Positions 1 to 64,000 of a stretch of DNA of 64,000 bases are shown here, piece after piece. Positions within the stretch are counted from its first letter, which is position 1. The number at the start of each line of letters is the position of its first letter. Below the pieces are notes generated by a model. That model worked only from the letters and a program-made list of their open reading frames with translations. It was not told where the DNA came from and did not search any database. The DNA comes from Erythrobacter sp. (GTDB lineage: Bacteria > Pseudomonadota > Alphaproteobacteria > Sphingomonadales > Sphingomonadaceae), in contig JASBTD010000036.1 of the NCBI GenBank assembly GCA_030148605.1, forward strand, positions 1 to 64,000, in the 5' to 3' direction. Position numbers and translations under genes: made by a program.

Positions 1-201
1 GGCCCCGGCATCCCGGCGCAACAGATCGAAGCCATGCTCGAACCTTTCCAGCGCGGCGATGCCAGCCGTAACCGGCAGACAGGCGGTGCCGGGCTGGGGC
101 TGACGCTTACCCGCGCAATCGCGCTCCAGCATGGCGGCGAGCTCGTGCTCGTCAATCGCCCCGAAGGCGGGCTACGCGCCGAGATCAGGCTGCCGCTTTA
201 G
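1..201 (+). CDS. Sensor histidine kinase, C-terminal fragment
   Basis: The reading frame is open from base 1 to a TAG at 199-201, so only the last 66 residues lie in the window. They carry the end of a GHKL ATPase domain: a GPGIP segment (G1 box) at the very start and a [19 protein letters not shown] segment (G2 box, with the helix that follows it) at about residues 33-51. This is the ATP-binding part of a two-component sensor kinase. The sensing domain, H-box and any cognate response regulator lie to the left, so the signal is unknown. The stop codon overlaps the end of the convergent ATPase gene on the other strand by four bases. Confidence 0.85.
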
Positions 202-1742
202 CGCATCAAACTGCCGAGAACATTGCGGACAAAGGCGTTGGCACCGGTGCGGACCGGGTCAGCACTCGATTTCTTGCCCATTGCCGCGGCGACGCCGATG
301 GACACCAGCGATCCGGCTGCGGCCTTGATCCCCGCCTTGCCGGCCTTTTCCCACCAGCTGGTGGTCTTGCGGCTGCGCTTGGCGACTTCTTCTTCGCCTT
401 TTTCCTCGACCTCTTTTGCAGTTTCAACCGCGTCGAGCGCTTTCGCCGCCAGCACTTCTTCCGCGCTTTCGCGGTCTACGCGTTCGTCATACTTCCCGTC
501 ATGCGGACTGACTGACTGGATGATCGCGCGTTCCTTTGCCGTGACCGGTCCGAGGCGCGAGCGCGGCGGCTTGATCAGCGTGCGCTGGACCACCGTGGGC
601 GCGCCATCTTCATCAAGCGTGGAGACCAGCGCCTCGCCGACCTTCAGCTCGGTAATCGCTTCAGCCACATCGAGATCGGGATTGATGCGGAAAGTCTCCG
701 CCGCTGCCTTGATCGCGCGCTGGTCACGCGGGGTGAACGCGCGCAATGCATGCTGCACCTTATTGCCTAGCTGCCCGGCCACTTCCTCCGGAATGTCGAT
801 CGGATTCTGGGTGCAGAAATAGACGCCCACGCCTTTTGATCGGATCAGCCGCACGACCTGCTCGATCTTGTCCTGCAGCGCCTTGGGCGCGTCATCGAAC
901 AGCAAATGCGCTTCATCGAAGAAGAACACCAGCTTTGGCTTATCGGGGTCACCCACTTCAGGCAGACTTTCGAACAGTTCAGCCAGCAACCACAGCAGGA
1001 ACGTGGCGTAAAGCTTGGGGCTGCGCATCAGCTTGTCTGCGGCCAGCACATTCACATAGCCGCGGCCCTGCTCATCGCTTTTGAGGAAATCGCCGATTTC
1101 CAGCGCGGGCTCGCCAAAGAACATGTCTGCGCCCTGTGCTTCGAAACTGAGCAATTGACGCTGGATCGCGCCCACCGATTGCTTGGTGACATTGCCATAT
1201 TTGCCTGAGAGCTCGCTGGCGTTCTCAGCTGCCCAGAGGAGGACGGCCTGCAAATCCTCGAAATCGAGCAAGAGCACCGGCTTGCCATCGTTCATGATGC
1301 CTTCGTCAGCGGCCCTGAACACGATCTGCAGCACGCCTTCCTGCGTGTCATTCAAATCAAGCAAGCGTGACAGGAGCAGCGGCCCCATCTCCGAAATCGT
1401 GGTGCGGATCGGATGGCCCTGCTCGCCATAGAGATCCCAGAACACCACCGGATTGTCCGAATAGGCATAGTCATCCATGCCCAGTTCTTTGGCGCGGCCT
1501 TCCAGCTTGTCAGCATGTTTGAAGGTCGGCGAGCCGGGCATCGAAATGCCGGAAAGGTCGCCCTTCACATCCGCCACAAACACCGGAACGCCATTGGCGG
1601 AGAAACTTTCCGCCAGCCCTTGAAGCGTTACGGTCTTGCCGGTGCCGGTTGCGCCCGCGATCAATCCGTGGCGGTTGGCGCGGCTGAGATCGAGATATTG
1701 CTTCTCGCCATTGGCGGCGAGGCCGATGAAAATGCTGCTCAT
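198..1742 (-). CDS. HerA-like DUF853 ATPase
   Basis: Protein of 514 residues matching the DUF853 (YjgR-like) family of HerA/FtsK-type P-loop ATPases. Walker A GATGTGKT is at residues 30-37 and a Walker [10 protein letters not shown] at about 271-279. A typical nucleotide-proximal segment, [11 protein letters not shown], follows, then an arginine-rich segment around [16 protein letters not shown]. The last 80 residues are charged ([10 protein letters not shown]) and end in a Gly/Ala-rich stretch, normal for the family. The cellular role is poorly defined; it is usually described as a soluble hexameric ATPase. It is transcribed away from pabB, and its 3' end touches the histidine-kinase stop. 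Family assignment is firm; function is not. Confidence 0.9.
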
Positions 1743-1856
1743 GGGTGGTTCTGGCGCCCCTTAGCCTGAAGAAAATGCGACAAACTGTGTGGCGCAGCAG
1801 GGCACAGGCGGTCAAGTGATAGACTTGTCGTCACGATTGGCTAAGGCAGGCTGGAC

Positions 1857-3665
1857 ATGGGCGAGAACACTCCCTTCATCCTGCTTGACGATGCGAGACA
1901 GAGCGGCGCGGCCCCCGCGCATCTCTATCAGAACCCGCGCGAAGTGTTCGTCGCGCGGCAGGCAAGCGAAGTTGCAGAGGTGCTCGCAGCAGCTGATGCT
2001 GCCCGGCGCGAAAGCGGCGGCACGCTGGCGGGCTATATCGCTTACGAAGCCGGGCTCGCGCTTGAGCCCAGGCTGGCATCGCTGGCCGACGGGCGCAGCG
2101 GAGCGGCAGGGCCGCTGGTGTGGCTGGGCCTGTTTGACAGCGAGCAGGCAATCCCTGCGAATGATGTGCCGCAATGGCTTGCTGCCCGCGCTGACGGCGA
2201 GGCATCGATCGGGCCGATGGTCCCGCAGCTGTCGACCGGCGCATATCTCGCCGCATTCGAACGGATGCAGGAAGCAATCCGCGCAGGAGACATTTATCAG
2301 GTCAATCTGACGTACCAGCTGGCCGGTTCCTATCGCGGCGATCCGGTGGCGCTTTATGCTGCGCTGCGCCCTGCCGCCGAAGCGGGCTATGGCGGATTGC
2401 TGTTCGATGGCTCGCACTGGCTGCTCAGCCTTAGCCCCGAGCTATTTGTTTCACTGAAAGGGGATGCGGCCAAGGTCAAGCCGATGAAAGGCACCCGGCC
2501 GCGCAGCTCGGATCCGGACACCGATCGCTCGCTTGCAGAAGAGCTTGCCCATTCGGAAAAGGACAAGGCCGAAAACCTGATGATCCTTGACCTGATGCGC
2601 AATGATCTGAGCCGCGTGGCCGAGGCCGGTAGCGTGCGGGTGGAAGCGCCCTTCACCGTCGAAAGCTATCCTACGGTGCACCAGATGGTCTCTACCGTGC
2701 ATGCAAAGCTGCAGCCCGGCAAAGCCGCGGTTGACCTGATCCATGCGATCTTCCCTTGCGGCTCCATCACTGGCGCGCCCAAGATCCGCGCAATGGAGCT
2801 GATCCACGAGGTGGAGCGCGATGCGCGCGGAGCCTATTGCGGGGCGATCGGGCGGATTGATGCCAATGGCGATGCCGCATTCAACGTCGCGATCCGCACG
2901 CTGCGGCTGACGCCGGAGGAAAACAATCGCGGACGTGCCATGATGGGGGTGGGTTCCGCCATCGTTGCCGACAGCGATGCCATGGCGGAACGGCGCGAGT
3001 GCGAAGTGAAGGCAGGCTTTGTGCGCCGTGCCTCGCCTGAACATCGCGCTGCCGATTGCGATCTGATCGAAACCATGCTGTTCGATCCTGAAAGCGGGAT
3101 CGATCTGCTGGAGCTGCATCTTGAGCGGATCAAGGCGAGCGCCGCCGAGCTGGGTTTTGCGTTTGATCGTCACGCCGCACGCAACCAGATCCAGGCGCTG
3201 TGCTTTGATCTGGACCAGCGCAGCAAGGTCCGCTTGCTGGCATCGCGCAAGGGCGCGCTGGTGCTGGAAACCAGACCTGCACCCGAGCCTCTCGAAGCGC
3301 CGCTAAAATGCATTGCATTGCCTTTACCGGTTGACCCTGGCGACTGGCGACTGCGCCACAAGACCAGCGACCGCAGTTTCTATGAGGAAGCGCTGGAAAC
3401 CGCCAAGCATGCCGGGGCGGACGAGGCCTTGCTGGTCCATCCTGAAGGCTTTCTCACTGAAGGCAGCTTTACCAGCGTGTTCGTCGAGCGCGGCGGCATG
3501 CTATTGACCCCGCCGGCTTCGCTCGGGCTGTTGCCCGGCGTATTGCGACGCTCGCTGATCGAAAGCGGCAAGGCGCGCGAAGAAGACTTGACCTTGGAAG
3601 ACCTCGAAAATGGCTTTTTCCTCGGCAATGCTGTGCGCGGGCTGATGAAAGCTGAACTGATATGA
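1857..3665 (+). CDS. pabB: Aminodeoxychorismate synthase component I fused to aminodeoxychorismate lyase (PabB-PabC)
   Basis: Protein of 602 residues in two parts. Residues 1 to about 390 are the chorismate-binding domain of aminodeoxychorismate synthase. The MKGTRPR segment at 210-216 contains the lysine that marks PabB rather than TrpE, and PCGSITGAPK follows at 300-309. Residues from about 400 to the end are a fold-type IV PLP enzyme resembling PabC, with a probable Schiff-base lysine in LRHKTSDR near 502 and TEGSFTSVF further on. Together they convert chorismate (with ammonia from a separate PabA amidotransferase) to 4-aminobenzoate for folate synthesis. No pabA is visible here. The stop overlaps the next gene by four bases (ATGA), indicating translational coupling. 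Confidence 0.93.
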   Translation: MGENTPFILLDDARQSGAAPAHLYQNPREVFVARQASEVAEVLAAADAARRESGGTLAGYIAYEAGLALEPRLASLADGRSGAAGPLVWLGLFDSEQAIPANDVPQWLAARADGEASIGPMVPQLSTGAYLAAFERMQEAIRAGDIYQVNLTYQLAGSYRGDPVALYAALRPAAEAGYGGLLFDGSHWLLSLSPELFVSLKGDAAKVKPMKGTRPRSSDPDTDRSLAEELAHSEKDKAENLMILDLMRNDLSRVAEAGSVRVEAPFTVESYPTVHQMVSTVHAKLQPGKAAVDLIHAIFPCGSITGAPKIRAMELIHEVERDARGAYCGAIGRIDANGDAAFNVAIRTLRLTPEENNRGRAMMGVGSAIVADSDAMAERRECEVKAGFVRRASPEHRAADCDLIETMLFDPESGIDLLELHLERIKASAAELGFAFDRHAARNQIQALCFDLDQRSKVRLLASRKGALVLETRPAPEPLEAPLKCIALPLPVDPGDWRLRHKTSDRSFYEEALETAKHAGADEALLVHPEGFLTEGSFTSVFVERGGMLLTPPASLGLLPGVLRRSLIESGKAREEDLTLEDLENGFFLGNAVRGLMKAELI

Positions 3666-4384
3666 ATATCGAAATCCTATACGAAGACGGCGAAGCGCTG
3701 GTGATCAACAAACCTGCCGGGTTGCCCGTGGACCGCCCGAAGCGCGGCGGCCCCGCGCTGTGGGACCATATCGAGCAATTGAAGATGGGCTTCCAGCGAC
3801 CGCCTGTCGCAGTGCATCGGCTCGACACGGATACCAGCGGCTGCCTGATTCTGGCGCGCAATCCGAAAGCCTTGAAGCGCTTCAACAAGGCGTTCGAGGA
3901 TCGCCTGGTTGGCAAGACCTATCTGGCGGTAATGGATTTCGAACCGAGTGAGCAATCAGGCACAATTGAACTAGCCCTTTCCAAGATCAGCTCGGCAGAA
4001 AAAGGCTGGCGCATGATTGCAGCGAAGAAAGGCAAGCCTGCCGTTTCGCATTGGGAATTGCTGCAAACCATCGGGGAGGGTGACCGCAAACGCTCGCTGA
4101 TCCGCTTTCGGCCAGAGACCGGGCGCACACATCAGCTGCGCGTCCACGCCTTGCAAGGGCTGGGCGTTCCGCTGCTGGGCGATCCGGTATACGGGCCAGT
4201 GCGCGGACAAAACAAAGGCGCACCGCGCACCATGCTGCACGCCGAAGCGATCCATATGGCCCGCCCCGGCAAGGATGCCGTCAGCGCCTATGCCCCTTTC
4301 CCGGAAGATTTTGCCCGCACCGGGCTGAGTGCGCCTGAACCGCCGCCACCGCCCGAACGTGCGCCAATTGCCCCCAATGGATGA
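3662..4384 (+). CDS. RluA-family RNA pseudouridine synthase
   Basis: Protein of 240 residues with the RluA-type catalytic motif HRLDTDTSG at 52-60, where Asp55 is the expected nucleophile. RTHQLRVHA and LLGDPVYG follow, both typical of the family. There is no N-terminal S4 domain, so it resembles the short RluA/TruC-like enzymes. It isomerises uridine to pseudouridine in rRNA or tRNA; the target base cannot be read from sequence. The C-terminus has a proline-rich tail (PEPPPPPERAP). Its start overlaps the pabB stop and its stop overlaps the next start, so the three genes form one operon. Confidence 0.92.
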   Translation: MNIEILYEDGEALVINKPAGLPVDRPKRGGPALWDHIEQLKMGFQRPPVAVHRLDTDTSGCLILARNPKALKRFNKAFEDRLVGKTYLAVMDFEPSEQSGTIELALSKISSAEKGWRMIAAKKGKPAVSHWELLQTIGEGDRKRSLIRFRPETGRTHQLRVHALQGLGVPLLGDPVYGPVRGQNKGAPRTMLHAEAIHMARPGKDAVSAYAPFPEDFARTGLSAPEPPPPPERAPIAPNG

Positions 4385-4793
4385 CGATCTGCTCACGCGC
4401 GCGCATGCCCTGGCAGTGGAGAGCTTCCTCGCCGGCAGCGGGCCGGGTGGCCAGAATGCCAACAAGGTCGCAACCGAAGTCCAGCTGCGGCTCAACATCT
4501 ACAAATTGCGCCTAGCGCCGCCGGTCTTTGCGCGGCTCAAGGAGATTGCCGGCAGCAAGCTCACCGCCTCAGGCGACCTGCTGATCACTGCCAGGGAGCA
4601 CCGCACGCAAGAGGCCAACCGTGCCGAAGCGCGGGCAAAGCTTGAGAAGCTGCTGAAGCAAGCGCACGAGCGCCCCAAGAAGCGCGCCCAGAGCCGCATC
4701 AACCGCGTGGGCAAGGTCCAACGGCTCAAAGCGAAGAAAGTGCGCGGCGAAGTGAAGGCCAAAAGAGGCAAGGTTTCGCGCTCCGATTGGTGA
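4377..4793 (+). CDS. arfB: Peptidyl-tRNA hydrolase ArfB (alternative ribosome-rescue factor)
   Basis: Small release-factor-like protein (138 residues from the ATG at 4377) with the GPGGQNANK motif at 22-30, the GGQ peptidyl-hydrolysis loop. A long basic tail (KKRAQSRINRVGKVQ and on to the end) is characteristic of ArfB/YaeJ, where it enters the empty mRNA channel of stalled ribosomes. The frame could start at 4329, but that would lie deep in the preceding gene; the ATG at 4377 overlaps its stop by only eight bases and gives the usual family N-terminus. It lacks the codon-recognition domains of RF1/RF2, as expected. It probably frees ribosomes stalled on non-stop mRNA. Confidence 0.92.
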   Translation: MDDDLLTRAHALAVESFLAGSGPGGQNANKVATEVQLRLNIYKLRLAPPVFARLKEIAGSKLTASGDLLITAREHRTQEANRAEARAKLEKLLKQAHERPKKRAQSRINRVGKVQRLKAKKVRGEVKAKRGKVSRSDW

Positions 4794-4843
4794 TGCGCAG
4801 CTTGACTTTCGCGCCAGAATCACTCAATGGCGCGCCTCTGGAA

Positions 4844-4873
4844 GGCGGTGCGCTCGCGCCGCCCGTATTTTTT
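4844..4873 (+). terminator. Rho-independent terminator after the pabB-rluA-arfB operon
   Basis: A nine-base arm GGCGGTGCG at 4844-4852 pairs with CGCGCCGCC at 4855-4863 (one T-G pair, very short loop) and is followed by TATTTTTT at 4866-4873. It lies 51 bases after the arfB stop and before rpmG, so it most likely ends the folate/RNA-modification operon. A second small hairpin, GGCTGAT-G-ATCAGCC at 4875-4889, follows directly. Confidence 0.75.
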
Positions 4874-4914
4874 CGGCTGATGATCAGCCCTTTTGCAAGT
4901 TTTAGGATACCGTC

Positions 4915-5082
4915 ATGGCGAAGCCAGCAACCGTCAAGATCAAGCTCGTCTCGACTGCAGACACGGGCTTCTATTACGTGACGAAGAAGAACCCGCGCAA
5001 CATCACTGAGAAGATGACCTTCCGCAAGTATGACCCGGTTGTGCGCAAGCACGTCGAGTTCAAGGAAGCCAAGATCAAGTGA
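4915..5082 (+). CDS. rpmG: 50S ribosomal protein L33
   Basis: A 55-residue reading frame beginning [20 protein letters not shown] and ending EFKEAKIK. It has the usual L33 core ([19 protein letters not shown]). L33 binds 23S rRNA in the large subunit near the E site. This copy lacks the CxxC zinc-binding pairs, so it is the zinc-independent form usual in proteobacteria. An AGGA at 4904-4907 is seven bases upstream of the ATG. It stands alone behind a terminator and has its own promoter region. The length is normal for the family. Confidence 0.95.
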
Positions 5083-5150
5083 TCTGCCTGAACGGCTGAA
5101 CGCATCCAAGTTCAGTGACAGTTCAACGCACCGCCGCTAAAGCGCGCTGC

Positions 5151-5816
5151 ATGGACAAGTTCAAACTCTTCACAAAACGCCCGCTGCGCACTGCGCTGGC
5201 GGGCGCTTTGCTGTGCGCAATGCCCGCTGCAACTGCGGTGCCCGCACCAGCCATCGCGCAGTCGGAGGCAGCCGACCTCGATCGTGCCGTAACTGCATTG
5301 CGCGCGATCTCGACCATGCGCGCCGATTTCTCGCAGACTGACCGCCAGGGCCAAGTGGCACAAGGCGTGATGACGCTGAAGCGCGGCGGCAAGATCCGCT
5401 TCGAATATGGCAGTGATGAGTCCCTGTTGATCATTTCCAACGGGCGCTCGCTTTACCTGGTCGATTATGAAGTGAACCAGGTCCAGCGCTGGCCGATCCG
5501 CAATTCACCATTGGGTGCATTGCTTGACCCCGATCGCGACATTTCGCGCTATGGCAAGCTGTTGCCAACCGGCAATCCGGACGTCGTGAGCATCGAAGTG
5601 CGCGACCCCAAGCGCCCCGAGTTCGGGGTGATGACCATGATCTTCGTGCGCGATGCGACAGCGCCGGGCGGATTGGAGCTCAACACCTGGGTTGCGCTCG
5701 ATTCGCAGAACCACCGCACCACGGTGCGCTTGCGGAATCACCGCTACGGAGTCGCGGTGGATGACAGCGCCTTTCGCTTCCGCGATCCGCGCCGTTCATC
5801 TCGTCGCCCGGGCTGA
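5151..5816 (+). CDS. lolA: Outer-membrane lipoprotein carrier protein LolA
   Basis: About 221 residues from the ATG at 5151. It has a clear Sec signal peptide (basic KRPLR, hydrophobic TALAGALLCAM, then an AQS-type cleavage site). The mature part matches LolA: ISTMRADFSQTDRQGQVAQGVMTLKRGGKIRFEY near the N-terminus and YLVDYEVNQVQRWPI in the middle. LolA carries lipoproteins across the periplasm from the LolCDE transporter to the outer membrane. An in-frame GTG at 5115 would add 12 residues before the signal peptide; I prefer 5151 because the signal peptide then starts normally. Several lipoprotein clients are encoded nearby. Confidence 0.9.
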   Translation: MDKFKLFTKRPLRTALAGALLCAMPAATAVPAPAIAQSEAADLDRAVTALRAISTMRADFSQTDRQGQVAQGVMTLKRGGKIRFEYGSDESLLIISNGRSLYLVDYEVNQVQRWPIRNSPLGALLDPDRDISRYGKLLPTGNPDVVSIEVRDPKRPEFGVMTMIFVRDATAPGGLELNTWVALDSQNHRTTVRLRNHRYGVAVDDSAFRFRDPRRSSRRPG

Positions 5817-5880
5817 ACGCTTCACCCTTATGCGGTTGTAAGAATGCGACAGAATGCCGCCCGCCATTCATTTACGTGAA

Positions 5881-6027
5881 AGGCGAAAGAGAGTAGTCTG
5901 CCTTGGCAAGTCGGCGGAAGGCGGGTTTCCCCCCTGTTGCCCCAACCTTCGCTGCAATGGCTTGCACCAGCGTGACGAACGCTCAATTGAAACCCTCGTG
6001 CCAATGCCCCCGGCGCGAGGGTTTTTT
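5881..6027 (+). ncRNA. Candidate structured small RNA ending in a terminator
   Basis: Between lolA and the convergent phosphatase gene there is no credible ORF, yet there are nested complementary segments. GCAAG 5906-5910 pairs with CTTGC 5961-5965, enclosing GAAGG 5917-5921 with CCTTC 5946-5950, enclosing a GGG/CCC pair. A second hairpin AGCGT-GACGA-ACGCT lies at 5969-5983, then a strong terminator at 5993-6027. A purine-rich 5' part, a long rod and an intrinsic terminator fit an independently transcribed small RNA; a 6S-like RNA is one possibility. I cannot match it to a named family by eye and the 5' end is a guess. It could also be a long lolA 3' UTR. Confidence 0.35.
5993..6027 (+). terminator. 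Strong rho-independent terminator
   Basis: CCCTCGTGCC at 5993-6002 pairs with GGCGCGAGGG at 6012-6021 (nine Watson-Crick pairs plus one G-U), with a nine-base loop, followed by TTTTTT at 6022-6027. It ends transcription on the plus strand after lolA or after the candidate small RNA. On the minus strand the stem is followed only by TTT, so it is probably one-directional. Confidence 0.85.
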
Positions 6028-6056
6028 GTATGGAAATTTGAGCGAGGCCTTGTGGT

Positions 6057-7487
6057 TTACTTATCCCAGCCCAGCGCTTTCACGATGATGTCATAGATCA
6101 CATTCTGCTCGATCACGCCGCGCACACGTTCTGCACCCGGGCCATTCCCGTATAGCGCGACATCTTCGCCGCCGTGCGTTTCGCTGCTGGTGGGGATCGC
6201 CGCTTGCTGATGCGCATGAACGCCGGTTTCAGGGACAGGGCGCTCTGCCATGTTCGCGATCGCGCCCGGGCCATTTTGGTAACCCAGCGTGGTGTAAGGC
6301 TTGCCATCTGTGGCTGTAGTTGCCTGTGCCAGCTCTTCCGAGCCACCTTCGGGCGGCACGACCAGCCCCAGAATATCGTTCCCGCGGCGCGGATAGCCCG
6401 ACATAGTGAAAACATGGCTGTGATCGGCTGTAACAAGAATCAGCGTTTCGGAAGGATCGGTGTTGTCGATCGCATATTGGATCGCATTGGCAAACTCGAC
6501 CGCTTCTTCCAGCGCATATCCTGCTTGCCCAGCGTGGTGACCATGGTCGATTCGGCCCGATTCGACCATCAGGTAATAACCTTCCGGATCATCCTTCAGC
6601 CGCGCGATCGCCTGCTGCGTCATTTCAGTCAGCGTCGGCTCGGTCGAGTCTTCCGTCCGGTCAACGGTGTAGGTCATATGGCTGGGCGAAAAGAGGCCAA
6701 GCACCGGCTTGTCGGATGGCGCAGCGGCAAGCTCCGCCGATGTTGACACAAAGGTGCCGCCGGTTCGTGCGGCCCAGGCGGCGGGCAGATCTGCATCGGT
6801 CGCCAACCTGCGCCCGCCCTTGTCAGCGCCGAAGAATGCCGCCGTGCCGCCGCCCAGCGCGACATCGAAAGTGCTGTTGACCAGCTGCGTGGCGATATCG
6901 TCACACCCCTTGCCGCGCTGATCTTCAGGGATCCAGGCATCGGCTTCCCAGCCACGGTCAGGCGTGCGGGAATACACGCTCGCAGGAGTCGCGTGAGTAA
7001 TCCGCGCAGTTGAGACGATCCCGAGCGCGAGCCCGCGTTCCGTCGCCTGTTCACCCAGAATTGGCAGCGCATTCGCAAGCCCGCTCTGGCAATCGCCGCT
7101 GATGACATCGGGGCCAACGCCAATCGCGCCGATCTTGGTCTTCACGCCAGTGTGCATCGCGCTGGCTGTGCCTGCGCTGTCTGGCACCTGCGCATTGGTG
7201 TTATAGGTTTTCACCAGCGCCACATTGTCGAAATTCTCGAACGGCAGGACATACTCCTCACCGCTCTGGCCTTGTTTTTGCCCGGCATAGATACGCGCTG
7301 CGGTGATCGTCGAAATACCCATCCCGTCGCCGATGAACAGGATGACATTCTTCGCCTTGGGCTGCGGTGCCTCTACAGGCGTCGATGCGCTGGCCACTGA
7401 TCCTTGAGTAAAGGACCCGGGCGTGCAAGCGGCGAGCGGCATGGCAGCGGTGGCGGCAAGTACAATCGAACGGTGCAGGCGGATCAT
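6057..7487 (-). CDS. Alkaline phosphatase (PhoA family), predicted lipoprotein
   Basis: About 476 residues from the ATG at 7487, chosen because GAGGAG lies nine bases upstream and a lipoprotein signal begins there (lipobox LAAC, Cys21). The phosphatase signature is complete: FIGDGMG (metal Asp54), DSAGTASA with the nucleophilic Ser104, ESGRIDHGHHAG, TADHSH and ETHGGEDV. It hydrolyses phosphate monoesters in the periplasm. Most PhoA enzymes are soluble after Sec export; this one should be tethered to a membrane. It converges on the small-RNA terminator and is divergent from xthA. No PhoB box is obvious by eye in the short upstream gap. Confidence 0.92.
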   Translation of the reverse strand: MIRLHRSIVLAATAAMPLAACTPGSFTQGSVASASTPVEAPQPKAKNVILFIGDGMGISTITAARIYAGQKQGQSGEEYVLPFENFDNVALVKTYNTNAQVPDSAGTASAMHTGVKTKIGAIGVGPDVISGDCQSGLANALPILGEQATERGLALGIVSTARITHATPASVYSRTPDRGWEADAWIPEDQRGKGCDDIATQLVNSTFDVALGGGTAAFFGADKGGRRLATDADLPAAWAARTGGTFVSTSAELAAAPSDKPVLGLFSPSHMTYTVDRTEDSTEPTLTEMTQQAIARLKDDPEGYYLMVESGRIDHGHHAGQAGYALEEAVEFANAIQYAIDNTDPSETLILVTADHSHVFTMSGYPRRGNDILGLVVPPEGGSEELAQATTATDGKPYTTLGYQNGPGAIANMAERPVPETGVHAHQQAAIPTSSETHGGEDVALYGNGPGAERVRGVIEQNVIYDIIVKALGWDK

Positions 7488-7592
7488 CTCAGTCATCTCC
7501 TCTTTGGCAGATACCGCTATCGGGAAATAATGTGACCGCAAAGCGAAACCTGTGGCTGGACCGCGCACAATCCGGTCCCTAAGTGCTCTGGC

Positions 7593-8387
7593 ATGGTCTC
7601 TATCGCGACATGGAACATCAATTCAGTGCGGCTGCGGCTGCCGATCGTCGAACGCTTTCTGAAAGAGGAAGCGCCTGACGTGTTGTGTTTGCAGGAAATC
7701 AAGTGCCAGGAACACCAGTTTCCCTACGAACCGCTGGCAGCGCTCGGCTATCAACATGTCGCGGTGCATGGGCAAAAGGGTTATCACGGTGTGGCGACGG
7801 TCAGCCGCATCCCGCTGAAGGAATTCAGTCGGCATGACTGGCAGGCCAATGGCGAAGCGCGCCATGTGGGGGTGGAATTGCTTGGCCCGGGCCAGGGGAT
7901 GGTGCTGGAAAATGTCTATGTCCCGGCGGGTGGTGACGAACCCGATCGCGAAAAGAACCCCAAATTCGGGCAGAAGCTCGATTTCCTTGCCCGCATGACG
8001 GAATGGGCAGCCAAGATCGATCGCCCGACCATGATCGTGGGCGATTTCAACATCGCGCCGCTGGAAAGCGATGTGTGGAACCACAAGCAGTTGCTCAAAG
8101 TCGTCAGCCATACGCCGATCGAAGTGGAAACGCTTGAACGTTTCCAGCAAGCGCACCAATGGGTCGACCTCGGTCGCGAATTCATCCGCGATCCGGAGCG
8201 CTATTACAGCTGGTGGAGCTATCGCGCGAAGGACTGGAAAGCGAATGATCGCGGGCGCAGGCTCGACCATATGTGGGCCAGTCCAGAACTCGCGCGGCAA
8301 GCCAAGAGCCACCGGCTGCGCGAAGATGCGCGCGATTGGGAAAAGCCCAGCGACCATATCCCGCTGATCACGGAGTTTGCGCTCTGA
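7593..8387 (+). CDS. xthA: Exodeoxyribonuclease III (AP endonuclease)
   Basis: 264 residues of the exonuclease III / ExoA family of EEP nucleases. Visible motifs are ATWNINSVR at the N-terminus, LCLQEIKCQE (metal-binding Glu), GDFNIAP (Asp/Asn pair), RRLDHMWAS and the terminal SDHIPLI with the catalytic Asp-His. It cleaves DNA at abasic sites and removes 3' blocks in base-excision repair. Length is normal. Its stop codon overlaps or abuts the start of the ribA reading frame, so the two are likely co-transcribed. Confidence 0.95.
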   Translation: MVSIATWNINSVRLRLPIVERFLKEEAPDVLCLQEIKCQEHQFPYEPLAALGYQHVAVHGQKGYHGVATVSRIPLKEFSRHDWQANGEARHVGVELLGPGQGMVLENVYVPAGGDEPDREKNPKFGQKLDFLARMTEWAAKIDRPTMIVGDFNIAPLESDVWNHKQLLKVVSHTPIEVETLERFQQAHQWVDLGREFIRDPERYYSWWSYRAKDWKANDRGRRLDHMWASPELARQAKSHRLREDARDWEKPSDHIPLITEFAL

Positions 8388-8416
8388 CAGCGGGCACGCC
8401 TTCCCCCGCCCGCCGC

Positions 8417-9451
8417 GTGGCGCAAGCGATTGACGCACTTCGACACGGGTGGCCGATTGCGTTCGAAAGCGGCCCGGTCATGCTGCCGGCAGAAACCGCG
8501 ATTGCCAGTGGCGCGAGCTCTGACCGCATGCTGATTTCCGCCGCGCGCGCGGTGACCTTGAAGCTTGCCAACCAGCGCGAAGCCGCCGTGCCGCATGCCC
8601 CCGTGCTGATCCGTGGCGGCGAACCGTTCCAACTGTCCGAAGCGCGCGCTGTTGCGGACCCGGCGCTTGATCTCAAGCACCCGCTCAAGGGTCCTTACAA
8701 AGCCGAAGCGCTCGAATGGCGCGAGATTGCAGAGGCTGCGCTGGAACTGGCGCGGATCGCTGGGATCCTGCCTGCCTTTCTGGTCAATCCGGAAGATGCG
8801 GGCGAGGCTGTGCCGGTTGCCGCGAGCGACCTCGCCGATTGGTCTGATCGCAGCCAGCTTTCCATCGCAACGCGTGCGCATCTGCCGGTCGCGGCCTGCG
8901 ACACCGCCGAAATCGTCGCATTCCGCAGCGCGGATGACACGCGCGAGCATGTCGCGCTGATCATTGGCGAACAGCGCGGCGATGTGGTGCCGCTGGTGCG
9001 ATTGCATTCCGAATGCCTGACCGGTGATATCCTGGGCAGCCTCAAATGCGATTGCGGGCCGCAACTGGATGCCGCGCTGGCAGCCATGGCTGAAATCGCC
9101 AATGAAGGTGGCTGGGGGGCGCTGCTTTACCTGCGCCAGGAAGGGCGCGGGATCGGGCTTGTCAACAAGCTGCGCGCCTATCGCTTGCAGGATCAGGGAT
9201 TTGACACGGTCGAAGCGAACGAACGGCTGGGCTTGCCCGATGAAGCGCGCGATTTTCCCACCGCCGCGCGGATGCTCGAACTGCTGGGCGCACGCACAAT
9301 CAGGCTGATGACCAACAATCCGAAGAAGGTTGCCGCGCTCGAAGCTGCAGGCATCACAGTCAATGAGCGAGTGCCGCACCAGCTGCCGGACAACCCGCAT
9401 AACGCGCGCTATCTGGCCACCAAGCGCGACAAGTCAGGTCATTTGCTTTGA
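8417..9451 (+). CDS. ribA: GTP cyclohydrolase II (riboflavin synthesis)
   Basis: The conserved part is unmistakable. VRLHSECLTGDILGSLKCDCGPQ holds the three zinc cysteines, and YLRQEGRGIGL, VEANERLGLPDEARDF and MTNNPKK complete the GTP-binding and catalytic region. RibA opens GTP to 2,5-diamino-6-ribosylamino-pyrimidinone phosphate, the first step of riboflavin and FAD synthesis. About 180 residues precede this domain, a long divergent N-terminal half typical of alphaproteobacterial RibA. No DHBP synthase motif is evident there. The start is uncertain: there is no ATG before 8480, so I use the GTG at 8417; a CTG at 8384 that overlaps the xthA stop is possible. Confidence 0.88.
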   Translation: MAQAIDALRHGWPIAFESGPVMLPAETAIASGASSDRMLISAARAVTLKLANQREAAVPHAPVLIRGGEPFQLSEARAVADPALDLKHPLKGPYKAEALEWREIAEAALELARIAGILPAFLVNPEDAGEAVPVAASDLADWSDRSQLSIATRAHLPVAACDTAEIVAFRSADDTREHVALIIGEQRGDVVPLVRLHSECLTGDILGSLKCDCGPQLDAALAAMAEIANEGGWGALLYLRQEGRGIGLVNKLRAYRLQDQGFDTVEANERLGLPDEARDFPTAARMLELLGARTIRLMTNNPKKVAALEAAGITVNERVPHQLPDNPHNARYLATKRDKSGHLL

Positions 9452-9951
9452 TGAGCGCGATCCCTATCCGGCCTGAAGCGCCAGGAGATGCGCAGGTGAT
9501 CTACAGGCTCACTCAAGCCGCCTTTCGCGACATGCCATTTAGCGATGGCGACGAACAGGCACTGGTCGACCGATTGCGTCAAGATGGCGATCTGACTTTG
9601 TCATTGGTTGCCGAGGATGCGGACCGGATTGTCGGACATATCGCGTTCTCGCCTGTTACGATCAGCGACGGTGGGGCAAACTGGTATGGGCTTGGTCCGG
9701 TCTCCGTCTGGCCGCAGCTACATGGGAATGGGATTGGCAGCGCGCTGGTGCGACGAGGCATAGCCGATATGCGCGCGATCGGTGCCCAAGGCATTGTGCT
9801 ACTAGGCAGCCCGGAATATTATTCGCGCTTCGGCTTTGTCCATGATCCGCGGCTCGCCTATCCCGGCCCGCCTCCTGAATATTTTCAATGCCTGTTACTG
9901 GATGGCCCCATGCCGCAAGGCACAGTTACATATGCACAGGCATTCGGATGA
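9451..9951 (+). CDS. GNAT-family N-acetyltransferase
   Basis: About 166 residues. The ATG at 9451 overlaps the ribA stop by one base (TGATG). The GNAT acetyl-CoA loop is visible as VWPQLHGNGIGSALVRRGI at about residues 88-106. It resembles YhbS-type acetyltransferases, including GSPEYYSRFGFV and the YPGPPPEYF segment near the C-terminus. The substrate is not predictable. It is the third gene of an xthA-ribA-GNAT operon; co-transcription does not by itself suggest a flavin role. Confidence 0.9.
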   Translation: MSAIPIRPEAPGDAQVIYRLTQAAFRDMPFSDGDEQALVDRLRQDGDLTLSLVAEDADRIVGHIAFSPVTISDGGANWYGLGPVSVWPQLHGNGIGSALVRRGIADMRAIGAQGIVLLGSPEYYSRFGFVHDPRLAYPGPPPEYFQCLLLDGPMPQGTVTYAQAFG

Positions 9952-10068
9952 AGCACATTGTGGCCGCGACCAAAGCTGAAAACAGGGCTTGGCCATGAAC
10001 CTCGCTAGACGCTAATTGACTATATCCCTTGCGCGGGTTGCGCAGGGCTTACCTAGGGGAACGGTACA

Positions 10069-10347
10069 ATGAAGAAGATCGCAAATATCCTGCTGGCAAG
10101 TGCCGGCGCGCTGACTCTGGCCGCATGTGGCGGCGCAGACGATGCCTCGATCGAAGCTGAAGCCGACACAGTCGAAATGCCTGCCGATGCAGCGCTTGAA
10201 GATGTGACGGAAGAGCCGGTTGAAGACGCTGACGCAAATACCGACGATGCAGTGAGTGAAGAAGTGGCCGAAGATGCAGCCGCAGCCGCGGCCGATGTTG
10301 CCGCCGCCGCTGAAGCTGCCGCAGCCGCTGACGAGACCGCCGAGTAA
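10069..10347 (+). CDS. Small acidic Ala/Glu-rich lipoprotein
   Basis: 92 residues. MKKIANILLASAGALTLAAC is a lipoprotein signal peptide with lipobox LAAC (Cys20). The mature part is almost entirely Ala, Asp and Glu (for example EEVAEDAAAAAADVAAAAEAAA), so it is low-complexity, strongly acidic and probably disordered or a single helix. An AGGGGA lies about ten bases upstream of the ATG and a good terminator follows. No enzymatic motif exists. Similar short acidic lipoproteins occur in this order but I know of no established function; an envelope spacer or metal/cation buffer is only a guess. Confidence 0.8.
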   Translation: MKKIANILLASAGALTLAACGGADDASIEAEADTVEMPADAALEDVTEEPVEDADANTDDAVSEEVAEDAAAAAADVAAAAEAAAAADETAE

Positions 10348-10380
10348 GCTCTGCTCGAGCAGGCAAATTAGCTGCCAATC

Positions 10381-10418
10381 AAGCGGACGGGTTGCCATTT
10401 GGCGATTCGTCCGCTTTT
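10381..10418 (+). terminator. Rho-independent terminator after the acidic lipoprotein gene
   Basis: AAGCGGACG at 10381-10389 pairs perfectly with CGTCCGCTT at 10408-10416. An inner GCCA-TT-TGGC hairpin sits in the loop, and TTTT, GC, TTTT follow. It separates the lipoprotein gene from the acyl-CoA dehydrogenase cluster. Confidence 0.8.
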
Positions 10419-10513
10419 GCTTTTGTGCGAAGCAAATCCTGCCACATTGAGCAGGCGACACAGCATCCACGGGGTCCGATTGAATACCCCGGCCAGAGAG
10501 GACCAAAACACCG

Positions 10514-11692
10514 ATGTCGCAATCCGGAATGGACGCAGAAACCTTCGAACAGTTCATCGAGCAGCTGGATCGCTATGTGCGCGAGCGGCTGATCCCGGCG
10601 GAAAAGGACGTGATCGAAAACGATCGCTTGCCTGACGATATTCTGGCCGAGATGAAGGAGATGGGCCTGTTCGGCCTGACCGTGCCCGAGGAATATGGCG
10701 GCGCGGGCCTCAACACGTCGCAATATGCCCGCACGGTTCGCTGCATGAGCTATGCCGCGCCCGCCTTCCGCTCGATCTTTTCGATCAATGTCGGCATGTT
10801 CAATTCCGCGATCAAGAACGGTGCAACAGACGAACAAAAGGCCGAATGGTGGCCGCGCATCGCGGCGGGCGAAATCGCGTGCTTTGGCCTGACCGAACCG
10901 GGTTCCGGTTCAGACAGCGCGGCGATGCAGACTTTTGCGAAACCCGATCCCAGCGGCAATGGCTGGGTGCTCAATGGCACCAAGCGCTACATCACCAATG
11001 CCCCGCATGCGAATGTCGCGCTGATCATGGCGCGCACAGAGAAAGAGGCGCTGCCCAAGAACGCGCATGTCAGCGCCTTCATCGTGCCGATGGATACGCC
11101 CGGCGTTTCAACCGGCAGCCCGGACAAGAAGATGGGCCAGTCAGGCGCGCATATCTCTGACGTGATGCTCGACGATGTGCATGTGCCGGGCGAAGCGCTG
11201 CTTGGCGGAGAGACCGGCAAAGGTTTCCGCTTCGCCATGATGAGCCTGGACAATGGGCGCATTTCCGTAGGCGCGGCCAGCACCGGCTATGCCCGCCGCG
11301 CGCTCGACAGCGCGCTGCGCTATGCCAATGAACGCAAGGCATTTGGCGAACAGATCGCCAATTTCCAGCTGATCCAGCAGATGCTGGCAGAAAGCGAGAC
11401 CGAGATTTACGCCGCCGAAGCCATGATGGCAGATGTCACCGCGCGCGCTGACCGCGGCGAGAATGTCATCACCAAGGCCGCCGCGTTCAAAGTTTTTGCC
11501 AGCGAAATGTGCGGACGCGTGGTTGACCGCGTGGTGCAGATCTATGGCGGTGCAGGCTATCTGGCCGAATATGACGCCGAGCGATTCTTCCGCGATGCGC
11601 GCATTTACCGCATCTATGAAGGCACGACGCAGATCCTGCAGCTCCAGATCGCCAAGCATATGCTGCGCGAATGGAATAGTCTGCATTCATGA
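10514..11692 (+). CDS. Acyl-CoA dehydrogenase
   Basis: 392 residues with the standard acyl-CoA dehydrogenase layout: an N-terminal helical domain (FGLTVPEEYGGAGL), the FAD-contact signature CFGLTEPGSGSD near residue 121, and the C-terminal signature YGGAGYLAEYDAERFFRDARI. The catalytic base is expected in RIYEGTTQI near the C-terminus. It introduces a 2,3-double bond into an acyl-CoA and passes electrons to ETF. Chain-length or branch preference cannot be read. It opens a plus-strand cluster with a CoA-transferase, a thiolase and a hydratase, which suggests catabolism of a particular carboxylic acid rather than general beta-oxidation. Confidence 0.93.
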   Translation: MSQSGMDAETFEQFIEQLDRYVRERLIPAEKDVIENDRLPDDILAEMKEMGLFGLTVPEEYGGAGLNTSQYARTVRCMSYAAPAFRSIFSINVGMFNSAIKNGATDEQKAEWWPRIAAGEIACFGLTEPGSGSDSAAMQTFAKPDPSGNGWVLNGTKRYITNAPHANVALIMARTEKEALPKNAHVSAFIVPMDTPGVSTGSPDKKMGQSGAHISDVMLDDVHVPGEALLGGETGKGFRFAMMSLDNGRISVGAASTGYARRALDSALRYANERKAFGEQIANFQLIQQMLAESETEIYAAEAMMADVTARADRGENVITKAAAFKVFASEMCGRVVDRVVQIYGGAGYLAEYDAERFFRDARIYRIYEGTTQILQLQIAKHMLREWNSLHS

Positions 11693-11701
11693 TCGGTACC
11701 G

Positions 11702-11773
11702 GCCCGCTCCCCCGCCCAGCCACCCGATATGATCACCGGGACGCTATGGGGTGGCTGGGCGGGGGAGTCGGGC
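11702..11773. repeat. Perfect 19-bp inverted repeat, long intergenic hairpin
   Basis: The arm at 11707-11725 (CTCCCCCGCCCAGCCACCC) is the exact reverse complement of 11749-11767, with a 23-base loop. The pairing extends with GCCCG 11702-11706 against CGGGC 11769-11773 around a single bulged T. It lies between the acyl-CoA dehydrogenase stop and the CoA-transferase start. There is no T-run, so it is not a classic terminator. It may be a palindromic repeat family member or an mRNA-stabilising structure inside the cluster transcript. Confidence 0.85.
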
Positions 11774-11825
11774 TGGCACCGCAAGGAAAGCACGGATGTG
11801 CTTTCCGCACGCAACAGGAAACCTG

Positions 11826-13049
11826 ATGTACAAATTACTTCAAGACCTCTCGATCATCGAAGTCTCAAGCTTCGTCGCTTCGCCTACGATCGGGCTTTAC
11901 TGCGCGCAGATGGGTGCAGAAGTAATCCGCGTAGATCACAAGGCAGGCGGGCTCGATTACGACCGCTACATGCTGACCAAGGAAGGGCGTTCGCTCAGCT
12001 GGGAAAACCTGAACCGGGCGAAGAAATCGGTCGCGCTTGACCTGCGCAGCGCCGAAGGGCGCGAGCTGTGCGTCGAGCTGGCGCGGACAACCGGCCAATG
12101 CGTCACCAACCTGCCGGAAAAGAGCTTTCTCAGCCACGCAGCCCTGTCTGACGGACGGCCCGACATGGTTTCCGTGCGGATCATGGGCTGGCATGACGGG
12201 CGCCAGGCGATGGATTTCACTGTCAATGCCGCGAGCGGATATCCACTGATGTGCGGCCCCGATGACTGGGACCCGGTCAATGCACCTCCCGTCAATCAGG
12301 TGCTGCCTGCGTGGGATTTCATCACCGGCGCCTATGGCGCCTTTGCCTTGCTCGCCGCGCTGCGCCACCGCGACACGAGCGGCGAAGGCAGCGAAGTGCG
12401 AATCCCGCTGGGCGATGTGGCTATCGGCACCATGGCCAACAGCGGATCGATGGCGGAAATGCTGTATCGCGGCGCGGATCGCGAGCGGTTGGGCAATGCG
12501 ATCTGGGGCGCATTCGGGCGCGACTTCAAGAGCCTGGACAACCAGCGCTTCATGGTCGCTGCGCTTACCCCCAAGCAGTGGGATGGGCTGGTCGCCGCCT
12601 TTGGCCTTGCCGAGGAAATTGCCGCGCTGGAGGGCGAACTGGGCGTACGCTTCGCTGATGGTGACCGGCCGCGTTTCGAAAACCGCCACCGCTTGTTCGA
12701 CCTGTTCCAGCAAGCCGCAGGGCAGCATGATTACAATGATCTCGCCGCCCGCATGAGTGCGCATGGCTGCACTTTCGAGCGCTATCGCACGATGCATGAA
12801 GCCGCGAACGATCCCGTGCTGGTTGCGGACAACCCGCTGTTCGGGCCTTCACCCGCCAACCCGTCAGGCTTCGAATATCCCGCCACCCGCAGCTTTGCCA
12901 ACATGCCGGAGAAGCAAGCGGGTAACCCCGCGCCCGCGCCCTATCTGGGGCAGCACAGCGAGGAGGTGCTGGCTGACAAGCTGGGCCTTTCTTCCGGCGC
13001 AATCGGCAGGCTGGTGGATGCCGGGACGGTCGCATTGAGCGACGAGTAG
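11826..13049 (+). CDS. CoA-transferase, family III (CaiB/BaiF type)
   Basis: 407 residues from the ATG at 11826 (AGGAAAC upstream; earlier in-frame starts fall inside the inverted repeat). The N-terminus (LSIIEVSSFVASPTIGLYCAQMGAEVIRVD) and NRAKKSVALDLRSAEGRELC are typical of family III transferases. The catalytic Asp is expected around LPAWDFITGAYGAFALLAAL near residue 165. These enzymes move CoA between carboxylic acids. Next to an acyl-CoA dehydrogenase and a thiolase, it probably activates the pathway's own acid using an acyl-CoA donor. The substrate is unknown; some family members are racemases, which cannot be excluded. Confidence 0.9.
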   Translation: MYKLLQDLSIIEVSSFVASPTIGLYCAQMGAEVIRVDHKAGGLDYDRYMLTKEGRSLSWENLNRAKKSVALDLRSAEGRELCVELARTTGQCVTNLPEKSFLSHAALSDGRPDMVSVRIMGWHDGRQAMDFTVNAASGYPLMCGPDDWDPVNAPPVNQVLPAWDFITGAYGAFALLAALRHRDTSGEGSEVRIPLGDVAIGTMANSGSMAEMLYRGADRERLGNAIWGAFGRDFKSLDNQRFMVAALTPKQWDGLVAAFGLAEEIAALEGELGVRFADGDRPRFENRHRLFDLFQQAAGQHDYNDLAARMSAHGCTFERYRTMHEAANDPVLVADNPLFGPSPANPSGFEYPATRSFANMPEKQAGNPAPAPYLGQHSEEVLADKLGLSSGAIGRLVDAGTVALSDE

Positions 13050-13059
13050 ACAATAATCC

Positions 13060-13130
13060 CGTTCGCCCTGAGCTTGTCGAAGGGCGTGCGGAGCCGCAAA
13101 CACGTGCTTCGACAGGCTCAGCACGAACGG
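13060..13130. repeat. Two-arm REP-like palindromic repeat
   Basis: Arm 1 (13060-13086) contains CTGAGC-TGTCGAAG, and arm 2 (13103-13130) is its near reverse complement (CTTCGACAGGCTCAGC). Each arm also folds on itself: CGCCCT with AGGGCG in arm 1, CGTGCT with AGCACG in arm 2. This is the familiar GTTCGTGCTGAGCCTGTCGA-type repeat that I recognise from many Sphingomonadales and other alphaproteobacterial intergenic regions. It sits between the CoA-transferase and thiolase genes. No transposase is nearby. Confidence 0.8.
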
Positions 13131-13143
13131 AGTAGAGAGACCA

Positions 13144-14370
13144 ATGGGTAGAAGAGCAGCCATCGTTTCACCCCTTCGCACGCCGGTGGGCAAGTTCCTG
13201 GGCTCGCTCGCCCCGCTTGATGCGGGCAAGCTTGGGGCGGTGATCCTGAAAGCGCTGATCGAGCGCAGCGGGATCGACCCCGCGCGAGTCGACGACGTTG
13301 TTTTCAGCCAGGGCTATGGCAATGCCGAGGCGCCCGCGATTGGCCACTGGAGCTGGCTCGCCGCAGGCCTGCCAATTGAAGTGCCGGGCTTTCAGCTTGA
13401 CCGGCGCTGCGGCTCTGGCGTGCAAGCGGTCGCGACCGCAGCGATGATGGTCGAAACCGGGATGGCCGATGTTGTGGTGGCAGGCGGCTGCGAAAGCATG
13501 TCCAATGTCGAGCATTACACGACCGACCTGCGCCAGGGCGTGCGCATGGGCGATATGACGCTGCACGATCGGCTTTCACGAGGGCGCTTGATGAGCCAGC
13601 CGATCGAACGCTTCGGGATCATCACCGGGATGATCGAAACGGCGGAAAACCTTGCCAAGGATTACGGCATTACGCGCGAAGAGGCAGATGCCTTTGCTGT
13701 TCGTTCGCATCAGAACGCCGCCAAGGCGTGGGAAGAGGGCAAGTTTGCCGATCACCTGGTGCCGGTCGAAATCCCGCAGAGGCGCGGCGATCCGGTGACC
13801 TTTGACCATGACGAAGGCTATCGCGCCGATGCTTCGATGGAGACGCTGGGCGGTTTGCGCGCAATCGATTTGAAGCGCGATCCGGAGGCGATCGTCACCG
13901 CCGGCAATGCCAGCCAGCAGAATGATGCGGCAGCGGCATGTCTTGTGGTTGCGGAAGACAAGCTTGAGGAGATGGGGCTCGAACCTTCGCTGTGGTTCAA
14001 TGGCTGGGCGGCGGCAGGCTGCGACCCTTCGCGCATGGGCATCGGCCCTGTCCCCGCGGTCGAGCGGCTGTTCGCGCGCACCGGGATGGGCTGGGACGAT
14101 ATCGGCCTGGTCGAACTCAACGAAGCCTTCGCGCCGCAAGTGCTCGCCGTGCTCAAAGGGTGGGGCTGGTCAGATGATGACAGCCGCCGTGACATCCTCA
14201 ACGTCAACGGCTCGGGCATTTCGCTGGGCCACCCGATCGGCGCAACCGGCGGACGTATCCTGGCGGATATGGCGGCAGAAATGCACCGGCGCGACGTGCG
14301 TTACGGGCTTGAGACCATGTGCATTGGTGGCGGGCAGGGTATTGCCGCGATCTTCGAACGGGCGGCCTGA
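13144..14370 (+). CDS. Acetyl-CoA C-acyltransferase (thiolase)
   Basis: 408 residues of the thiolase family. The acyl-accepting cysteine is Cys89 in LDRRCGSGVQAV; GHPIGATGGR carries the active-site His and MCIGGGQG the second Cys near the C-terminus. It either cleaves 3-ketoacyl-CoA or condenses two acetyl-CoA. Its place in a cluster with an acyl-CoA dehydrogenase and hydratase favours degradation. The REP-like repeat directly precedes it. A second, different thiolase is encoded at 25685-26866, so the two likely serve different substrates. Confidence 0.93.
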   Translation: MGRRAAIVSPLRTPVGKFLGSLAPLDAGKLGAVILKALIERSGIDPARVDDVVFSQGYGNAEAPAIGHWSWLAAGLPIEVPGFQLDRRCGSGVQAVATAAMMVETGMADVVVAGGCESMSNVEHYTTDLRQGVRMGDMTLHDRLSRGRLMSQPIERFGIITGMIETAENLAKDYGITREEADAFAVRSHQNAAKAWEEGKFADHLVPVEIPQRRGDPVTFDHDEGYRADASMETLGGLRAIDLKRDPEAIVTAGNASQQNDAAAACLVVAEDKLEEMGLEPSLWFNGWAAAGCDPSRMGIGPVPAVERLFARTGMGWDDIGLVELNEAFAPQVLAVLKGWGWSDDDSRRDILNVNGSGISLGHPIGATGGRILADMAAEMHRRDVRYGLETMCIGGGQGIAAIFERAA

Positions 14371-14372
14371 TC

Positions 14373-15224
14373 ATGAGCGAATGGGACGCATGGATCGGGC
14401 GCGAGATTACACAGCAGGATACGCTTGACCTTGCGTTGGCGCGGCGATGGTGCGGCACATTCGACCTGGAATGCTCTGCCATTGGCATGATGCCGCAGGG
14501 GATCCATTTGTGCCTTTGCACGCCTGAAGCGGCGCAATCCGCATTGGGCGAAGATGGCCATCCTGCGCGCGACGCCAGCGAAGACAGCTTCTTCCCGCCG
14601 ATCCCGCTACCGCGCCGGATGTGGGCGGCAAGCGACATCACATTTGTCGAACCGCTGCCAATCGGAGCGACGATTGAGCGCACCAGCCGCATTGCCTCGA
14701 TTGCAGAGAAAGAGGGAAGCACTGGCAAGCTCGGCTTTGTGAATGTCGAGCATGAGACCAAGGCCGATGGCGGCGTGGCAGTGCGCGAAGTGCAAACGCT
14801 GGTTTATCGCGATGCGGTGGCGGCCGATGCGCCGCTTAGCCCTCCCGAACCGGGCGCAGGCAGTTTCGATCCTTCCGGCTGGGATGAGCATGCGGTGATC
14901 ACGCCTGATCCGCGCCTGCTGTTCCGCTTTTCCGCGCTGACCTTCAACACGCACCGCATCCATTATGATTTGCCCTACGCACGGGATGTGGAGCGCTATC
15001 GCGGGCTAGTGGTGCATGGCCCGCTGATGGCGAGTTTGCTGCTGCAAATGGCGGCGCGCGAACTGGGCGAGAATAGGCTCAAGAGCTTCAGCTTCCGCGC
15101 GGTAAGCCCGGCAATAGCCGATGAACCGCTCCACATGGCGATGCGGAAAAGCGATGAAGGTTATGAGCTGGGCACTTTTGCGCCCGACGGCCGCCAGTGT
15201 GTGAAAGCTACAGCGACGGCCTAA
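14373..15224 (+). CDS. FAS1-like / MaoC-type dehydratase (HTD2 or mesaconyl-CoA hydratase-like)
   Basis: 283 residues from the ATG at 14373, two bases after the thiolase stop. It has an N-terminal FAS1-like dehydratase half (ITQQDTLDLALARRWCGTFD, then PLPRRMWAASDITFVEPLPIG) and a C-terminal hot-dog half with FNTHRIHYDLPYARDVERYRG and VVHGPLMASLLL. The same architecture occurs in mitochondrial HTD2 and mesaconyl-C4-CoA hydratase of the 3-hydroxypropionate cycle. It probably hydrates an enoyl-CoA, which would supply the hydration step otherwise missing from this cluster. The exact substrate is open. Confidence 0.85.
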   Translation: MSEWDAWIGREITQQDTLDLALARRWCGTFDLECSAIGMMPQGIHLCLCTPEAAQSALGEDGHPARDASEDSFFPPIPLPRRMWAASDITFVEPLPIGATIERTSRIASIAEKEGSTGKLGFVNVEHETKADGGVAVREVQTLVYRDAVAADAPLSPPEPGAGSFDPSGWDEHAVITPDPRLLFRFSALTFNTHRIHYDLPYARDVERYRGLVVHGPLMASLLLQMAARELGENRLKSFSFRAVSPAIADEPLHMAMRKSDEGYELGTFAPDGRQCVKATATA

Positions 15225-15434
15225 TCATGATTTCGGCGGGCGGCCCCGCCGCGGTGCCCTGGTCCTGCCGACTTCGATCCCGCGCGCTTTCAGCGCTTCG
15301 CGCAAGAGCATCTCGATTTCCGCATTGGCGGAGCGCAATTCACTTGCCGCCAAGCGCTCGATCGCAGCGTGGACAGCCGGATCGAGCCGCAAGGCGAAAG
15401 CTTTTTTTGCCGGAGTCTGTTTAGATGCAGCCAT
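15225..15434 (-). CDS. Arc-like ribbon-helix-helix DNA-binding protein
   Basis: 69 residues starting MAASKQTPAKKAFALRLDPA (ATG at 15434 with AGGAGG six bases upstream). The FALRLDPAVHAAIERLAASELRSANAEIEMLLREAL core is a ribbon-helix-helix fold of the Arc type: a beta strand with alternating DNA-contact residues, then two helices. A basic tail (RTRAPRRGRPPKS) follows. It lies 24 bases downstream of the SPFH gene in the same direction, so the two share a transcript. It is the natural candidate to bind the 36-bp palindrome in front of that operon and regulate it. Confidence 0.85.
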   Translation of the reverse strand: MAASKQTPAKKAFALRLDPAVHAAIERLAASELRSANAEIEMLLREALKARGIEVGRTRAPRRGRPPKS

Positions 15435-15458
15435 GGCTGCCTCCTGCAAGTCAGTCAG

Positions 15459-16376
15459 TTATTGATAGAGCGAGCCCGTGTTCACCACCGGATGCGCTTC
15501 GCGGTCGCCGCAAAGCACGACCATCAGGTTGGAAACCATCGCCGCGCGGCGTTCGTCATCAAGGTCGACAACGCCGTCCTTCGAAAGCTTGGTCAAAGCA
15601 TCTTCGACCATTCCGACAGCGCCGATGACAACCTTCTTGCGCGCGGCAATCACTGCATCCGCCTGTTGGCGGCGCAGCATCGCACCGGCAATTTCAGGCG
15701 CATAGGCCAGGTGAGTGAGGCCTGCTTCGTCGACAACGATCCCCGCCACAGCCAAACGCTCGTTCAGCTCTTCGCGCAGTTCAGCGTTCACGACATCCGC
15801 GCTGCCGCGCAGCGTGGTCTCATCCTCATCCGACATGTCATCATAGGGATGGCGTGCACCCACTGTGCGCAGCCCCGCTTCGATCTGAATGTTCACGAAT
15901 TCCTTGTAATCATCGACATCGAATACCGCCTGCGCACTGTCAGAAACGCGCCAGACAACGTTGCAGGCAACCTCTATCGGATTGCCGCGCAGGTCATTGA
16001 TCTTCACCTTTTCCGAGTGGATATTGTGCGCGCGCACGCTGACTTTTTGCTTCGTCATCCATGGCCAGACCCATTGCAGGCCTTCCTTGCGCACAGTGCC
16101 GCGATACTCGCCGAACAGCGTGATCACTGCCGCCTGGTTGGGCTGGATCATGAAGAACCCGATCAAGCCGATCAGCACGGACAGAGTGCCGAGCACCAGA
16201 GTCCCGACGAATGCGATCTTGGCAGCTCTTGCCGCGCCGTCGTCAGGAATGGCGTTGAACACGAGGTAAATCACGAACACCGTCAGCGCTGCGAAGATCG
16301 CCAGCATCATATAGCCATTATAGGCCGAGCCGGGCCGTTCGCGGCTGCGGGTCATGGGAGAGATTGAATCAGACAC
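15459..16376 (-). CDS. SPFH/band-7 (stomatin-prohibitin-flotillin) membrane protein
   Basis: 305 residues from a GTG at 16376 that has AAGGAG seven bases upstream. Two transmembrane segments lie near residues 22-42 and 55-77. The SPFH domain follows ([28 protein letters not shown], then [23 protein letters not shown]). The C-terminal part has an Ala/Gln-rich helical region ([21 protein letters not shown]). Such proteins form oligomeric scaffolds in membrane microdomains and often bind proteases. The downstream partner is an RHH regulator instead of an NfeD or FtsH gene, an arrangement that recurs in bacteria but has no known function that I can name. Confidence 0.9.
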
Positions 16377-16386
16377 TACACATCTC

Positions 16387-16422
16387 CTTCGATATAATTA
16401 TGATATCATATTTATATCGAAG
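16387..16422. promoter_or_regulatory. 36-bp near-perfect AT-rich palindrome (operator of the SPFH-RHH operon)
   Basis: Bases 16387-16422 read the same on both strands at 34 of 36 positions. There is a perfect 12-bp core TATGATATCATA at its centre and CTTCGATATAA/TTATATCGAAG outer arms. It is about 80 percent AT in strongly GC-rich DNA. It overlaps the 5' edge of the SPFH ribosome-binding site, so the promoter must lie in or just upstream of it. A dimer-of-dimers DNA-binding protein such as the downstream RHH protein is the likely ligand. Confidence 0.75.
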
Positions 16423-16433
16423 GTGCGATTCTG

Positions 16434-17222
16434 TCAATCGTCGACCGGATAGCTTTCGATTGGCGGGAGAACGCCGTAAGTTTCGTTCTGCGGCTCCCGG
16501 CCCAGCTCGGGAAATTCAAGCGGCGCAGGTTCAACATGTGTGTCCGGCAACCGGTCAAGCAAGTCACGGATCAAAGTCAGCCGGCCGCGCTTCTGGTCGT
16601 TGAAATCCACCAGAGTCCACGGCGCCCAGTCAGCATGCGTAGCTTTCAGCATGGCTTCGCGCGCATCGGTATAGGCATCATATTTGCCGCGCGCCGCCAG
16701 ATCGATCGGCGAAAGCTTCCAGCGCTTGAGCGGATCGTCCAGCCGTTCACGCAGCCGCTCTTCCTGCTGCGCCTGATCTGTTGTGAGCCAGTATTTGAAC
16801 AGCAGTATCCCGTCATCGACCAGTTGGCGTTCGAACACACGGGCCTGCTTCAGGAAGGCGTCAACCTGATCCTCGTCTGCAAAGCCCATGACTTTCTCGA
16901 CCCCGGCGCGGTTATACCAGCTGCGGTCGAACAGCACGATTTCGCCCGCGCTTGGCAAATGCTTGATGTAGCGTTGGAAGTACCACTGCGTACGCTCGTC
17001 ATCGCTGGGCTTGGACAGCGCCACAGTGCGGCATTGGCGCGGGTTCAGCCGCTCGCTCACTGCGCGGATCGCGCCGCCCTTGCCCGCGGTGTCGCGCCCT
17101 TCGAAGATCACGCAGATACGTGCGCCGGTGGCCTTGGCCCAGCGCGCCATTGCCACCAGCTCTTCTTCGAGCGGTTCGAGCAGATCCTCATATTGCTTGC
17201 GTTTGAGCGTCTCCAAGCGCAC
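16434..17222 (-). CDS. ppk2: Polyphosphate kinase 2
   Basis: 262 residues of the PPK2 family. The Walker A loop is GRDTAGKGG at 42-50, followed by LNPRQCRTVALSKPSDDERTQWYFQRY. The catalytic and lid region is FDRSWYNRAGVEKVMGF, and SPIDLAARGKYDAY and the DWAPWTLVDFNDQKRGR segment are also typical. It transfers phosphate between polyphosphate and nucleotides (GDP/ADP to GTP/ATP, or AMP to ADP, depending on class). The single-domain length fits class I PPK2. It is divergent from phhA across a 50-base gap. Confidence 0.93.
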   Translation of the reverse strand: MRLETLKRKQYEDLLEPLEEELVAMARWAKATGARICVIFEGRDTAGKGGAIRAVSERLNPRQCRTVALSKPSDDERTQWYFQRYIKHLPSAGEIVLFDRSWYNRAGVEKVMGFADEDQVDAFLKQARVFERQLVDDGILLFKYWLTTDQAQQEERLRERLDDPLKRWKLSPIDLAARGKYDAYTDAREAMLKATHADWAPWTLVDFNDQKRGRLTLIRDLLDRLPDTHVEPAPLEFPELGREPQNETYGVLPPIESYPVDD

Positions 17223-17233
17223 CTCCGGATTTG

Positions 17234-17270
17234 CGCCACGAGCCGTGGCGTGGTATAGTTACAACTGAAA
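17234..17270. promoter_or_regulatory. Two palindromes in the ppk2/phhA divergent gap
   Basis: CGCCACG-AGC-CGTGGCG at 17234-17250 is a perfect 17-bp palindrome. Within the next 30 bases ATAGTT and AACTAT flank ACAACTGA, just before the phhA ATG at 17273. The gap is only 50 bases and must hold at least one promoter. TATAGT at 17254-17259 could be a -10 element for phhA. The binding protein is unknown. Confidence 0.4.
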
Positions 17271-17272
17271 CT

Positions 17273-18214
17273 ATGGCTACACTCGCAGAACCACAGCAGG
17301 ACTTTTCGATCCTGCCCGATTTGCCGGCGGATGTCTTCACTGCGCCGCTGAAAAAGCCCGCGCATGTGGGTGATGACTGGGTCGAGCCGAAGCAGACCGA
17401 GTATTCGACGGAAGATGATGCGATCTGGAACGATCTGTTCGCGCGCCAGATGGAAGTCTTGCCCGGACGCGCTGCCACGGCGTTCTTGCGCGGGCTGGAA
17501 AAGCTTGACCTTGGGCGCGGCGGTGTGCCCGAATTCGGGAAGATGTCGGAAGAACTTGACGCATTGACCGGATGGTCGGTGGTGCCGGTGCCGATGCTGA
17601 TCCCTGACCATGTGTTCTTCTGGCATCTGGCAAACCGGCGCTTTCCGGCAGGCAATTTCATCCGCACGCGCGAGACCTTTGACTACATCCAGGAGCCAGA
17701 CGTGTTCCACGATGTGTTCGGCCATGTGCCGATGCTGACGGACCCCGTTTTCGCTGACTACATGCAGGAATATGGCCGCGCCGGGTGGAAAGCGATGCGA
17801 TACAACCATCTGAAGGCGCTTGGCGCGCTCTATTGGTACACTGTCGAATTCGGGCTGATCCTGGAGCAGGGCAAGGATTTGCGTGCCTATGGCGCAGGGA
17901 TCCTCTCAGGACCGACAGAGGCCGTGTTCTCGGTTGAAGCGGAAAGCCCCAACCGCATCATGCTGAATGTCGACCGCGTCATGCGCACGGATTATGTGAT
18001 CAGCGACCTTCAGCCGACCTATTTCGTGATCGAAAGTTTCGAGGATCTGTATCGCCAGACAGTCGAGCGCGACTTTGACCGGCTTTACCGCAGCCTCGCG
18101 CCCAGCTTCACTTACGCCAATACGGCGGTGATCGATGTTGACAATGTGTGGCACCGCGGCACGCAGGAATATCTGCTGCGCGGCGGGCGCGGATCGAACG
18201 CGAAACCGGTTTGA
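17273..18214 (+). CDS. phhA: Phenylalanine 4-monooxygenase
   Basis: 313 residues from the ATG at 17273; an upstream TTG at 17231 would lie in the palindrome and is rejected. It is an aromatic amino-acid hydroxylase: iron ligands His146 and His151 in DVFHDVFGHVP and Glu192 in YWYTVEFG, plus pterin-contact residues around GWSVVPVPMLIPDHVFF. It converts phenylalanine to tyrosine with tetrahydropterin and oxygen, the first step of phenylalanine catabolism. There is no N-terminal ACT domain, as is normal for bacterial enzymes. No pterin carbinolamine dehydratase is adjacent. Confidence 0.94.
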   Translation: MATLAEPQQDFSILPDLPADVFTAPLKKPAHVGDDWVEPKQTEYSTEDDAIWNDLFARQMEVLPGRAATAFLRGLEKLDLGRGGVPEFGKMSEELDALTGWSVVPVPMLIPDHVFFWHLANRRFPAGNFIRTRETFDYIQEPDVFHDVFGHVPMLTDPVFADYMQEYGRAGWKAMRYNHLKALGALYWYTVEFGLILEQGKDLRAYGAGILSGPTEAVFSVEAESPNRIMLNVDRVMRTDYVISDLQPTYFVIESFEDLYRQTVERDFDRLYRSLAPSFTYANTAVIDVDNVWHRGTQEYLLRGGRGSNAKPV

Positions 18215-18235
18215 CTCTGAAAGCTGTGGTCTTGT

Positions 18236-18490
18236 TCAGGCTGAACGGCGGGACTGCATGAACTCGTAAATCGCCGGCACAAACACCGCGCCGCCAATGC
18301 CGCCTGCCAGCGCGACCCAGCTCAAACCGCCTAGCATCACGCCATTGTTTGCGAAAAGACCGGCCACAAGTGCGCCACCAACGCCCATTGCCATGTCGCG
18401 CCGGATCCCTTGCGGATCTTCAGTGCGCGCAACGATCGCGGCCATCCAGCCGACAAGCGCTCCGATAAAGATCAAACAGATAAGTGCCAT
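18236..18490 (-). CDS. GlsB/YeaQ/YmgE-family small membrane protein
   Basis: About 84 residues from the ATG at 18490 (MALICLIFIGALVGWMAAIVA). Three hydrophobic helices rich in Gly and Ala are visible, including DMAMGVGGALVAGLFANNG and WVALAGGIGGAVFVPAIYEFM, typical of the transglycosylase-associated protein (GlsB/YeaQ) family. Members are stress-induced inner-membrane proteins of unknown mechanism. The frame could begin at 18520, but no ribosome-binding site separates the choices. It stands alone between phhA and uppP. Confidence 0.7.
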   Translation of the reverse strand: MALICLIFIGALVGWMAAIVARTEDPQGIRRDMAMGVGGALVAGLFANNGVMLGGLSWVALAGGIGGAVFVPAIYEFMQSRRSA

Positions 18491-18609
18491 AAACGTGCTG
18501 CAATACATCGCGGCATTCACCGCGCTCTAGAAGCTTGAACCGCGCATCGCAAAATTGGTTCCGATCCGAGCGGCAAACCGTGAAAATCGCAGCATCCGCT
18601 CTCGACCAA

Positions 18610-19404
18610 TCAGAACATGACTAGCAGCGCCACACCCAGCAGCACGCGATAGACCACAAACACCATCATCGAGGCTTTCTTGAGGAAATTCATCAGGAAA
18701 GCCATGGTCGCAAAGGCAGCGATGAAGGTGAAAATGCCCGCCATCAATGCGTCCCATTGCATTTGCGCGCTGGCTTCTGCCAGATCGAGCGCAGCCAGCA
18801 GGCCTGCGCCGGTCACAGCCGGGATCGCCAGCAAGAAAGAGAACCGCGCTGCTTCCACGCGTTTGTAGCCAAGGAAGCGCGCCATGGTCATGGTCGAACC
18901 CGAACGGCTGGTGCCGGGGATCAATGCCAGCGCCTGCGCCATCCCCACCAGGAGCGCGTCGCGCAAGGTCAGGTCTTCATAACTCTTTTCCTGCTTGCCG
19001 AACCGGTCTGCAAGGCCGAGCAGGATGCCGTAAAAGATCAGGTTCACCGCCACGAGATCGGTGATCCGGAAGCTTTCCATATAGCCGCCAAGCTTTAGGA
19101 ATAGCCCCAGCGCCACAGCCGGGATGGTGCCTATCACCACCCACCAGAACAGCCGCTTCTGCAGCGGATCATCGCTCAGGCCGATTGCCGAGAATCCGCC
19201 CCGCGCCAGGCCTAGTACATCGCGCCAGAAATAGATGATGATCGCCAGCAGCGAGCCGACATGCACCGCCACATCGATCAACGGGCCCTGGTCAGGCAGA
19301 TCGGTTAGGTACGGGATGAGGATCAGGTGCCCTGACGACGAAATCGGCAGGAATTCGGTAATCCCCTGAACAATCGCAATGAGAAGCTGCTGGAAAAGCG
19401 TCAT
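18610..19404 (-). CDS. uppP: Undecaprenyl-diphosphatase
   Basis: 264 residues of the BacA/UppP family, an integral membrane protein with about eight helices. Signature segments are GITEFLPISSSGHLIL near residue 15 (Glu-rich active-site loop) and ALIPGTSRSGSTMTMARFLG (Arg and Ser of the PGTSRSG motif). It dephosphorylates undecaprenyl pyrophosphate so that the lipid carrier can be reused for peptidoglycan, LPS and other glycans. It can raise bacitracin resistance when overproduced. It is monocistronic. It fits the window's other envelope genes (murA, galU, lpt). Confidence 0.95.
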   Translation of the reverse strand: MTLFQQLLIAIVQGITEFLPISSSGHLILIPYLTDLPDQGPLIDVAVHVGSLLAIIIYFWRDVLGLARGGFSAIGLSDDPLQKRLFWWVVIGTIPAVALGLFLKLGGYMESFRITDLVAVNLIFYGILLGLADRFGKQEKSYEDLTLRDALLVGMAQALALIPGTSRSGSTMTMARFLGYKRVEAARFSFLLAIPAVTGAGLLAALDLAEASAQMQWDALMAGIFTFIAAFATMAFLMNFLKKASMMVFVVYRVLLGVALLVMF

Positions 19405-19426
19405 GGCTTTGGCCTCTTGTGCGAAG

Positions 19427-19456
19427 GGCAGGACAAGTCAAGCGACTTGCCCTGCC
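19427..19456. repeat. Hairpin between the M13 peptidase and uppP
   Basis: GGCAGGACAAGTC at 19427-19439 pairs with GACTTGCCCTGCC at 19444-19456 with one A-C mismatch and an AAGC loop. It lies 30 bases after the peptidase stop on the minus strand. No T-run follows on either strand, so it is a weak terminator at best; it may protect the peptidase mRNA 3' end. Confidence 0.6.
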
Positions 19457-19486
19457 CCACACCGGTTTTCAGACTTTAGCGTCCGC

Positions 19487-21634
19487 TTACCAGATCTTGA
19501 TGCGTTCTTCCGGTGGCAGGTAAAGCTCGTGCTCTTCGCTCACATTGAACGCTTCATACCATGCATCCAGGTGACGCACGGCATTGTTCAGGCGGAAGGT
19601 GCCCGGCGGGTGGTTCGCTGTCATCACGCGGTTGCGCAGGCTTTCCTCGCGCTCCATCCCGCGCCAGATCTGCGCAAAGCCGAGCAGGAAGCGCTGATCG
19701 CCGGTCAAGCCGTCAATCACCGGTGCTTCTTCGCCGTTCAATGACAGGCGATAGGCGCGATAGGCCATCTGCAGGCCGACTACGTCGCCCAGCGTTTCAC
19801 CCATCGACTGGCGGCCGCGCAAGCAGACCGGGCCTTCAGGGCTGTCAACCGGGCAATAGGCTTCGATATATTCAGCCATGCGGGCGGCGAATTTCTCGAA
19901 CCCGGCGCGGTCTTCATCCTGCCACCAGTTGCGCAGCTTGCCAGTGGCATCGAATTGCGAGCCCTGGTCATCATAGCCATGGCCGATTTCGTGGCCGATC
20001 ACCGCGCCGATCCCGCCATAGTTCACTGCCGGGTCTGCCGAACCGTTGAAGAACGGCGGCTGCAGGATCGCAGCGGGGAACACGATCCGGTTGGTCAGCG
20101 GCGAATAATAGGCATTCACTGTCTGCGGCAGCATGCCCCATTCGGTCGGGTCGACCGGCTTGCCGAGATCGGAAAGCGCGTCTTCCATGGCCCAGCGGGT
20201 GGTGTTGATGCGATTGGCCAGCGGATCATCGGAAGTGATTTCAAGCCCTTCATAGGTCTCGAATTCGTCAGGGTATCCGACCATCGGCACGAAACCGTCA
20301 AGCTTGGCCTTGGCTTGTTCGATAGTGGCTTCGGACATCCACTCATTCTCTTCAAGCGCCTTGCCCATCGCAATCTTCAGATTGCCAACCAGCGCTTCCA
20401 TCCGCGCCTTGCTTTCCGGCGGGAAGAACCGCTCGACATAGAGCGCGCCCAGCTGTTCGCCGAGCTGGCTTTCCACTGCGCCAATCGCGCGTTTCCAGCG
20501 CTCGCGCTGCGATTCCTGGCCATTGATCAGCTTGCCGAACAGCGCGAAATTGGCGTCATCGAGCTCGCTCGAAAGGACCGATGCGTTATTCGAAAGGAAC
20601 TGCGCCGCCATATAGGCCTTGACGGTCGCGAGCGGAGTTTCCGTCAGCAGCTGCATCATCGCTGGAAGGCCGCCGCCAATCATCGCGAGCTGCTCTGCAG
20701 TCAGGCCAAGCGCTTCGACTTCCTCGTCGGTCGGCGGAAGCTGACCTGCGAGATAGCGCTGCTGGCCGTCGAACTTGCCAGCGGCGAGGAGAGATTGAAT
20801 CGGGAATTCACCCGCCATCTCGGCCAGCTCTTCCGGGGTGAGTTCATTATAGGTCAGATTGGGAATACGCAGCATCTGGCGCGCCCATTCAAGCTCGGCA
20901 ACCTTGTGCTCGAAAGCATAGACCGCTTCTGCCGCAGCCGAAGGATCAGCGTAGCCTGCAGCGCCCAGCAGCTTGGCGAGGTATTCCTTATAGGCTGCGC
21001 GGACTTTCAGATTGCTCTCTGAATCGACCAGGTAATAATCGCGATCGGGCAGGCCCATTCCATCAAAGCCGATTGTGACGGCATGCTGCGTCGGGTTGCG
21101 GGCATCCACCGTTACTCCGGCACTAACCAACGCCGGATAGCCGGGCGTTTCGAACAGTTCAGCCAACCGAGCCAGGTCTGGCGCCGTGAAAATCTCATTC
21201 AGATAAGGCTGCGCAGGCGAAAGGCCGGAGGCGTCAATCGCTTCGACATTGGCGTATGCATTGTAAGCATCGACGATGCGGTGCGCGGTCGTTCCGGGCG
21301 CCGGATTGGATGCGACCAGATCGCGGATCAGAGTCTCGACATCGACGACAGACTTCTCGCGCAGCATGTCAAACGCGCCATAGCGCTGGCGATCGGCAGG
21401 GATTTCATTGGCGGCGACCCATTTGCCATTGGCATAGGCATCGAAGTCATCGCCGGGCTCAAGCGTTGTGTCGATATAGTCGAGCCCGACACCCCAGGTG
21501 CCGAAGTCCATGGTCGGTGCTTGCGCGTCTTCGGCAGCCGCCTCTTCGCCATGGCCGTGGCCATCCGCAAGTGCAGGTGTCGCCATAGCAAGCGCCATCG
21601 CGCTGGCACCGGCGGTGAGCAGTGTTCTGATCAT
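19487..21634 (-). CDS. M13-family zinc metallopeptidase (PepO/neprilysin-like)
   Basis: About 715 residues from the ATG at 21634, where a signal peptide begins (MIRTLLTAGASAMALAMATPALADGHGH). It is an M13 peptidase: VIGHEIGHGYDDQGSQFD near residue 550 has the HExxH zinc motif, and ETLGDVVGL supplies the third ligand Glu and the catalytic Asp. NAYYSPLTNRIVFPAAILQPPFF, the substrate-binding segment, is intact. It is probably a periplasmic oligopeptidase. The early mature sequence is His/Glu/Ala-rich (HGHGEEAAAEDAQ). Length is normal for bacterial members. Confidence 0.93.
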   Translation of the reverse strand: MIRTLLTAGASAMALAMATPALADGHGHGEEAAAEDAQAPTMDFGTWGVGLDYIDTTLEPGDDFDAYANGKWVAANEIPADRQRYGAFDMLREKSVVDVETLIRDLVASNPAPGTTAHRIVDAYNAYANVEAIDASGLSPAQPYLNEIFTAPDLARLAELFETPGYPALVSAGVTVDARNPTQHAVTIGFDGMGLPDRDYYLVDSESNLKVRAAYKEYLAKLLGAAGYADPSAAAEAVYAFEHKVAELEWARQMLRIPNLTYNELTPEELAEMAGEFPIQSLLAAGKFDGQQRYLAGQLPPTDEEVEALGLTAEQLAMIGGGLPAMMQLLTETPLATVKAYMAAQFLSNNASVLSSELDDANFALFGKLINGQESQRERWKRAIGAVESQLGEQLGALYVERFFPPESKARMEALVGNLKIAMGKALEENEWMSEATIEQAKAKLDGFVPMVGYPDEFETYEGLEITSDDPLANRINTTRWAMEDALSDLGKPVDPTEWGMLPQTVNAYYSPLTNRIVFPAAILQPPFFNGSADPAVNYGGIGAVIGHEIGHGYDDQGSQFDATGKLRNWWQDEDRAGFEKFAARMAEYIEAYCPVDSPEGPVCLRGRQSMGETLGDVVGLQMAYRAYRLSLNGEEAPVIDGLTGDQRFLLGFAQIWRGMEREESLRNRVMTANHPPGTFRLNNAVRHLDAWYEAFNVSEEHELYLPPEERIKIW

Positions 21635-21777
21635 CAAAATGTCCCCAAAACTATCGATTTGCGACCGGTGCAGATGCACCATTTCAACTGCAGTGCTTTA
21701 GCGCGCCAATCTGCCAAGTGGGGCCATTGGTCGGCTGTTATTGCAGTTGGTCGATTAGTTTCGCGAAAAGCCGTGGT

Positions 21778-23631
21778 TTACGCGGCTTCATTGGCGGCGA
21801 ATTGCAGTTTCGCCAGCCGCGCATAAAGTCCGCCGGCGTTGGCCAGATGGTCATGCGTCCCCTGCTCCACGATCCGCCCTCCATCCAGCACAATGATGCG
21901 GTTGGCCGCACGCACAGTGGCCAGACGGTGCGCGATGACCAGCGTCGTGCGCTCTTTCATCAACTCGTCAAGCGCTTGCTGGACCAATTGTTCGCTTTCC
22001 GCATCCAGCGCGCTGGTCGCTTCATCGAGCAACAGGATCGGCGCATCGCGCAGCAGCGCGCGGGCAATCGCGATCCGTTGCTGCTGCCCGCCGGAAAGCC
22101 GCGTACCGCTCTCGCCAAGATAGGTGTCGAGCCCTTGCGGCAATTCGCGCAGGAAACGTTCGGCATTGGCTGCACGTGCCGCGTCCCAGATCTCGTCTTC
22201 GGATGCGTCCCACTTGCCGTAACGCAGATTGTCGCGCGCGCTGGCGCTGAACAACACGCCATCCTGCGGCACGAAGGCAATCCGCTCGCGAATGTCAGCT
22301 GGATCGGCCTTGGTCAGCGGGATACCGTCCAGGCGGATCGTGCCCGCCTGCGGATCGTAAAACCGTTCGGTCAGCTGGAAGATTGTCGATTTGCCTGCAC
22401 CCGACGGGCCAACGATGGCAACGGTCTCGCCCGGTTCGACTTCGAGCGTGAAATCGGCAAGCGCTGCCGTTTCCGGGCGGGTGGGATAGCGGAATGTAAC
22501 ATTGCGGAACGACAGGCTGCCGCGCGGCGGCTGTGGCAACGCCTGAGGCTTCGCGGGCGGGGCAATCGTGGGGCGTGCATTGAGCAGTTCGCTCAGTCGG
22601 CTCGCCGCACCCGCACCGCGCAAAAGATCACCATAAACCTCTGTCAGCGCACCAAACGAGCCTGCGACCAGGCCGCCGGTGATTACGAAGGCCGCAATTG
22701 TCCCGCCCGAAATCGCGCCTTCCGACACCGCCAGCGCGCCGCGCCACATCGCCAAGGTCACACCGCCGAAGATCATGAAGATCACTACGGATGTCATCAC
22801 CGCGCGCAGCAGGATGCGTTTCTTGGCCGTGGCAAAGGTCCGCTCGACCGCTTCGCCAAAGCGTTCGCCTTCGCGCTGTTCCTGCCCGAATGCCTGCACG
22901 ATCTTCATCGCGCCAAGGACTTCGGCCACCATCGCGCCGACATCGGCCACGCGGTCCTGGCTCGAACGCGAAATCGTGCGGATCCGGCGCCCAAAGAACA
23001 CAATCGGCACGATCACGATCGGGATGCCAATCAACAGACCCAAGGTTAGCGTAGGCGCAAGGTAGAGCAGCAGAAGCGTGCCACCGATGGCGGTCAGCGT
23101 GTTGCGCAAGGCAATCGAGACAGTGGTGCCAACCACCTGTTCGATGATCGCCGTGTCGCTGGTCATGCGGCTGGAAATCTCTTTCGGGCTGTTTTCCTCG
23201 TAGAAGCTGGGCGAAAGCCGCATCAGATTGCTTTGCACCTTGGCCCTGATATCCGCGACCACCCGCTCGCCGATCCAGCTGACGAAATAGAAACGCAGCG
23301 CTGTGCCAATGCCCAGCACCAGCACTATCATCAGCAGGTACTGGAACGCATGCGCGATCTCGTCCGGCCCGGCGGTGCCGCCGAAAGCCTCATCGATGAT
23401 GACCTTGAAGCGCCACGGAATCGCCAGCGTTGCCCCGGCCGTGATCAGCAGTGCGGTGAATGCAAGCGCGATCTGTGTCGGGTATTGCGCTGCAGCAGCA
23501 AAAACCATCCTGAGCGGCCCCAGACTTTTCGCCTTGGGTGGCTCTGATGCGTTGATTGCCTTCGCGCCCCGCCGGCGGAAAAGCCCCTTGCTGCGGGTTT
23601 CCGCCTCGATTGTCTCGTCATTCCCGTCCAT
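21778..23631 (-). CDS. ABC transporter, fused permease and ATPase (MsbA/lipid-exporter type)
   Basis: 617 residues: a six-helix transmembrane domain (about residues 45-340) followed by a nucleotide-binding domain. Walker A is GPSGAGKSTIF, the signature LSGGQQQRIAIARAL, Walker B ILLLDEATSALD, and the H-loop is VIAHRLATV. The half-transporter works as a homodimer. The family includes lipid A flippase MsbA, peptide and drug exporters; WRFKVIIDEAFGG and the overall pattern match alphaproteobacterial MsbA-like exporters but the substrate is not determined by sequence. It is divergent from phaZ. Confidence 0.92.
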   Translation of the reverse strand: MDGNDETIEAETRSKGLFRRRGAKAINASEPPKAKSLGPLRMVFAAAAQYPTQIALAFTALLITAGATLAIPWRFKVIIDEAFGGTAGPDEIAHAFQYLLMIVLVLGIGTALRFYFVSWIGERVVADIRAKVQSNLMRLSPSFYEENSPKEISSRMTSDTAIIEQVVGTTVSIALRNTLTAIGGTLLLLYLAPTLTLGLLIGIPIVIVPIVFFGRRIRTISRSSQDRVADVGAMVAEVLGAMKIVQAFGQEQREGERFGEAVERTFATAKKRILLRAVMTSVVIFMIFGGVTLAMWRGALAVSEGAISGGTIAAFVITGGLVAGSFGALTEVYGDLLRGAGAASRLSELLNARPTIAPPAKPQALPQPPRGSLSFRNVTFRYPTRPETAALADFTLEVEPGETVAIVGPSGAGKSTIFQLTERFYDPQAGTIRLDGIPLTKADPADIRERIAFVPQDGVLFSASARDNLRYGKWDASEDEIWDAARAANAERFLRELPQGLDTYLGESGTRLSGGQQQRIAIARALLRDAPILLLDEATSALDAESEQLVQQALDELMKERTTLVIAHRLATVRAANRIIVLDGGRIVEQGTHDHLANAGGLYARLAKLQFAANEAA

Positions 23632-23715
23632 TGGACATGATAACTAGTCACGTAACAGCGAAATTACACGTGCAAATTCGGGATAATGCGCCGCTTCGAC
23701 GCATCGGCCAGAAAA

Positions 23716-23730
23716 TTGTGCATTGCACAA
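23716..23730. promoter_or_regulatory. Palindrome TTGTGCATTGCACAA upstream of phaZ
   Basis: A perfect 15-bp inverted repeat (TTGTGCA, T, TGCACAA) lies 24 bases before the phaZ ATG, within the ABC/phaZ divergent gap. Another GTGCAAA occurs at 23668-23674. TGCA-rich elements are reported targets of PhaR-type regulators of polyhydroxyalkanoate granule genes in alphaproteobacteria; using that link here is inference. Confidence 0.5.
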
Positions 23731-23753
23731 TCGGTGTATCGGGCGCATGTGTA

Positions 23754-25055
23754 ATGTTTCAAGCGCTCGCTCAAGAAGCGCAAAGAGATAAATTTCGCAA
23801 AGAGGAACAGGGGCAAAACTTGCTTTATCACGCTTACGAATTGCAGAAATCGTGGCTCAACAGCGCCAGCGCAGTTGCTTCGATCAGCGCTGAAATGCTG
23901 ACGAACCCGGCCAATCCCCTGTCGCATCTGGGCATCGGCCCGATGGCCGCTTCCGCGCTTGACGTGTTTGCCCATGCCACGGCGGCCTATGGCAAGCCCG
24001 CGTTCGGGATCGAGCACATTGATCTCGATGGCGAACGCCATCCGGTCGAAGAAGCTACGGTGGTCAATCGCCCGTTCGGCGATCTCAAGCGGTTCCGCCA
24101 CACCGGCCTGCCTGAATCCTCGCCCCGGCTGCTGATCGTTGCGCCAATGAGCGGGCACTATGCCACTCTGCTGCGCGGCACGGTCGAGCGCATGCTGCAA
24201 AGCTGCATCGTCTACATCACAGACTGGGCCGATGCGAAGCTGGTGCCGATGCATGAAGGCACGTTCGATCTTGACGATTATATCGATTATCTGATGCTGT
24301 TCCTGGAGCAGATCCGGCTTGAGGGGCAAGGCGAGCGGCCGCATATGATGGCTGTGTGCCAGCCTTCCGTGCCCGCCTTTGCAACAACCGCGCTGATGAA
24401 CCTGCACAAGGACCCGGCAACTCCGAAAACCCTGACCATGATGGGTGGACCGATCGACACGCGGGAAAGCCCGACAACGGTCAACGATCTGGCGATGGAA
24501 CGCCCGATCGAATGGTTCCGCCAATCGGTGATCGCAACCGTTCCGATGAACTATCGCGGTGCCGGGCGCAAAGTCTATCCGGGCTTCATGCAGCTTGCCA
24601 GTTTCATGAGCATGAACTTGGGCAATCACATGATGAGCCATTACGAGATGTTCAAACATCTGACCGCTGGTGATGATGAAAGCGCGCAAGCGACGAAGGA
24701 CTTTTACGACGAATATCGCGCGGTGTGCGACATGACCGCCGAATTCTATCTCCAGACCGTGGAGGAAGTGTTCCAGAAGCACTCGATCCCCAATGGCGAA
24801 TTCCGCCACAAGGGCGAGATCGTGGACCTCACAAAGATCACTGACACTGCGCTGCTGGCAGTCGAAGGCGAGCGCGACGATATTTCGGGCCTGGGCCAGA
24901 CCAAGGCTGCGCTGGACCTTGCGACCGGCCTGTCAGGCAGGAAAAAGCGCTATTACATGGCCGAAGGCGCAGGGCATTACGGCATCTTCAATGGCAGCAA
25001 ATGGCGCAACAATGTGGCCCCTGTCGTCGAAGAATGGATGGCGGCGCACAGCTGA
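23754..25055 (+). CDS. phaZ: Intracellular polyhydroxybutyrate depolymerase
   Basis: 433 residues from the ATG at 23754, which follows the palindrome. The sequence matches intracellular PhaZ: N-terminal MFQALAQEAQRDKFRKEEQ region, IVAPMSGHYATLLRGTVE, ITDWADAKLVP, and VCQPSVPAFA with Cys202, the nucleophile of the PhaZ1 type in place of Ser. A C-terminal GAGHYGIFNGSKWRNNV segment carries the expected His. It degrades stored polyhydroxybutyrate to monomers or oligomers. The frame is open further upstream, but that stretch has no similarity and overlaps the divergent gene. It partners phbB at 48375 functionally. Confidence 0.93.
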   Translation: MFQALAQEAQRDKFRKEEQGQNLLYHAYELQKSWLNSASAVASISAEMLTNPANPLSHLGIGPMAASALDVFAHATAAYGKPAFGIEHIDLDGERHPVEEATVVNRPFGDLKRFRHTGLPESSPRLLIVAPMSGHYATLLRGTVERMLQSCIVYITDWADAKLVPMHEGTFDLDDYIDYLMLFLEQIRLEGQGERPHMMAVCQPSVPAFATTALMNLHKDPATPKTLTMMGGPIDTRESPTTVNDLAMERPIEWFRQSVIATVPMNYRGAGRKVYPGFMQLASFMSMNLGNHMMSHYEMFKHLTAGDDESAQATKDFYDEYRAVCDMTAEFYLQTVEEVFQKHSIPNGEFRHKGEIVDLTKITDTALLAVEGERDDISGLGQTKAALDLATGLSGRKKRYYMAEGAGHYGIFNGSKWRNNVAPVVEEWMAAHS

Positions 25056-25065
25056 GGTTGCGCGA

Positions 25066-25647
25066 TCAGGCCCTGAAATCGGGATCAGCGTCGTCGCCAT
25101 CTTCCAGCTGGACGCCGAAACTGTTCAGGATCATCGAGACCTGAGTGTACTGGCCCACGGTAAAGACAAGGTCCATCCGTCCGCGATCGCCCAGCTCCGC
25201 AAGGGCTTGCCACGTTTGATCCGACACGTGGTGATCGGCAACCAACTCATCCGCAGCACGCAGCATGGCAGCTTCGAGCGGCGTCCAGCCTTGCGCATCG
25301 GAGCCCTGCTTGATCCGCGCGATGTCTTCGCTGGTCAGCCCGCAAGCCTTGCCGATGCGGGTGTGCTGCGCGAATTCATAGCCTGACTTGCACAGCCAAC
25401 CCACGCGCAAGATCACCATCTCGCGTTCGCGCGGGCTCAGGCTGTTGCGCCGCGACAGCACGTAATTGCCCCAGGCGATAAAGCCCGTCAGCGCCTTGGG
25501 CGCATGCGCCAGCGTGCGGAAAATGTTGAGCACGCGCCCGCCGCCCACCTTGTTCGCAGGATCGGCAAAGGGCGCAAGCGCATCGCGCTGCTCCTCGTCG
25601 AGCTGCTCCATATCGAGCGGCTCAATGCGAGGAGAACGCAGACGCAT
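25066..25647 (-). CDS. Carboxymuconolactone decarboxylase / AhpD-like family protein
   Basis: 193 residues from the ATG at 25647, starting MRLRSPRIEPLDMEQL. The frame is open further up, but that part lies inside the thiolase gene. It has the AhpD fold pattern (LSRRNSLSPREREMVILRVGWLCKSGYEFAQHTRIGKACGL). The usual redox CxxC is absent: LCKSGYEFAQH has one Cys, so it is closer to carboxymuconolactone decarboxylase-like hydrolases than to AhpD peroxidase partners. It is the last gene of the MaoC-thiolase operon, 37 bases after the thiolase stop. Its substrate is unknown. Confidence 0.85.
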   Translation of the reverse strand: MRLRSPRIEPLDMEQLDEEQRDALAPFADPANKVGGGRVLNIFRTLAHAPKALTGFIAWGNYVLSRRNSLSPREREMVILRVGWLCKSGYEFAQHTRIGKACGLTSEDIARIKQGSDAQGWTPLEAAMLRAADELVADHHVSDQTWQALAELGDRGRMDLVFTVGQYTQVSMILNSFGVQLEDGDDADPDFRA

Positions 25648-25684
25648 TAGAAAACGCGCCTCAAGCGGCGCAGCGGTAGGCGCA

Positions 25685-26866
25685 TTAGAACACCTCGAAC
25701 ATGCCAGCAGCGCCCATGCCGCCGCCAACGCACATGGTGACGACGACATATTTCGCGCCGCGACGCTTGCCTTCGATCAGCGCGTGGCCAACGCAGCGTG
25801 CGCCGGTCATGCCATATGGGTGGCCGATCGAGATCGAGCCGCCATTGACGTTGAGGATATCATTGTCGATGCCAAGCTTGTCGCGGCAGTAAAGCACTTG
25901 CACGGCAAAGGCTTCGTTCAGTTCCCACAGGCCGACATCGTCCATCTTGAGGCCGGTCTGCTTCAGCAGCTTCGGGATCGCGAAGACCGGGCCGATGCCC
26001 ATTTCGTCAGGCTCAGTACCGGCAACAGCCATGCCAACATAGCGGCCCAGCGGCTGGAGCCCCTTTTGCTCCGCAACCTTGGCTTCCATCAAAACGCTGG
26101 CCGAAGAACCGTCAGACAGCTGCGAGGCATTACCTGCAGTGATCACCTTGTCCGGCCCCATCACCGGCTGCAGCGCCTGCAACCCTTCAAGCGTGGTCGA
26201 CGGGCGGTTGCCTTCATCCTTGGTGATGGTGGTTTCAACCATCGAGACTTCGCCGGTCTCCTTGTCCTTGACCCCCATGGTGGTGGTGACAGGCACAATT
26301 TCGTCATCGAACTTGCCTGCTTCCTGCCCGGCGGCGGTGCGCATCTGCGACTGGTAGGCATATTCATCCTGCGCTTCGCGGCTGATGCCGTAACGCGCGG
26401 CCACTGTTTCAGCCGTGGCGAGCATCGGCATGTAGACATCCTTGTGCATCGCGATCAGCGACTTGTCAGGCGCAACGCGCATTTCAGGCGTCTGGACGAG
26501 GCTGATCGAATCCTGCCCGCCGCCGACAACAATATCCATATTGTCGACGATGATCTGCTTGGCAGCGGTCGAAATCGCCATCAGGCCGGATGAGCACTGG
26601 CGGTCAATCGTTTGCGCCGCGACAGTTACCGGCGCGCCGCCGCGCAGCGCGACCTGGCGGCCGATATTGCCTGCCTGCGTGCCTTGCGTCAGCACCGCGC
26701 CCCACACCACGTCATCGATTTCGCCGGCGTCGATGCCAGCGCGCTCTACAGCAGCGGCAAAGGAGAACGAACCGAGTGTTGCGCCGGGGGTGGCATTGAA
26801 GCCGCCCTTGTAAGCGCGGCCAATCGGCGTGCGGGCGGTAGATACGATGACTGCGTCACGTGACAT
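25685..26866 (-). CDS. Acetyl-CoA C-acetyltransferase / 3-ketoacyl-CoA thiolase
   Basis: 393 residues. Reactive Cys91 lies in [13 protein letters not shown], the active-site His in [10 protein letters not shown], and the second Cys in [11 protein letters not shown] near the end. The sequence is closer to the FadA/PaaJ/biosynthetic thiolase type than the SCP2-like thiolase at 13144. With the upstream MaoC hydratase it could serve a beta-oxidation pathway or feed acetoacetyl-CoA to phbB. A REP-type repeat fills most of the gap to the upstream hydratase gene. The ATG at 26866 is the first in-frame start. Confidence 0.94.
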
Positions 26867-26893
26867 AATGGGGGTATCCTTTGCAATGTGCGT

Positions 26894-26963
26894 GTCCCCG
26901 CGAAGGCGGGGACCGATTTCGGGTGGGCGTTTGCCTTGGGGAGGTTCCCGCCTTCGCGGGGAC
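26894..26963. repeat. Pair of GTCCCCGC-type REP elements
   Basis: 26894-26913 is a 20-base hairpin (GTCCCCGC, GAAG, GCGGGGAC). 26944-26963 is its inverted copy (GTTCCCGC, CTTC, GCGGGGAC; one G-T). The two copies are also complementary to each other across a 30-base spacer, so a larger cruciform is possible. This is a well-known class of short palindromic repeat in Sphingomonadales. It lies inside an operon, between the hydratase and thiolase genes. Confidence 0.85.
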
Positions 26964-26974
26964 TTACGCCCCGA

Positions 26975-27424
26975 TCAAACGAAGAATTGCGTGATCCATT
27001 CACACATCAGCGCAGGCTTGTCTTCGCCTTCGATCTCGATTGTGATTTCAGCGGTCTGCTGCCACTGGCCGGGGCGCTTTTCGATCATTTCGACGAGCTT
27101 CCAGTGTCCGCGGATCCGCTTGCCGACGCGAACCGGCGCGATGAAGCGGGTTTTGTTGCCGCCATAATTCACGCCCATCTTGACGTTGTCGATCCTGGGC
27201 ATGTCGCTGTTCGCAGACAGGTAAGGGATCATCGAGAGTGTCATGAAGCCGTGCACGATAGTGCCGCCAAACGGCGTTAGCTTGGCTTTCTCTTCATCGA
27301 CGTGGATGAATTGATGGTCACCCGTCGCATCAGCGAACATGTTGACCTTTTCCTGAGTCATCTCGACCCATTCGCTGGTGCCGATATTTTCGCCGACCTT
27401 GGCGGCCAGTTCCTGTGGGGTCAT
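26975..27424 (-). CDS. MaoC-family (R)-specific enoyl-CoA hydratase-like protein
   Basis: 149 residues from the ATG at 27424, preceded by AGAGGAG. A single hot-dog fold: FADATGDHQFIHVDEEKAK holds the Asp/His dyad of R-hydratases, and GTIVHGFMTLSMIPYLS follows. PhaJ-type enzymes make (R)-3-hydroxyacyl-CoA from enoyl-CoA, linking beta-oxidation to polyester synthesis. Here it is first in an operon with a thiolase and a CMD-family gene. The frame continues to 27448 but the shorter start has the better ribosome-binding site. Confidence 0.88.
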   Translation of the reverse strand: MTPQELAAKVGENIGTSEWVEMTQEKVNMFADATGDHQFIHVDEEKAKLTPFGGTIVHGFMTLSMIPYLSANSDMPRIDNVKMGVNYGGNKTRFIAPVRVGKRIRGHWKLVEMIEKRPGQWQQTAEITIEIEGEDKPALMCEWITQFFV

Positions 27425-27512
27425 TGCGGCTCTCCTCTTGAAATGCATGCTTTGGCGGGACTCGCCCGCTAGTTGCAGACTACATGGCGCATCGCAGCCG
27501 CGAACGCAACGC

Positions 27513-27532
27513 GGTTTCCGTAAACGTCAACC
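27513..27532. promoter_or_regulatory. Operator-like motif upstream of the MaoC-thiolase operon
   Basis: On the minus strand this reads GGTTGACGTTTACGGAAACC, an imperfect palindrome 90 bases before the hydratase start. The TTGACGTTTACG half resembles, from memory, the palindromic operators of MerR-family LiuR-type regulators of branched-chain and fatty-acid degradation. The regulator itself is not in this window. The resemblance needs a motif scan. Confidence 0.35.
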
Positions 27533-27656
27533 TGCCGCTACGGCATGGCGGCCCGTCCGGACGGCATTTCCGCTCGTCTGGACGCGAATCGATCCACGCG
27601 TGAATTCCGCCACGCTGTTAGCGGCCCCTTTACCTTGACCGCTTACCCAGCGGCGC

Positions 27657-28538
27657 ATGAGCCATTCGCATGCCAAGCCAGTCCGCGCGCCGCTGAGCCA
27701 GCATGGCGCCTTCACGCCGATCGTCGCGCTTTGGCTCGCGGCGCTGCTGGGCGGGTGCATCCTTGTGCTGCCCGGCACCATGGTGAGCGCCGGTTTGAAC
27801 AAGCTGCCGCTTGCGCTTCCTACCATCGCCACGAGCCAGTTCGTGCTGGCCGGAATTGCGACATTGGTAGGGTGCATGCTCGGGCTGGTCGCGGCCAGAC
27901 TGATTGCCGCAATCCAGACCGGGATAGGAGAAAGGCGGCCAGCCGATCTGCCAGCCACTGAAGATGCGGTGCCCCCGGCAATCGAGCCTGTCCGGATCGA
28001 GGAAATCGAAGCGGCTGAGGACCCGACTGCGGTTGATTGCGAGGCCGAGATCGAGCCCCGTGAATCCTGGCCCCATGAATCCTGGCCCGAGCTTGCCGAT
28101 CCCTTGGCGGAGGAACCCATAGCCGAACCGGAGGCGGAGCCCGATTTCACCTTGCACGATGAAGTGCTTGCGGAGCTGTTGGCCCATTCGGACATGACAA
28201 TCGATGATGATCCGCCGCAGCCAAGCACGCCGAAGGACACGCCGGTGGAAGAACAGGTATCCGAGCCTGCTGCAACGCCAGCGAGTCCGCCTGCCGCTGA
28301 GCCTGCAACACCGCAAGCATCGCGACACGGCAAGGCAGTCAACCTTATTCGCAGGCAAGCCACGCGCCAGCTCGCCATGCCGCAGCTGATCGAACGCTTT
28401 GCTGTCGCGCTGGACGAGCGCCAGACGCTCGCAGCGGCGCACCCGCATACGTATCCCTTTCCGGCCCCTCCTGCGGATATGGCACCGCGCCTCAAGGCAC
28501 TGGCTGCAGCCCCGCGCGAGGGGCTGCGCCGGGCCTGA
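27657..28538 (+). CDS. Uncharacterised two-TM protein with acidic linker
   Basis: 293 residues, no recognised domain. Two transmembrane helices near residues 22-45 (IVALWLAALLGGCILVLPG) and 60-85 (FVLAGIATLVGCMLGLVAARL) are followed by a long Pro/Glu/Asp-rich stretch (about 90-215; for example LADPLAEEPIAEPEAEPD). The last 70 residues are basic and more ordered-looking (AVNLIRRQATRQLAMPQLIERFAVALDERQTL). This suggests an inner-membrane anchor holding a flexible cytoplasmic arm. Base composition is like its neighbours, so recent transfer is unlikely. It is monocistronic between the hydratase operon and gltB. Confidence 0.7.
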   Translation: MSHSHAKPVRAPLSQHGAFTPIVALWLAALLGGCILVLPGTMVSAGLNKLPLALPTIATSQFVLAGIATLVGCMLGLVAARLIAAIQTGIGERRPADLPATEDAVPPAIEPVRIEEIEAAEDPTAVDCEAEIEPRESWPHESWPELADPLAEEPIAEPEAEPDFTLHDEVLAELLAHSDMTIDDDPPQPSTPKDTPVEEQVSEPAATPASPPAAEPATPQASRHGKAVNLIRRQATRQLAMPQLIERFAVALDERQTLAAAHPHTYPFPAPPADMAPRLKALAAAPREGLRRA

Positions 28539-28750
28539 GGCACGCTGTTGCATACCCGGCTAAAGCCCAGCCTTGGGCCGCTGAAATTTTGATAGTCTCT
28601 TCGCAGTTGCAAAAATCATTTCATGTCGCCATGAGGGGCTGGAGCAATGGAAAAGCTGCGTAGAGCGGCCTGTTCCATAGCGATTAATTGCCGGGCAGCG
28701 TCTCGCAAGGGCGGTCGCGACCTACCGGCATCTGACAGGATGGATTTTGA

Positions 28751-31700
28751 ATGGGATACCCAGCGCCCCAGGGATTGTATGACCCGCGTAATGAGCACGA
28801 CGCCTGCGGCGTCGGTTTTGTCGCGCATATCAAAGGCGTAGCTTCGCACGATATCGTTACGCAGGCGCTGGAGATTCTGAAGAACATCGACCATCGCGGC
28901 GCGGTGGGCGCAGACCCGCTGTTGGGCGATGGCGCGGGTATCCTGTTGCAGATCCCTGATCCGCTGATTCGCAAATGGGCGGAGAATCACGGCAAGGAGC
29001 TGCCGACGCCCGGCGATTATGCCGTTGCGATGTGTTTCATGCCGCAAGACGATGCCGCGCGTGCCTTCGTGACTGAACAGCTCGAAAGGTTCACCGCCAA
29101 GGAGGGCCAGCGCCTGATCGGTTGGCGCGACGTGCCGCTGACGCTCGACGGGCTGGGCGACGCCGTGATCGAATCGATGCCGGTGATCCAGCAGGCAATC
29201 ATCGCGCGCGGTGAAGATTGCGCCGATCAGGACGCGTTCGAGCGCAAGCTGATCGTGATCCGCAAGCAGACATTGAACCCGCTTGGCGCGCAGGCAGAAA
29301 AGCATGACCTGCCGGGCCTGACGCAGGCCTATATCCCGAGCTTTTCCAGCCGCACGATCGTGTACAAGGGGCTGCTGCTGGCGAACCAGGTTGGCAGTTT
29401 CTATGACGATCTGCGCGATCCGGACTGCGTTTCCGCGCTGGGCCTGGTCCACCAGCGCTTCAGCACCAACACCTTCCCCAGCTGGCGGCTGGCGCACCCC
29501 TATCGCTTCATGGCGCACAATGGCGAGATCAACACGGTGCGCGGCAATGTGAACTGGATGAACGCGCGCCGCCGCACGATGGAATCCTCGCTGCTGGGCG
29601 CGGATCTGGACAAGATGTGGCCGCTGATCCCGCATGGCCAGTCTGACACGGCGTGCCTCGATAATGCGCTGGAGCTGCTGCTGGCCGGCGGATATTCGCT
29701 GGCGCACGCCATGATGATGCTGATGCCGGAAGCATGGGCCAAGAACGAGCTGATGGATCCCGCGCGCCGCGCATTCTACGAATATCATGCCGCGCTGATG
29801 GAACCATGGGACGGGCCAGCCGCGGTTGCCTTTACCGATGGCCGCCAGATCGGCGCAACGCTCGATCGCAATGGCCTGCGCCCGGCGCGCTTCTGCGTGA
29901 CCAAGGATGACATCGTATGCCTGGCTTCGGAAAGCGGCGTACTGCCCTTTGCCGAAGAAGACATCGTGCGCAAATGGCGCTTGCAACCGGGCAAGATGCT
30001 GCTGATCGATTTCAACGAAGGCCGCATCATCGAAGATGCCGAGCTCAAGGCCGATCTTGCCAATGCGCAGCCCTATGAAAAGTGGCTCGACAAGGCGCAA
30101 TACAAGCTCGAAGACCTGGACCTGATCGATCCTGAATTCGCCGAGCTGCCGCAAGACGAAAATCAGGATACGCCGACCTTGCTGCAGGCCCAGCAGGCTT
30201 TCGGTTACACGCAGGAAGATGTAAACCGTTTCCTGGAGCCGATGGGTGTCAGCGGGGATGATCCGATCGGCTCGATGGGCACTGACACGCCGATTGCGGT
30301 GCTCTCCAACCGTTCGCGCCTGCTCTACGACTATTTCAAGCAGAACTTCGCGCAGGTCACTAACCCGCCGATCGATCCGATCCGCGAAGAGCTGGTCATG
30401 AGCTTGCTGTCCATGATCGGCCCGCGTCCGAACCTGCTGGGCATGGATGCCGGTACGCACAAGCGGCTGGAAATCAGCCAGCCGATCCTGACCAACGAGG
30501 ATCTGGCCAAGATCCGTTCAGTCGAAGTCGCGCTGGATGGCGCATTCCGCACGGAAACGATCGATATCACCTGGCGCGCGAGCAAGGGGGCCAAAGGCCT
30601 CAAGATGGCGCTGAAAGAGATGTGCTGGGCCGCAACCGAGGCCGTGCTGCAAGACAAGAATATCCTTGTCCTGTCAGACCGCGCTCAGGGTCCGGACCGG
30701 ATCGCGATACCCGCGCTGCTGGCTACCGCCGCTGTGCACCACCATCTGGTGCGTCAGGGCTTGCGCATGCAGACCGGCCTGGTGGTCGAAACCGGCGAAG
30801 CGCGCGAAGTGCATCACTATTGCGTGCTGGCGGGTTACGGCGCGGAAGCGATCAATCCCTATATCGCGCTGGAAACGCTGGAAGACCTGCGCGCCAGAAA
30901 GCACCCGGAACTTTCCCCTGCCGAAGTGCAGAAGAATTACATCAAGGCGGTGGGCAAGGGCATTTTGAAGGTCATGTCCAAGATGGGCATTTCGACCTAC
31001 CAGTCATATTGCGGCGCGCAGATCTTTGACGCGGTTGGACTGTCGAGCGAGTTCATCGAGAAATATTTCACCGGCACCGCCACTACGATCGAAGGCGTTG
31101 GCCTGATGGAAGTGGCTGAGGAGACCGTGCGTCGCCATGCGCAAGCCTATGGGGACAACCCGCTGTACAAGAACATGCTCGATGTCGGCGGCATCTACCA
31201 ATATCGCCTGCGCGGTGAAGACCATGCCTGGACGCCGCAGAATGTCGCTTTCCTTCAGCATGCCGTGCGCGGCAACAAGCCGAAGGATTATGAAGAGTTC
31301 GCCAAGTCGATCAACGAGCAGTCCGAACGGCTGCTAACGATCCGCGGGCTGATGGAATTCAAGAAAGCCGACGAAGCAATCCCGCTGGATGAAGTCGAGC
31401 CGGCGAGCGAAATCGTGAAGCGTTTCAGCACCGGTGCGATGAGCTTCGGCTCGATCAGCCATGAAGCGCATTCGACGCTGGCGATTGCGATGAACCGCAT
31501 CGGCGGGCGCTCGAACACCGGTGAAGGCGGCGAAGAGCCTGAGCGTTTCAAGCCAATGGACAATGGCGATTCGATGCGCAGCCGGATCAAGCAGGTTGCC
31601 AGCGGCCGCTTTGGCGTGACGACTGAATATCTCGTCAATTCGGACGATATCCAGATCAAGATGGCGCAAGGCGCAAAGCCCGGCGAAGGCGGGCAATTGC

Positions 31701-33403
31701 CCGGCCACAAGGTGGACAAGCGGATCGGCGCAGTGCGCCATTCGACCCCCGGTGTGGGCCTGATTTCGCCCCCGCCGCACCACGATATCTATTCGATCGA
31801 AGACCTGGCGCAGCTGATCCACGATCTGAAGAACACCAATCCGGTCGCCCGCATTTCTGTGAAGCTTGTGTCCGAAGTGGGGGTGGGCACGGTTGCGGCG
31901 GGCGTATCCAAGGCACGCGCGGACCATGTCACGATCGCCGGCTATGACGGCGGCACCGGCGCATCGCCGCTTACCAGCCTGACGCATGCCGGATCCCCAT
32001 GGGAAATCGGCCTGGCTGAAACGCAGCAAACCTTGCTGCTCAACGATCTGCGCAGCCGCATCGCAGTGCAGGTTGACGGCGGATTGCGCACCGGGCGCGA
32101 TGTCGCGATTGGCGCATTGCTGGGCGCGGACGAGTTCGGCTTTGCCACAGCCCCGCTGATCGCCGCAGGCTGCATCATGATGCGCAAGTGCCACTTGAAC
32201 ACCTGCCCGGTTGGCGTGGCGACACAGGATCCGGTGCTGCGCGCACGCTTTACCGGCCAGCCCGAGCACGTGGTGAACTACATGTTCTTTGTCGCGGAAG
32301 AATTGCGCCAGATCATGGCGGAGATGGGTTTCCGCACAGTCGAGGAAATGGTCGGGCGGGTCGACCGGCTCGATATGCGCCGCGTGGATCGCCACTGGAA
32401 GGCCGCCGGGGTCAATCTCACCCGCTTGCTGGCAAAGGTCGACATTCCCGAAGGCGCGCCGTTGCATAACACGGAGACGCAGGATCACGGGCTTGCAGCC
32501 GCGATGGATAACGAGCTGATTGCAGCGTGCAAGGACGCGATCAGCGAAGGCAAGCCAGTCCAGATCGATCGCGAAATCCGCAATGTGAACCGCACCGTGG
32601 GAACCATGCTGTCAGGCGAGATTGCCAAGGCATACGGCCACGAAGGCCTGTCGCCTGACACGATCCGCATCAATTTGACCGGTGTGGCAGGGCAAAGCTT
32701 TGCAGCATGGCTCGCGCATGGCGTGACGCTTGAACTGACCGGCGATGCCAATGACTATGTCGGCAAGGGTCTTTCGGGCGGCCGCGTGATCGTGAAGCAG
32801 CCAGACAGCGTGTCTCGCGATCCGTCAGACAACATCATTGTCGGCAACACCGTGCTTTATGGCGCAATCGCAGGCGAAGCCTATTTCGAAGGCGTCGCAG
32901 GAGAGCGCTTTGCGGTGCGCAATTCCGGCGCGATTGCCGTGGTTGAAGGCGCAGGCGATCACTGCTGCGAGTATATGACTGGCGGCGTAGTGGTGGTGCT
33001 GGGCCAGACCGGGCGCAACTTTGCCGCCGGGATGAGCGGCGGCGTTGCTTATGTCTACGATCCCGAAGGCCAGTTCGAACAGCTGGTTAATCCGGCACAG
33101 GTCGATCTGGTGCCGATGACGGGCGCACGCGATGAAGAGGATGGCACTGGCCGCCCGGCTCAACGCCCCAGCAGCGTGCATGATTTCGGTATGGGCGACA
33201 TGCTGCGCCATGACGCTGAACGTCTCAAGATCCTGATCGAGCGGCACAAGCTGCATACCGGCAGCGCCAAGGCGAGTGCGATCCTCGACAATTGGGACGC
33301 TGAAGTCAGCAAGTTCATCAAAGTGATGCCGCGCGATTACAAGCGTGCGCTCGAACAACTCGAGGCCGAGCGCGAAGAAGCTGCTGCGGTCGCGGCAGAA
33401 TAA
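28751..33403 (+). CDS. gltB: Glutamate synthase, large subunit
   Basis: 1550 residues. The class II amidotransferase domain should start at Cys19 ([10 protein letters not shown]) after removal of an 18-residue propeptide. The central and FMN domains follow ([32 protein letters not shown], and [15 protein letters not shown], which carries the Fe-S cysteines). The C-terminal GXGXG structural domain ([22 protein letters not shown]) ends the protein. It moves the amide of glutamine to 2-oxoglutarate, giving two glutamates. gltD lies 19 bases downstream, and glnE elsewhere in the window controls the paired glutamine synthetase. A 212-base leader lies upstream. Confidence 0.97.
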
Positions 33404-33422
33404 GATTACGGGACGCTAGAAC

Positions 33423-34859
33423 ATGGGCAAGGAAACAGGCTTCCTCGAACTCGACCGGCGCGAACGCGACTATCTCGATCCGAAAGAACGGCTCGGCAAT
33501 TATCGCGAATTCGTGGTCCAACCAGACGATGCGACGCTGAAAGCGCAGGCTAGCCGCTGCATGAATTGCGGCATTCCCTATTGTCACAACGGTTGCCCGG
33601 TTAACAATATCATCCCGGACTGGAACCATCTGGTCTATGAGAATGACTGGCACAACGCGCTCGACGTGCTCCATTCAACCAACAACTTCCCTGAATTCAC
33701 CGGGCGCATCTGCCCTGCCCCGTGCGAGGCGGCCTGCACGCTCAACATCATCGACCAGCCTGTGACGATCAAATCGATCGAATGCGCGATTGTCGATCGG
33801 GGATGGGAAGAAGGCTGGATCACACCGCAGGTTCCGGAAAGGAAAACCGGCAAGTCTGTGGCTGTGGTGGGCTCCGGCCCCGCAGGCATGGCCTGTGCGC
33901 AGCAACTGGCGCGCGCCGGGCATGCTGTGACAGTGTTCGAGAAGTCAGACCGGATCGGCGGGTTGCTGCGCTACGGCATTCCTGACTTCAAGATGGAAAA
34001 GCACCTCATCAACCGCCGGGCAGTGCAGATGGAAGCCGAAGGAGTCGAGTTCAAGACTTCCAAGGAAGTGGGCGTGGATGTTTCCTTCAAGAGCCTGCAG
34101 GAGAATTTTGACGCGGTGGTGCTGGCTGGCGGAGCGGAAGACGCGCGCGCGCTGGCGATCCCCGGTGCCGAGATGAACGGCGTGCGGCTGGCCATGGAAT
34201 TCCTGACGCAACAGAACAAGCGCAACGCCGGTGATGACGAAGTGCGCGCCGCGCCGCGTGGCAGCTTGCTCGCAACCGGCAAGAAGGTCGTCGTGATCGG
34301 CGGTGGTGACACTGGCAGTGACTGCGTCGGCACGTCCAATCGCCAAGGCGCTGAAAGTGTTGTCCAGCTAGAGATCATGCCCAAGCCGCCCGAGCACGAA
34401 GACAAGGCGCTGACCTGGCCCGATTGGCCATTGAAGCTGCGCACTTCATCAAGCCATGAAGAAGGTGTCGAGCGTGACTGGGCAGTGCTGACCAAGCGTG
34501 TGATCGGCGATGGCGAGACTGTGACCGGCCTCGAATGCGTGCGCGTCGAATGGAAAGACGGCAGCATGCAGGAGATTGAAGGCAGCGAGTTCACTATCGA
34601 AGCTGACCTGATCCTGCTCGCGATGGGTTTTGTCGGGCCGAAAAAGGCCGGCATGCTTGACCAGGCAGGTGTCGAACTGACCGATCGCGGCAATGTCAGC
34701 GCAGACACAAACAGCTATGCGACCAGTGTCGAAAACGTGTTCGCATGCGGGGATATGCGGCGCGGCCAGTCGCTGGTTGTCTGGGCAATCCGCGAAGGCC
34801 GCCAGGCCGCGCGCGCGGTGGACGAAGCATTGATGGGTGTATCTGAATTGCCACGCTGA
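33423..34859 (+). CDS. gltD: Glutamate synthase, small subunit
   Basis: 478 residues. The N-terminal cysteine-rich Fe-S region reads [17 protein letters not shown]. Then come the FAD-binding [18 protein letters not shown] near residue 150 and the NADPH-binding [18 protein letters not shown] near 290. The C-terminal FAD contact is [20 protein letters not shown]. It passes NADPH electrons to the large subunit. It is translationally close to gltB and no terminator separates them. Standard length for the family. Confidence 0.97.
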
Positions 34860-34895
34860 TCCGAGAACAAGTTATTTGCCAAAAGATGTCGGCTC

Positions 34896-34916
34896 TATAC
34901 AATGAGGAATTGTATA
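34896..34916. promoter_or_regulatory. AT-rich palindrome upstream of the porin gene
   Basis: TATACAAT-GAGGA-ATTGTATA is a perfect 21-bp inverted repeat 52 bases before the porin ATG. A partial copy CTCTATAAG lies at 34927-34935. The surrounding 60 bases are AT-rich, unlike neighbouring DNA, and probably contain the porin promoter. It is likely an operator; the regulator is unknown. Confidence 0.5.
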
Positions 34917-34967
34917 AATGCGCCAACTCTATAAGTAACAGATAAATGAAATGATCGGGGGAGAGGA

Positions 34968-36296
34968 ATGCAGGTCGCACTGCTTGCGTCAATTCGGCGC
35001 ACCGGCTGGAGGCTATGCCTCGCTGCCGCCCCGGCTTTGGCAATTATTGTTCCGGCTCATGCGTCAGCGGATGAATCCGATGAATTGATCGGGCCGGTTG
35101 ATACTCAAACCGGTCCGGCACCCGTTGCGATTGGCGCGGCTGCACTGCCACTAAATGCAGCGATGGCGCCGGCTGCTTCCGCACCGCCACAGGCCCCTCC
35201 AGCCAAGGACATCACCGCACGCGCCGTGGTGTCGCAATTCGTCGATTCACCGGTGTCTGGCGATGCCGACAAGACGCTGCGCTACAGCGGGCGTTTCGAT
35301 GGGTATCTCGATATCAAAGGCAGCGCGTTCGGCGCTGACGAGAGCATTACGGTGACAGTCAGGCCCGAATACACATGGGGCAAGGATTCGAACGGAACCA
35401 TCGGCCTGATCCCCAGCAACACAGCGCTTTTCCGCGGCGAGAATCGCGGCGATTTCGACCTCTCGGTCAGCCTGTCCAAGCGCTGGAATTCCGGTGCGAA
35501 GCTGATCCTTGGCAAGGTCAATGTGCTGGACCAGGGCGCGCGTTTGCCGGTTGTGGGCAGTGATGGGCATTACGGCTTCCAGAATCTGTCGATGGCGCTG
35601 CCGCCATCCGCGATCATTCCCAACACCATCACCGGCGCACTGCTTGAAGTGCCGACGGAGAAAGTGCTCTATCGCCTGTGGGTATTCGATCCGGATTCGC
35701 AATACCAGCGCAGCGGTTTCGAGACGGCTTTCGGCAGCGGGGTAGGCTTTCTTGGTTCGGTTACTTTCCCTGTGAAAGTGGGCGGCCTGCCGGGCTATTA
35801 TGCGCTCAAACTGTCTGGCTCGACCCGCGATGATATCAACGCCGATTCCTTGCCAGCCGCGCTGATCCCCGCTCCGGGCGCGGATTTTGGCGACCGCCGC
35901 GGTGAATTCGCAGCGGTCCTCGCCGGATATCAGTATCTTGCCGCCTATCCCGAAGCACCGGGCAAGGGCTGGGGCATTTTCGGGCAGGTCTATATCTCCA
36001 ACGGCGATCCGACTTTTCTGGACAAGAGCGCCATGCTGGGCATTTCCGGCAACCCGCGCTTTCGCCCGCAAGACCGGTTTGGCGTGGCCTGGTTCCGCTA
36101 TTCGCTGACCAACCAGCTTGTGCGCGTGCTCGACCAGCGGCTGGCGCTGGAGGATGAGGAAGGCGTTGAGTATTTCTACACGCTGGGGCTCAGCAAAGGG
36201 CTGGAAGTCACTGCCAATGTGCAAGTGATCGACAGCGCCGTGGCGGTGCGCGACGCAGGCGTTATTGCCGGGCTGCGGGTCACCGCGGCATTCTGA
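34968..36296 (+). CDS. OprB-like carbohydrate-selective porin
   Basis: 442 residues with a signal peptide (RRTGWRLCLAAAPALAIIVPAHASA) and a Pro/Ala-rich linker. An OprB-type barrel follows (GYLDIKGSAFGADESITVTVRPEYTWG, KLILGKVNVLDQG, GWGIFGQVYISNGDPTFLDKSAMLGISG). It ends in a C-terminal aromatic (LRVTAAF), as outer-membrane barrels do. It probably admits sugars or other small solutes across the outer membrane. It follows gltBD but sits behind its own AT-rich region and palindrome, so it is likely regulated separately. A P-loop gene starts seven bases after its stop. Confidence 0.85.
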   Translation: MQVALLASIRRTGWRLCLAAAPALAIIVPAHASADESDELIGPVDTQTGPAPVAIGAAALPLNAAMAPAASAPPQAPPAKDITARAVVSQFVDSPVSGDADKTLRYSGRFDGYLDIKGSAFGADESITVTVRPEYTWGKDSNGTIGLIPSNTALFRGENRGDFDLSVSLSKRWNSGAKLILGKVNVLDQGARLPVVGSDGHYGFQNLSMALPPSAIIPNTITGALLEVPTEKVLYRLWVFDPDSQYQRSGFETAFGSGVGFLGSVTFPVKVGGLPGYYALKLSGSTRDDINADSLPAALIPAPGADFGDRRGEFAAVLAGYQYLAAYPEAPGKGWGIFGQVYISNGDPTFLDKSAMLGISGNPRFRPQDRFGVAWFRYSLTNQLVRVLDQRLALEDEEGVEYFYTLGLSKGLEVTANVQVIDSAVAVRDAGVIAGLRVTAAF

Positions 36297-36303
36297 CACC
36301 GGC

Positions 36304-36825
36304 GTGGGCAAGGGTTTCATCGCCATTTCCGGGTGCTCTGGCGGCGGCAAGTCCAGCCTTGTTTCCGCCCTGTCTGCACGCGGCTATGCGACGGTTAGCG
36401 AACCGGGCCTTCGCTTGATCAAGGCAGGCGGCCCCAAGCCGTGGGAGGATATGCACGGCTTCCTGGAAGGCACCGCTGCGCTGGCGCGCGAGGATCTGAA
36501 GCAGGCACGAACTCACCACGAAATGGTGATATTCGATCGCGGCTTGATCGATGCCCTGTCAGGGCTTGCGCAATTGGGCAGCGCCGCAGCAAGGAAGGAG
36601 CTGCGCCGGGTGATCCCCCGCTTCCGCGCTGTGTTTTTCGCTCCGCCCTGGCGCGAGATATTCGCGCAGAATGACTATCGCCGCCACGATTTTGACAGCG
36701 CGGCAGAGGAAAGCGACCGCTTGCTTGCAGACTTGCGCGCGCATGGCTGCGAGCCGATCGAATTGCCCAAGTTCCGGCTTGACCTGCGCTGCGAATATAT
36801 GGTCGCGCGCCTGCAATCGCTTTAG
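36304..36825 (+). CDS. Small AAA/P-loop ATPase (AAA_28-like)
   Basis: 173 residues from a GTG at 36304, seven bases after the porin stop. The Walker A loop GCSGGGKSS is at 10-18, VIFDRGLIDALSG supplies a Walker B-like/DRG motif, and FRAVFFAPPWREIFAQNDYRRHDF resembles the AAA_28 family. Such proteins look like nucleotide- or nicotinamide-riboside-kinase relatives; the phosphate acceptor here is not known. It may be co-transcribed with the porin, but functional coupling is unproven. Confidence 0.8.
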   Translation: MGKGFIAISGCSGGGKSSLVSALSARGYATVSEPGLRLIKAGGPKPWEDMHGFLEGTAALAREDLKQARTHHEMVIFDRGLIDALSGLAQLGSAAARKELRRVIPRFRAVFFAPPWREIFAQNDYRRHDFDSAAEESDRLLADLRAHGCEPIELPKFRLDLRCEYMVARLQSL

Positions 36826-36843
36826 CTGGCGCGCGCCGTCGCG

Positions 36844-37629
36844 CTATCCCTGCCCTCGTGCCCTTGCCTGAACAGCTTCGCGGCGTGCTTCGACTTCTTC
36901 CGGCGTGACTGCGGAATTGGCAGCGGACGACAGCCTGGCTTCGAGCGCCATCCCGTCTGCAAAGCTCATCGCATAGCCTTCATCGATCAGGCTCTTGTAT
37001 TGCGCCAGAAACGCGGGATCGATCGAGGCCATGTCGCTGGCCAGCTTGCGCGCAAGCGGCAACAGCTCATCCGGTGCCACCACATGATTGACCAGACCCC
37101 ATGCCTTCGCGGTTTCCGCATCAAGGAAGTTGCCGGTGAAGCTGAGCTCTTTCGCGCGCGAGATTCCGATCATGCGTGACAGTTTTTGCGACAGCCCCCA
37201 GCCCGGCACGATCCCCACGCGTGCATGCGTGTCAGCGAAACGCGCATTGCTGCTGGCGATCAGGACATCGCAGGCAATCGCCACTTCAAAACCGCCGGTT
37301 ATCGCCACACCATTGATCGCGCCGATCACCGGTTTGCGGCAAAGCTCGATCGCCTTGACCGGATTCTCATCCGCGCCCTTGGCATTGGCGGCACCCAATG
37401 CGCCTTCCTGGCTGCCCAGCTCCTTCAGGTCGAGCCCGGCCGTAAAGGCGCGTTCGCCCGCCCCGGTCAGGATCACCGCGCGCACGCTGTCATCACCGTC
37501 AACCTGTTTCATCACCTGGTAGAGCTGCGAGCGCAGCGCTTTGGAAAGCGCATTCATCGCATTGGGGCGGTTGAGCGTGACCAGTGCCACGCCATCTTGC
37601 ACGTCCAGCAGGACCAGTTCTTCGCTCAT
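36844..37629 (-). CDS. Enoyl-CoA hydratase/isomerase family protein
   Basis: 261 residues from the ATG at 37629. Crotonase fold: VALVTLNRPNAMNALSKAL near the start, oxyanion-hole segments FTAGLDLKELG and AINGVAITGGFEVAIACDVLIAS, and VGIVPGWGLSQKL. One of the two usual catalytic glutamates (in GGFE) is present, while the second position reads GIVPGWG without an obvious Glu, so the reaction may not be plain hydration. It is the last gene of a three-gene minus-strand operon, ten bases after the DksA-like gene. Confidence 0.9.
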   Translation of the reverse strand: MSEELVLLDVQDGVALVTLNRPNAMNALSKALRSQLYQVMKQVDGDDSVRAVILTGAGERAFTAGLDLKELGSQEGALGAANAKGADENPVKAIELCRKPVIGAINGVAITGGFEVAIACDVLIASSNARFADTHARVGIVPGWGLSQKLSRMIGISRAKELSFTGNFLDAETAKAWGLVNHVVAPDELLPLARKLASDMASIDPAFLAQYKSLIDEGYAMSFADGMALEARLSSAANSAVTPEEVEARREAVQARARGQG

Positions 37630-37639
37630 ACCCGTTCTC

Positions 37640-37975
37640 CTAATCCGTGCCACTCGCGCAGTTCACGCAGTTCGCGACGCTCGGATCATGCCTAAGCCGT
37701 TTCTCGGCAATTTCCTCCCCGCACTTTAGGCAATAGCCCCATTCGCCATCGTCCAGGCGTTCGAGTGCAGCCGCAATGCGCGCGCGCTCTGCCACGCGCC
37801 GCCGCTCGGTTGCTTGCGCCATCGCTTGCTGCTGCATCGCGTCCATCCGGCTCAAGCGCCCGACGCTGTCTTGCTGCAGCTCGACTGTGTTGCGCGAATC
37901 CGCATTGGACGCATCTTCGCGGTCCAGTTCGGCGCGGCGCGCGAGCAAGGCCTGGCGGGCTTCGTCTTCCGTCAT
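37640..37975 (-). CDS. TraR/DksA-family C4 zinc-finger protein
   Basis: 111 residues from the ATG at 37975. An N-terminal helical coiled coil (ARQALLARRAELDRED and GRLSRMDAMQQQAMAQATE) leads to a zinc finger with Cys82, Cys85, Cys103 and Cys106 (YCLKCGEE...NCVNC). It is shorter than E. coli DksA and like TraR, which binds the RNA-polymerase secondary channel without ppGpp. The acidic LDREDASNAD stretch is near the N-terminus, not at a coiled-coil tip. It lies four bases after the serine hydrolase stop and probably shares its mRNA. Confidence 0.88.
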   Translation of the reverse strand: MTEDEARQALLARRAELDREDASNADSRNTVELQQDSVGRLSRMDAMQQQAMAQATERRRVAERARIAAALERLDDGEWGYCLKCGEEIAEKRLRHDPSVANCVNCASGTD

Positions 37976-37979
37976 GCTG

Positions 37980-39485
37980 CTATTGCGGCAACGGACCCTT
38001 GCGCTGGGTGAACTGGCCAAAACGCTCGTAATGCGTCACCTTGCCCTCGGCATCGCGGTGGAAGGTCACCACGTCGCGTTCTTCGCCCCGGTCCGAAATC
38101 ACGCGGAAACGATCATTGCCCAGCGGTTTGCCTATGGTGAGCTCGTCAGCCGGATCGGCTTCGCTTGGCGTGACCATAGCCAGCCCGCCGGCCCATGGCA
38201 CAATCACGAAATCGCGGCCCCATGGCTGAGCCGTGTAGGTCCCGGCATAATCGGCAAGTTCAATCGCATCACCTTCCGGCGCGGCAAATCTTGTCGCTTC
38301 CATTCGCTTGCCGATCAGCTGCGCCAGATCCATCGCGATCCCGCCGGCATTTTCCATCGTGTTCATTGCCAGCGCGATCGCCATTTCATGATGGGTGTCG
38401 ATCAACAGCGAGCTGCGATATCCGGGGCAAGAGCCGCCATGGCCAACAATCTCGCGCCCGTTGGCTTGAAAATTCACAAAGCCAAGGCCCCAGCTCGTTT
38501 GCCGGTCCGGCGTGATATAATGAACCCGTTGCATGTCGCGCAAAGTGGAAGCGCGCAGCAATTCAGGCTCGCCCGATTTCAGCAAGCGGAACTGCCACGC
38601 AGCAAATTTGGCCAGATCATTGACTGTAGAGCTGAATCCCGCCGCAGGATTGATCCCCTTGGCATCGAACAGCTTTACCGCTGGCCGCGTGCCATCGACT
38701 TCGAGCGACCCCCAGCCGACAGCCATTTGATTGCCGTAAAGCCGCGAAGGAATGAACGGCCGCGTATCGGCCATCTCCAGCGGTTCGAGGATATTGGCCC
38801 GTACATATTCGCTGTACGGCGTATCGCTGACTGCTTCGACCGTCTCGCCTACCAGTGTGAGCCCGAGGTTTGAATATTGCCAGGTCGTCGCAGCAGGATA
38901 GAGCACATCCTGCGAGCTGATACCTGCCCTGATTTCCGCTTGAGTCGGGAAAGGGAAATCCGGCCCGGTCCAATAGGGATTGACCGCTTCGCGCGGCAGG
39001 CCGGCGGAATGGGTCAGCAATCCGCGCATGGTGATGGGCACGCTGTCGCGCTCGTCAGGCGCCAATTGTGCCCATGGCAGATAGGTTTTCACCGGCTCGT
39101 CCAGGCGGACTGTGCCTTTCTCCCACTCCTGCATGAACGCGACAGCGGTAAACAGCTTGGAGATCGAACAGATCGAATAGACCGTGTCCGCCGTGGCGGG
39201 CTGCATCATCGCGCGGTCGGTATGGCCGAAGCCCTTGGCCCACACAGTCTTGTCACCATGCACAATAGCAGCCGATATCGCCGGGATACGCTGGTACTGG
39301 CGGTATTGTTCCAGCCAGATTTCGCCTAGTGCTAAAGCCTCTGCCATGGCTTCAGCGCGCTGAAGATCGGCCCCGGCTTGCGCGTCAGCTGCGGCTTGGT
39401 GCTCGCCTGCTTGCGCTTGAAGATTGGCGGGAATGACAGCGGTGGTGGCCGCCAGCGCAGCTGCAAGCGCTACGATACGCTTCAT
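37980..39485 (-). CDS. Exported serine hydrolase (beta-lactamase/class C, esterase-like)
   Basis: 501 residues from the ATG at 39485 (AGGAG eight bases upstream) with a signal peptide (KRIVALAAALAATTAVIPANLQAQA). The SxxK catalytic motif is SISK at 107-110 (Ser107, Lys110), and YSNLG supplies the Tyr of the YxN motif. The C-terminal 100 residues form a separate small domain (ELADYAGTYTAQPWGRDFVIVPW) common in the family. It is probably a periplasmic esterase, peptidase or beta-lactamase-like enzyme; true resistance activity should not be assumed. It heads the operon with the DksA-like and enoyl-CoA hydratase genes. Confidence 0.88.
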   Translation of the reverse strand: MKRIVALAAALAATTAVIPANLQAQAGEHQAAADAQAGADLQRAEAMAEALALGEIWLEQYRQYQRIPAISAAIVHGDKTVWAKGFGHTDRAMMQPATADTVYSICSISKLFTAVAFMQEWEKGTVRLDEPVKTYLPWAQLAPDERDSVPITMRGLLTHSAGLPREAVNPYWTGPDFPFPTQAEIRAGISSQDVLYPAATTWQYSNLGLTLVGETVEAVSDTPYSEYVRANILEPLEMADTRPFIPSRLYGNQMAVGWGSLEVDGTRPAVKLFDAKGINPAAGFSSTVNDLAKFAAWQFRLLKSGEPELLRASTLRDMQRVHYITPDRQTSWGLGFVNFQANGREIVGHGGSCPGYRSSLLIDTHHEMAIALAMNTMENAGGIAMDLAQLIGKRMEATRFAAPEGDAIELADYAGTYTAQPWGRDFVIVPWAGGLAMVTPSEADPADELTIGKPLGNDRFRVISDRGEERDVVTFHRDAEGKVTHYERFGQFTQRKGPLPQ

Positions 39486-39669
39486 CGATGAACTCCTGTT
39501 GCTTGGCGGGGAATGTGCCAGCAAACTTTGCCTGCGCCAAGCATGTCTTGACCACGCCACGTCGCACCGCCGCGATACCGCTTTCCTACTTGTGGTTCAT
39601 TGCGGCATGATGCGCCGATGTTGAGCCAGCCCGTCCCCCAGCCGCTGCCCCAGCGTGACGATAGCAAGC

Positions 39670-39748
39670 GGAAAGTCACACCGGGCCTATCAATGCGCGC
39701 TAAAAAGGCCAGCCTGATCAGGTATTTGGCTGGAAAGTCACACTTTCC
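39670..39748. promoter_or_regulatory. Direct repeat GGAAAGTCACAC and palindrome between ung and the serine hydrolase
   Basis: GGAAAGTCACAC occurs at 39670-39681 and again at 39732-39743, 62 bases apart. The second copy is the left part of a perfect 17-bp palindrome GGAAAGT-CAC-ACTTTCC (39732-39748). The block lies in the 294-base gap (39486-39779) upstream of the serine hydrolase operon and downstream of ung. I see no ORF in the gap. It looks like a regulator-binding region. Confidence 0.45.
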
Positions 39749-39779
39749 AATCGCTGTGTCTGTGTTCCACTGCGAGCGC

Positions 39780-40457
39780 TCACCATTCGATAATGCTGCG
39801 CCCGTTGCGCTCAAGAAAGGCGTTGGCCTGGCTGAACGGCTTCGAGCCGAAGAAGCCGCGATGCGCGGAAAGCGGGCTGGGGTGCGGGCTCTTGATGATC
39901 AGGTGATGCGCACCAGCGCCAAGCCCGCGCACCCGGCCTGCCTTCTTCTGCGCATGGCTGCCCCACAGAATGAACACGGTTGGCAGGCCTTGCTCGACGA
40001 CCGCGGAAACGCATGCGTCGGTGATCGCATCCCAGCCGCGCCCGGCATGGCTGCCGGCCTGGCCCGATTCGACTGTCAGCGTGTTGTTCAGCAGCAGCAC
40101 GCCTTGCTGCGCCCAGCGCTCAAGATTGCCGCTGGCAGGCGGACGCACGCCAAGGTCGCTCTCGATCTCCTTGTAGATATTGAGCAGCGAAGGCGGCAAC
40201 CGCACACCGTCGCGCACGGAAAAGGCCAGCCCATGTGCTTGCCCCGGGCCGTGGTACGGATCCTGGCCCAGGATCACGACGCGCACCTGCTCAAGCGGGG
40301 TCATGGCCAGCGCCGCCAGCCGCTCGCCGCGTGGCGGGAAGATCTGCTTTCCGCGCTCTTCCTCTGCCCGCAGCCAGCCGCCCAATCGCCGCGCTTCAGG
40401 CGTGGCCAGCGCCGGTTCCAGCGCGCTGCGCCAGCTGTCAGGGATCGCTTCGCTCAT
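39780..40457 (-). CDS. ung: Uracil-DNA glycosylase
   Basis: 225 residues of family 1 UDG. The water-activating motif GQDPYH is at 64-69 (Asp66), LLLNNTLTVE lies mid-protein, and the DNA-intercalation motif HPSPLS is near the C-terminus. It removes uracil from DNA to start base-excision repair, complementing the abasic-site endonuclease xthA at 7593. Length and motifs are standard. It is divergent from rnd. Confidence 0.96.
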   Translation of the reverse strand: MSEAIPDSWRSALEPALATPEARRLGGWLRAEEERGKQIFPPRGERLAALAMTPLEQVRVVILGQDPYHGPGQAHGLAFSVRDGVRLPPSLLNIYKEIESDLGVRPPASGNLERWAQQGVLLLNNTLTVESGQAGSHAGRGWDAITDACVSAVVEQGLPTVFILWGSHAQKKAGRVRGLGAGAHHLIIKSPHPSPLSAHRGFFGSKPFSQANAFLERNGRSIIEW

Positions 40458-40537
40458 GCCGCAGGGATAGGCTGTGGGCGATGACCTTGCCAGATACCCT
40501 TCCCTCCAATCCCCAATCGGCCTAAGGCTTGCCGCAT

Positions 40538-41155
40538 ATGGCTGTACATTTTCACGAAGAAGACCTGCCTGCGGGCGTCCTTGCCGATGGCCCGATCGCG
40601 GTCGATACTGAAACCATGGGCCTCATCACCCATCGTGACCGGTTGTGCGTGGTGCAATTGAGCGACGGAAGCGGCGATGAACATCTGGTGCGGTTTGGCC
40701 CGGACAGCACGTTTGACGCGCCTAACCTGAAAGCTGTGCTCAGCGATCCGCAGCGCTTGAAGCTGTTCCATTTCGCGCGCTTCGATCTTGCTGCAATCGA
40801 ATATTACCTTGGTGTGATGGCGACGCCGGTGTTCTGCACCAAGATCGCCAGCAAGCTCACGCGCACCTACACAGACCGCCATGGTTTGAAGAACCTGGTC
40901 GACGAGCTGCTGGGCGAGAACATGTCGAAGCAGCAGCAATCGAGCGACTGGGGCGGCCCGGACCTGTCCGAAGCGCAGCGCGATTATGCCGCAAGCGATG
41001 TCCGCTTCCTGCATCGCTTGCATGCCGAACTGGTAAAGCGGCTTGAGCGCGAGGGGCGCAGCGAGATCGCGCAGGCCTGTTTCGATTTCCTGCCTACACG
41101 GGCGCAGCTCGACATCGCGGGCTGGGCCGATCACGACATATTCAGCCACCAGTAA
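40538..41155 (+). CDS. rnd: Ribonuclease D-like 3'-5' exonuclease
   Basis: 205 residues from the ATG at 40538; an in-frame TTG at 40529 is less likely. It has the DEDDy motifs: VDTETMG (Asp23, Glu25), LKLFHFARFDLAAIEYYLG, and DYAASDVRFLHRLH. It lacks the C-terminal HRDC domain of E. coli RNase D, so it is a stand-alone catalytic domain, as in other Sphingomonadales. It trims tRNA or other RNA 3' ends. It leads the rnd-lptC-lptA operon, an association common in alphaproteobacteria. Confidence 0.92.
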   Translation: MAVHFHEEDLPAGVLADGPIAVDTETMGLITHRDRLCVVQLSDGSGDEHLVRFGPDSTFDAPNLKAVLSDPQRLKLFHFARFDLAAIEYYLGVMATPVFCTKIASKLTRTYTDRHGLKNLVDELLGENMSKQQQSSDWGGPDLSEAQRDYAASDVRFLHRLHAELVKRLEREGRSEIAQACFDFLPTRAQLDIAGWADHDIFSHQ

Positions 41156-41182
41156 GCGGGAAAGGACGCAAGCACCAACATC

Positions 41183-41848
41183 ATGGTCAGTCACAAGCGA
41201 ATCGAAACCAGCGAAGCAAAGGAGCTGCGCAGCCAGCGCCAGCATTTTGCCGCGCCCGGCGGTTCGCATGACCGGATGGTGCAATTCCTCGCGCGCGCTC
41301 TGCCGATGGCGGTGGGCGTGGTCGCAGCGCTGATGGTGATTACGCCGCTTAGCCCGCGGGGCGAAGTGAGCTTCCTGCTTGACCGCAACAAGGTGGCGAT
41401 GATCGACCAGCGGCTTGCCGTCAGCAATGCCATGTATCGCGGCGAAGACGATAATGGCAGGCCCTTCTCGCTTACAGCGGGCGAAGCCGTGCAGCGCTCA
41501 AGCAGTGAAGGCATAGTCCGCATGCGAGACCTGATGGCGCAAATCCTGCTTAGCGATGGCCCAGCGCGGATCAGCGCGGAATCGGGGGCCTATGACATCG
41601 ACCGCGAAGTGGTCAGCATTGATGGCGCGCTGCGGATGACTACGGCCGATGGCTATGAATTCGTAGCGCGGGGCGTGTCGGTGGACTTGCCCGCACGAAC
41701 CATGGTGGGCTCTGACGGGGTTGAAGGCGCAGTACCAGCCGGCACATTTTCCGCTGACCGGATCACCGCCGATCTCGACGCGCGCGTCATTTCGCTGCAA
41801 GGCAATGCGCGCCTGACCATGCAGCCCGGCGAATTGAGGATGCCTTGA
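41183..41848 (+). CDS. lptC: LPS export protein LptC
   Basis: 221 residues with one N-terminal transmembrane helix (RALPMAVGVVAALMVITPLS, about residues 38-57) and a periplasmic beta-jellyroll region (YRGEDDNGRPFSLTAGEAVQ, SADRITADLDARVISLQGNARLTMQPG). LptC couples the LptBFG ABC transporter to the periplasmic LptA bridge. It starts 28 bases after rnd and overlaps lptA by one base (TGATG). No lptB follows downstream. Confidence 0.92.
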   Translation: MVSHKRIETSEAKELRSQRQHFAAPGGSHDRMVQFLARALPMAVGVVAALMVITPLSPRGEVSFLLDRNKVAMIDQRLAVSNAMYRGEDDNGRPFSLTAGEAVQRSSSEGIVRMRDLMAQILLSDGPARISAESGAYDIDREVVSIDGALRMTTADGYEFVARGVSVDLPARTMVGSDGVEGAVPAGTFSADRITADLDARVISLQGNARLTMQPGELRMP

Positions 41849-42408
41849 TGAAAAGCTCGCTTACAACGACAGCACTCCGTTCAGCGATCGGCGGGTTCGC
41901 GTTCACTATGGTGGCGCTCAGCGGGATACAATTGCAGGCCCAAGCGATCTCTGGCCACGATTCGCGCGCGCCGGTGCAATTCGACGCCGGCGATATCGAG
42001 CTGCAGGACCGCGAAGATCGCGTGGTGCTAAGCGGCGGGGTGATTGTCACGCAAGCGGGGCTGACTGTGCGCTCGCAACGCATGCTGGTGAATTACAGCG
42101 ATGCAGGCGATCTCTCTATTTCGCGCATTACAGCGACGGGCGGTGTGAATGTCAGGCGCGGCAATGAAACCGCGATTGGTGATGTCGCGGTCTATGATCT
42201 GGACCGCCGCATCATCACCATGGCGGGCAATGTCGAATTGCGGCGCGGCGGCGATGCATTGACCGGTGGCAGGCTGACCATCGATCTCGCGTCAGGCCGG
42301 GCAAGCGTTGACGGACGCGGTGCATCGCAAGGCGGCGAAACGAGCGACGGGCGTGTGACCGGCACGTTCAACGTGCCGCAATCGAGCGAAACCGATAGCG
42401 ACAATTGA
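41848..42408 (+). CDS. lptA: LPS transport periplasmic protein LptA
   Basis: 186 residues from the ATG at 41848, overlapping the lptC stop. It has a signal peptide (RSAIGGFAFTMVALSGIQLQAQA) and an OstA-type repeat domain (VQFDAGDIELQDREDRVVLSGGVIVTQAGLTVRSQRMLV and IITMAGNVELRRGGDALTGGRL). LptA subunits bridge LptC and LptD and carry LPS across the periplasm. It ends eight bases before the convergent holA stop, so the operon finishes without lptB, and no terminator is visible. Confidence 0.92.
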   Translation: MKSSLTTTALRSAIGGFAFTMVALSGIQLQAQAISGHDSRAPVQFDAGDIELQDREDRVVLSGGVIVTQAGLTVRSQRMLVNYSDAGDLSISRITATGGVNVRRGNETAIGDVAVYDLDRRIITMAGNVELRRGGDALTGGRLTIDLASGRASVDGRGASQGGETSDGRVTGTFNVPQSSETDSDN

Positions 42409-42415
42409 CTGCGGC

Positions 42416-43456
42416 TTAGCGGCGTCCAGCAAAGCGGGCGATCTCAGTAAGTCCCTGCGCCAGCAGCAATTCGGCTGCCTGGCTGTTGCCAAGCAGGTCG
42501 CGATGCAATTGCATCAGCTTGGGGCCAAGGCGTTCGAGCTTGCGCCGGTGCCAGCAGGAAAGCTGGTCACGGATGTCGCGCTCGTCACGCCAGAAAATGC
42601 CGAGCCGCGCCTTGGCCCCGCGATCAAGCCCGTCAAGCGAACCGCGCGGCCCCAATTGTGCGCTGATCTGTGCCAGTTGCGCTGCGCGCCGCTCAACCGC
42701 CAACAATACGCCGACCGGGTTCAGCCCGTGCTCGCGCATACGCTTCAGCTCCTTGTCGAGCCGCCCGGTCTCGCCTTTGAGCACAGCGTTGACCAGCGGC
42801 ATGAAACCGTCTTCCTCAGTCGCCGCGCCCACCGCTTCCAGGTCTTCTAGAGTGAGCTGGCACGGCGATTGCGGTGAAGCATCGCAATAGGTCGCAAGCT
42901 TGGTGATCTCCGATTGCGCGAGCCGCACATCAAGGCCCGCCGCGCGCGCGATCCGTTCCGCCAGATCACCCCCCAGCCTCAGGCCCGCAGCATCCGCCAT
43001 CTGCCGTACAGACCCTGAAACCGATGCCAGATCCGGCGGATAGAACATCGCCACCAGCGCATCCTTGCGCTTTTCCAGCAGCTTGGCTGTACGCGATTTG
43101 TCAGTAGCAGATGTCGCCACCACCAGCACCGGTGCGGCATCGCCTGCACCTACTTCACCTGTTTCGATCAGCGCCTTCAACGCGTCATGCGCTTCATCGC
43201 CATTGGCACGGACATAGATGTGACGCTTGTCACCGAAGAGCGAACCCGAACGCGCTTCATCGCCCAGCAGCGCGGGGTCCTTGCGCAGGTCCGCCCCTGA
43301 AATTTCGACGCGCTCGCCCGCGTCGCCAAGCAACTCGATGATCGATTGCGCAGCGGCTGAAGCGCCTGCTTCGTCCGGCCCACAGAAGAAAAACATGCCG
43401 CATTGTTCGGCTGCGCGGCGCGCTGAAGAAGCAAAGTCGCGCTGAGTGGCCTTCAC
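42416..43456 (-). CDS. holA: DNA polymerase III subunit delta
   Basis: 346 residues of the HolA family. Recognisable parts are GMFFFCGPDEAGASAAAQSIIELLGDAG near the start (vestigial AAA fold without a working Walker A), SLFGDKRHIYVRANGDEAHDAL, and PLVNAVLKGETGRLDKELKRMREHGLNPVGVLLAVERRAAQLAQI in the C-terminal helical domain. Delta opens the sliding clamp during loading. It overlaps the lptE stop by four bases, so lptE and holA are translationally coupled, a usual alphaproteobacterial order. Confidence 0.93.
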   Translation of the reverse strand: MKATQRDFASSARRAAEQCGMFFFCGPDEAGASAAAQSIIELLGDAGERVEISGADLRKDPALLGDEARSGSLFGDKRHIYVRANGDEAHDALKALIETGEVGAGDAAPVLVVATSATDKSRTAKLLEKRKDALVAMFYPPDLASVSGSVRQMADAAGLRLGGDLAERIARAAGLDVRLAQSEITKLATYCDASPQSPCQLTLEDLEAVGAATEEDGFMPLVNAVLKGETGRLDKELKRMREHGLNPVGVLLAVERRAAQLAQISAQLGPRGSLDGLDRGAKARLGIFWRDERDIRDQLSCWHRRKLERLGPKLMQLHRDLLGNSQAAELLLAQGLTEIARFAGRR

Positions 43457-43953
43457 TGATCCTGCTCTTGCTCGCGCAGCCTCAGCGCGATCCGCCGAAC
43501 CATCCGGTCAGCCACATCGCGCGCCAAATTCTCTAGCGCGGTCTGCTCGGCAGCAATCGTCGCATATTCTGAAGAGACCACATCGATCCCGGCATCTGAT
43601 CCCGCTGTCGCATCGAGCAGGATCGAACCATTGCCAAGATCAATCAGCTGATAGCGTGCACGCAGGATACGCCGCTCGCGGCTGATCGTGTCATCATTGA
43701 GCACGCCCAGGGCTTCGAGCGAATCGTCAAGCTGCACTTCCAGGCGATACTGCGGGGCGGTGTCGGTGCCAGCGACATGCAGCCGGTCATTCAGCGCATT
43801 GCGCACCAGCCAGCCATCACGCCCGGTGATTGGCGCCACTTCAACTGCCGCCAGCCCTTGCGCGACAGCTGCGTTGCTGCCGCCTGCATACATCGGTTTG
43901 AGGCCGCAGGCAGAGAGCAGCGTCAAAGCAAGCAAGGCGATCAGCGCACGCAT
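43453..43953 (-). CDS. lptE: LPS-assembly lipoprotein LptE
   Basis: 166 residues. A lipoprotein signal [20 protein letters not shown] (Cys16) leads to GLKPMY, the common start of alphaproteobacterial LptE. DRLHVAGTDTAPQYRLEVQL, LRARYQLIDLGNGSILLDATA and the helical C-terminus (ARDVADRMVRRIALRLRE) follow. LptE plugs the LptD barrel for LPS insertion at the outer membrane. The gene lies between leuS and holA and overlaps both slightly, as in many relatives. Confidence 0.9.
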   Translation of the reverse strand: MRALIALLALTLLSACGLKPMYAGGSNAAVAQGLAAVEVAPITGRDGWLVRNALNDRLHVAGTDTAPQYRLEVQLDDSLEALGVLNDDTISRERRILRARYQLIDLGNGSILLDATAGSDAGIDVVSSEYATIAAEQTALENLARDVADRMVRRIALRLREQEQDQ

Positions 43954-46541
43954 CAGGTCACAATATTGACCAAGCGGTCCGGAACCACAATCACCTTGCG
44001 TATTTCGGCCCCATCAATCGAACGCTGGACCTTTTCACTGGCGAGCGCGAGCGCTTCCAGATCTTCCTTCGACGCACCTTTGGGAGCCGACAGCGTGTCG
44101 CGCAGTTTGCCCATATGTTGCACCGCGATAGTGACTTCATCTTCGATCAGCAGCGCCGGATCATGATCGGGCCAGGCCGCTTCCGCGATCAGGCCTGCAA
44201 AGCCCGCGCGGTGCCATGCCTCTTCCGCCAGATGCGGCATCATGGGTGAGGAAAGCTTCATCAGCCCGGCGATCGCTTCGCTGCGGGCAGCAGACGGCGC
44301 GGCTTTCTCTGCCACTGAAGTCAGCTCGTAAATCCGCGCCACTGCCTTGTTGAAGTTCAATGCTTCAATGTCTTCGGCGACGGCTGCGATCGTCTGATGC
44401 AGCTTGCGCGTAAGTGCCTTGTCCTCTCCGCTTGCACCGGCATCGTACTGACCGAACAAGCGCCATAGCCGTTGAACAAAGCGCCCGCAACCTTCGATGC
44501 CAGCTTCAGACCACGGCAAGTCGCGCTCGGGCGGGCTGTCTGACAGCATGAACCAGCGCGCTGCATCCGCGCCATAGGTGTCGATGATATTGTCAGGGTC
44601 GACAGTGTTCTTCTTCGACTTCGACATCTTGATGACGCGGCCGATCTCGACCTCGCGCTCAATTCCGTCGGGATCGATCCAGAAAGCTCGTTCACCTCTT
44701 TTTTCAACCTCTGCAGGTGTCAAATACTGGGTTATTGATTGATGCGCAGCTTCGTCTTCCCAGCCAAAGATTTGCCTTTCTTCGTTCGTGGGAGGACGTG
44801 TGACGGTATACGTCTCATGCGTCACCATCCCTTGCGTGAACAGTGAAGCGAAGGGTTCGGCAAAATCCAGATGCCCCATGCGCTGCAAGGCGCGGGTCCA
44901 GAAACGGGCATAGAGCAAGTGCAGGATCGCATGCTCGATCCCGCCGATATATTGCTCGACCGGCAGCCACTTGGCGACCTCTTCCGGATCGAAGGGCTTG
45001 TCCGCGGGCTGGCTGGCAAAGCGCAGGAAATACCACGAACTGTTGGTGAAGGTGTCGAGCGTATCCGTCTCGCGCTCAGCCTTGCCGCCGCAGCCGGGGC
45101 ATTCGACATGCTTCCATGTGGGGTGCCGCAACAGCGGATTGCCCGGAGTCGAGAAATCGACATCCTCAGGCAGTTCAACCGGCAGCTGGTTCTTGGGCAC
45201 AGGCACTACGCCGCACGTATCGCAATGGATGAAGGGGATCGGCGTGCCCCAATAGCGCTGGCGCGAAACGCCCCAGTCGCGCAGGCGATATTGTGTTTCG
45301 CCCTGGCCCCACCCGTCATGCTCGGCTTTGGCAATCACCGCGGCTTTCGCCTCGTCGACTGTCATGCCGTTCATCCATTCGGAATTCACGATACGGCCCG
45401 GTCCGGTGTAGGCGACATCACCGCGAAACTCGCTCGCGGTCTCGTCTCCATCGGCAACCACGCGGGTGACCGGCAGATCATATTTGCGCGCGAAATCCAG
45501 ATCGCGCTGATCGTGCGCAGGGCAACCGAACACAGCGCCGGTCCCGTAATCCATCAGCACGAAATTGGCGACGTAGACAGGCAAGTGCCAGTGCTTTGCG
45601 AGCGGGTGCTCGACTGAATAGCCTGTGTCAAAGCCCATCTTCTCAGCGGTTTCGAGCTCTGCCGCGGTGGTTCCACCGCGTTTGCACTCAGCAATGAACT
45701 CGGCCAGCGCGGGCACATGCTCGGCCTGCGCCTGAGCGAAGGGGTGGTCTGCGGCAATCGCAACGAAGCTGGCACCGAACATGGTGTCCGGGCGGGTCGT
45801 GAACACTTCGATACCGTGATCGCTGTCAACAAAGCGGAAGGTGCAGCGCAGGCCCTGGCTCTTGCCGATCCAGTTTTCCTGCATCAGCTTGACCTTGTCA
45901 GGCCAGTTGTCGAGGCCGCTCAACCCATCGAGCAGGTCTTCGGCAAAGTCAGTGATCTTGAGGAACCACTGGTTCAGCTTGCGCTTCTCGACCTCCGCAC
46001 CGCTGCGCCAGCCCTTGCCGTCAATCACTTGCTCATTGGCGAGCACAGTCATATCGACCGGGTCCCAATTGACTTCGCTTTCCTTGCGATAGACCAGCCC
46101 GGCTTCGTACATGTCGATGAACAGCGATTGCTCCTGGCCGTAATATTCCGGATCGCAGGTTGCGAACTCGCGGCTCCAGTCGAGCGCAAAGCCGATCCGC
46201 TTCAGCTGCGCTTTCATGTTGGCGATATTCTCGCGCGTCCATCCGCCCGGGTGCACGCCCTTTTCCATCGCGGCATTCTCTGCCGGCATGCCGAACGCGT
46301 CCCAGCCCATCGGGTGAAGCACTTCATGCCCGCGCATCTTCTTGTAGCGCGCCAGCACGTCACCCATGGTGTAATTGCGCACATGGCCCATGTGGATGCG
46401 CCCCGATGGATAGGGAAACATCTCCAGCACATAGCTCTTAGGCTTGTTGCTGTTGGAATCGGCGTGGAAAATGCCAGCCTCTTCCCAGGCACGCTGCCAG
46501 CGGCCGTCTGCCTGGGACGGATCAAAACGCGTATCGGTCAT
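43953..46541 (-). CDS. leuS: Leucyl-tRNA synthetase
   Basis: 862 residues of class I leucyl-tRNA synthetase. The HIGH-type motif is HMGH at 50-53 ([14 protein letters not shown]), and KMSKS occurs in [14 protein letters not shown]. The CP1 editing domain is intact ([15 protein letters not shown] and [19 protein letters not shown]). A zinc-type [18 protein letters not shown] segment is present. It charges tRNA-Leu and edits mischarged tRNA. It overlaps lptE by one base and follows DUF3576 by 51 bases, giving the order DUF3576-leuS-lptE-holA. Confidence 0.97.
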
Positions 46542-46592
46542 GGAAATCCTGTTACGGATTTAAGCGGCGATTGGAAGCGCCGGATTGGATAA

Positions 46593-47045
46593 TCAGGAAG
46601 CCAGGGTCTGGCGGCGGATCTCGCGGGCCTTTGTAAGGATGATGTCCTCAAGCTTCTGCACGGTCGCAGCCTGCACCGGTGCATCAACCCATGCGCCATC
46701 CTGTGTAACCTGGCGGCTTGCCGCCACGCGCAGCGCATCGGCACGCAAATCCTGATCAAGGATCGTGACTGTCACCTTGACGCGTTCGCTCGGGTTGCTG
46801 GGGTTGGCATACCAGTCAGTCACGATCACGCCGCCAGCGCTATCTGCCTGCAGCAGCGGGGCAAAGCTGACCGTATCTAGCGCCGCGCGCCAGAGATAGG
46901 AATTGACCCCGATCGTATTGACTTGTGCCGCGGCCAGGTCTGCGCGCGGGCGATCGCGGCCACCGCATGCAGCAAGCGTTGCCAGAGCCGCGCATGCAAG
47001 CGCGAAACGGGCGGGGCGGCGGGTGGCAGACAGGATCAAGCTCAT
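46593..47045 (-). CDS. DUF3576 lipoprotein
   Basis: 150 residues from the ATG at 47045. The signal peptide ends in the lipobox LAAC (ALACAALATLAACGGRDRP). The mature part matches DUF3576 (INTIGVN-type start VNTIGVNSYLWRAALDTVSFAPLLQADSAGGVIVTDWY, then RVKVTVTILDQDLRADALRVAASRQ). The family is alphaproteobacterial and usually sits directly upstream of leuS. No function is established; by its place with lptE an envelope role is plausible. Confidence 0.88.
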   Translation of the reverse strand: MSLILSATRRPARFALACAALATLAACGGRDRPRADLAAAQVNTIGVNSYLWRAALDTVSFAPLLQADSAGGVIVTDWYANPSNPSERVKVTVTILDQDLRADALRVAASRQVTQDGAWVDAPVQAATVQKLEDIILTKAREIRRQTLAS

Positions 47046-47488
47046 TGGTATTATCGTCCTCACGCGGAAAGTTCGTTTTGCGCTCTATAGCTCGCCATGC
47101 GCGTGCGACAAGGCGGGAAACCGGCAAGCAGCGCGTCCATGCCCGCTTTAGTGCACTCAAAGCGGCTGTATCGAGGCTGAACACAGCGCTTGATAACAGA
47201 GCTCGGCGACAGATTTGCCGGGACGAGACAGCTGTAACGAAACGGCATTGTGTGCCGAATACAACAGTACGCTGACGTAGCGTCACCCCTATCCTAATTG
47301 CCATTGCGTAGGGCGGGTGAAGGAAACTATCGTCTGCGAGTCTGTATCGAGTCGTTTTCTCGGCAATTTTCGCCAGTCAGCCTCGGTTCAGTATGGTTGA
47401 TATTAGGTAAACCAGAACCCTTGTGGGTTCGGTGAGAATTTGAAAGCCAGATTTCTGGCAGGGATTGTGAAGGGGCTAAGGCAAGACG
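47046..47488. other. 443-base divergent intergenic region with palindromes
   Basis: No credible gene is present. It must hold the promoters for the minus-strand DUF3576-leuS operon and the plus-strand envelope-protein gene. Visible structure: TGACG-TAG-CGTCA at 47273-47285, and two successive perfect hairpins in the probable 5' leader of the plus-strand gene, GAACCC-TTGT-GGGTTC at 47415-47430 and GCCAGA-TT-TCTGGC at 47446-47459. Neither hairpin has a T-run. No tRNA-like structure is evident. Confidence 0.6.
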
Positions 47489-48244
47489 ATGGCACAGGGG
47501 CAAACAGCAAGAACGGCGCGCAAGTTGCCCTTGCTGCTGGCTGCTGCCAGCTTGGCCCTTGGCGTGCCTTCGGCAGGCCTCGCAGTTGCTTCGCTTGCTG
47601 ATGGCGGCGCTGATGATGGTGCAGCTAGCGCATTTGCCCTTTTCACTCCGTCATCGGTTGATCCGCAACTGGCGCAGCGCGTGGCACAGCGCTCAGGCAT
47701 TGCAGCAATGCGCTTCACGCCTGCTGGCGGCGTTGTGAAACGCGATCGGACAGTGACTGTCGCCGTTCGGGTTGATCAGGATACGGCGCGTGCGATTTCG
47801 ATTCGCCAGACACTGAACGTCGCGCCCGGTGGCGGCGAAGGTCTCTCAACCCTGGCGACCACGCGCTACAATCTGGGCACCGCGCGCGGCTATGAAAGCT
47901 TTGCACGACCTTCGGCGACGGTAAACCTGCCAAGCGGCGTTCGCGAAATCAGCATGCCTGATCTGGCTCAGTTCGAGCCTTCGCGCCCGACTGCGCAAGA
48001 CAAGCCCAGCCGTTTCCAGCCGCGTATTGCCTTGGAAGATGAGCGTGTGGCGGGTCGTTCGCCGAACACGCTCGATTCGCTCAGCGCCCAGACCGTGGAT
48101 CTCGGCGGGGCATACAGCATTACGCGCAACCTCGATGTGACCGCGGGTGTCCGCCTGTCGCAAGAGCGCGAGCGCCTGGGTCCGATTACCGATTCGGTTC
48201 AGGACAGCCAGGCTGTCTATGTTGGAACGCAGTTCCGCTTCTGA
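47489..48244 (+). CDS. Uncharacterised exported protein with outer-membrane-like C-terminus
   Basis: 251 residues. A signal peptide is visible (RKLPLLLAAASLALGVPSAGLAVA). A FTPSSVDPQLAQRVAQRSGIAAMRFTPAG segment follows, which I believe recurs in Sphingomonadales proteins. The last 60 residues look like beta strands (TVDLGGAYSITRNLDVTAGVRLSQERERLG, QAVYVGTQFRF) ending in Phe, the usual outer-membrane barrel signal, but the strand count is too low for a full barrel in one chain. It has its own promoter region with two leader hairpins and its own terminator. Function unknown; perhaps an envelope structural protein. Confidence 0.75.
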   Translation: MAQGQTARTARKLPLLLAAASLALGVPSAGLAVASLADGGADDGAASAFALFTPSSVDPQLAQRVAQRSGIAAMRFTPAGGVVKRDRTVTVAVRVDQDTARAISIRQTLNVAPGGGEGLSTLATTRYNLGTARGYESFARPSATVNLPSGVREISMPDLAQFEPSRPTAQDKPSRFQPRIALEDERVAGRSPNTLDSLSAQTVDLGGAYSITRNLDVTAGVRLSQERERLGPITDSVQDSQAVYVGTQFRF

Positions 48245-48288
48245 TTTTCCCGGCGCTGCGCCGCCGAACCCCATGAATTCGTATGACG

Positions 48289-48312
48289 AAGCCCCGCGCA
48301 AGCGGGGTTTTT
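48289..48312 (+). terminator. Rho-independent terminator after the exported protein gene
   Basis: CCCCGC at 48292-48297 pairs with GCGGGG at 48302-48307 around a GCAA tetraloop (an AA-TT extension is possible), followed by TTTTT at 48308-48312. It lies 45 bases after the stop codon and isolates this gene from phbB. Confidence 0.85.
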
Positions 48313-48374
48313 CATTCCCTTGACGCTACGGCACCGCTAATCCCGGCTCAATTGATGAGTTTGGGAGATTCGAA

Positions 48375-49097
48375 ATGGCGCGCGTAGCAATTGTCACTGG
48401 CGGGACTCGCGGGATCGGTGAAGCGATCTGCCAAAGGCTCAAGAAGCAAGGGCACACAGTCATCGCCAATTATGGCGGTAATGACGCTGCTGCGCAGGCT
48501 TTCACTGCCGCGACCGGCATCCCGTCGATGAAATGGGACGTTGGCGACCACCAGGCCTGCCTTGACGGCTGCGCCAAGGTTGAAGCCGAATATGGCCCGA
48601 TCGATATCGTGATCAACAATGCCGGGATCACCCGCGACGGCACTTTGCACAGGATGAGCTTCGATGACTGGAACGAAGTCATGCGGATCAATCTGGGTGG
48701 CTGCTTCAACATGGCCAAGGCTACCTTTCCCGGCATGCGCGAGCGCGGCTGGGGCCGGATCGTCAATATCGGTTCGATCAACGGGCAGGCCGGGCAATAT
48801 GGCCAGGTGAACTATGCCGCCGCCAAGTCAGGCATCCACGGCTTCACCAAGGCGCTGGCACAGGAAGGCGCCAAGTTTGGCGTGACCGTGAATGCAATCG
48901 CACCGGGCTATATCGACACTGATATGGTCGCAGCTGTTCCCGAGCCTGTGCTGGAGAAGATCGTCGCCAAGATTCCGGTCGGCCGCCTTGGCCATGCAGA
49001 GGAAATCGCGCGCGGCGTGGCATTCCTCACGTCAGAGAACGGTGGTTTCATGACCGGCTCGACCATGAGCATCAACGGCGGCCAGCATATGTATTGA
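48375..49097 (+). CDS. phbB: Acetoacetyl-CoA reductase (SDR)
   Basis: 240 residues of the short-chain dehydrogenase family. NADPH loop TGGTRGIG is at 8-15, NNAG at 81-84, and the Ser134-Tyr147-Lys151 triad in IGSINGQ and YAAAK. The GQAGQYGQVNYAAAKSGIHGFTKALAQEGA and IAPGYIDTDMV segments are typical of PhbB and distinguish it from FabG as far as I can judge. It makes (R)-3-hydroxybutyryl-CoA for polyhydroxybutyrate. No phaC synthase is nearby; phaZ is at 23754. Confidence 0.9.
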   Translation: MARVAIVTGGTRGIGEAICQRLKKQGHTVIANYGGNDAAAQAFTAATGIPSMKWDVGDHQACLDGCAKVEAEYGPIDIVINNAGITRDGTLHRMSFDDWNEVMRINLGGCFNMAKATFPGMRERGWGRIVNIGSINGQAGQYGQVNYAAAKSGIHGFTKALAQEGAKFGVTVNAIAPGYIDTDMVAAVPEPVLEKIVAKIPVGRLGHAEEIARGVAFLTSENGGFMTGSTMSINGGQHMY

Positions 49098-49154
49098 TCG
49101 CGCCATCAGCGGGGTATCAATCGGCGAAGGTATTGTGACGACCGACAAGCGGGC

Positions 49155-50252
49155 GTGACAACGCCGCGCAAGCTGGTTACGCCCAGCCTTGTGACGGGAA
49201 CAACTATTGCAGAACCGAGCCGCGAGGCCGCAAGGTATCGCGCTCCATCGCGGCTCGATGCGCGACAGCTCATGCGCGACATCAGCCAGTTCAAGACACC
49301 GCATGTCGGGCGCAGCTCGTGGGAGCTGGGTTCTACGCTTGTGCCTTTCATCGCGCTGTTTACCGCGATGCTCTTTGCAGTCCATGCGGGATACTATCTC
49401 GCTCTCGCGCTCGCGCCGGTGACCGGGCTGCTGCTGCTGCGGCTTTTCATCATCCAGCATGATTGCGGCCACCACGCCTTCCTGCCCGGTCGGAAAGGCA
49501 ATGACTGGGTCGGGCGCGCGATGGGCGTGTTCACGCTGACGCCATATGATTGCTGGGCGCGTTCGCATGCGATCCACCACGCGGGAACAGGCAATCTGGA
49601 TGCGCGCGGATATGGCGATGTCGATACTCTCACGGTTCAGGAATATGCCGATAGTCCGCGGCTGAAGCGATGGTTCTACCGCTTCTATCGCAATCCGGCT
49701 GTGCTGCTTGGCCTGGGCCCGGCCTATCTCTTCCTCTTGCGCCATCGCTTGCCGATCGGCCTGATGAAGGCCGGATGGATTTACTGGATCGCAGCCATGG
49801 GCACCAATCTGGTAACCGCACTGCTGCTAGGCGCGCTGATCTACGCCTTTTCCTTCGCAACTGTCGCGCTGGTGTTTCTGCCGGTCTTGCTGATCGCGGC
49901 ATCCACCGGTGTCTGGCTGTTCTATGTCCAGCATCAGTTCGAGCATGGTCATTGGGACAAGGATGACGAGTGGTCATTTCATGACGCGGCACTGATGGGC
50001 AGTTCGCACCTTGAGCTTCCGGCGGTTCTGCGCTGGTTCACCGGCAACATCGGGATCCATCACGTGCATCACCTGGCAAGCCGTGTGCCGTTCTACCGGC
50101 TGCCCGATGTGCTGCGCTCTCACCCCGAGCTGCGCGAACTCAATCGCTACACCATGCGCGATACGTTTGCGATGATGCGATTGGCGTTGTGGGACGAGGG
50201 CCAGCGCAAGCTGGTGAGCTTTCGCGAAGTCACCCGCCGCAAATCCGTCTAG
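49155..50252 (+). CDS. Membrane fatty-acid desaturase
   Basis: 365 residues from a GTG at 49155 (start uncertain, no ATG nearby). Several transmembrane helices surround the three histidine boxes of the di-iron desaturase family: HDCGHH at 102-107, HAIHH at 138-142 and HHVHH in the C-terminal third (GIHHVHHL). It inserts a double bond into acyl chains of membrane lipids, or acts on a related lipid. No ferredoxin or cytochrome b5 domain is fused, so it needs a separate electron donor. It follows phbB by 57 bases, possibly without functional link. Confidence 0.88.
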   Translation: MTTPRKLVTPSLVTGTTIAEPSREAARYRAPSRLDARQLMRDISQFKTPHVGRSSWELGSTLVPFIALFTAMLFAVHAGYYLALALAPVTGLLLLRLFIIQHDCGHHAFLPGRKGNDWVGRAMGVFTLTPYDCWARSHAIHHAGTGNLDARGYGDVDTLTVQEYADSPRLKRWFYRFYRNPAVLLGLGPAYLFLLRHRLPIGLMKAGWIYWIAAMGTNLVTALLLGALIYAFSFATVALVFLPVLLIAASTGVWLFYVQHQFEHGHWDKDDEWSFHDAALMGSSHLELPAVLRWFTGNIGIHHVHHLASRVPFYRLPDVLRSHPELRELNRYTMRDTFAMMRLALWDEGQRKLVSFREVTRRKSV

Positions 50253-50259
50253 TTCGAGG

Positions 50260-50496
50260 ATGACAGCGCAAGTGCCCTATCATCCGCCGGTCAAGCGCTC
50301 GATCGCCATCGAAGGGCACAAGACTTCGATCAGCCTCGAGCCGATTTTCTGGGACATGCTGCGCGATGCCGCCGCGGTGGAAGGCGTGGCGATCAATGCA
50401 CTGGTCGCGCGGATCGATGAAGAGCGGATCAAGTCGGAAACCCCACCTGGGCTGGCGAGCGCAATCCGGGTGTGGCTGGTCAGCCGCGAGAGCTAG
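50260..50496 (+). CDS. Ribbon-helix-helix domain protein (RHH_4-like)
   Basis: 78 residues. KRSIAIEGHKTSISLEPIFWDMLRDAAAVEGVAINALVARIDEER fits the RHH_4 family: a strand (TSISLEP) then two helices, with WDMLR and the NALV turn conserved. The C-terminal GLASAIRVWLVSRE is also typical. It is presumably a small DNA-binding regulator. It begins seven bases after the desaturase stop, so it could be co-transcribed. Target genes are unknown. It is a different subfamily from the Arc-like protein at 15225. Confidence 0.82.
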   Translation: MTAQVPYHPPVKRSIAIEGHKTSISLEPIFWDMLRDAAAVEGVAINALVARIDEERIKSETPPGLASAIRVWLVSRES

Positions 50497-50506
50497 GGGC
50501 GGGTCT

Positions 50507-51790
50507 CTAGTCGTCGCCCACGCGCTCGATATCGGCACCAACCAGCTGAAGCTTCTCTTCAAGCCGTTCATAGCCGCGATCCAGATGATAGAGTCGGCGC
50601 ACCGTTGTCTCACCTTCAGCCGCAAGCCCCGCCAGCACGAGGCTGAATGACGCGCGCAAGTCCGTCGCCATCACTTCCGCACCGGTTAGCCGCGATACGC
50701 CCTTCACAATCGCCGTGCGCCCTTCAGTCGTGATATCCGCACCCATCCGGCTAAGTTCAGGGACGTGCATGTAGCGGTTCTCGAAAATCGTTTCCTTGAG
50801 CACGCTGGTGCCTTCCGCCTTGCATAGCAATGCCATCAGCTGCGCCTGCATGTCTGTTGCGAATCCGGGGTAAGGTGCGGTCGTGATATTGGTTGCTTTA
50901 AGCGGGCCGTCGGCTTTGACGCGAATGGCCTTGGGCTCTTCTTCGATCTCTACCCCGATCGCTTGCAGCGCATGGATGGTTGCTGCCATTTCGCTCGCTT
51001 TTGCCCCATCGAGCCGCACATCGCCGCCGGTAATCGCCGCAGCGCAGGCATAGGAACCCGCTTCGATCCGGTCCGCCATTACGCGGTAGGTCGCGCCGTG
51101 CAGCCGCTTGACGCCATGGACCGTGATATCGGAGGTGCCGATCCCTTCGATCTCCGCACCCATCGCGACCAGCAGGTTGCACAGGTCGACAATCTCCGGC
51201 TCGCGCGCGGCGTTGAACAACCGGCACGTGCCATTGGCGAGCACCGCTGCCATCAGCGCATTCTCTGTCGCCCCGACAGAGACAACAGGAAAATCGAACT
51301 CGCCGCCGGGCAAACCGCCATCAGGCGCCATGGCTTTGACATAGCCTTGCGCCAATTCGATTTCTGCGCCGAAAGCTTCAAGCGCTTTCAAATGCAAGTC
51401 GATCGGGCGATTGCCGATCGCGCAGCCGCCCGGCATCGACACTGTCGCTTCGCCCATCCGCGCAAGCATCGGCCCCAACACCAGGATCGAAGCGCGCATT
51501 TTGCGCACCAGATCATAAGGCGCGACGGTGGATGTGATCCGCGGTGCCTCCAGACTCATCACCCGGCCGAAGTCTTCAGGCCTCGTGCCCTGGATCACAG
51601 TGGTGATCCCGAACTGGTTCATCAAATGCTGGAAGCCGTCGATATCCGCCAGCCGCGGCAAATTGCGCAACGTCAGCGGTTCTTCTGTCAGCAGCGCGCA
51701 AGGGATGAGCGTGAGCGCGGCATTCTTCGCGCCGGAAATGGGAATCGTACCTTCAAGCCGATTACCGCCTCTGATGACCAGTTTGTCCAT
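50507..51790 (-). CDS. murA: UDP-N-acetylglucosamine 1-carboxyvinyltransferase
   Basis: 427 residues of the EPSP-synthase/MurA fold. The catalytic Cys123 lies in [17 protein letters not shown], so the enzyme should be fosfomycin-sensitive rather than the Cys-to-Asp resistant type. [19 protein letters not shown] opens the protein, and [14 protein letters not shown] and [15 protein letters not shown] are present. It adds enolpyruvate to UDP-GlcNAc, the first committed step of peptidoglycan synthesis. It is divergent from galU across a 102-base gap. Confidence 0.96.
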
Positions 51791-51892
51791 TTCCCTCCCT
51801 TAGCCAAACCTTGCGTTCGCGCAAATGAACAAGATTGGCTTGCCTGCGTGTGATGCTTGCGAGTGCAGGCGTTGCCCCCTATCCCTTTGCCC

Positions 51893-52777
51893 ATGACGAC
51901 GCATAAACCGATCAAGAAAGCCGTTTTCCCGGTCGCCGGGCTTGGCACGCGATTCCTCCCGGCAACCAAGGCCATCCCCAAGGAGCTGTTGCCGATCGTT
52001 GATCGCCCGCTGATCCAATATGCGGTCGATGAAGCGCGCGAAGCGGGGATCGAGCAGATGATCTTTGTCACCGGGCGCGGCAAGACCGCCATCGTCGAAC
52101 ATTTCGACATGGCGTTCGAGCTTGAAACCACGATGAGCGAGCGCGGCAAGGACATGAATGTGCTTGAGCCGACCCGCGCCACGCCGGGCGATATCATTAC
52201 GGTGCGCCAGCAAGTGCCGCTGGGCCTGGGCCATGCGATCTGGTGTGCGCGCGCGATCGTGGGGGATGAACCCTTCGCAATCTTCCTGCCCGATGAGCTG
52301 ATGATTGCGCACAAGGGCTCAACCGGCTGCATGAAGCAGATGGTCGATGCATATAATCAGACCGGCGGCAATCTCATCAGTGTGCTCGAAGTGCCGCATG
52401 AGGAAGTCTCAAGCTATGGCGTGATAGATCCGGGCGCTGAGGATGGCGCATTGACCGAAGTAAAGGGGCTGGTCGAGAAACCGCCGGTCGATCAAGCACC
52501 TTCGAACAAGATCATTTCAGGCCGCTACATCCTTCAACCCGAAGTGATGCGAGTGCTCGAAGCGCAGGAGAAGGGCGCGGGCGGCGAAATCCAGCTGACT
52601 GACGCGATGGCGAAGATGATCGGGGCCCAGCCGTTCCACGCTGTCACGTTTGACGGCAAGCGTTATGACTGCGGCAGCAAGCTGGGCTTTGTCGAAGCGA
52701 CACTGGCGCTGGCGCTGGAGCGCGAAGACATGGGAGATGATGTGCGCGCGATGGCGGAGCGGTTGCTGCAGCGCTAG
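51893..52777 (+). CDS. galU: UTP-glucose-1-phosphate uridylyltransferase
   Basis: 294 residues from the ATG at 51893. It has the nucleotidyltransferase signature AGLGTRFLPATKAIPKELLPIVDRP near residue 15, FLPDELMI, GLVEKPPVDQAPSN and KRYDCGSKLGFVEA. It makes UDP-glucose for LPS core, exopolysaccharide and other glycans. The in-frame ATG at 51857 would add 12 odd residues, so 51893 is preferred. Its TAG stop shares the CTAG at 52774-52777 with the convergent P450 stop. Confidence 0.95.
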   Translation: MTTHKPIKKAVFPVAGLGTRFLPATKAIPKELLPIVDRPLIQYAVDEAREAGIEQMIFVTGRGKTAIVEHFDMAFELETTMSERGKDMNVLEPTRATPGDIITVRQQVPLGLGHAIWCARAIVGDEPFAIFLPDELMIAHKGSTGCMKQMVDAYNQTGGNLISVLEVPHEEVSSYGVIDPGAEDGALTEVKGLVEKPPVDQAPSNKIISGRYILQPEVMRVLEAQEKGAGGEIQLTDAMAKMIGAQPFHAVTFDGKRYDCGSKLGFVEATLALALEREDMGDDVRAMAERLLQR

Positions 52778-54081
52778 CTGGCAGCAAACCGCACCGGCAA
52801 CGTCTTCAGCCCGCCAACAAAGGTGGAAGTTGCGCGTTTGGGCTCGCCCGCCAGTTCAATACTTTCGATCCGGTCCAGCAAGGTCTCGAATAGTATTTTC
52901 ATCTCCATCCGCGCCAGATGCAGGCCCAGGCATTGGTGCGCGCCCGCCCCAAAGGCTGCATGGCGATTGGGCGAACGCGACGCGTCGAACTTGCGCGGAT
53001 TATCGAATTGCGCCGGATCGTGATTGGCCGCGACATAGTTGATCATCAACCAGTCGCCTTTCTTGATCTGCTGTCCGCCCAGCTCCACATCTTCCGCTGC
53101 GGTGCGCATGAAGTGCTGCACCGGCGTGGTCCAGCGGATCGCCTCTTCCACGATACCCGGCAGCAGCGAGCGGTCAGTCTTGACCCGCGCCCATTGCTCA
53201 GGGTCCTGCGCCAGCGCCTGCATCGCGCCTGCCGTCGAGGCAGAGGTCGTGTCGTGACCTGCAGTAGCGACGATAATGTAATATCCCGCCATATCGCGCT
53301 CAGGCAACGCTGCGCCATCGACAGTGGCATTGGCGATAACGCTCGCGACATCTTCGGTGGGGTTAGCGCGACGATCGGCAGCAAGCTTGGCGAAATAATC
53401 TTCGAAAGTTTTCACTGCGCCTGCGACAAGCTGGACCACCATTTCAGGCGTCATGTTTTCCATGCCAGTGCCGGAAAGATCGGCATCCTGCCCGCCAAAA
53501 AGCTGCTGTGTGAGCATCTGCATGCGCGGCTCGTCTTCTTCCGGCACGCCAAGGATCTGCATCACGACATGGAGCGGGTATGGCCCTGACACGAGCTTGA
53601 CGAAGTCCACCACGTCGCCATTGCCGCCTGCTTCAATCAGCCGATCGACCGTTGCATTGGCGATCGCGCGGATTTCATTTTCCATCTTGGCCAGATTGCG
53701 CGGCATGAACCAGTCTTGCGTCAAGCGGCGATACTTGGGGTGGATCGGCGCATCGAACACCACCAGCGAATCGACCAGCATGTTCGAGCCTGTTGCCTTG
53801 CGGCTGAACTCGATTGCATCGCGAAAGCTGAATACCACCGGGCGCGGGTTGTTAAGGAAGGTCGCATTGTCCTTCGAAATCCGCATCACATCTTCATAAC
53901 GGGTGACCAGCCAGAACGGATCGAACAGCTCGCCATCTTCAGGCTCGACCTTCGCAACTGGTGCTTCCTCGCGCAGCCGATCAAATGTGTCGAGCAAGCC
54001 ATCCCAACCGGCATAGGCATGCGGATCGATCACTTCGCGTGCGACATCGGGCGGCAGGATTGCAGGAGCGCTGGCCATCAT
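52774..54081 (-). CDS. Cytochrome P450
   Basis: 435 residues. The I-helix oxygen-activation motif is ATAGHDTTSAS, the ExxR motif EEAIR, and the heme-binding loop is AFGAGAHQCLGLHLAR with thiolate Cys384. It is a soluble bacterial class I P450 that needs ferredoxin and a reductase, neither of which is in the window. The start overlaps the acyl-CoA synthetase stop by four bases (ATGA), so the two are coupled. Pairing with an acyl-CoA ligase suggests oxidation of a lipid, terpenoid or steroid-like acid, but the substrate is unknown. Confidence 0.93.
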   Translation of the reverse strand: MMASAPAILPPDVAREVIDPHAYAGWDGLLDTFDRLREEAPVAKVEPEDGELFDPFWLVTRYEDVMRISKDNATFLNNPRPVVFSFRDAIEFSRKATGSNMLVDSLVVFDAPIHPKYRRLTQDWFMPRNLAKMENEIRAIANATVDRLIEAGGNGDVVDFVKLVSGPYPLHVVMQILGVPEEDEPRMQMLTQQLFGGQDADLSGTGMENMTPEMVVQLVAGAVKTFEDYFAKLAADRRANPTEDVASVIANATVDGAALPERDMAGYYIIVATAGHDTTSASTAGAMQALAQDPEQWARVKTDRSLLPGIVEEAIRWTTPVQHFMRTAAEDVELGGQQIKKGDWLMINYVAANHDPAQFDNPRKFDASRSPNRHAAFGAGAHQCLGLHLARMEMKILFETLLDRIESIELAGEPKRATSTFVGGLKTLPVRFAAS

Positions 54082-55616
54082 GCGCTCTCCTGCGCCTTTG
54101 CGGCATATTCATCGCGCAATTCGCGCTTGTAGAGCTTGCCATTGGCTTCGCGCGGCAAGTCAGGCCGGAAATCGAACAGCTTGGGCATCTTGATCCGTGC
54201 CAGTTGCGGGCTGAGATAATCGCGTAGCTCCTGTTCCAGAGCTTCACCTGCATCGCTCATGTCAGCGGGCTGGACCACAGCAACCACTTTCTCGCCAAGG
54301 TCAGGATCAGGCGCGCCGATCACCGCTGCGTCCATCACCTTGTCATGGCTGACCAGCAGGTTCTCGATTTCCTGCGGATAGATGTTGACCCCGCCTGAAA
54401 TGATCATGTGGCTCTTGCGGTCAGTGAGATAGAGGAACCCGTCCTCATCGACATGGCCGATATCGCCCAGCGTCATCCAGCCTTCAGGATGCATCGCGTC
54501 TTTCGTCTTGTCGGGATCATTGTGATAGGTGGGCAGGATATCGTTCTCGAAGAAAATCAGCCCGTCTTGGCCCGCAGGAAGCTCTTCCCCGCCAGGCCCG
54601 CAGATATGCAGCTTGCCATGGATCGCGCGGCCCACGCTGCCCGGATGCGTAAGCCAGTCTGGCGAGTGGATCATGGTCATGCCGATGCTTTCGCTGCCGG
54701 CATAATATTCATTCACGATCGGCCCCCACCATTCGATCATCTGCTGCTTGATCGGCACCGGGCAAGGCGCCGCCGCATGGAGCGCGCGCTTGTGGCTGGA
54801 AAGATCATATTTGCTGCGCACTTCATCGGGCAGTTTGAGCATGCGTACGAAATGCGTCGGGACCCATTGGCTGTCAGTCACCTTGTATTTCTCGATCGCC
54901 GCAAGCGCGGCTTCTGGATCGAATTTCTCCATCATCACAACCGTGCCGCCAAGCCGGTGCACGGTGGACGACCAGCCGATCGGTGCCGCGTGATAGAGCG
55001 GCGCTGGTGAGAGATAAATCATCGTGCCATCCGCCGGCATGCCTGCGCCCATTGTGGCCAAGCCCAGAAACGGATTGATCGCCTGCGGGTCGGGATCTTC
55101 GGGCGGCTTCGGGCGAATCCCCTTGGGCCTGCCGGTCGTGCCGGAAGAATAGAGCATGACCAGCCCCGCAGTCTGATCATCGATCGGCTTTGTGCTTTGT
55201 GCGGACATCGCATCGGCAAAGCTCTCATTGCCTTCGCCATCCATCATCAGAACCGGCAGATCAGGGCATTCGGCGCGAACCCCCGGCAGGACATCGTCAA
55301 ACGCGCGCGATGTGATCAGCAGCTTCGCCTGGCTGTCCCTGATGATGTAGGCGATCTCGGGAGCAGTCAGGCGCGTAGAGATCGGCACCAGCATTGTGCC
55401 CGCTCGCTGCGAGCCCCAGATCAGCGTGTAGAATTCGATCCGGTTTTCCAGCAGCACGGCAAAGGCATCGTCGGGCTTGAAGCCGCGCGCTCTCAACAAA
55501 TGTGCGAATCGATTCGCTTCAGCATCCATCTCGCCAAAACTCATGCTGGCGCCGCTGCCGGCCATGATGACAGCGGGATGATCCGGGCGTGTTTGTGCGT
55601 GCTGGATAGGGTGCAT
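54078..55616 (-). CDS. AMP-forming acyl-CoA synthetase
   Basis: 512 residues of the ANL superfamily. The P-loop-like motif LYSSGTTGRPKGI is at 155-167; GDIGHVDEDGFLYLTDRKSHMIISGG forms the hinge, and the conserved C-terminal lysine lies in REANGKLYKRELR. It activates a carboxylic acid through an acyl-adenylate to the CoA thioester. AAGG/GGAG lies upstream. It is first in a two-gene operon with the P450. The acid is unknown; steroid or terpene side-chain acids are candidates only by analogy. Confidence 0.93.
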   Translation of the reverse strand: MHPIQHAQTRPDHPAVIMAGSGASMSFGEMDAEANRFAHLLRARGFKPDDAFAVLLENRIEFYTLIWGSQRAGTMLVPISTRLTAPEIAYIIRDSQAKLLITSRAFDDVLPGVRAECPDLPVLMMDGEGNESFADAMSAQSTKPIDDQTAGLVMLYSSGTTGRPKGIRPKPPEDPDPQAINPFLGLATMGAGMPADGTMIYLSPAPLYHAAPIGWSSTVHRLGGTVVMMEKFDPEAALAAIEKYKVTDSQWVPTHFVRMLKLPDEVRSKYDLSSHKRALHAAAPCPVPIKQQMIEWWGPIVNEYYAGSESIGMTMIHSPDWLTHPGSVGRAIHGKLHICGPGGEELPAGQDGLIFFENDILPTYHNDPDKTKDAMHPEGWMTLGDIGHVDEDGFLYLTDRKSHMIISGGVNIYPQEIENLLVSHDKVMDAAVIGAPDPDLGEKVVAVVQPADMSDAGEALEQELRDYLSPQLARIKMPKLFDFRPDLPREANGKLYKRELRDEYAAKAQESA

Positions 55617-55696
55617 CGGGGGTGTCTCTCCTTCGCGGGTCTGGATAGCTGCCCGCTTTGGAGAGAGAACCTAATAATTCAGCCCATGCACACAAG

Positions 55697-55724
55697 AAAA
55701 AAGGCGGCGGGAACACCCGCCGCC
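55697..55724 (-). terminator. Rho-independent terminator of the M23 peptidase gene
   Basis: On the plus strand AAAAAA at 55697-55702 is followed by GGCGGCGGG (55703-55711), AACA, CCCGCCGCC (55716-55724), a perfect nine-pair stem. Read on the minus strand this is a stem followed by TTTTTT, so it ends transcription coming from the M23 peptidase gene. Another hairpin, CGGACA with TGTCCG at 55731-55752, lies just before it. Confidence 0.88.
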
Positions 55725-55786
55725 ATTAATCGGACATCCTCTCCTCTGTCCGAACCCGCTTCCAGGCGGGAAACCTTTGCTGCGGC

Positions 55787-56494
55787 CTATTCGCCCCCTT
55801 GGCCGCCTTCCTCCGAAGCCTCTTCCAACTTCGCCAGTCGCTGCTGGACCGGAGACTCCACCATATACGGAATCGGATTGACTGCAATACCTGCAATACG
55901 CACTTCGTAATGAAGGTGTGGGCCGGTTGACCGGCCGGTCGAACCGACATAGCCGATTACGTCACCCTTGTTGACCCATTGCCCTTCGGCAACGGCCAGG
56001 CGCGACATATGCGCATAGCGCGTTTCAAGTTCGGCACCGTGACCGATCTCGACATACAGCCCGTAGCTTGAAAACCATTCGGCGCGATCAACGATACCAT
56101 CTGCCGTGGCATATACCGGCGTTCCGGTGGGTGCAGCGAGGTCGATGCCCTTGTGCTTGCGGCGTCCGCCCAGAACCGGGTGCGTGCGCATCCCGAAATC
56201 GCTGGTAAGCCGCGCGCCATCGAGCGGCATGCGCGAAGGAACCGAAATGACCGGGCCAACTGTGTTCGCATCAGGGCCGGACTCTTCCAGCGCTTCCCAG
56301 CTTGCAAACAGCTGGCGGAAACCCTGATCGCCGGTGATGAGCGATTCTTCCTGCGCGTCACGCACTGTGTCGCGAATATCGACCGAGGCTGCGTTGGTGT
56401 TGGCCATCGCCGGTGCTGCAGCCACGGCCATTCCGCCTGCCGCCAGCAACAGGGAAGCCTTGCTGATTTTCTTGAGAAATTGCGATCCGGTCAA
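55787..56494 (-). CDS. M23-family LytM-like metallopeptidase
   Basis: 235 residues with a signal peptide (KASLLLAAGGMAVAAAPAMA). The zinc motifs are HKGID (His114, Asp118 of HxxxD) and GPHLHYEV with the HxH pair; YVEIGHGAELETRYAHMS lies between. All ligands are present, so it should be a working endopeptidase on peptidoglycan cross-links, not an EnvC-type activator. The N-terminal half has no coiled coil. It is monocistronic with a terminator. Cell-division or growth roles are likely for the family. Confidence 0.92.
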   Translation of the reverse strand: MTGSQFLKKISKASLLLAAGGMAVAAAPAMANTNAASVDIRDTVRDAQEESLITGDQGFRQLFASWEALEESGPDANTVGPVISVPSRMPLDGARLTSDFGMRTHPVLGGRRKHKGIDLAAPTGTPVYATADGIVDRAEWFSSYGLYVEIGHGAELETRYAHMSRLAVAEGQWVNKGDVIGYVGSTGRSTGPHLHYEVRIAGIAVNPIPYMVESPVQQRLAKLEEASEEGGQGGE

Positions 56495-56638
56495 AGCCTG
56501 TCCCTCAACGCAGCACCATTGCCGGAGCCACTTGTTTCTTGTGCAACCCGAAGGAGCACATTCAAGCAGCGCTCCTTGCGATATCTGGCACCCGTTTGAT
56601 CGGGAACCTGTGTGAGCTTGGGTTAACCGGCTAAAAAT

Positions 56639-57430
56639 TTACGAAGCAATACCAAGATAGAAGTCTCGCGACAGACCGGCTGCAAGACGCGCCGAGTCGT
56701 TGAACGGTGGCTTAACCGCCCCGCGAAAGTAGCGGGAGACCAGCTTTTGCCAGCTTTCCTGAGGGGATTCGTCGTGGCGTTTCGCCAAGGCAACAAAGTG
56801 CTTGGTGCCAAAGGCGACGTGGCGGATTTCATCGTCAAGGATTCGTTCAAGAATCTTTGCACCATGCTCGTCGCCTTGCGCGCGCACCCGCTCAAGCGTG
56901 GCAGGCGTGACGTCAAGACCGCGCGCCTCCAGCACCATAGGCACGATCGCGAGCCGTGCACGAACATCATGCCGCGTCTCATGCGCAGCCTGCCACAAGC
57001 CGCCATGCGCAGGCAGCGCACCATAATGGCTGCCCAGGCTTTCCAGCTTTCGCGCGAGCACGGCGAAATGCATCGCTTCGTCGGCTGCGACGGCGAGGAA
57101 GTCAGAGACAAACTCTTCGCCCATCTGCTCGCCGAAGCGACCCGCCATATCGAGCGCGAGATCAATCGCGACAAATTCGATATGCGCCAGGCTATGCCAC
57201 AAGGCCAATCTGCCGCGCTCGGAACCGCCCTTGCCGCGTTTCGGCATCTGGTTCGGCGGCAAGAGCTGGGGGCGTTCGGGCCGTGCCGGTTCATCCGGCA
57301 TCGCCGCATCGAATGCCCATTCCAGCCGGCCAAGCCGCCAGCTGCGCGCCACATCGCGCGTCGCCATAACCTTGGCGCGTGGATCAGCGGTCAGCAGGGC
57401 TGAGCGGATCGCGGACGCTACAGTGGTCAT
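56639..57430 (-). CDS. DUF455 ferritin-like protein
   Basis: 263 residues of the DUF455 family, a four-helix ferritin-like fold. Candidate di-iron ligands are visible: SLAHIEFVAIDLALD, AADEAMHFAVLARKLE and ILDDEIRHVAFGTKHF each have Glu/His pairs. An Arg/Pro-rich stretch (PARPERPQLLPPNQMPKRGKGG) joins the N-terminus. The family is sometimes called MiaE-like because of the fold, but no tRNA-modification activity is shown for it. It starts nine bases after the bcp stop on the same strand. Confidence 0.85.
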   Translation of the reverse strand: MTTVASAIRSALLTADPRAKVMATRDVARSWRLGRLEWAFDAAMPDEPARPERPQLLPPNQMPKRGKGGSERGRLALWHSLAHIEFVAIDLALDMAGRFGEQMGEEFVSDFLAVAADEAMHFAVLARKLESLGSHYGALPAHGGLWQAAHETRHDVRARLAIVPMVLEARGLDVTPATLERVRAQGDEHGAKILERILDDEIRHVAFGTKHFVALAKRHDESPQESWQKLVSRYFRGAVKPPFNDSARLAAGLSRDFYLGIAS

Positions 57431-57439
57431 CAGGAGGGC

Positions 57440-57913
57440 TTACAGTGCCTTTGCCGCTGCCAGCACTTCTTCAGCGTGCCCTTTGACTTTCACTTTGTTC
57501 CAGACCTGAGCGATCTTGCCATCGCTGCCAACAAGGAAAGTCGTGCGGACCATCCCCATGTAGGTTTTCCCGTACATCTTCTTCTCGGTCCAGATGCCAA
57601 GCGCGTCGGACAAGCCGTTGTCTTCGGGATCGGTCGCCAGCGGAGTTTTCAGGTCATGCTTGGCGATGAAGTTCAAGTGCTTCTTGGCCGAATCCTTGCT
57701 TACCCCCAGCAGCGCAACACCGGCCTTGTCGAATTCGTCTTTCAGCGCTGTGAAGTCCTTCGCTTCAGTGGTGCAGCCCGGCGTGTTGTCCTTCGGGTAA
57801 AAGAACACAACCAGCTTGCGCCCCTTGAAATCGGATGGTTTCACGCTGCCCCCATTGGGGGTTTCCATCGCAATGTCGGGCATGGCGTCGCCGACGCCGG
57901 GAAAGTCGCTCAT
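57440..57913 (-). CDS. bcp: Thioredoxin-dependent peroxiredoxin (Bcp/PrxQ)
   Basis: 157 residues from the ATG at 57913, overlapping the glnE stop by four bases. The peroxidatic Cys is in YPKDNTPGCTTEAKDFTAL (near residue 48). A resolving Cys five residues later is absent (GCTTEAKD has only one), so it is a 1-Cys or atypical Bcp. SKDSAKKHLNFIAKHDL and the TTFLVGSDGKIAQVW segment are typical. It reduces peroxides with thioredoxin or glutathione. Confidence 0.92.
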   Translation of the reverse strand: MSDFPGVGDAMPDIAMETPNGGSVKPSDFKGRKLVVFFYPKDNTPGCTTEAKDFTALKDEFDKAGVALLGVSKDSAKKHLNFIAKHDLKTPLATDPEDNGLSDALGIWTEKKMYGKTYMGMVRTTFLVGSDGKIAQVWNKVKVKGHAEEVLAAAKAL

Positions 57914-60606
57914 TGTTCCAGCTCCAGTTTCTGGTCGAAGGTTTTTAGCCATAGCGCCGCAACCGCGCCACGGGCTTCACTCAGTCTACGCAGCAGATCG
58001 GGATAGGTTTCGCATTGGCATGCCTGCGCCAGCGCTTCAGCGGCAGCAGGCGGGGGTTCCGCCTGGTCCGGGCACAGCAGGCGCCCGGCGATCAGCAGCC
58101 GGGTCATCAGATCATGCGCTTTGCGGATTTCAGGCGGCATCAAACCCGCATCTGCCAACGCATCGATTGCGCTGCCTAGATCGGGGCTGAAACCGGTGCG
58201 CTCGCGCAATTGCAGGAAGTGGATGATGAACTCGAGATCGACCAGCCCGCCGCGCAGCAGTTTTGCATCCAGCGGCCCGCCCGGCTTTTTGTGCAGCGCC
58301 ATTTCCTCGCGCATCTTGAGCACATCGGCGCGCAGCGTATCGGGATCCCGCACTTGCCCAAGCACGTCGGCAATGATCGTCTCAAGCTGCTGCTTGGCCT
58401 CATCCGAACCGGCCAAGACGCGTGCCCGCGTGAGCGCCATATGCTCCCAGGTCCAGGCCGCTTCGTGCTGGTATTTGGCAAATGCCTGCAACGTTGAAGC
58501 AAGCGGGCCTTGCGCGCCTTGCGGGCGCAGCCTGGTGTCGATCTCATAGAGCGCGCCATGCGCCGTCGGCACTGACAGCGCAGCGCTCACCCGCTGGGCC
58601 AACCGGTTATAGTAATGCGTTCCGCCAAGCGGGCGCTCACCATCCGATTCCGCTCCGGTCTCACCGGTGAAGAGATAGATGATATCGAGATCGCTGGCAT
58701 GCGTCAGCGCGCCGCCGCCGAGCCGCCCCAGCCCCAGCACCAGCAATTCGCTATCGGCAATCCGCCCGTGCTTGCGCGCAAACTCCTCGCAAGCGGCGCG
58801 ATGCGCGACTTGCAGCGCAGCTTCTGCCGTGCGGGACAGCGCGGCGGCAATCTCCAGCGGATCGTGCACAGCCTGGATCAATTGCAGGCCCAGCGCGAAA
58901 CGCAATTCGCCGGTGACAATGCGAATCCGGTCAAGCTGGCGCTCATAATCGCGCGAAGCGTCCCCCGCTTCCATTCGCGCGGCGATCGCAGCAACATCTC
59001 CGGGCAGGTCCAGCGCGCTGGCGTCGATCAGCGTATCAAGCAGCTCTGGCCGCCTGCCCAGCTCCTCTGCAAGAGTGGGAGCCAGCGTGAGCACTGCCAT
59101 CAGCTGATCGAGCAGCCCCGGGCGCGCTTCGAGCAAGCGAAACAGGTTGATCGCGGATGATGCGTTGGCCAGCACGCTTTCCCAGCGCAGCAATGCGTGT
59201 TCGGGATCATCAGCCTTGGCAAAGGCTTCCAGCAGGGCGGGAAGCATGGCATCGAAGGCATCGACCGCTGCGCTAGATTTCAGCGCTTGATATCGCCCGT
59301 CACGCCACCCGTGAACCCGCTCTGCCAAGCGTTCTGGCTCAGCCAGTCCAAGCGCCTGCAGCCTCTCACCCAAAGCCGGAGCTGCCGCTTCGACTGGTTC
59401 AGCGCCTTTGCCGCCATCAAGCAAACGGTCATAGTTGCGGGCCACTGTATCCGTGACAGCGGCAAGTTCTTCGACCAGCGCCGCGCCATCGCGCAACCCG
59501 TCGAGCCGCGCGACCGCATCCAGCGCCTCACCTGCAGGCAAGGCATGGGTCTGCTGGTCATTCATCATCTGGATGCGGTGCTCGATCACGCGCAACCGGT
59601 CGTAAGCATCGCCCAGTGATTGCGCCTGTTCTGGATCGATCCTCCCGGCAGCGGCCAGCGCATCGAGCGCGGCGCGCGTCCCGCGCAATCGCAGCGAAGG
59701 ATCGCGCCCGCCATGGATCAGCTGATGCGTTTGAGCGAAGAATTCGACTTCGCGGATGCCCCCGCGGCCATGTTTCAGGTTGAAGCCCGGCCCGACAGCG
59801 TTCGGCCCCTTGTAGTTGGAGCGGATCCTTGCAGTCAGCCGCCGGATCTCGTCAATCGCTCCGAAATCGAGGCTGGAGCGCCACACAAACGGCTTGATCG
59901 CTTCAAGGAACTGTTCCCCGGCCGCGATGTCACCTGCTGCCGCACGCGCACGGATAAATGCCGCCCGCTCCCAAGCCAGCGCCAGGCTTTCATAATGTGT
60001 GAGCGCAGCGTTACAGGAGATTGCCAGCGGGCTGACTTCGCTGGCCGGTCGCAGCCGCAAATCGACCCGGAAGACATAGCCTTCGTCGGTCGTTTCAGCG
60101 AGTGTCTTGACCACTTCGCGCGCATAGCGCTGCGCCGCTTCGCCCGGTTCATCGCGGTCGCGCCGCGGCAAGGTTTGCGGGTCATACAGCAGGATCGGAT
60201 CGATATCGGAGCTGTAATTGAGTTCGTGCGCACCGTGCTTGCCCAGTGCCAGTGCGATCAACCCGCGCGGCTCGGCGCCTTCGACGCGCCTCTCGATCGC
60301 GTCATTGATGGCCAGATCGAGTGCGCGATCAGCCAGATCGGACAATTCGACCATCACGAAATCGAGCGAGAATGCTCCGGCGAGATCACCAATCGCAAGC
60401 GCGGTGGCATAGGCCAGCCGTTCGCGGCGAAGCGCGATGCCGAGCGAAGCCGCATTGTCTCCCGCCTGGCGCGCCCATTCGAGCGCGGCATCGCCTTGGC
60501 CAGCTTCCAGCAGCGAGACCAGCTGAGGCTGGCGCTGCAGTGCGCGCGCAAGGAAGGGTGCTTCTGCCCGCGCCCGTGCCAATGCATCCTGCCATCCTCT
60601 CGCCAT
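57910..60606 (-). CDS. glnE: Glutamine synthetase adenylyltransferase/deadenylylase
   Basis: 898 residues from the ATG at 60606 (frame open to 60693 but the extra part has no similarity). It holds two nucleotidyltransferase domains with the GxG...DxD pattern: GKHGAHELNYSSDIDPILL in the N-terminal half and GLGRLGGGALTHASDLDIIYLF in the C-terminal half, with helical linkers. It adds or removes AMP from glutamine synthetase in response to GlnB, tuning nitrogen assimilation. It complements gltBD at 28.7 kb. It leads a glnE-bcp-DUF455 operon. Confidence 0.94.
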   Translation of the reverse strand: MARGWQDALARARAEAPFLARALQRQPQLVSLLEAGQGDAALEWARQAGDNAASLGIALRRERLAYATALAIGDLAGAFSLDFVMVELSDLADRALDLAINDAIERRVEGAEPRGLIALALGKHGAHELNYSSDIDPILLYDPQTLPRRDRDEPGEAAQRYAREVVKTLAETTDEGYVFRVDLRLRPASEVSPLAISCNAALTHYESLALAWERAAFIRARAAAGDIAAGEQFLEAIKPFVWRSSLDFGAIDEIRRLTARIRSNYKGPNAVGPGFNLKHGRGGIREVEFFAQTHQLIHGGRDPSLRLRGTRAALDALAAAGRIDPEQAQSLGDAYDRLRVIEHRIQMMNDQQTHALPAGEALDAVARLDGLRDGAALVEELAAVTDTVARNYDRLLDGGKGAEPVEAAAPALGERLQALGLAEPERLAERVHGWRDGRYQALKSSAAVDAFDAMLPALLEAFAKADDPEHALLRWESVLANASSAINLFRLLEARPGLLDQLMAVLTLAPTLAEELGRRPELLDTLIDASALDLPGDVAAIAARMEAGDASRDYERQLDRIRIVTGELRFALGLQLIQAVHDPLEIAAALSRTAEAALQVAHRAACEEFARKHGRIADSELLVLGLGRLGGGALTHASDLDIIYLFTGETGAESDGERPLGGTHYYNRLAQRVSAALSVPTAHGALYEIDTRLRPQGAQGPLASTLQAFAKYQHEAAWTWEHMALTRARVLAGSDEAKQQLETIIADVLGQVRDPDTLRADVLKMREEMALHKKPGGPLDAKLLRGGLVDLEFIIHFLQLRERTGFSPDLGSAIDALADAGLMPPEIRKAHDLMTRLLIAGRLLCPDQAEPPPAAAEALAQACQCETYPDLLRRLSEARGAVAALWLKTFDQKLELEQ

Positions 60607-60720
60607 GCGTGTTCCCTGCCTTGGAGTGAGCTGGCGCGCAAGCATTGCAGCGCTTGCGGAGCACAGCTGCCTCATGCAAAGGGTGCGCCACATGATTTTT
60701 GAGAGTGAGAGGACCCCCCG

Positions 60721-62415
60721 ATGATCAAGTCACCGATCAAGGCCGCTTTGGCCGTGATGGCCGCACTGTCGCTGGCTGGATGCGACATGATGACCGCCAG
60801 CGAGCCCGCACTGGACATTCCCGAAGTCGAGCCCGGTGATATTTCCGAAGCCACCATGATCGATATCACGCGCGAACTGTCGAGCGATGAGTTCGAAGGC
60901 CGCATGCCCGGAACCAGGGGAGAAGAACTGACCGTCGCTTTGCTGACGGAGAGATTCGAAGCCGCCGGGCTTGAACCGGGCAACAATGGCTCGTGGGTGC
61001 AGGATGTGCCGCTGGTCGAGATAACCGGCAAGAATTTCGCCCCGCTAACCATCACCAATGGCGAGACCGATCTGGTCTATGACTTCGGCAGCGAATGGGT
61101 CGGGGTGACCTATCGCGAGGATGCCCAGACCCAGCTCGCCAATAGCGAAATGGTGTTCGTGGGATATGGCATCAACGCGCCGGAACGCGGCTGGAATGAC
61201 TATGAAGGTATCGATGTAACCGGCAAGACAGTGGTGATCCTTGTCAATGACCCTGATTGGCAGACGCAAGGCCTGGAAGGCACCTTCAATGGCCGCGCGA
61301 TGACCTATTACGGGCGCTGGACCTATAAGTATGAGGAAGCTGCGCGCCAGGGCGCGGCGGGCGCGATCATCGTGCATGATACAGAGCCGGCCAGCTATGG
61401 CTGGAATGTCGTGGAATCGAGCTGGTCCGGTCCGCAGGCCTATCCCGAATATGGCGACAATGCGCCGCCGCGCACGTTGGTCAACGGCTGGGTGCAGAAA
61501 GAGATTGCGCGCGAGATTCTGGCGGCCGCCGGGCAAGACCTCGATGCTTTGTCCGAAGCTGCCAAAAGCGCCGATTTCGAGCCTGTCGAACTTGGCTTCA
61601 CCGCTTCGACCAGCTTCGCCAATGACATACGCAAGTTCGCTTCGAAGAATGTCATCGGTGTGCTGCCCGGGGCGACGCGGCCTGACGAATATGTCATCCA
61701 CACCGCGCATTGGGATCACCTGGGTCGCTGCACGCCTGCCCCCGATGGCGATGACATCTGCAATGGCGCGGTCGATAATGCCACGGGCACAGCCGCCTTG
61801 GTTGCGCTGGCCGAAGCACATGGCAAGGCCGGCGCGCCCGATCGCAGCCTGGTGTTCCTGGCAGTAACAGCAGAGGAATCGGGCCTGCTTGGCGCCTATT
61901 ACTATGCATCCAACCCGATCTTCCCACTGTCGCAAACAGTCGGCGGCATCAACATGGATGCATTCCTGATTGCAGGCCCGTCAAAGGATGTGACTGTGGT
62001 TGGCCCGGGCAAGTCGCAGCTTGACCAGTTCCTGGAAGCCGCACTTGTCGCTGACGGGCGTGTATCAACGCCCAACCCCAATCCAGAGGCCGGCTATTAC
62101 TATCGCAGCGACCATTTCGCTTTCGCCAAGCAAGGCGTGCCAATGCTCTATGTCGATGGCGGTGAGGACCTGATCGAAGGCGGGCGAGAGGCGGGTGCCG
62201 CCGTGCAAGAGGATTATCGCGATAATCGCTATCACGGGCCAAAAGACGAATTCGACGAGAATTGGGACTGGTCCGGCGTGATGGCCGATCTCCAGCTGTT
62301 CTATCGCCTGGGCCGGATGATGGCGATGAGCACCAGCTGGCCCAACTGGAACGAAGGCGACGAGTTCAAGGCCACCCGCGATGCGGATTGCGCCAGCAGC
62401 GACACCGGCTGCTGA
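60721..62415 (+). CDS. M28-family zinc aminopeptidase, predicted lipoprotein
   Basis: 564 residues. The lipobox LAGC (SLAGCDMMT) makes it a lipoprotein. An inserted PA-like domain spans about residues 130-290 (NDYEGIDVTGKTVVILVNDPDW, AAGAIIVHDTEPASYGWNVV). The M28 metal centre follows: HTAHWDHLGRC (His), NGAVDNATGTAAL (bridging Asp), AVTAEESGLLGA (Glu pair) and YYRSDHFAFAKQGVP (His). It probably releases N-terminal amino acids or processes peptides at the cell surface or periplasm. It is divergent from glnE. Confidence 0.92.
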   Translation: MIKSPIKAALAVMAALSLAGCDMMTASEPALDIPEVEPGDISEATMIDITRELSSDEFEGRMPGTRGEELTVALLTERFEAAGLEPGNNGSWVQDVPLVEITGKNFAPLTITNGETDLVYDFGSEWVGVTYREDAQTQLANSEMVFVGYGINAPERGWNDYEGIDVTGKTVVILVNDPDWQTQGLEGTFNGRAMTYYGRWTYKYEEAARQGAAGAIIVHDTEPASYGWNVVESSWSGPQAYPEYGDNAPPRTLVNGWVQKEIAREILAAAGQDLDALSEAAKSADFEPVELGFTASTSFANDIRKFASKNVIGVLPGATRPDEYVIHTAHWDHLGRCTPAPDGDDICNGAVDNATGTAALVALAEAHGKAGAPDRSLVFLAVTAEESGLLGAYYYASNPIFPLSQTVGGINMDAFLIAGPSKDVTVVGPGKSQLDQFLEAALVADGRVSTPNPNPEAGYYYRSDHFAFAKQGVPMLYVDGGEDLIEGGREAGAAVQEDYRDNRYHGPKDEFDENWDWSGVMADLQLFYRLGRMMAMSTSWPNWNEGDEFKATRDADCASSDTGC

Positions 62416-62446
62416 ACGCGATTGAGCAGATCAAGGTAGCCGATCC

Positions 62447-63421
62447 ATGGCTGATATCCTGATGCCCGCCGAGTGGGCGCCGCAGGACTGGCTGTGGATC
62501 GGTTTCCCGCATCTGGCAGAGGAGTGGCCGGGCTTTCTCGAGCCTGCGCAAGCGCAGATGGCTGCATTTGCCAATGCGGTGGCTGACAGCGGGCAGGAAG
62601 TACGCTTGCTTGTCCGCGATGAAGCCAATGAAGCATGCGCGCGCGATCTGGTTTCAAGCCAGGTCAAGCTCGAGCGTCGCCGCTATGGCGATATCTGGCT
62701 GCGCGACACAGGGCCACTGGTTCGCAGCGATGGCTCTGCCTTGCGCTGCGGCTTCAACGGCTGGGGCGGCAAGTATTTGATGGATGGCGACCAGAGTATC
62801 GGAGCCGAGCTCGCCTATGACGCTGGTCTGCCTGTGATCGATAGCGACTGGATCCTGGAAGGCGGGGCGGTTGATGGCGATGGCACCGGCACGGTGCTGA
62901 CTACCGAGCAATGCCTCCTCAATCCCAATCGCAATCCCGAGCTTTCACGCGCTGACATCGAAGCACGGCTGGCGCGCGATCTCAGCTTCACCCGTGTGGT
63001 GTGGCTCGGCGACGGGCTGATCAATGATCACACCGATGGCCATGTCGACAATCTTGCGCGGTTTATCGCGCCGGGTGAGGTCGTCTTGCCACGCGCGACC
63101 GGCAGCAATGATCCAAACGCGCAAGTTTATTCCGATGCGAAGACACGAATTCTCGATGCCGGTTTGAAGCTACACGAGATTCCCTCACCCGGGCGCATCG
63201 AGCGAGAAGGGCAGGTCGAACCTGCCAGTTATGCGAATTTCGCGATCACTACGCATCTTGTGGTCGTGCCAACCTTTGGCTCGGCGCAAGACGCAGATGG
63301 CGTGGCGGCGATTGCGGCGCTGTTCCCCGATCGCGAAACGATCGGCCTTCCCGGTGACGCCGTGCTGGCAGGCGGTGGCGGTTTCCACTGCGCCAGCCAG
63401 CAAATGCCGCGCCTTGGATAA
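62447..63421 (+). CDS. aguA: Agmatine deiminase
   Basis: 324 residues of the porphyromonas-type peptidyl-arginine deiminase/agmatine deiminase family. Motifs are RDTGPLV, NGWGGKY, LNPNRNPELSR, DGLINDHTDGHVDN and the terminal GGGGFHCASQQMP, whose Cys315 is the nucleophile. It converts agmatine to N-carbamoylputrescine in polyamine synthesis. The usual partner aguB (amidase) is not in the window. It follows the M28 gene by 31 bases, probably on its own promoter. Confidence 0.93.
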   Translation: MADILMPAEWAPQDWLWIGFPHLAEEWPGFLEPAQAQMAAFANAVADSGQEVRLLVRDEANEACARDLVSSQVKLERRRYGDIWLRDTGPLVRSDGSALRCGFNGWGGKYLMDGDQSIGAELAYDAGLPVIDSDWILEGGAVDGDGTGTVLTTEQCLLNPNRNPELSRADIEARLARDLSFTRVVWLGDGLINDHTDGHVDNLARFIAPGEVVLPRATGSNDPNAQVYSDAKTRILDAGLKLHEIPSPGRIEREGQVEPASYANFAITTHLVVVPTFGSAQDADGVAAIAALFPDRETIGLPGDAVLAGGGGFHCASQQMPRLG

Positions 63422-63436
63422 GCCTTGGGGCCCGAA

Positions 63437-63451
63437 TTAACGGCCCGTTAG
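63437..63451. promoter_or_regulatory. CtrA-like box TTAA-N7-TTAG
   Basis: TTAA at 63437-63440, seven bases, then TTAG at 63448-63451: seven of eight positions of the alphaproteobacterial CtrA consensus TTAA-N7-TTAA with correct spacing. The core AACGG-C-CCGTT is also palindromic. It lies 25 bases upstream of a small ORF. One such match is expected by chance every few tens of kb, so this is weak. Confidence 0.3.
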
Positions 63452-63475
63452 GATTTGCGCGCGACAATTGCGCCC

Positions 63476-63616
63476 ATGTCCAAGGTCATTACTCTTACGC
63501 GCGCGGTCCGGTTAGCGGACAAGGTCGCAGAGGCTCAGGCAGAAGTGATCCGCATAGCGCTGGTTACAACATGCGCTGTTGCACTCATCGCAGCCGACCG
63601 CGCGCTTCCTTTCTAA
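63476..63616 (+). CDS. Possible 46-residue protein
   Basis: A short frame from ATG 63476 to TAA 63616 encodes MSKVITLTRAVRLADKVAEA and a hydrophobic stretch (VIRIALVTTCAVALIAA) ending DRALPF. The pattern of a charged amphipathic start then one transmembrane-like segment would suit a small membrane peptide. No clear ribosome-binding site is seen (only GCGACAATTGCG). It lies between aguA and the TauE-type gene, whose stop is six bases after it on the other strand. It may be real or chance. Confidence 0.3.
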   Translation: MSKVITLTRAVRLADKVAEAQAEVIRIALVTTCAVALIAADRALPF

Positions 63617-63621
63617 GAGCC

Positions 63622-64000
63622 CTACTGGACCAGCTTGAACAGTGCGGCCGCAGCTGCCGCGCCCAGCACTATCCCGACAAACACACGCCACGCACGGTCA
63701 CTGACCTTGCCGAATGCGCGCGATCCCAGCCAGTTGCCCAGCATCACAAGCGGGAACAGCGCAAGGCCAAGCGCAATCGTGCGCCATTCGAGCAAGCCGG
63801 ACACTGCGCCTGAACTGACGCCTGCCATCGATGCGACTCCAAAGATGCCGATCATCGATGCCTTGGCGGTAGTGCGCGGGATGTCGCGCCCGACATAGTA
63901 AGGCACAACCGGTGGCCCGGGCATGGCGGCAAAACCTGTCAGCACGCCGGCAGACAAGCCGACAAGGCCAGTGGTTAGCGGCCCGGGAGCGGTTGCCGCA
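63622..64000 (-). CDS. TauE/SafE-family permease, C-terminal part
   Basis: The frame is open to the right edge of the window, so the start is missing. The visible 126 residues have three to four transmembrane helices and the family segment GLSAGVLTGFAAMPGPPVVPYYV, then GIFGVASMAGVSSGAVSGLL and RVFVGIVLGAAAAAALFKL. Members export sulfite or related sulfur-oxyanions or organosulfonates, but most are of unknown substrate. An ORF start can be placed at a TTG (63957), but similarity continues upstream, confirming truncation by the window edge only. Confidence 0.85.
   Translation of the reverse strand, partial: AATAPGPLTTGLVGLSAGVLTGFAAMPGPPVVPYYVGRDIPRTTAKASMIGIFGVASMAGVSSGAVSGLLEWRTIALGLALFPLVMLGNWLGSRAFGKVSDRAWRVFVGIVLGAAAAAALFKLVQ

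Follow-up and report, generated by a model that had tools for sequence, protein, structure and literature searches.

A conserved structured RNA gene behind lolA in Erythrobacter and its likely relation to the Caulobacter small RNA RusT

Described C-rich small RNAs and the locus in Erythrobacter

Caulobacter crescentus encodes RusT (CCNA_R0199), a small RNA of 118 nt that is bound by Hfq and lies between lolA and xth. In the available passages of its report, RusT presents four stem-loops and base-pairs to its target mRNAs through a conserved internal loop (C53). Iron chelation or zinc induces it, and NtrX binds its promoter, acting as a repressor. TonB-dependent receptors are the main targets, which also include OmpW and glnBA. 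Homologues are reported in Caulobacteraceae (PMC11005374). In GsrN, likewise from Caulobacter, the exposed 5' loop carries a row of six cytosines, which pair with G-rich mRNA leaders. The passages available from its report state that Erythrobacter litoralis has no evident gsrN-like gene (PMC5869019). PmaR is confined to Agrobacterium and a Rhizobium strain and has a spoon-like structure, according to excerpts of PMC6234868. No report of a small RNA behind lolA in sphingomonads was recognised in the full text of open-licence PMC papers. Such an RNA is absent from the available passages of PMC5869019, PMC6234868, PMC9731502, PMC7240162 and PMC9223101, and likewise from those of PMC7064620, PMC6970203, PMC5107571 and PMC7566282.

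The window analysed here is a stretch of 64,000 nucleotides from Erythrobacter sp. Its gene order is rpmG, lolA, the RNA, a convergent phosphatase gene and xth (Table 1). The interval 5907-6027 is a conserved structured RNA gene, which has its own terminator and exposes two C-rich loops. The start codon given for lolA (5151) is our choice within the ORF 5115-5816. For the gene at 7593..8387 we assume the name xth, on the basis of homology with the gene order of Caulobacter.

Table 1. Features of the RNA locus and its neighbours in the window
Feature	Coordinates	Strand	Basis and remarks
lolA, outer-membrane lipoprotein carrier	5151..5816	+	Pfam LolA 1.6e-19; ORF 5115-5816; upstream neighbour
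TTGT-N9-ACAG, imperfect inverted-repeat copy	5836..5852	+	candidate regulator site
Putative promoter region	5867..5899	+	TTCAT block 5867-5871; -10-like TAGTCT 5894-5899; intergenic alignment
Small RNA	5907..6027	+	~120 nt; start inferred; fold, conservation, covariation
Stem-loop 1	5907..5964	+	long 5' stem-loop; compensatory changes in 6/8 pairs of the outer helix
C-rich loop UUUCCCCCCUGUUGCC	5926..5941	+	proposed seed; CCCCCUGUU in 57/62 homologues
Hairpin AGCGUGACGAACGCU	5969..5983	+	AGCGU-GACGA-ACGCU, 5 bp, GACGA exposed; GCGUGACGAACGC in 53/62 homologues
Intrinsic terminator	5989..6027	+	7/14 pairs changed on both sides; 99.4% of cells paired; GCCCCCG in 58/62 homologues
Terminator stem, 14 bp	5989-6002/6012-6025	+	fold of the window sequence
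Second C-rich loop AAUGCCCCC	6003-6011	+	within the terminator
U-run, TTTTTT	6022-6027	+	end of the terminator
Alkaline phosphatase, convergent	6057..7568	-	Pfam Alk_phosphatase 9.6e-116; ORF
Exodeoxyribonuclease III-like gene (xth)	7593..8387	+	Pfam Exo_endo_phos 4.8e-28

Fold, conservation and promoter region

The initial annotation had described nested complementary segments, a 5-bp hairpin and a terminator with TTTTTT at 5881-6027. All of them are present in the sequence and in the fold. Its start at 5881 is about 26 nt too early, and the RNA probably begins near 5907. The C-run in the loop of stem-loop 1 is predicted to be unpaired with a value of 0.82-0.86 (accessibility calculation). 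Among dinucleotide shuffles, 5/200 fold as well as 5881-6027 (z -2.25) and 4/200 as well as 5907-6027 (z -2.67). Folding energy by itself is moderate evidence, and covariation is decisive. The terminator at 5989-6027 was not listed by the promoter and terminator scan, which accepts loops of up to 8; the loop here has 9. The same annotation held that no ORF explains the stretch. Mechanical ORFs of 29-80 aa do overlap the RNA locus on both strands, but none keeps its frame: the indels among the homologues are not multiples of three, and therefore no reading frame is conserved across the RNA.

By nucleotide search, 23 of 24 genus relatives carry the element. The lone miss is G015, a genome that is 82% complete, with a best match of just E=0.22. 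Nothing convincing appeared in the same search of 16 genomes from other genera. The order rpmG-lolA-RNA is present in all 23 relatives. Downstream of the RNA comes the phosphatase in 22/23 and xth in the remaining one (L022, in G006), where the phosphatase is absent at the locus and xth directly follows the RNA. Likewise, xth is the gene after the RNA in Caulobacter and in the relatives without a phosphatase there. The placement between lolA and the phosphatase, as annotated, holds in the window, and the phosphatase is an incidental neighbour.

In the intergenic alignment, GGTTTCCCCCCTGTTGCC and GCGTGACGAACGCT are near-invariant, and the terminator stem changes in step around an unchanged CCCCC loop. 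We analysed covariation, the check proposed at the outset, on a MAFFT alignment of 24 sequences that was not fitted to the structure. Changes on both sides occur in 15 of the 30 RNAalifold pairs (69 cells), and 97.1% of the cells pair. The observed covariation values were reached by 0/500 shuffles. When the structures were slid by 1-3 columns, 26-55% of the cells paired, and 1-6 pairs had changed on both sides. The 5-bp hairpin is invariant and so shows no covariation. Besides the three motifs counted in Table 1, GUGACGA is kept in 57/62 homologues. These 62 rows are the 65 matches minus three on the opposite strand (L098, L101, L112).

A covariance model (R1) was run order-wide on 147 genomes. 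It matched 63 of the 64 genomes of the window's family with E up to 2e-7; its training set includes two of these 63, the window's own (G000) and G019. In the 64th, G149, a less filtered scan recovered the RNA (E=1.6e-8). Outside this family, R1 matched three f2 genomes (G106, 1.8e-5; G032, 1.3e-4; G111, 6.8e-4) and gave a single f3 match (E=0.0037), 2.8 kb away from lolA. Most of the family matches (60/63) lie 71-285 nt past the LolA domain on the same strand. Three matches depart from this: the RNA is 456 nt past the domain in G143 and 920 nt in G199, and in G131 it lies elsewhere. Several species present GCGCTTCCGGTGCTCACGCAC-type stretches past the terminator (tails of L002, L008, L010 and L021), perhaps an intergenic repeat.

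The stretch from about 5867 to 5906 probably reads as a promoter, with a putative RNA start near 5907. A sigma-70 consensus scan of the window found no promoter. The TTCAT block is present in 53 of the 62 upstream stretches of homologues. The RNA and xth have jointly moved away from lolA in G131 (L122, G131:C2:59300-61400). There, an unrelated open frame precedes the RNA, and the xth that follows it is 57% identical to the window's. A consensus-like promoter, TTGAAT-N17-TATATT, stands directly upstream of the RNA. In G199, another gene separates lolA from the RNA, and the TTCAT block stays with the RNA. The conserved block and these two arrangements argue for a promoter of the RNA's own. An independently terminated regulatory RNA, as the initial annotation had proposed, is well supported by the covariation, the family-wide conservation and the loci apart from lolA.

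Upstream, the exact 17-bp inverted repeat TTGT-N9-ACAA occurs in 19/62 homologue regions and, by reading, before rusT in 4/4 Caulobacter loci. It was spotted by eye, after the fact. The NtrX sites given in the available passages of PMC9223101 are CAAN2-5TTG and GCAN9TGC, and the repeat does not fit these consensus sites. We treat it as a lead on a candidate regulator site and not as a known NtrX site.

Candidate targets and proposed function

The pattern AACAGGGGR has 16 sites in the window's genome and its reversed control 13, so that it is not enriched genome-wide. Six of the 16 sites are preceded by C, one being the RNA locus itself. Of the other five CAACAGGGGR sites, four lie directly before a start codon. 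They precede the genes of two exported proteins, L170 (11 bp) and L162, of a DUF2497 protein and of an SH3-domain protein (Pfam). We take the DUF2497 protein to be PopZ (popZ-like L168). None of the 10 own sites without the preceding C lies at a plausible start. At two of these ten, L164 and L176, a suitably spaced GTG is nevertheless present within a long open frame.

By a loose start criterion, 14/32 target sites in the window's genome, G002, G003 and G019 count as lying at starts, against 5/33 control sites, among the matches listed (Fisher p 0.015). The target sites were 5 from the own genome (R-restricted), 7 from G019, 12 from G003 and at least 8 from G002, with G006, G012 and G021 absent. 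The control sites come just from G019 (26) and G003 (7), and AAACAGGGG sites were left out. We judge that 11 of the 14 target sites, and 0 of the 5 controls, resemble genuine gene starts, again among the matches listed. Shuffled leaders gave duplexes as strong in 0/300 cases for L170, 3/300 for L162, 11/300 for the popZ-like L168 and 76/300 for L166. L166 is therefore a weak target. Homologues of L170 lack the exact 9-mer; several keep G-tracts with 6-8 complementary letters. In six leaders of these homologues (L259, L262, L265-L267 and L269), GGGTCGC or GGGTCAC stands some 25-40 nt ahead of a ribosome-binding site rich in G; it may be a promoter or a further regulatory element.

For 22 genes of TonB-dependent receptors, the longest seed complement has a mean of 5.1, against 4.7 in 44 window genes. 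A clear excess was not seen among these 22 genes, and the duplex energies were not discriminating. One target site in G003 is located at glnB, the gene of a PII protein. It is of interest because RusT represses glnBA, as stated in the available passages on RusT. The complement at glnB reaches at least 10 bp in 6/16 genomes of the genus and just 6 in the window's genome. A TGGCAC-N5-TTGC-like sequence is present upstream of glnB in the genus (L270-L285). We take it to resemble the sigma-54 promoter consensus. From their position, the 4/5 start-codon sites complementary to the seed are suggestive as targets.

We consider it likely that this small RNA is transcribed independently and acts in trans by base pairing, as the counterpart of RusT in sphingomonads, and that it blocks G-rich ribosome-binding sites. 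It would be transcribed from its own promoter behind lolA, starting near 5907 and stopping at its own terminator. Hfq or a similar chaperone would bind it. Through the C-rich loop in stem-loop 1 (CCCCCCUGUUG), the RNA would pair with ribosome-binding sites rich in G (CAACAGGGG...). This pairing would block the translation of envelope-related mRNAs, many of them for exported proteins, and the RNA probably silences envelope-protein messages. The signal, presumably iron or envelope stress, may be relayed by a two-component system, for example NtrYX; NtrX is named here by analogy with RusT. Against a RusT-like reading stands the seed, which is CCCCCCUGUUG here and AUCCCCUCCC in RusT.

Relation to RusT, alternative readings and known RNA families

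An Rfam search had been recommended at the outset. It returned nothing at gathering score in the 64-kb window, and 14 related or Caulobacter loci gave no match over gathering either. At E up to 10 the locus has four weak matches, namely Leu_leader, mir-7948, anti-hemB and Methylosinus-1, and each scores far under the cut-off of its family.

The locus corresponds to that of RusT in the gene order of the window, in the direct succession lolA-RNA-xth of G006 and in the Caulobacter loci. In four Caulobacter genomes, the RNA at this place has the loop ATCCTATCCCCTCCC and is followed by xth. An exposed C-rich seed loop is likewise shared: CCCCCUGUU is the form that most homologues keep (57/62), in letters that differ from those of RusT. 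On the Caulobacter rusT loci, R1 gave no match on the sense strand with E under 5.6. A broader model (R2) gave E=0.13 in L120 and nothing in L117-L119, which is not significant. R2 was built from 38 rows, among them L091, which is on the wrong strand, and the marginal L132. The R2 score of L132 is circular because L132 belongs to the training set, and it is left out of the count that follows. In 63 loci, R2 has 14 matches outside the training set at E of 0.02 or less. All but one (L049) lie within 300 nt after lolA on the same strand.

The RusT seed core TCCCCTCC and its near variants, defined as TCCCC(C/T)?TCC or TCCCTCCCC, occur in 15 of 65 regions after lolA (4 from Caulobacter, 11 others). 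The reverse strand has 0, and mononucleotide shuffles predict 1.85. G111 combines the seed core with a GCGUGACGAACGC-type hairpin (GCGTGACGAGCG). A C-run plus terminator behind lolA was found in 15/32 genomes of the order's other families, with 0/32 on the reverse strand. The same arrangement is present in 4/4 Caulobacter genomes and in 2/29 single representatives of the class's other families; this survey covers 29 of 30 representatives, with L054 left out. The order's other families present differing C-rich RNA-like elements behind lolA (L132-L156). Examples linked to lolA are CCTTCCCCTCCCGGAG in f6 and TTTCCCCTCCCCCTCCC in f8, and most of the f5 genomes inspected are without one. The TTTCCCCCTGTT pattern matches in four other families (L071-L074) were rejected as chance, as they adjoin neither lolA nor xth (tblastn).

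From gene order and seed, the RNA is likely orthologous to RusT; the profile statistics fall short of significance. The wider proposal, which we hold at about even chances, makes RusT one branch of an ancient alphaproteobacterial small RNA locus at lolA, C-rich and ended by a terminator, across Sphingomonadales families and Caulobacterales. The drift of the seed from CCCCUCCC to CCCCCUGUU would have retuned which envelope mRNAs are silenced. A newly evolved sphingomonad RNA at the same spot is the less probable reading. It would be C-rich without being an orthologue, and may sequester a protein or block ribosome-binding sites of a different regulon. The non-significant covariance match to rusT (E=0.13), the different seed and hairpins and the TonB-receptor signal that was not seen are all consistent with it. 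The identical gene neighbourhood goes against it. So do the graded seeds, the lolA-linked RNAs that R2 detects in other families (13/14) and G111, where seed and hairpin stand together.

The remaining alternatives concern what kind of element this is. One would place it in the lolA 3' UTR, as a stable terminator and a processed fragment without its own promoter that protects or ends the lolA mRNA. The spacing of 71-285 nt after the LolA domain in 60/63 family matches suits this reading, as does the sigma-70 scan of the window, which found no consensus promoter. Nevertheless, we regard it as unlikely: the loop sequences are conserved more than a terminator requires, the TTCAT block is kept upstream (53/62), and in G131 and G199 the RNA is separate from lolA, with promoter-like sequence in front. 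Slightly less probable still is a decoy or carrier whose invariant GACGA hairpin holds an RNA-binding protein and whose C-rich loops serve stability and not mRNA pairing. This would agree with the frequent GUGACGA, whose pairs do not vary, and with target support that is suggestive. However, the C-rich loops are conserved as well as the hairpin (57/62 and 58/62), and the G-rich complements are located at gene starts. The 6S-like RNA suggested initially, which would bind RNA polymerase, is comparable in length and likewise has a long stem interrupted by an internal bulge. We give it almost no weight. The genome has its 6S RNA on another contig (G000:C22:5520-5690, L035; 56.2 bits, over the Rfam cut-off), the locus has no 6S match to E=10, and its C-rich loops and three-hairpin layout are unlike 6S.

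If the base-pairing RNA that we favour is real, nearly every sampled genome of a large environmental family has an unlisted RNA gene. It would make a ready system in which to test how sphingomonads control their envelope post-transcriptionally. RusT would join a much wider family, with the evolution of its seed traceable against a fixed gene order. The covariance model could annotate the RNA gene in genomes that now show unannotated space.

Compared with the known RNAs, 6S RNA (RF00013) has just the length and the long stem in common with this one, and the same genome carries a separate 6S gene. The 6C RNA of actinobacteria (RF01066) has two C-rich hairpin loops, one of them in or near the terminator. 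This layout is alike here, whereas phylum and locus are unrelated; RF01066 gave no match over gathering and is not among the four locus matches to E=10. GsrN has a similar C-rich exposed loop. Its locus, in the available passages of its report, lies near general-stress regulators and has a sigma-EcfG promoter. The flanks here are rpmG, lolA, the phosphatase and xth, not a phyR/ecfG neighbourhood. A promoter of the GGAAC...CGTT type, the sigma-EcfG motif, was not seen by eye in the intergenic alignment. PmaR of Agrobacterium also has an accessible C-rich loop and differs in its spoon-like structure (excerpts of PMC6234868). The likeness to RusT extends further. Going by the available passages on RusT, both RNAs are encoded between lolA and xth in the orientation of lolA, have about 120 nt and an intrinsic terminator, and fold into stem-loops with an exposed, conserved C-rich loop. 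Relatives of both carry the TTGT-N9-ACAA repeat upstream. The differences are in detail. The seed is AUCCUAUCCCCUCCC in RusT and UUUCCCCCCUGUUG in the Erythrobacter RNA, and RusT has four stem-loops in those passages against three here. The GCGUGACGAACGC hairpin is not in RusT, and the terminator here presents a C-rich loop.
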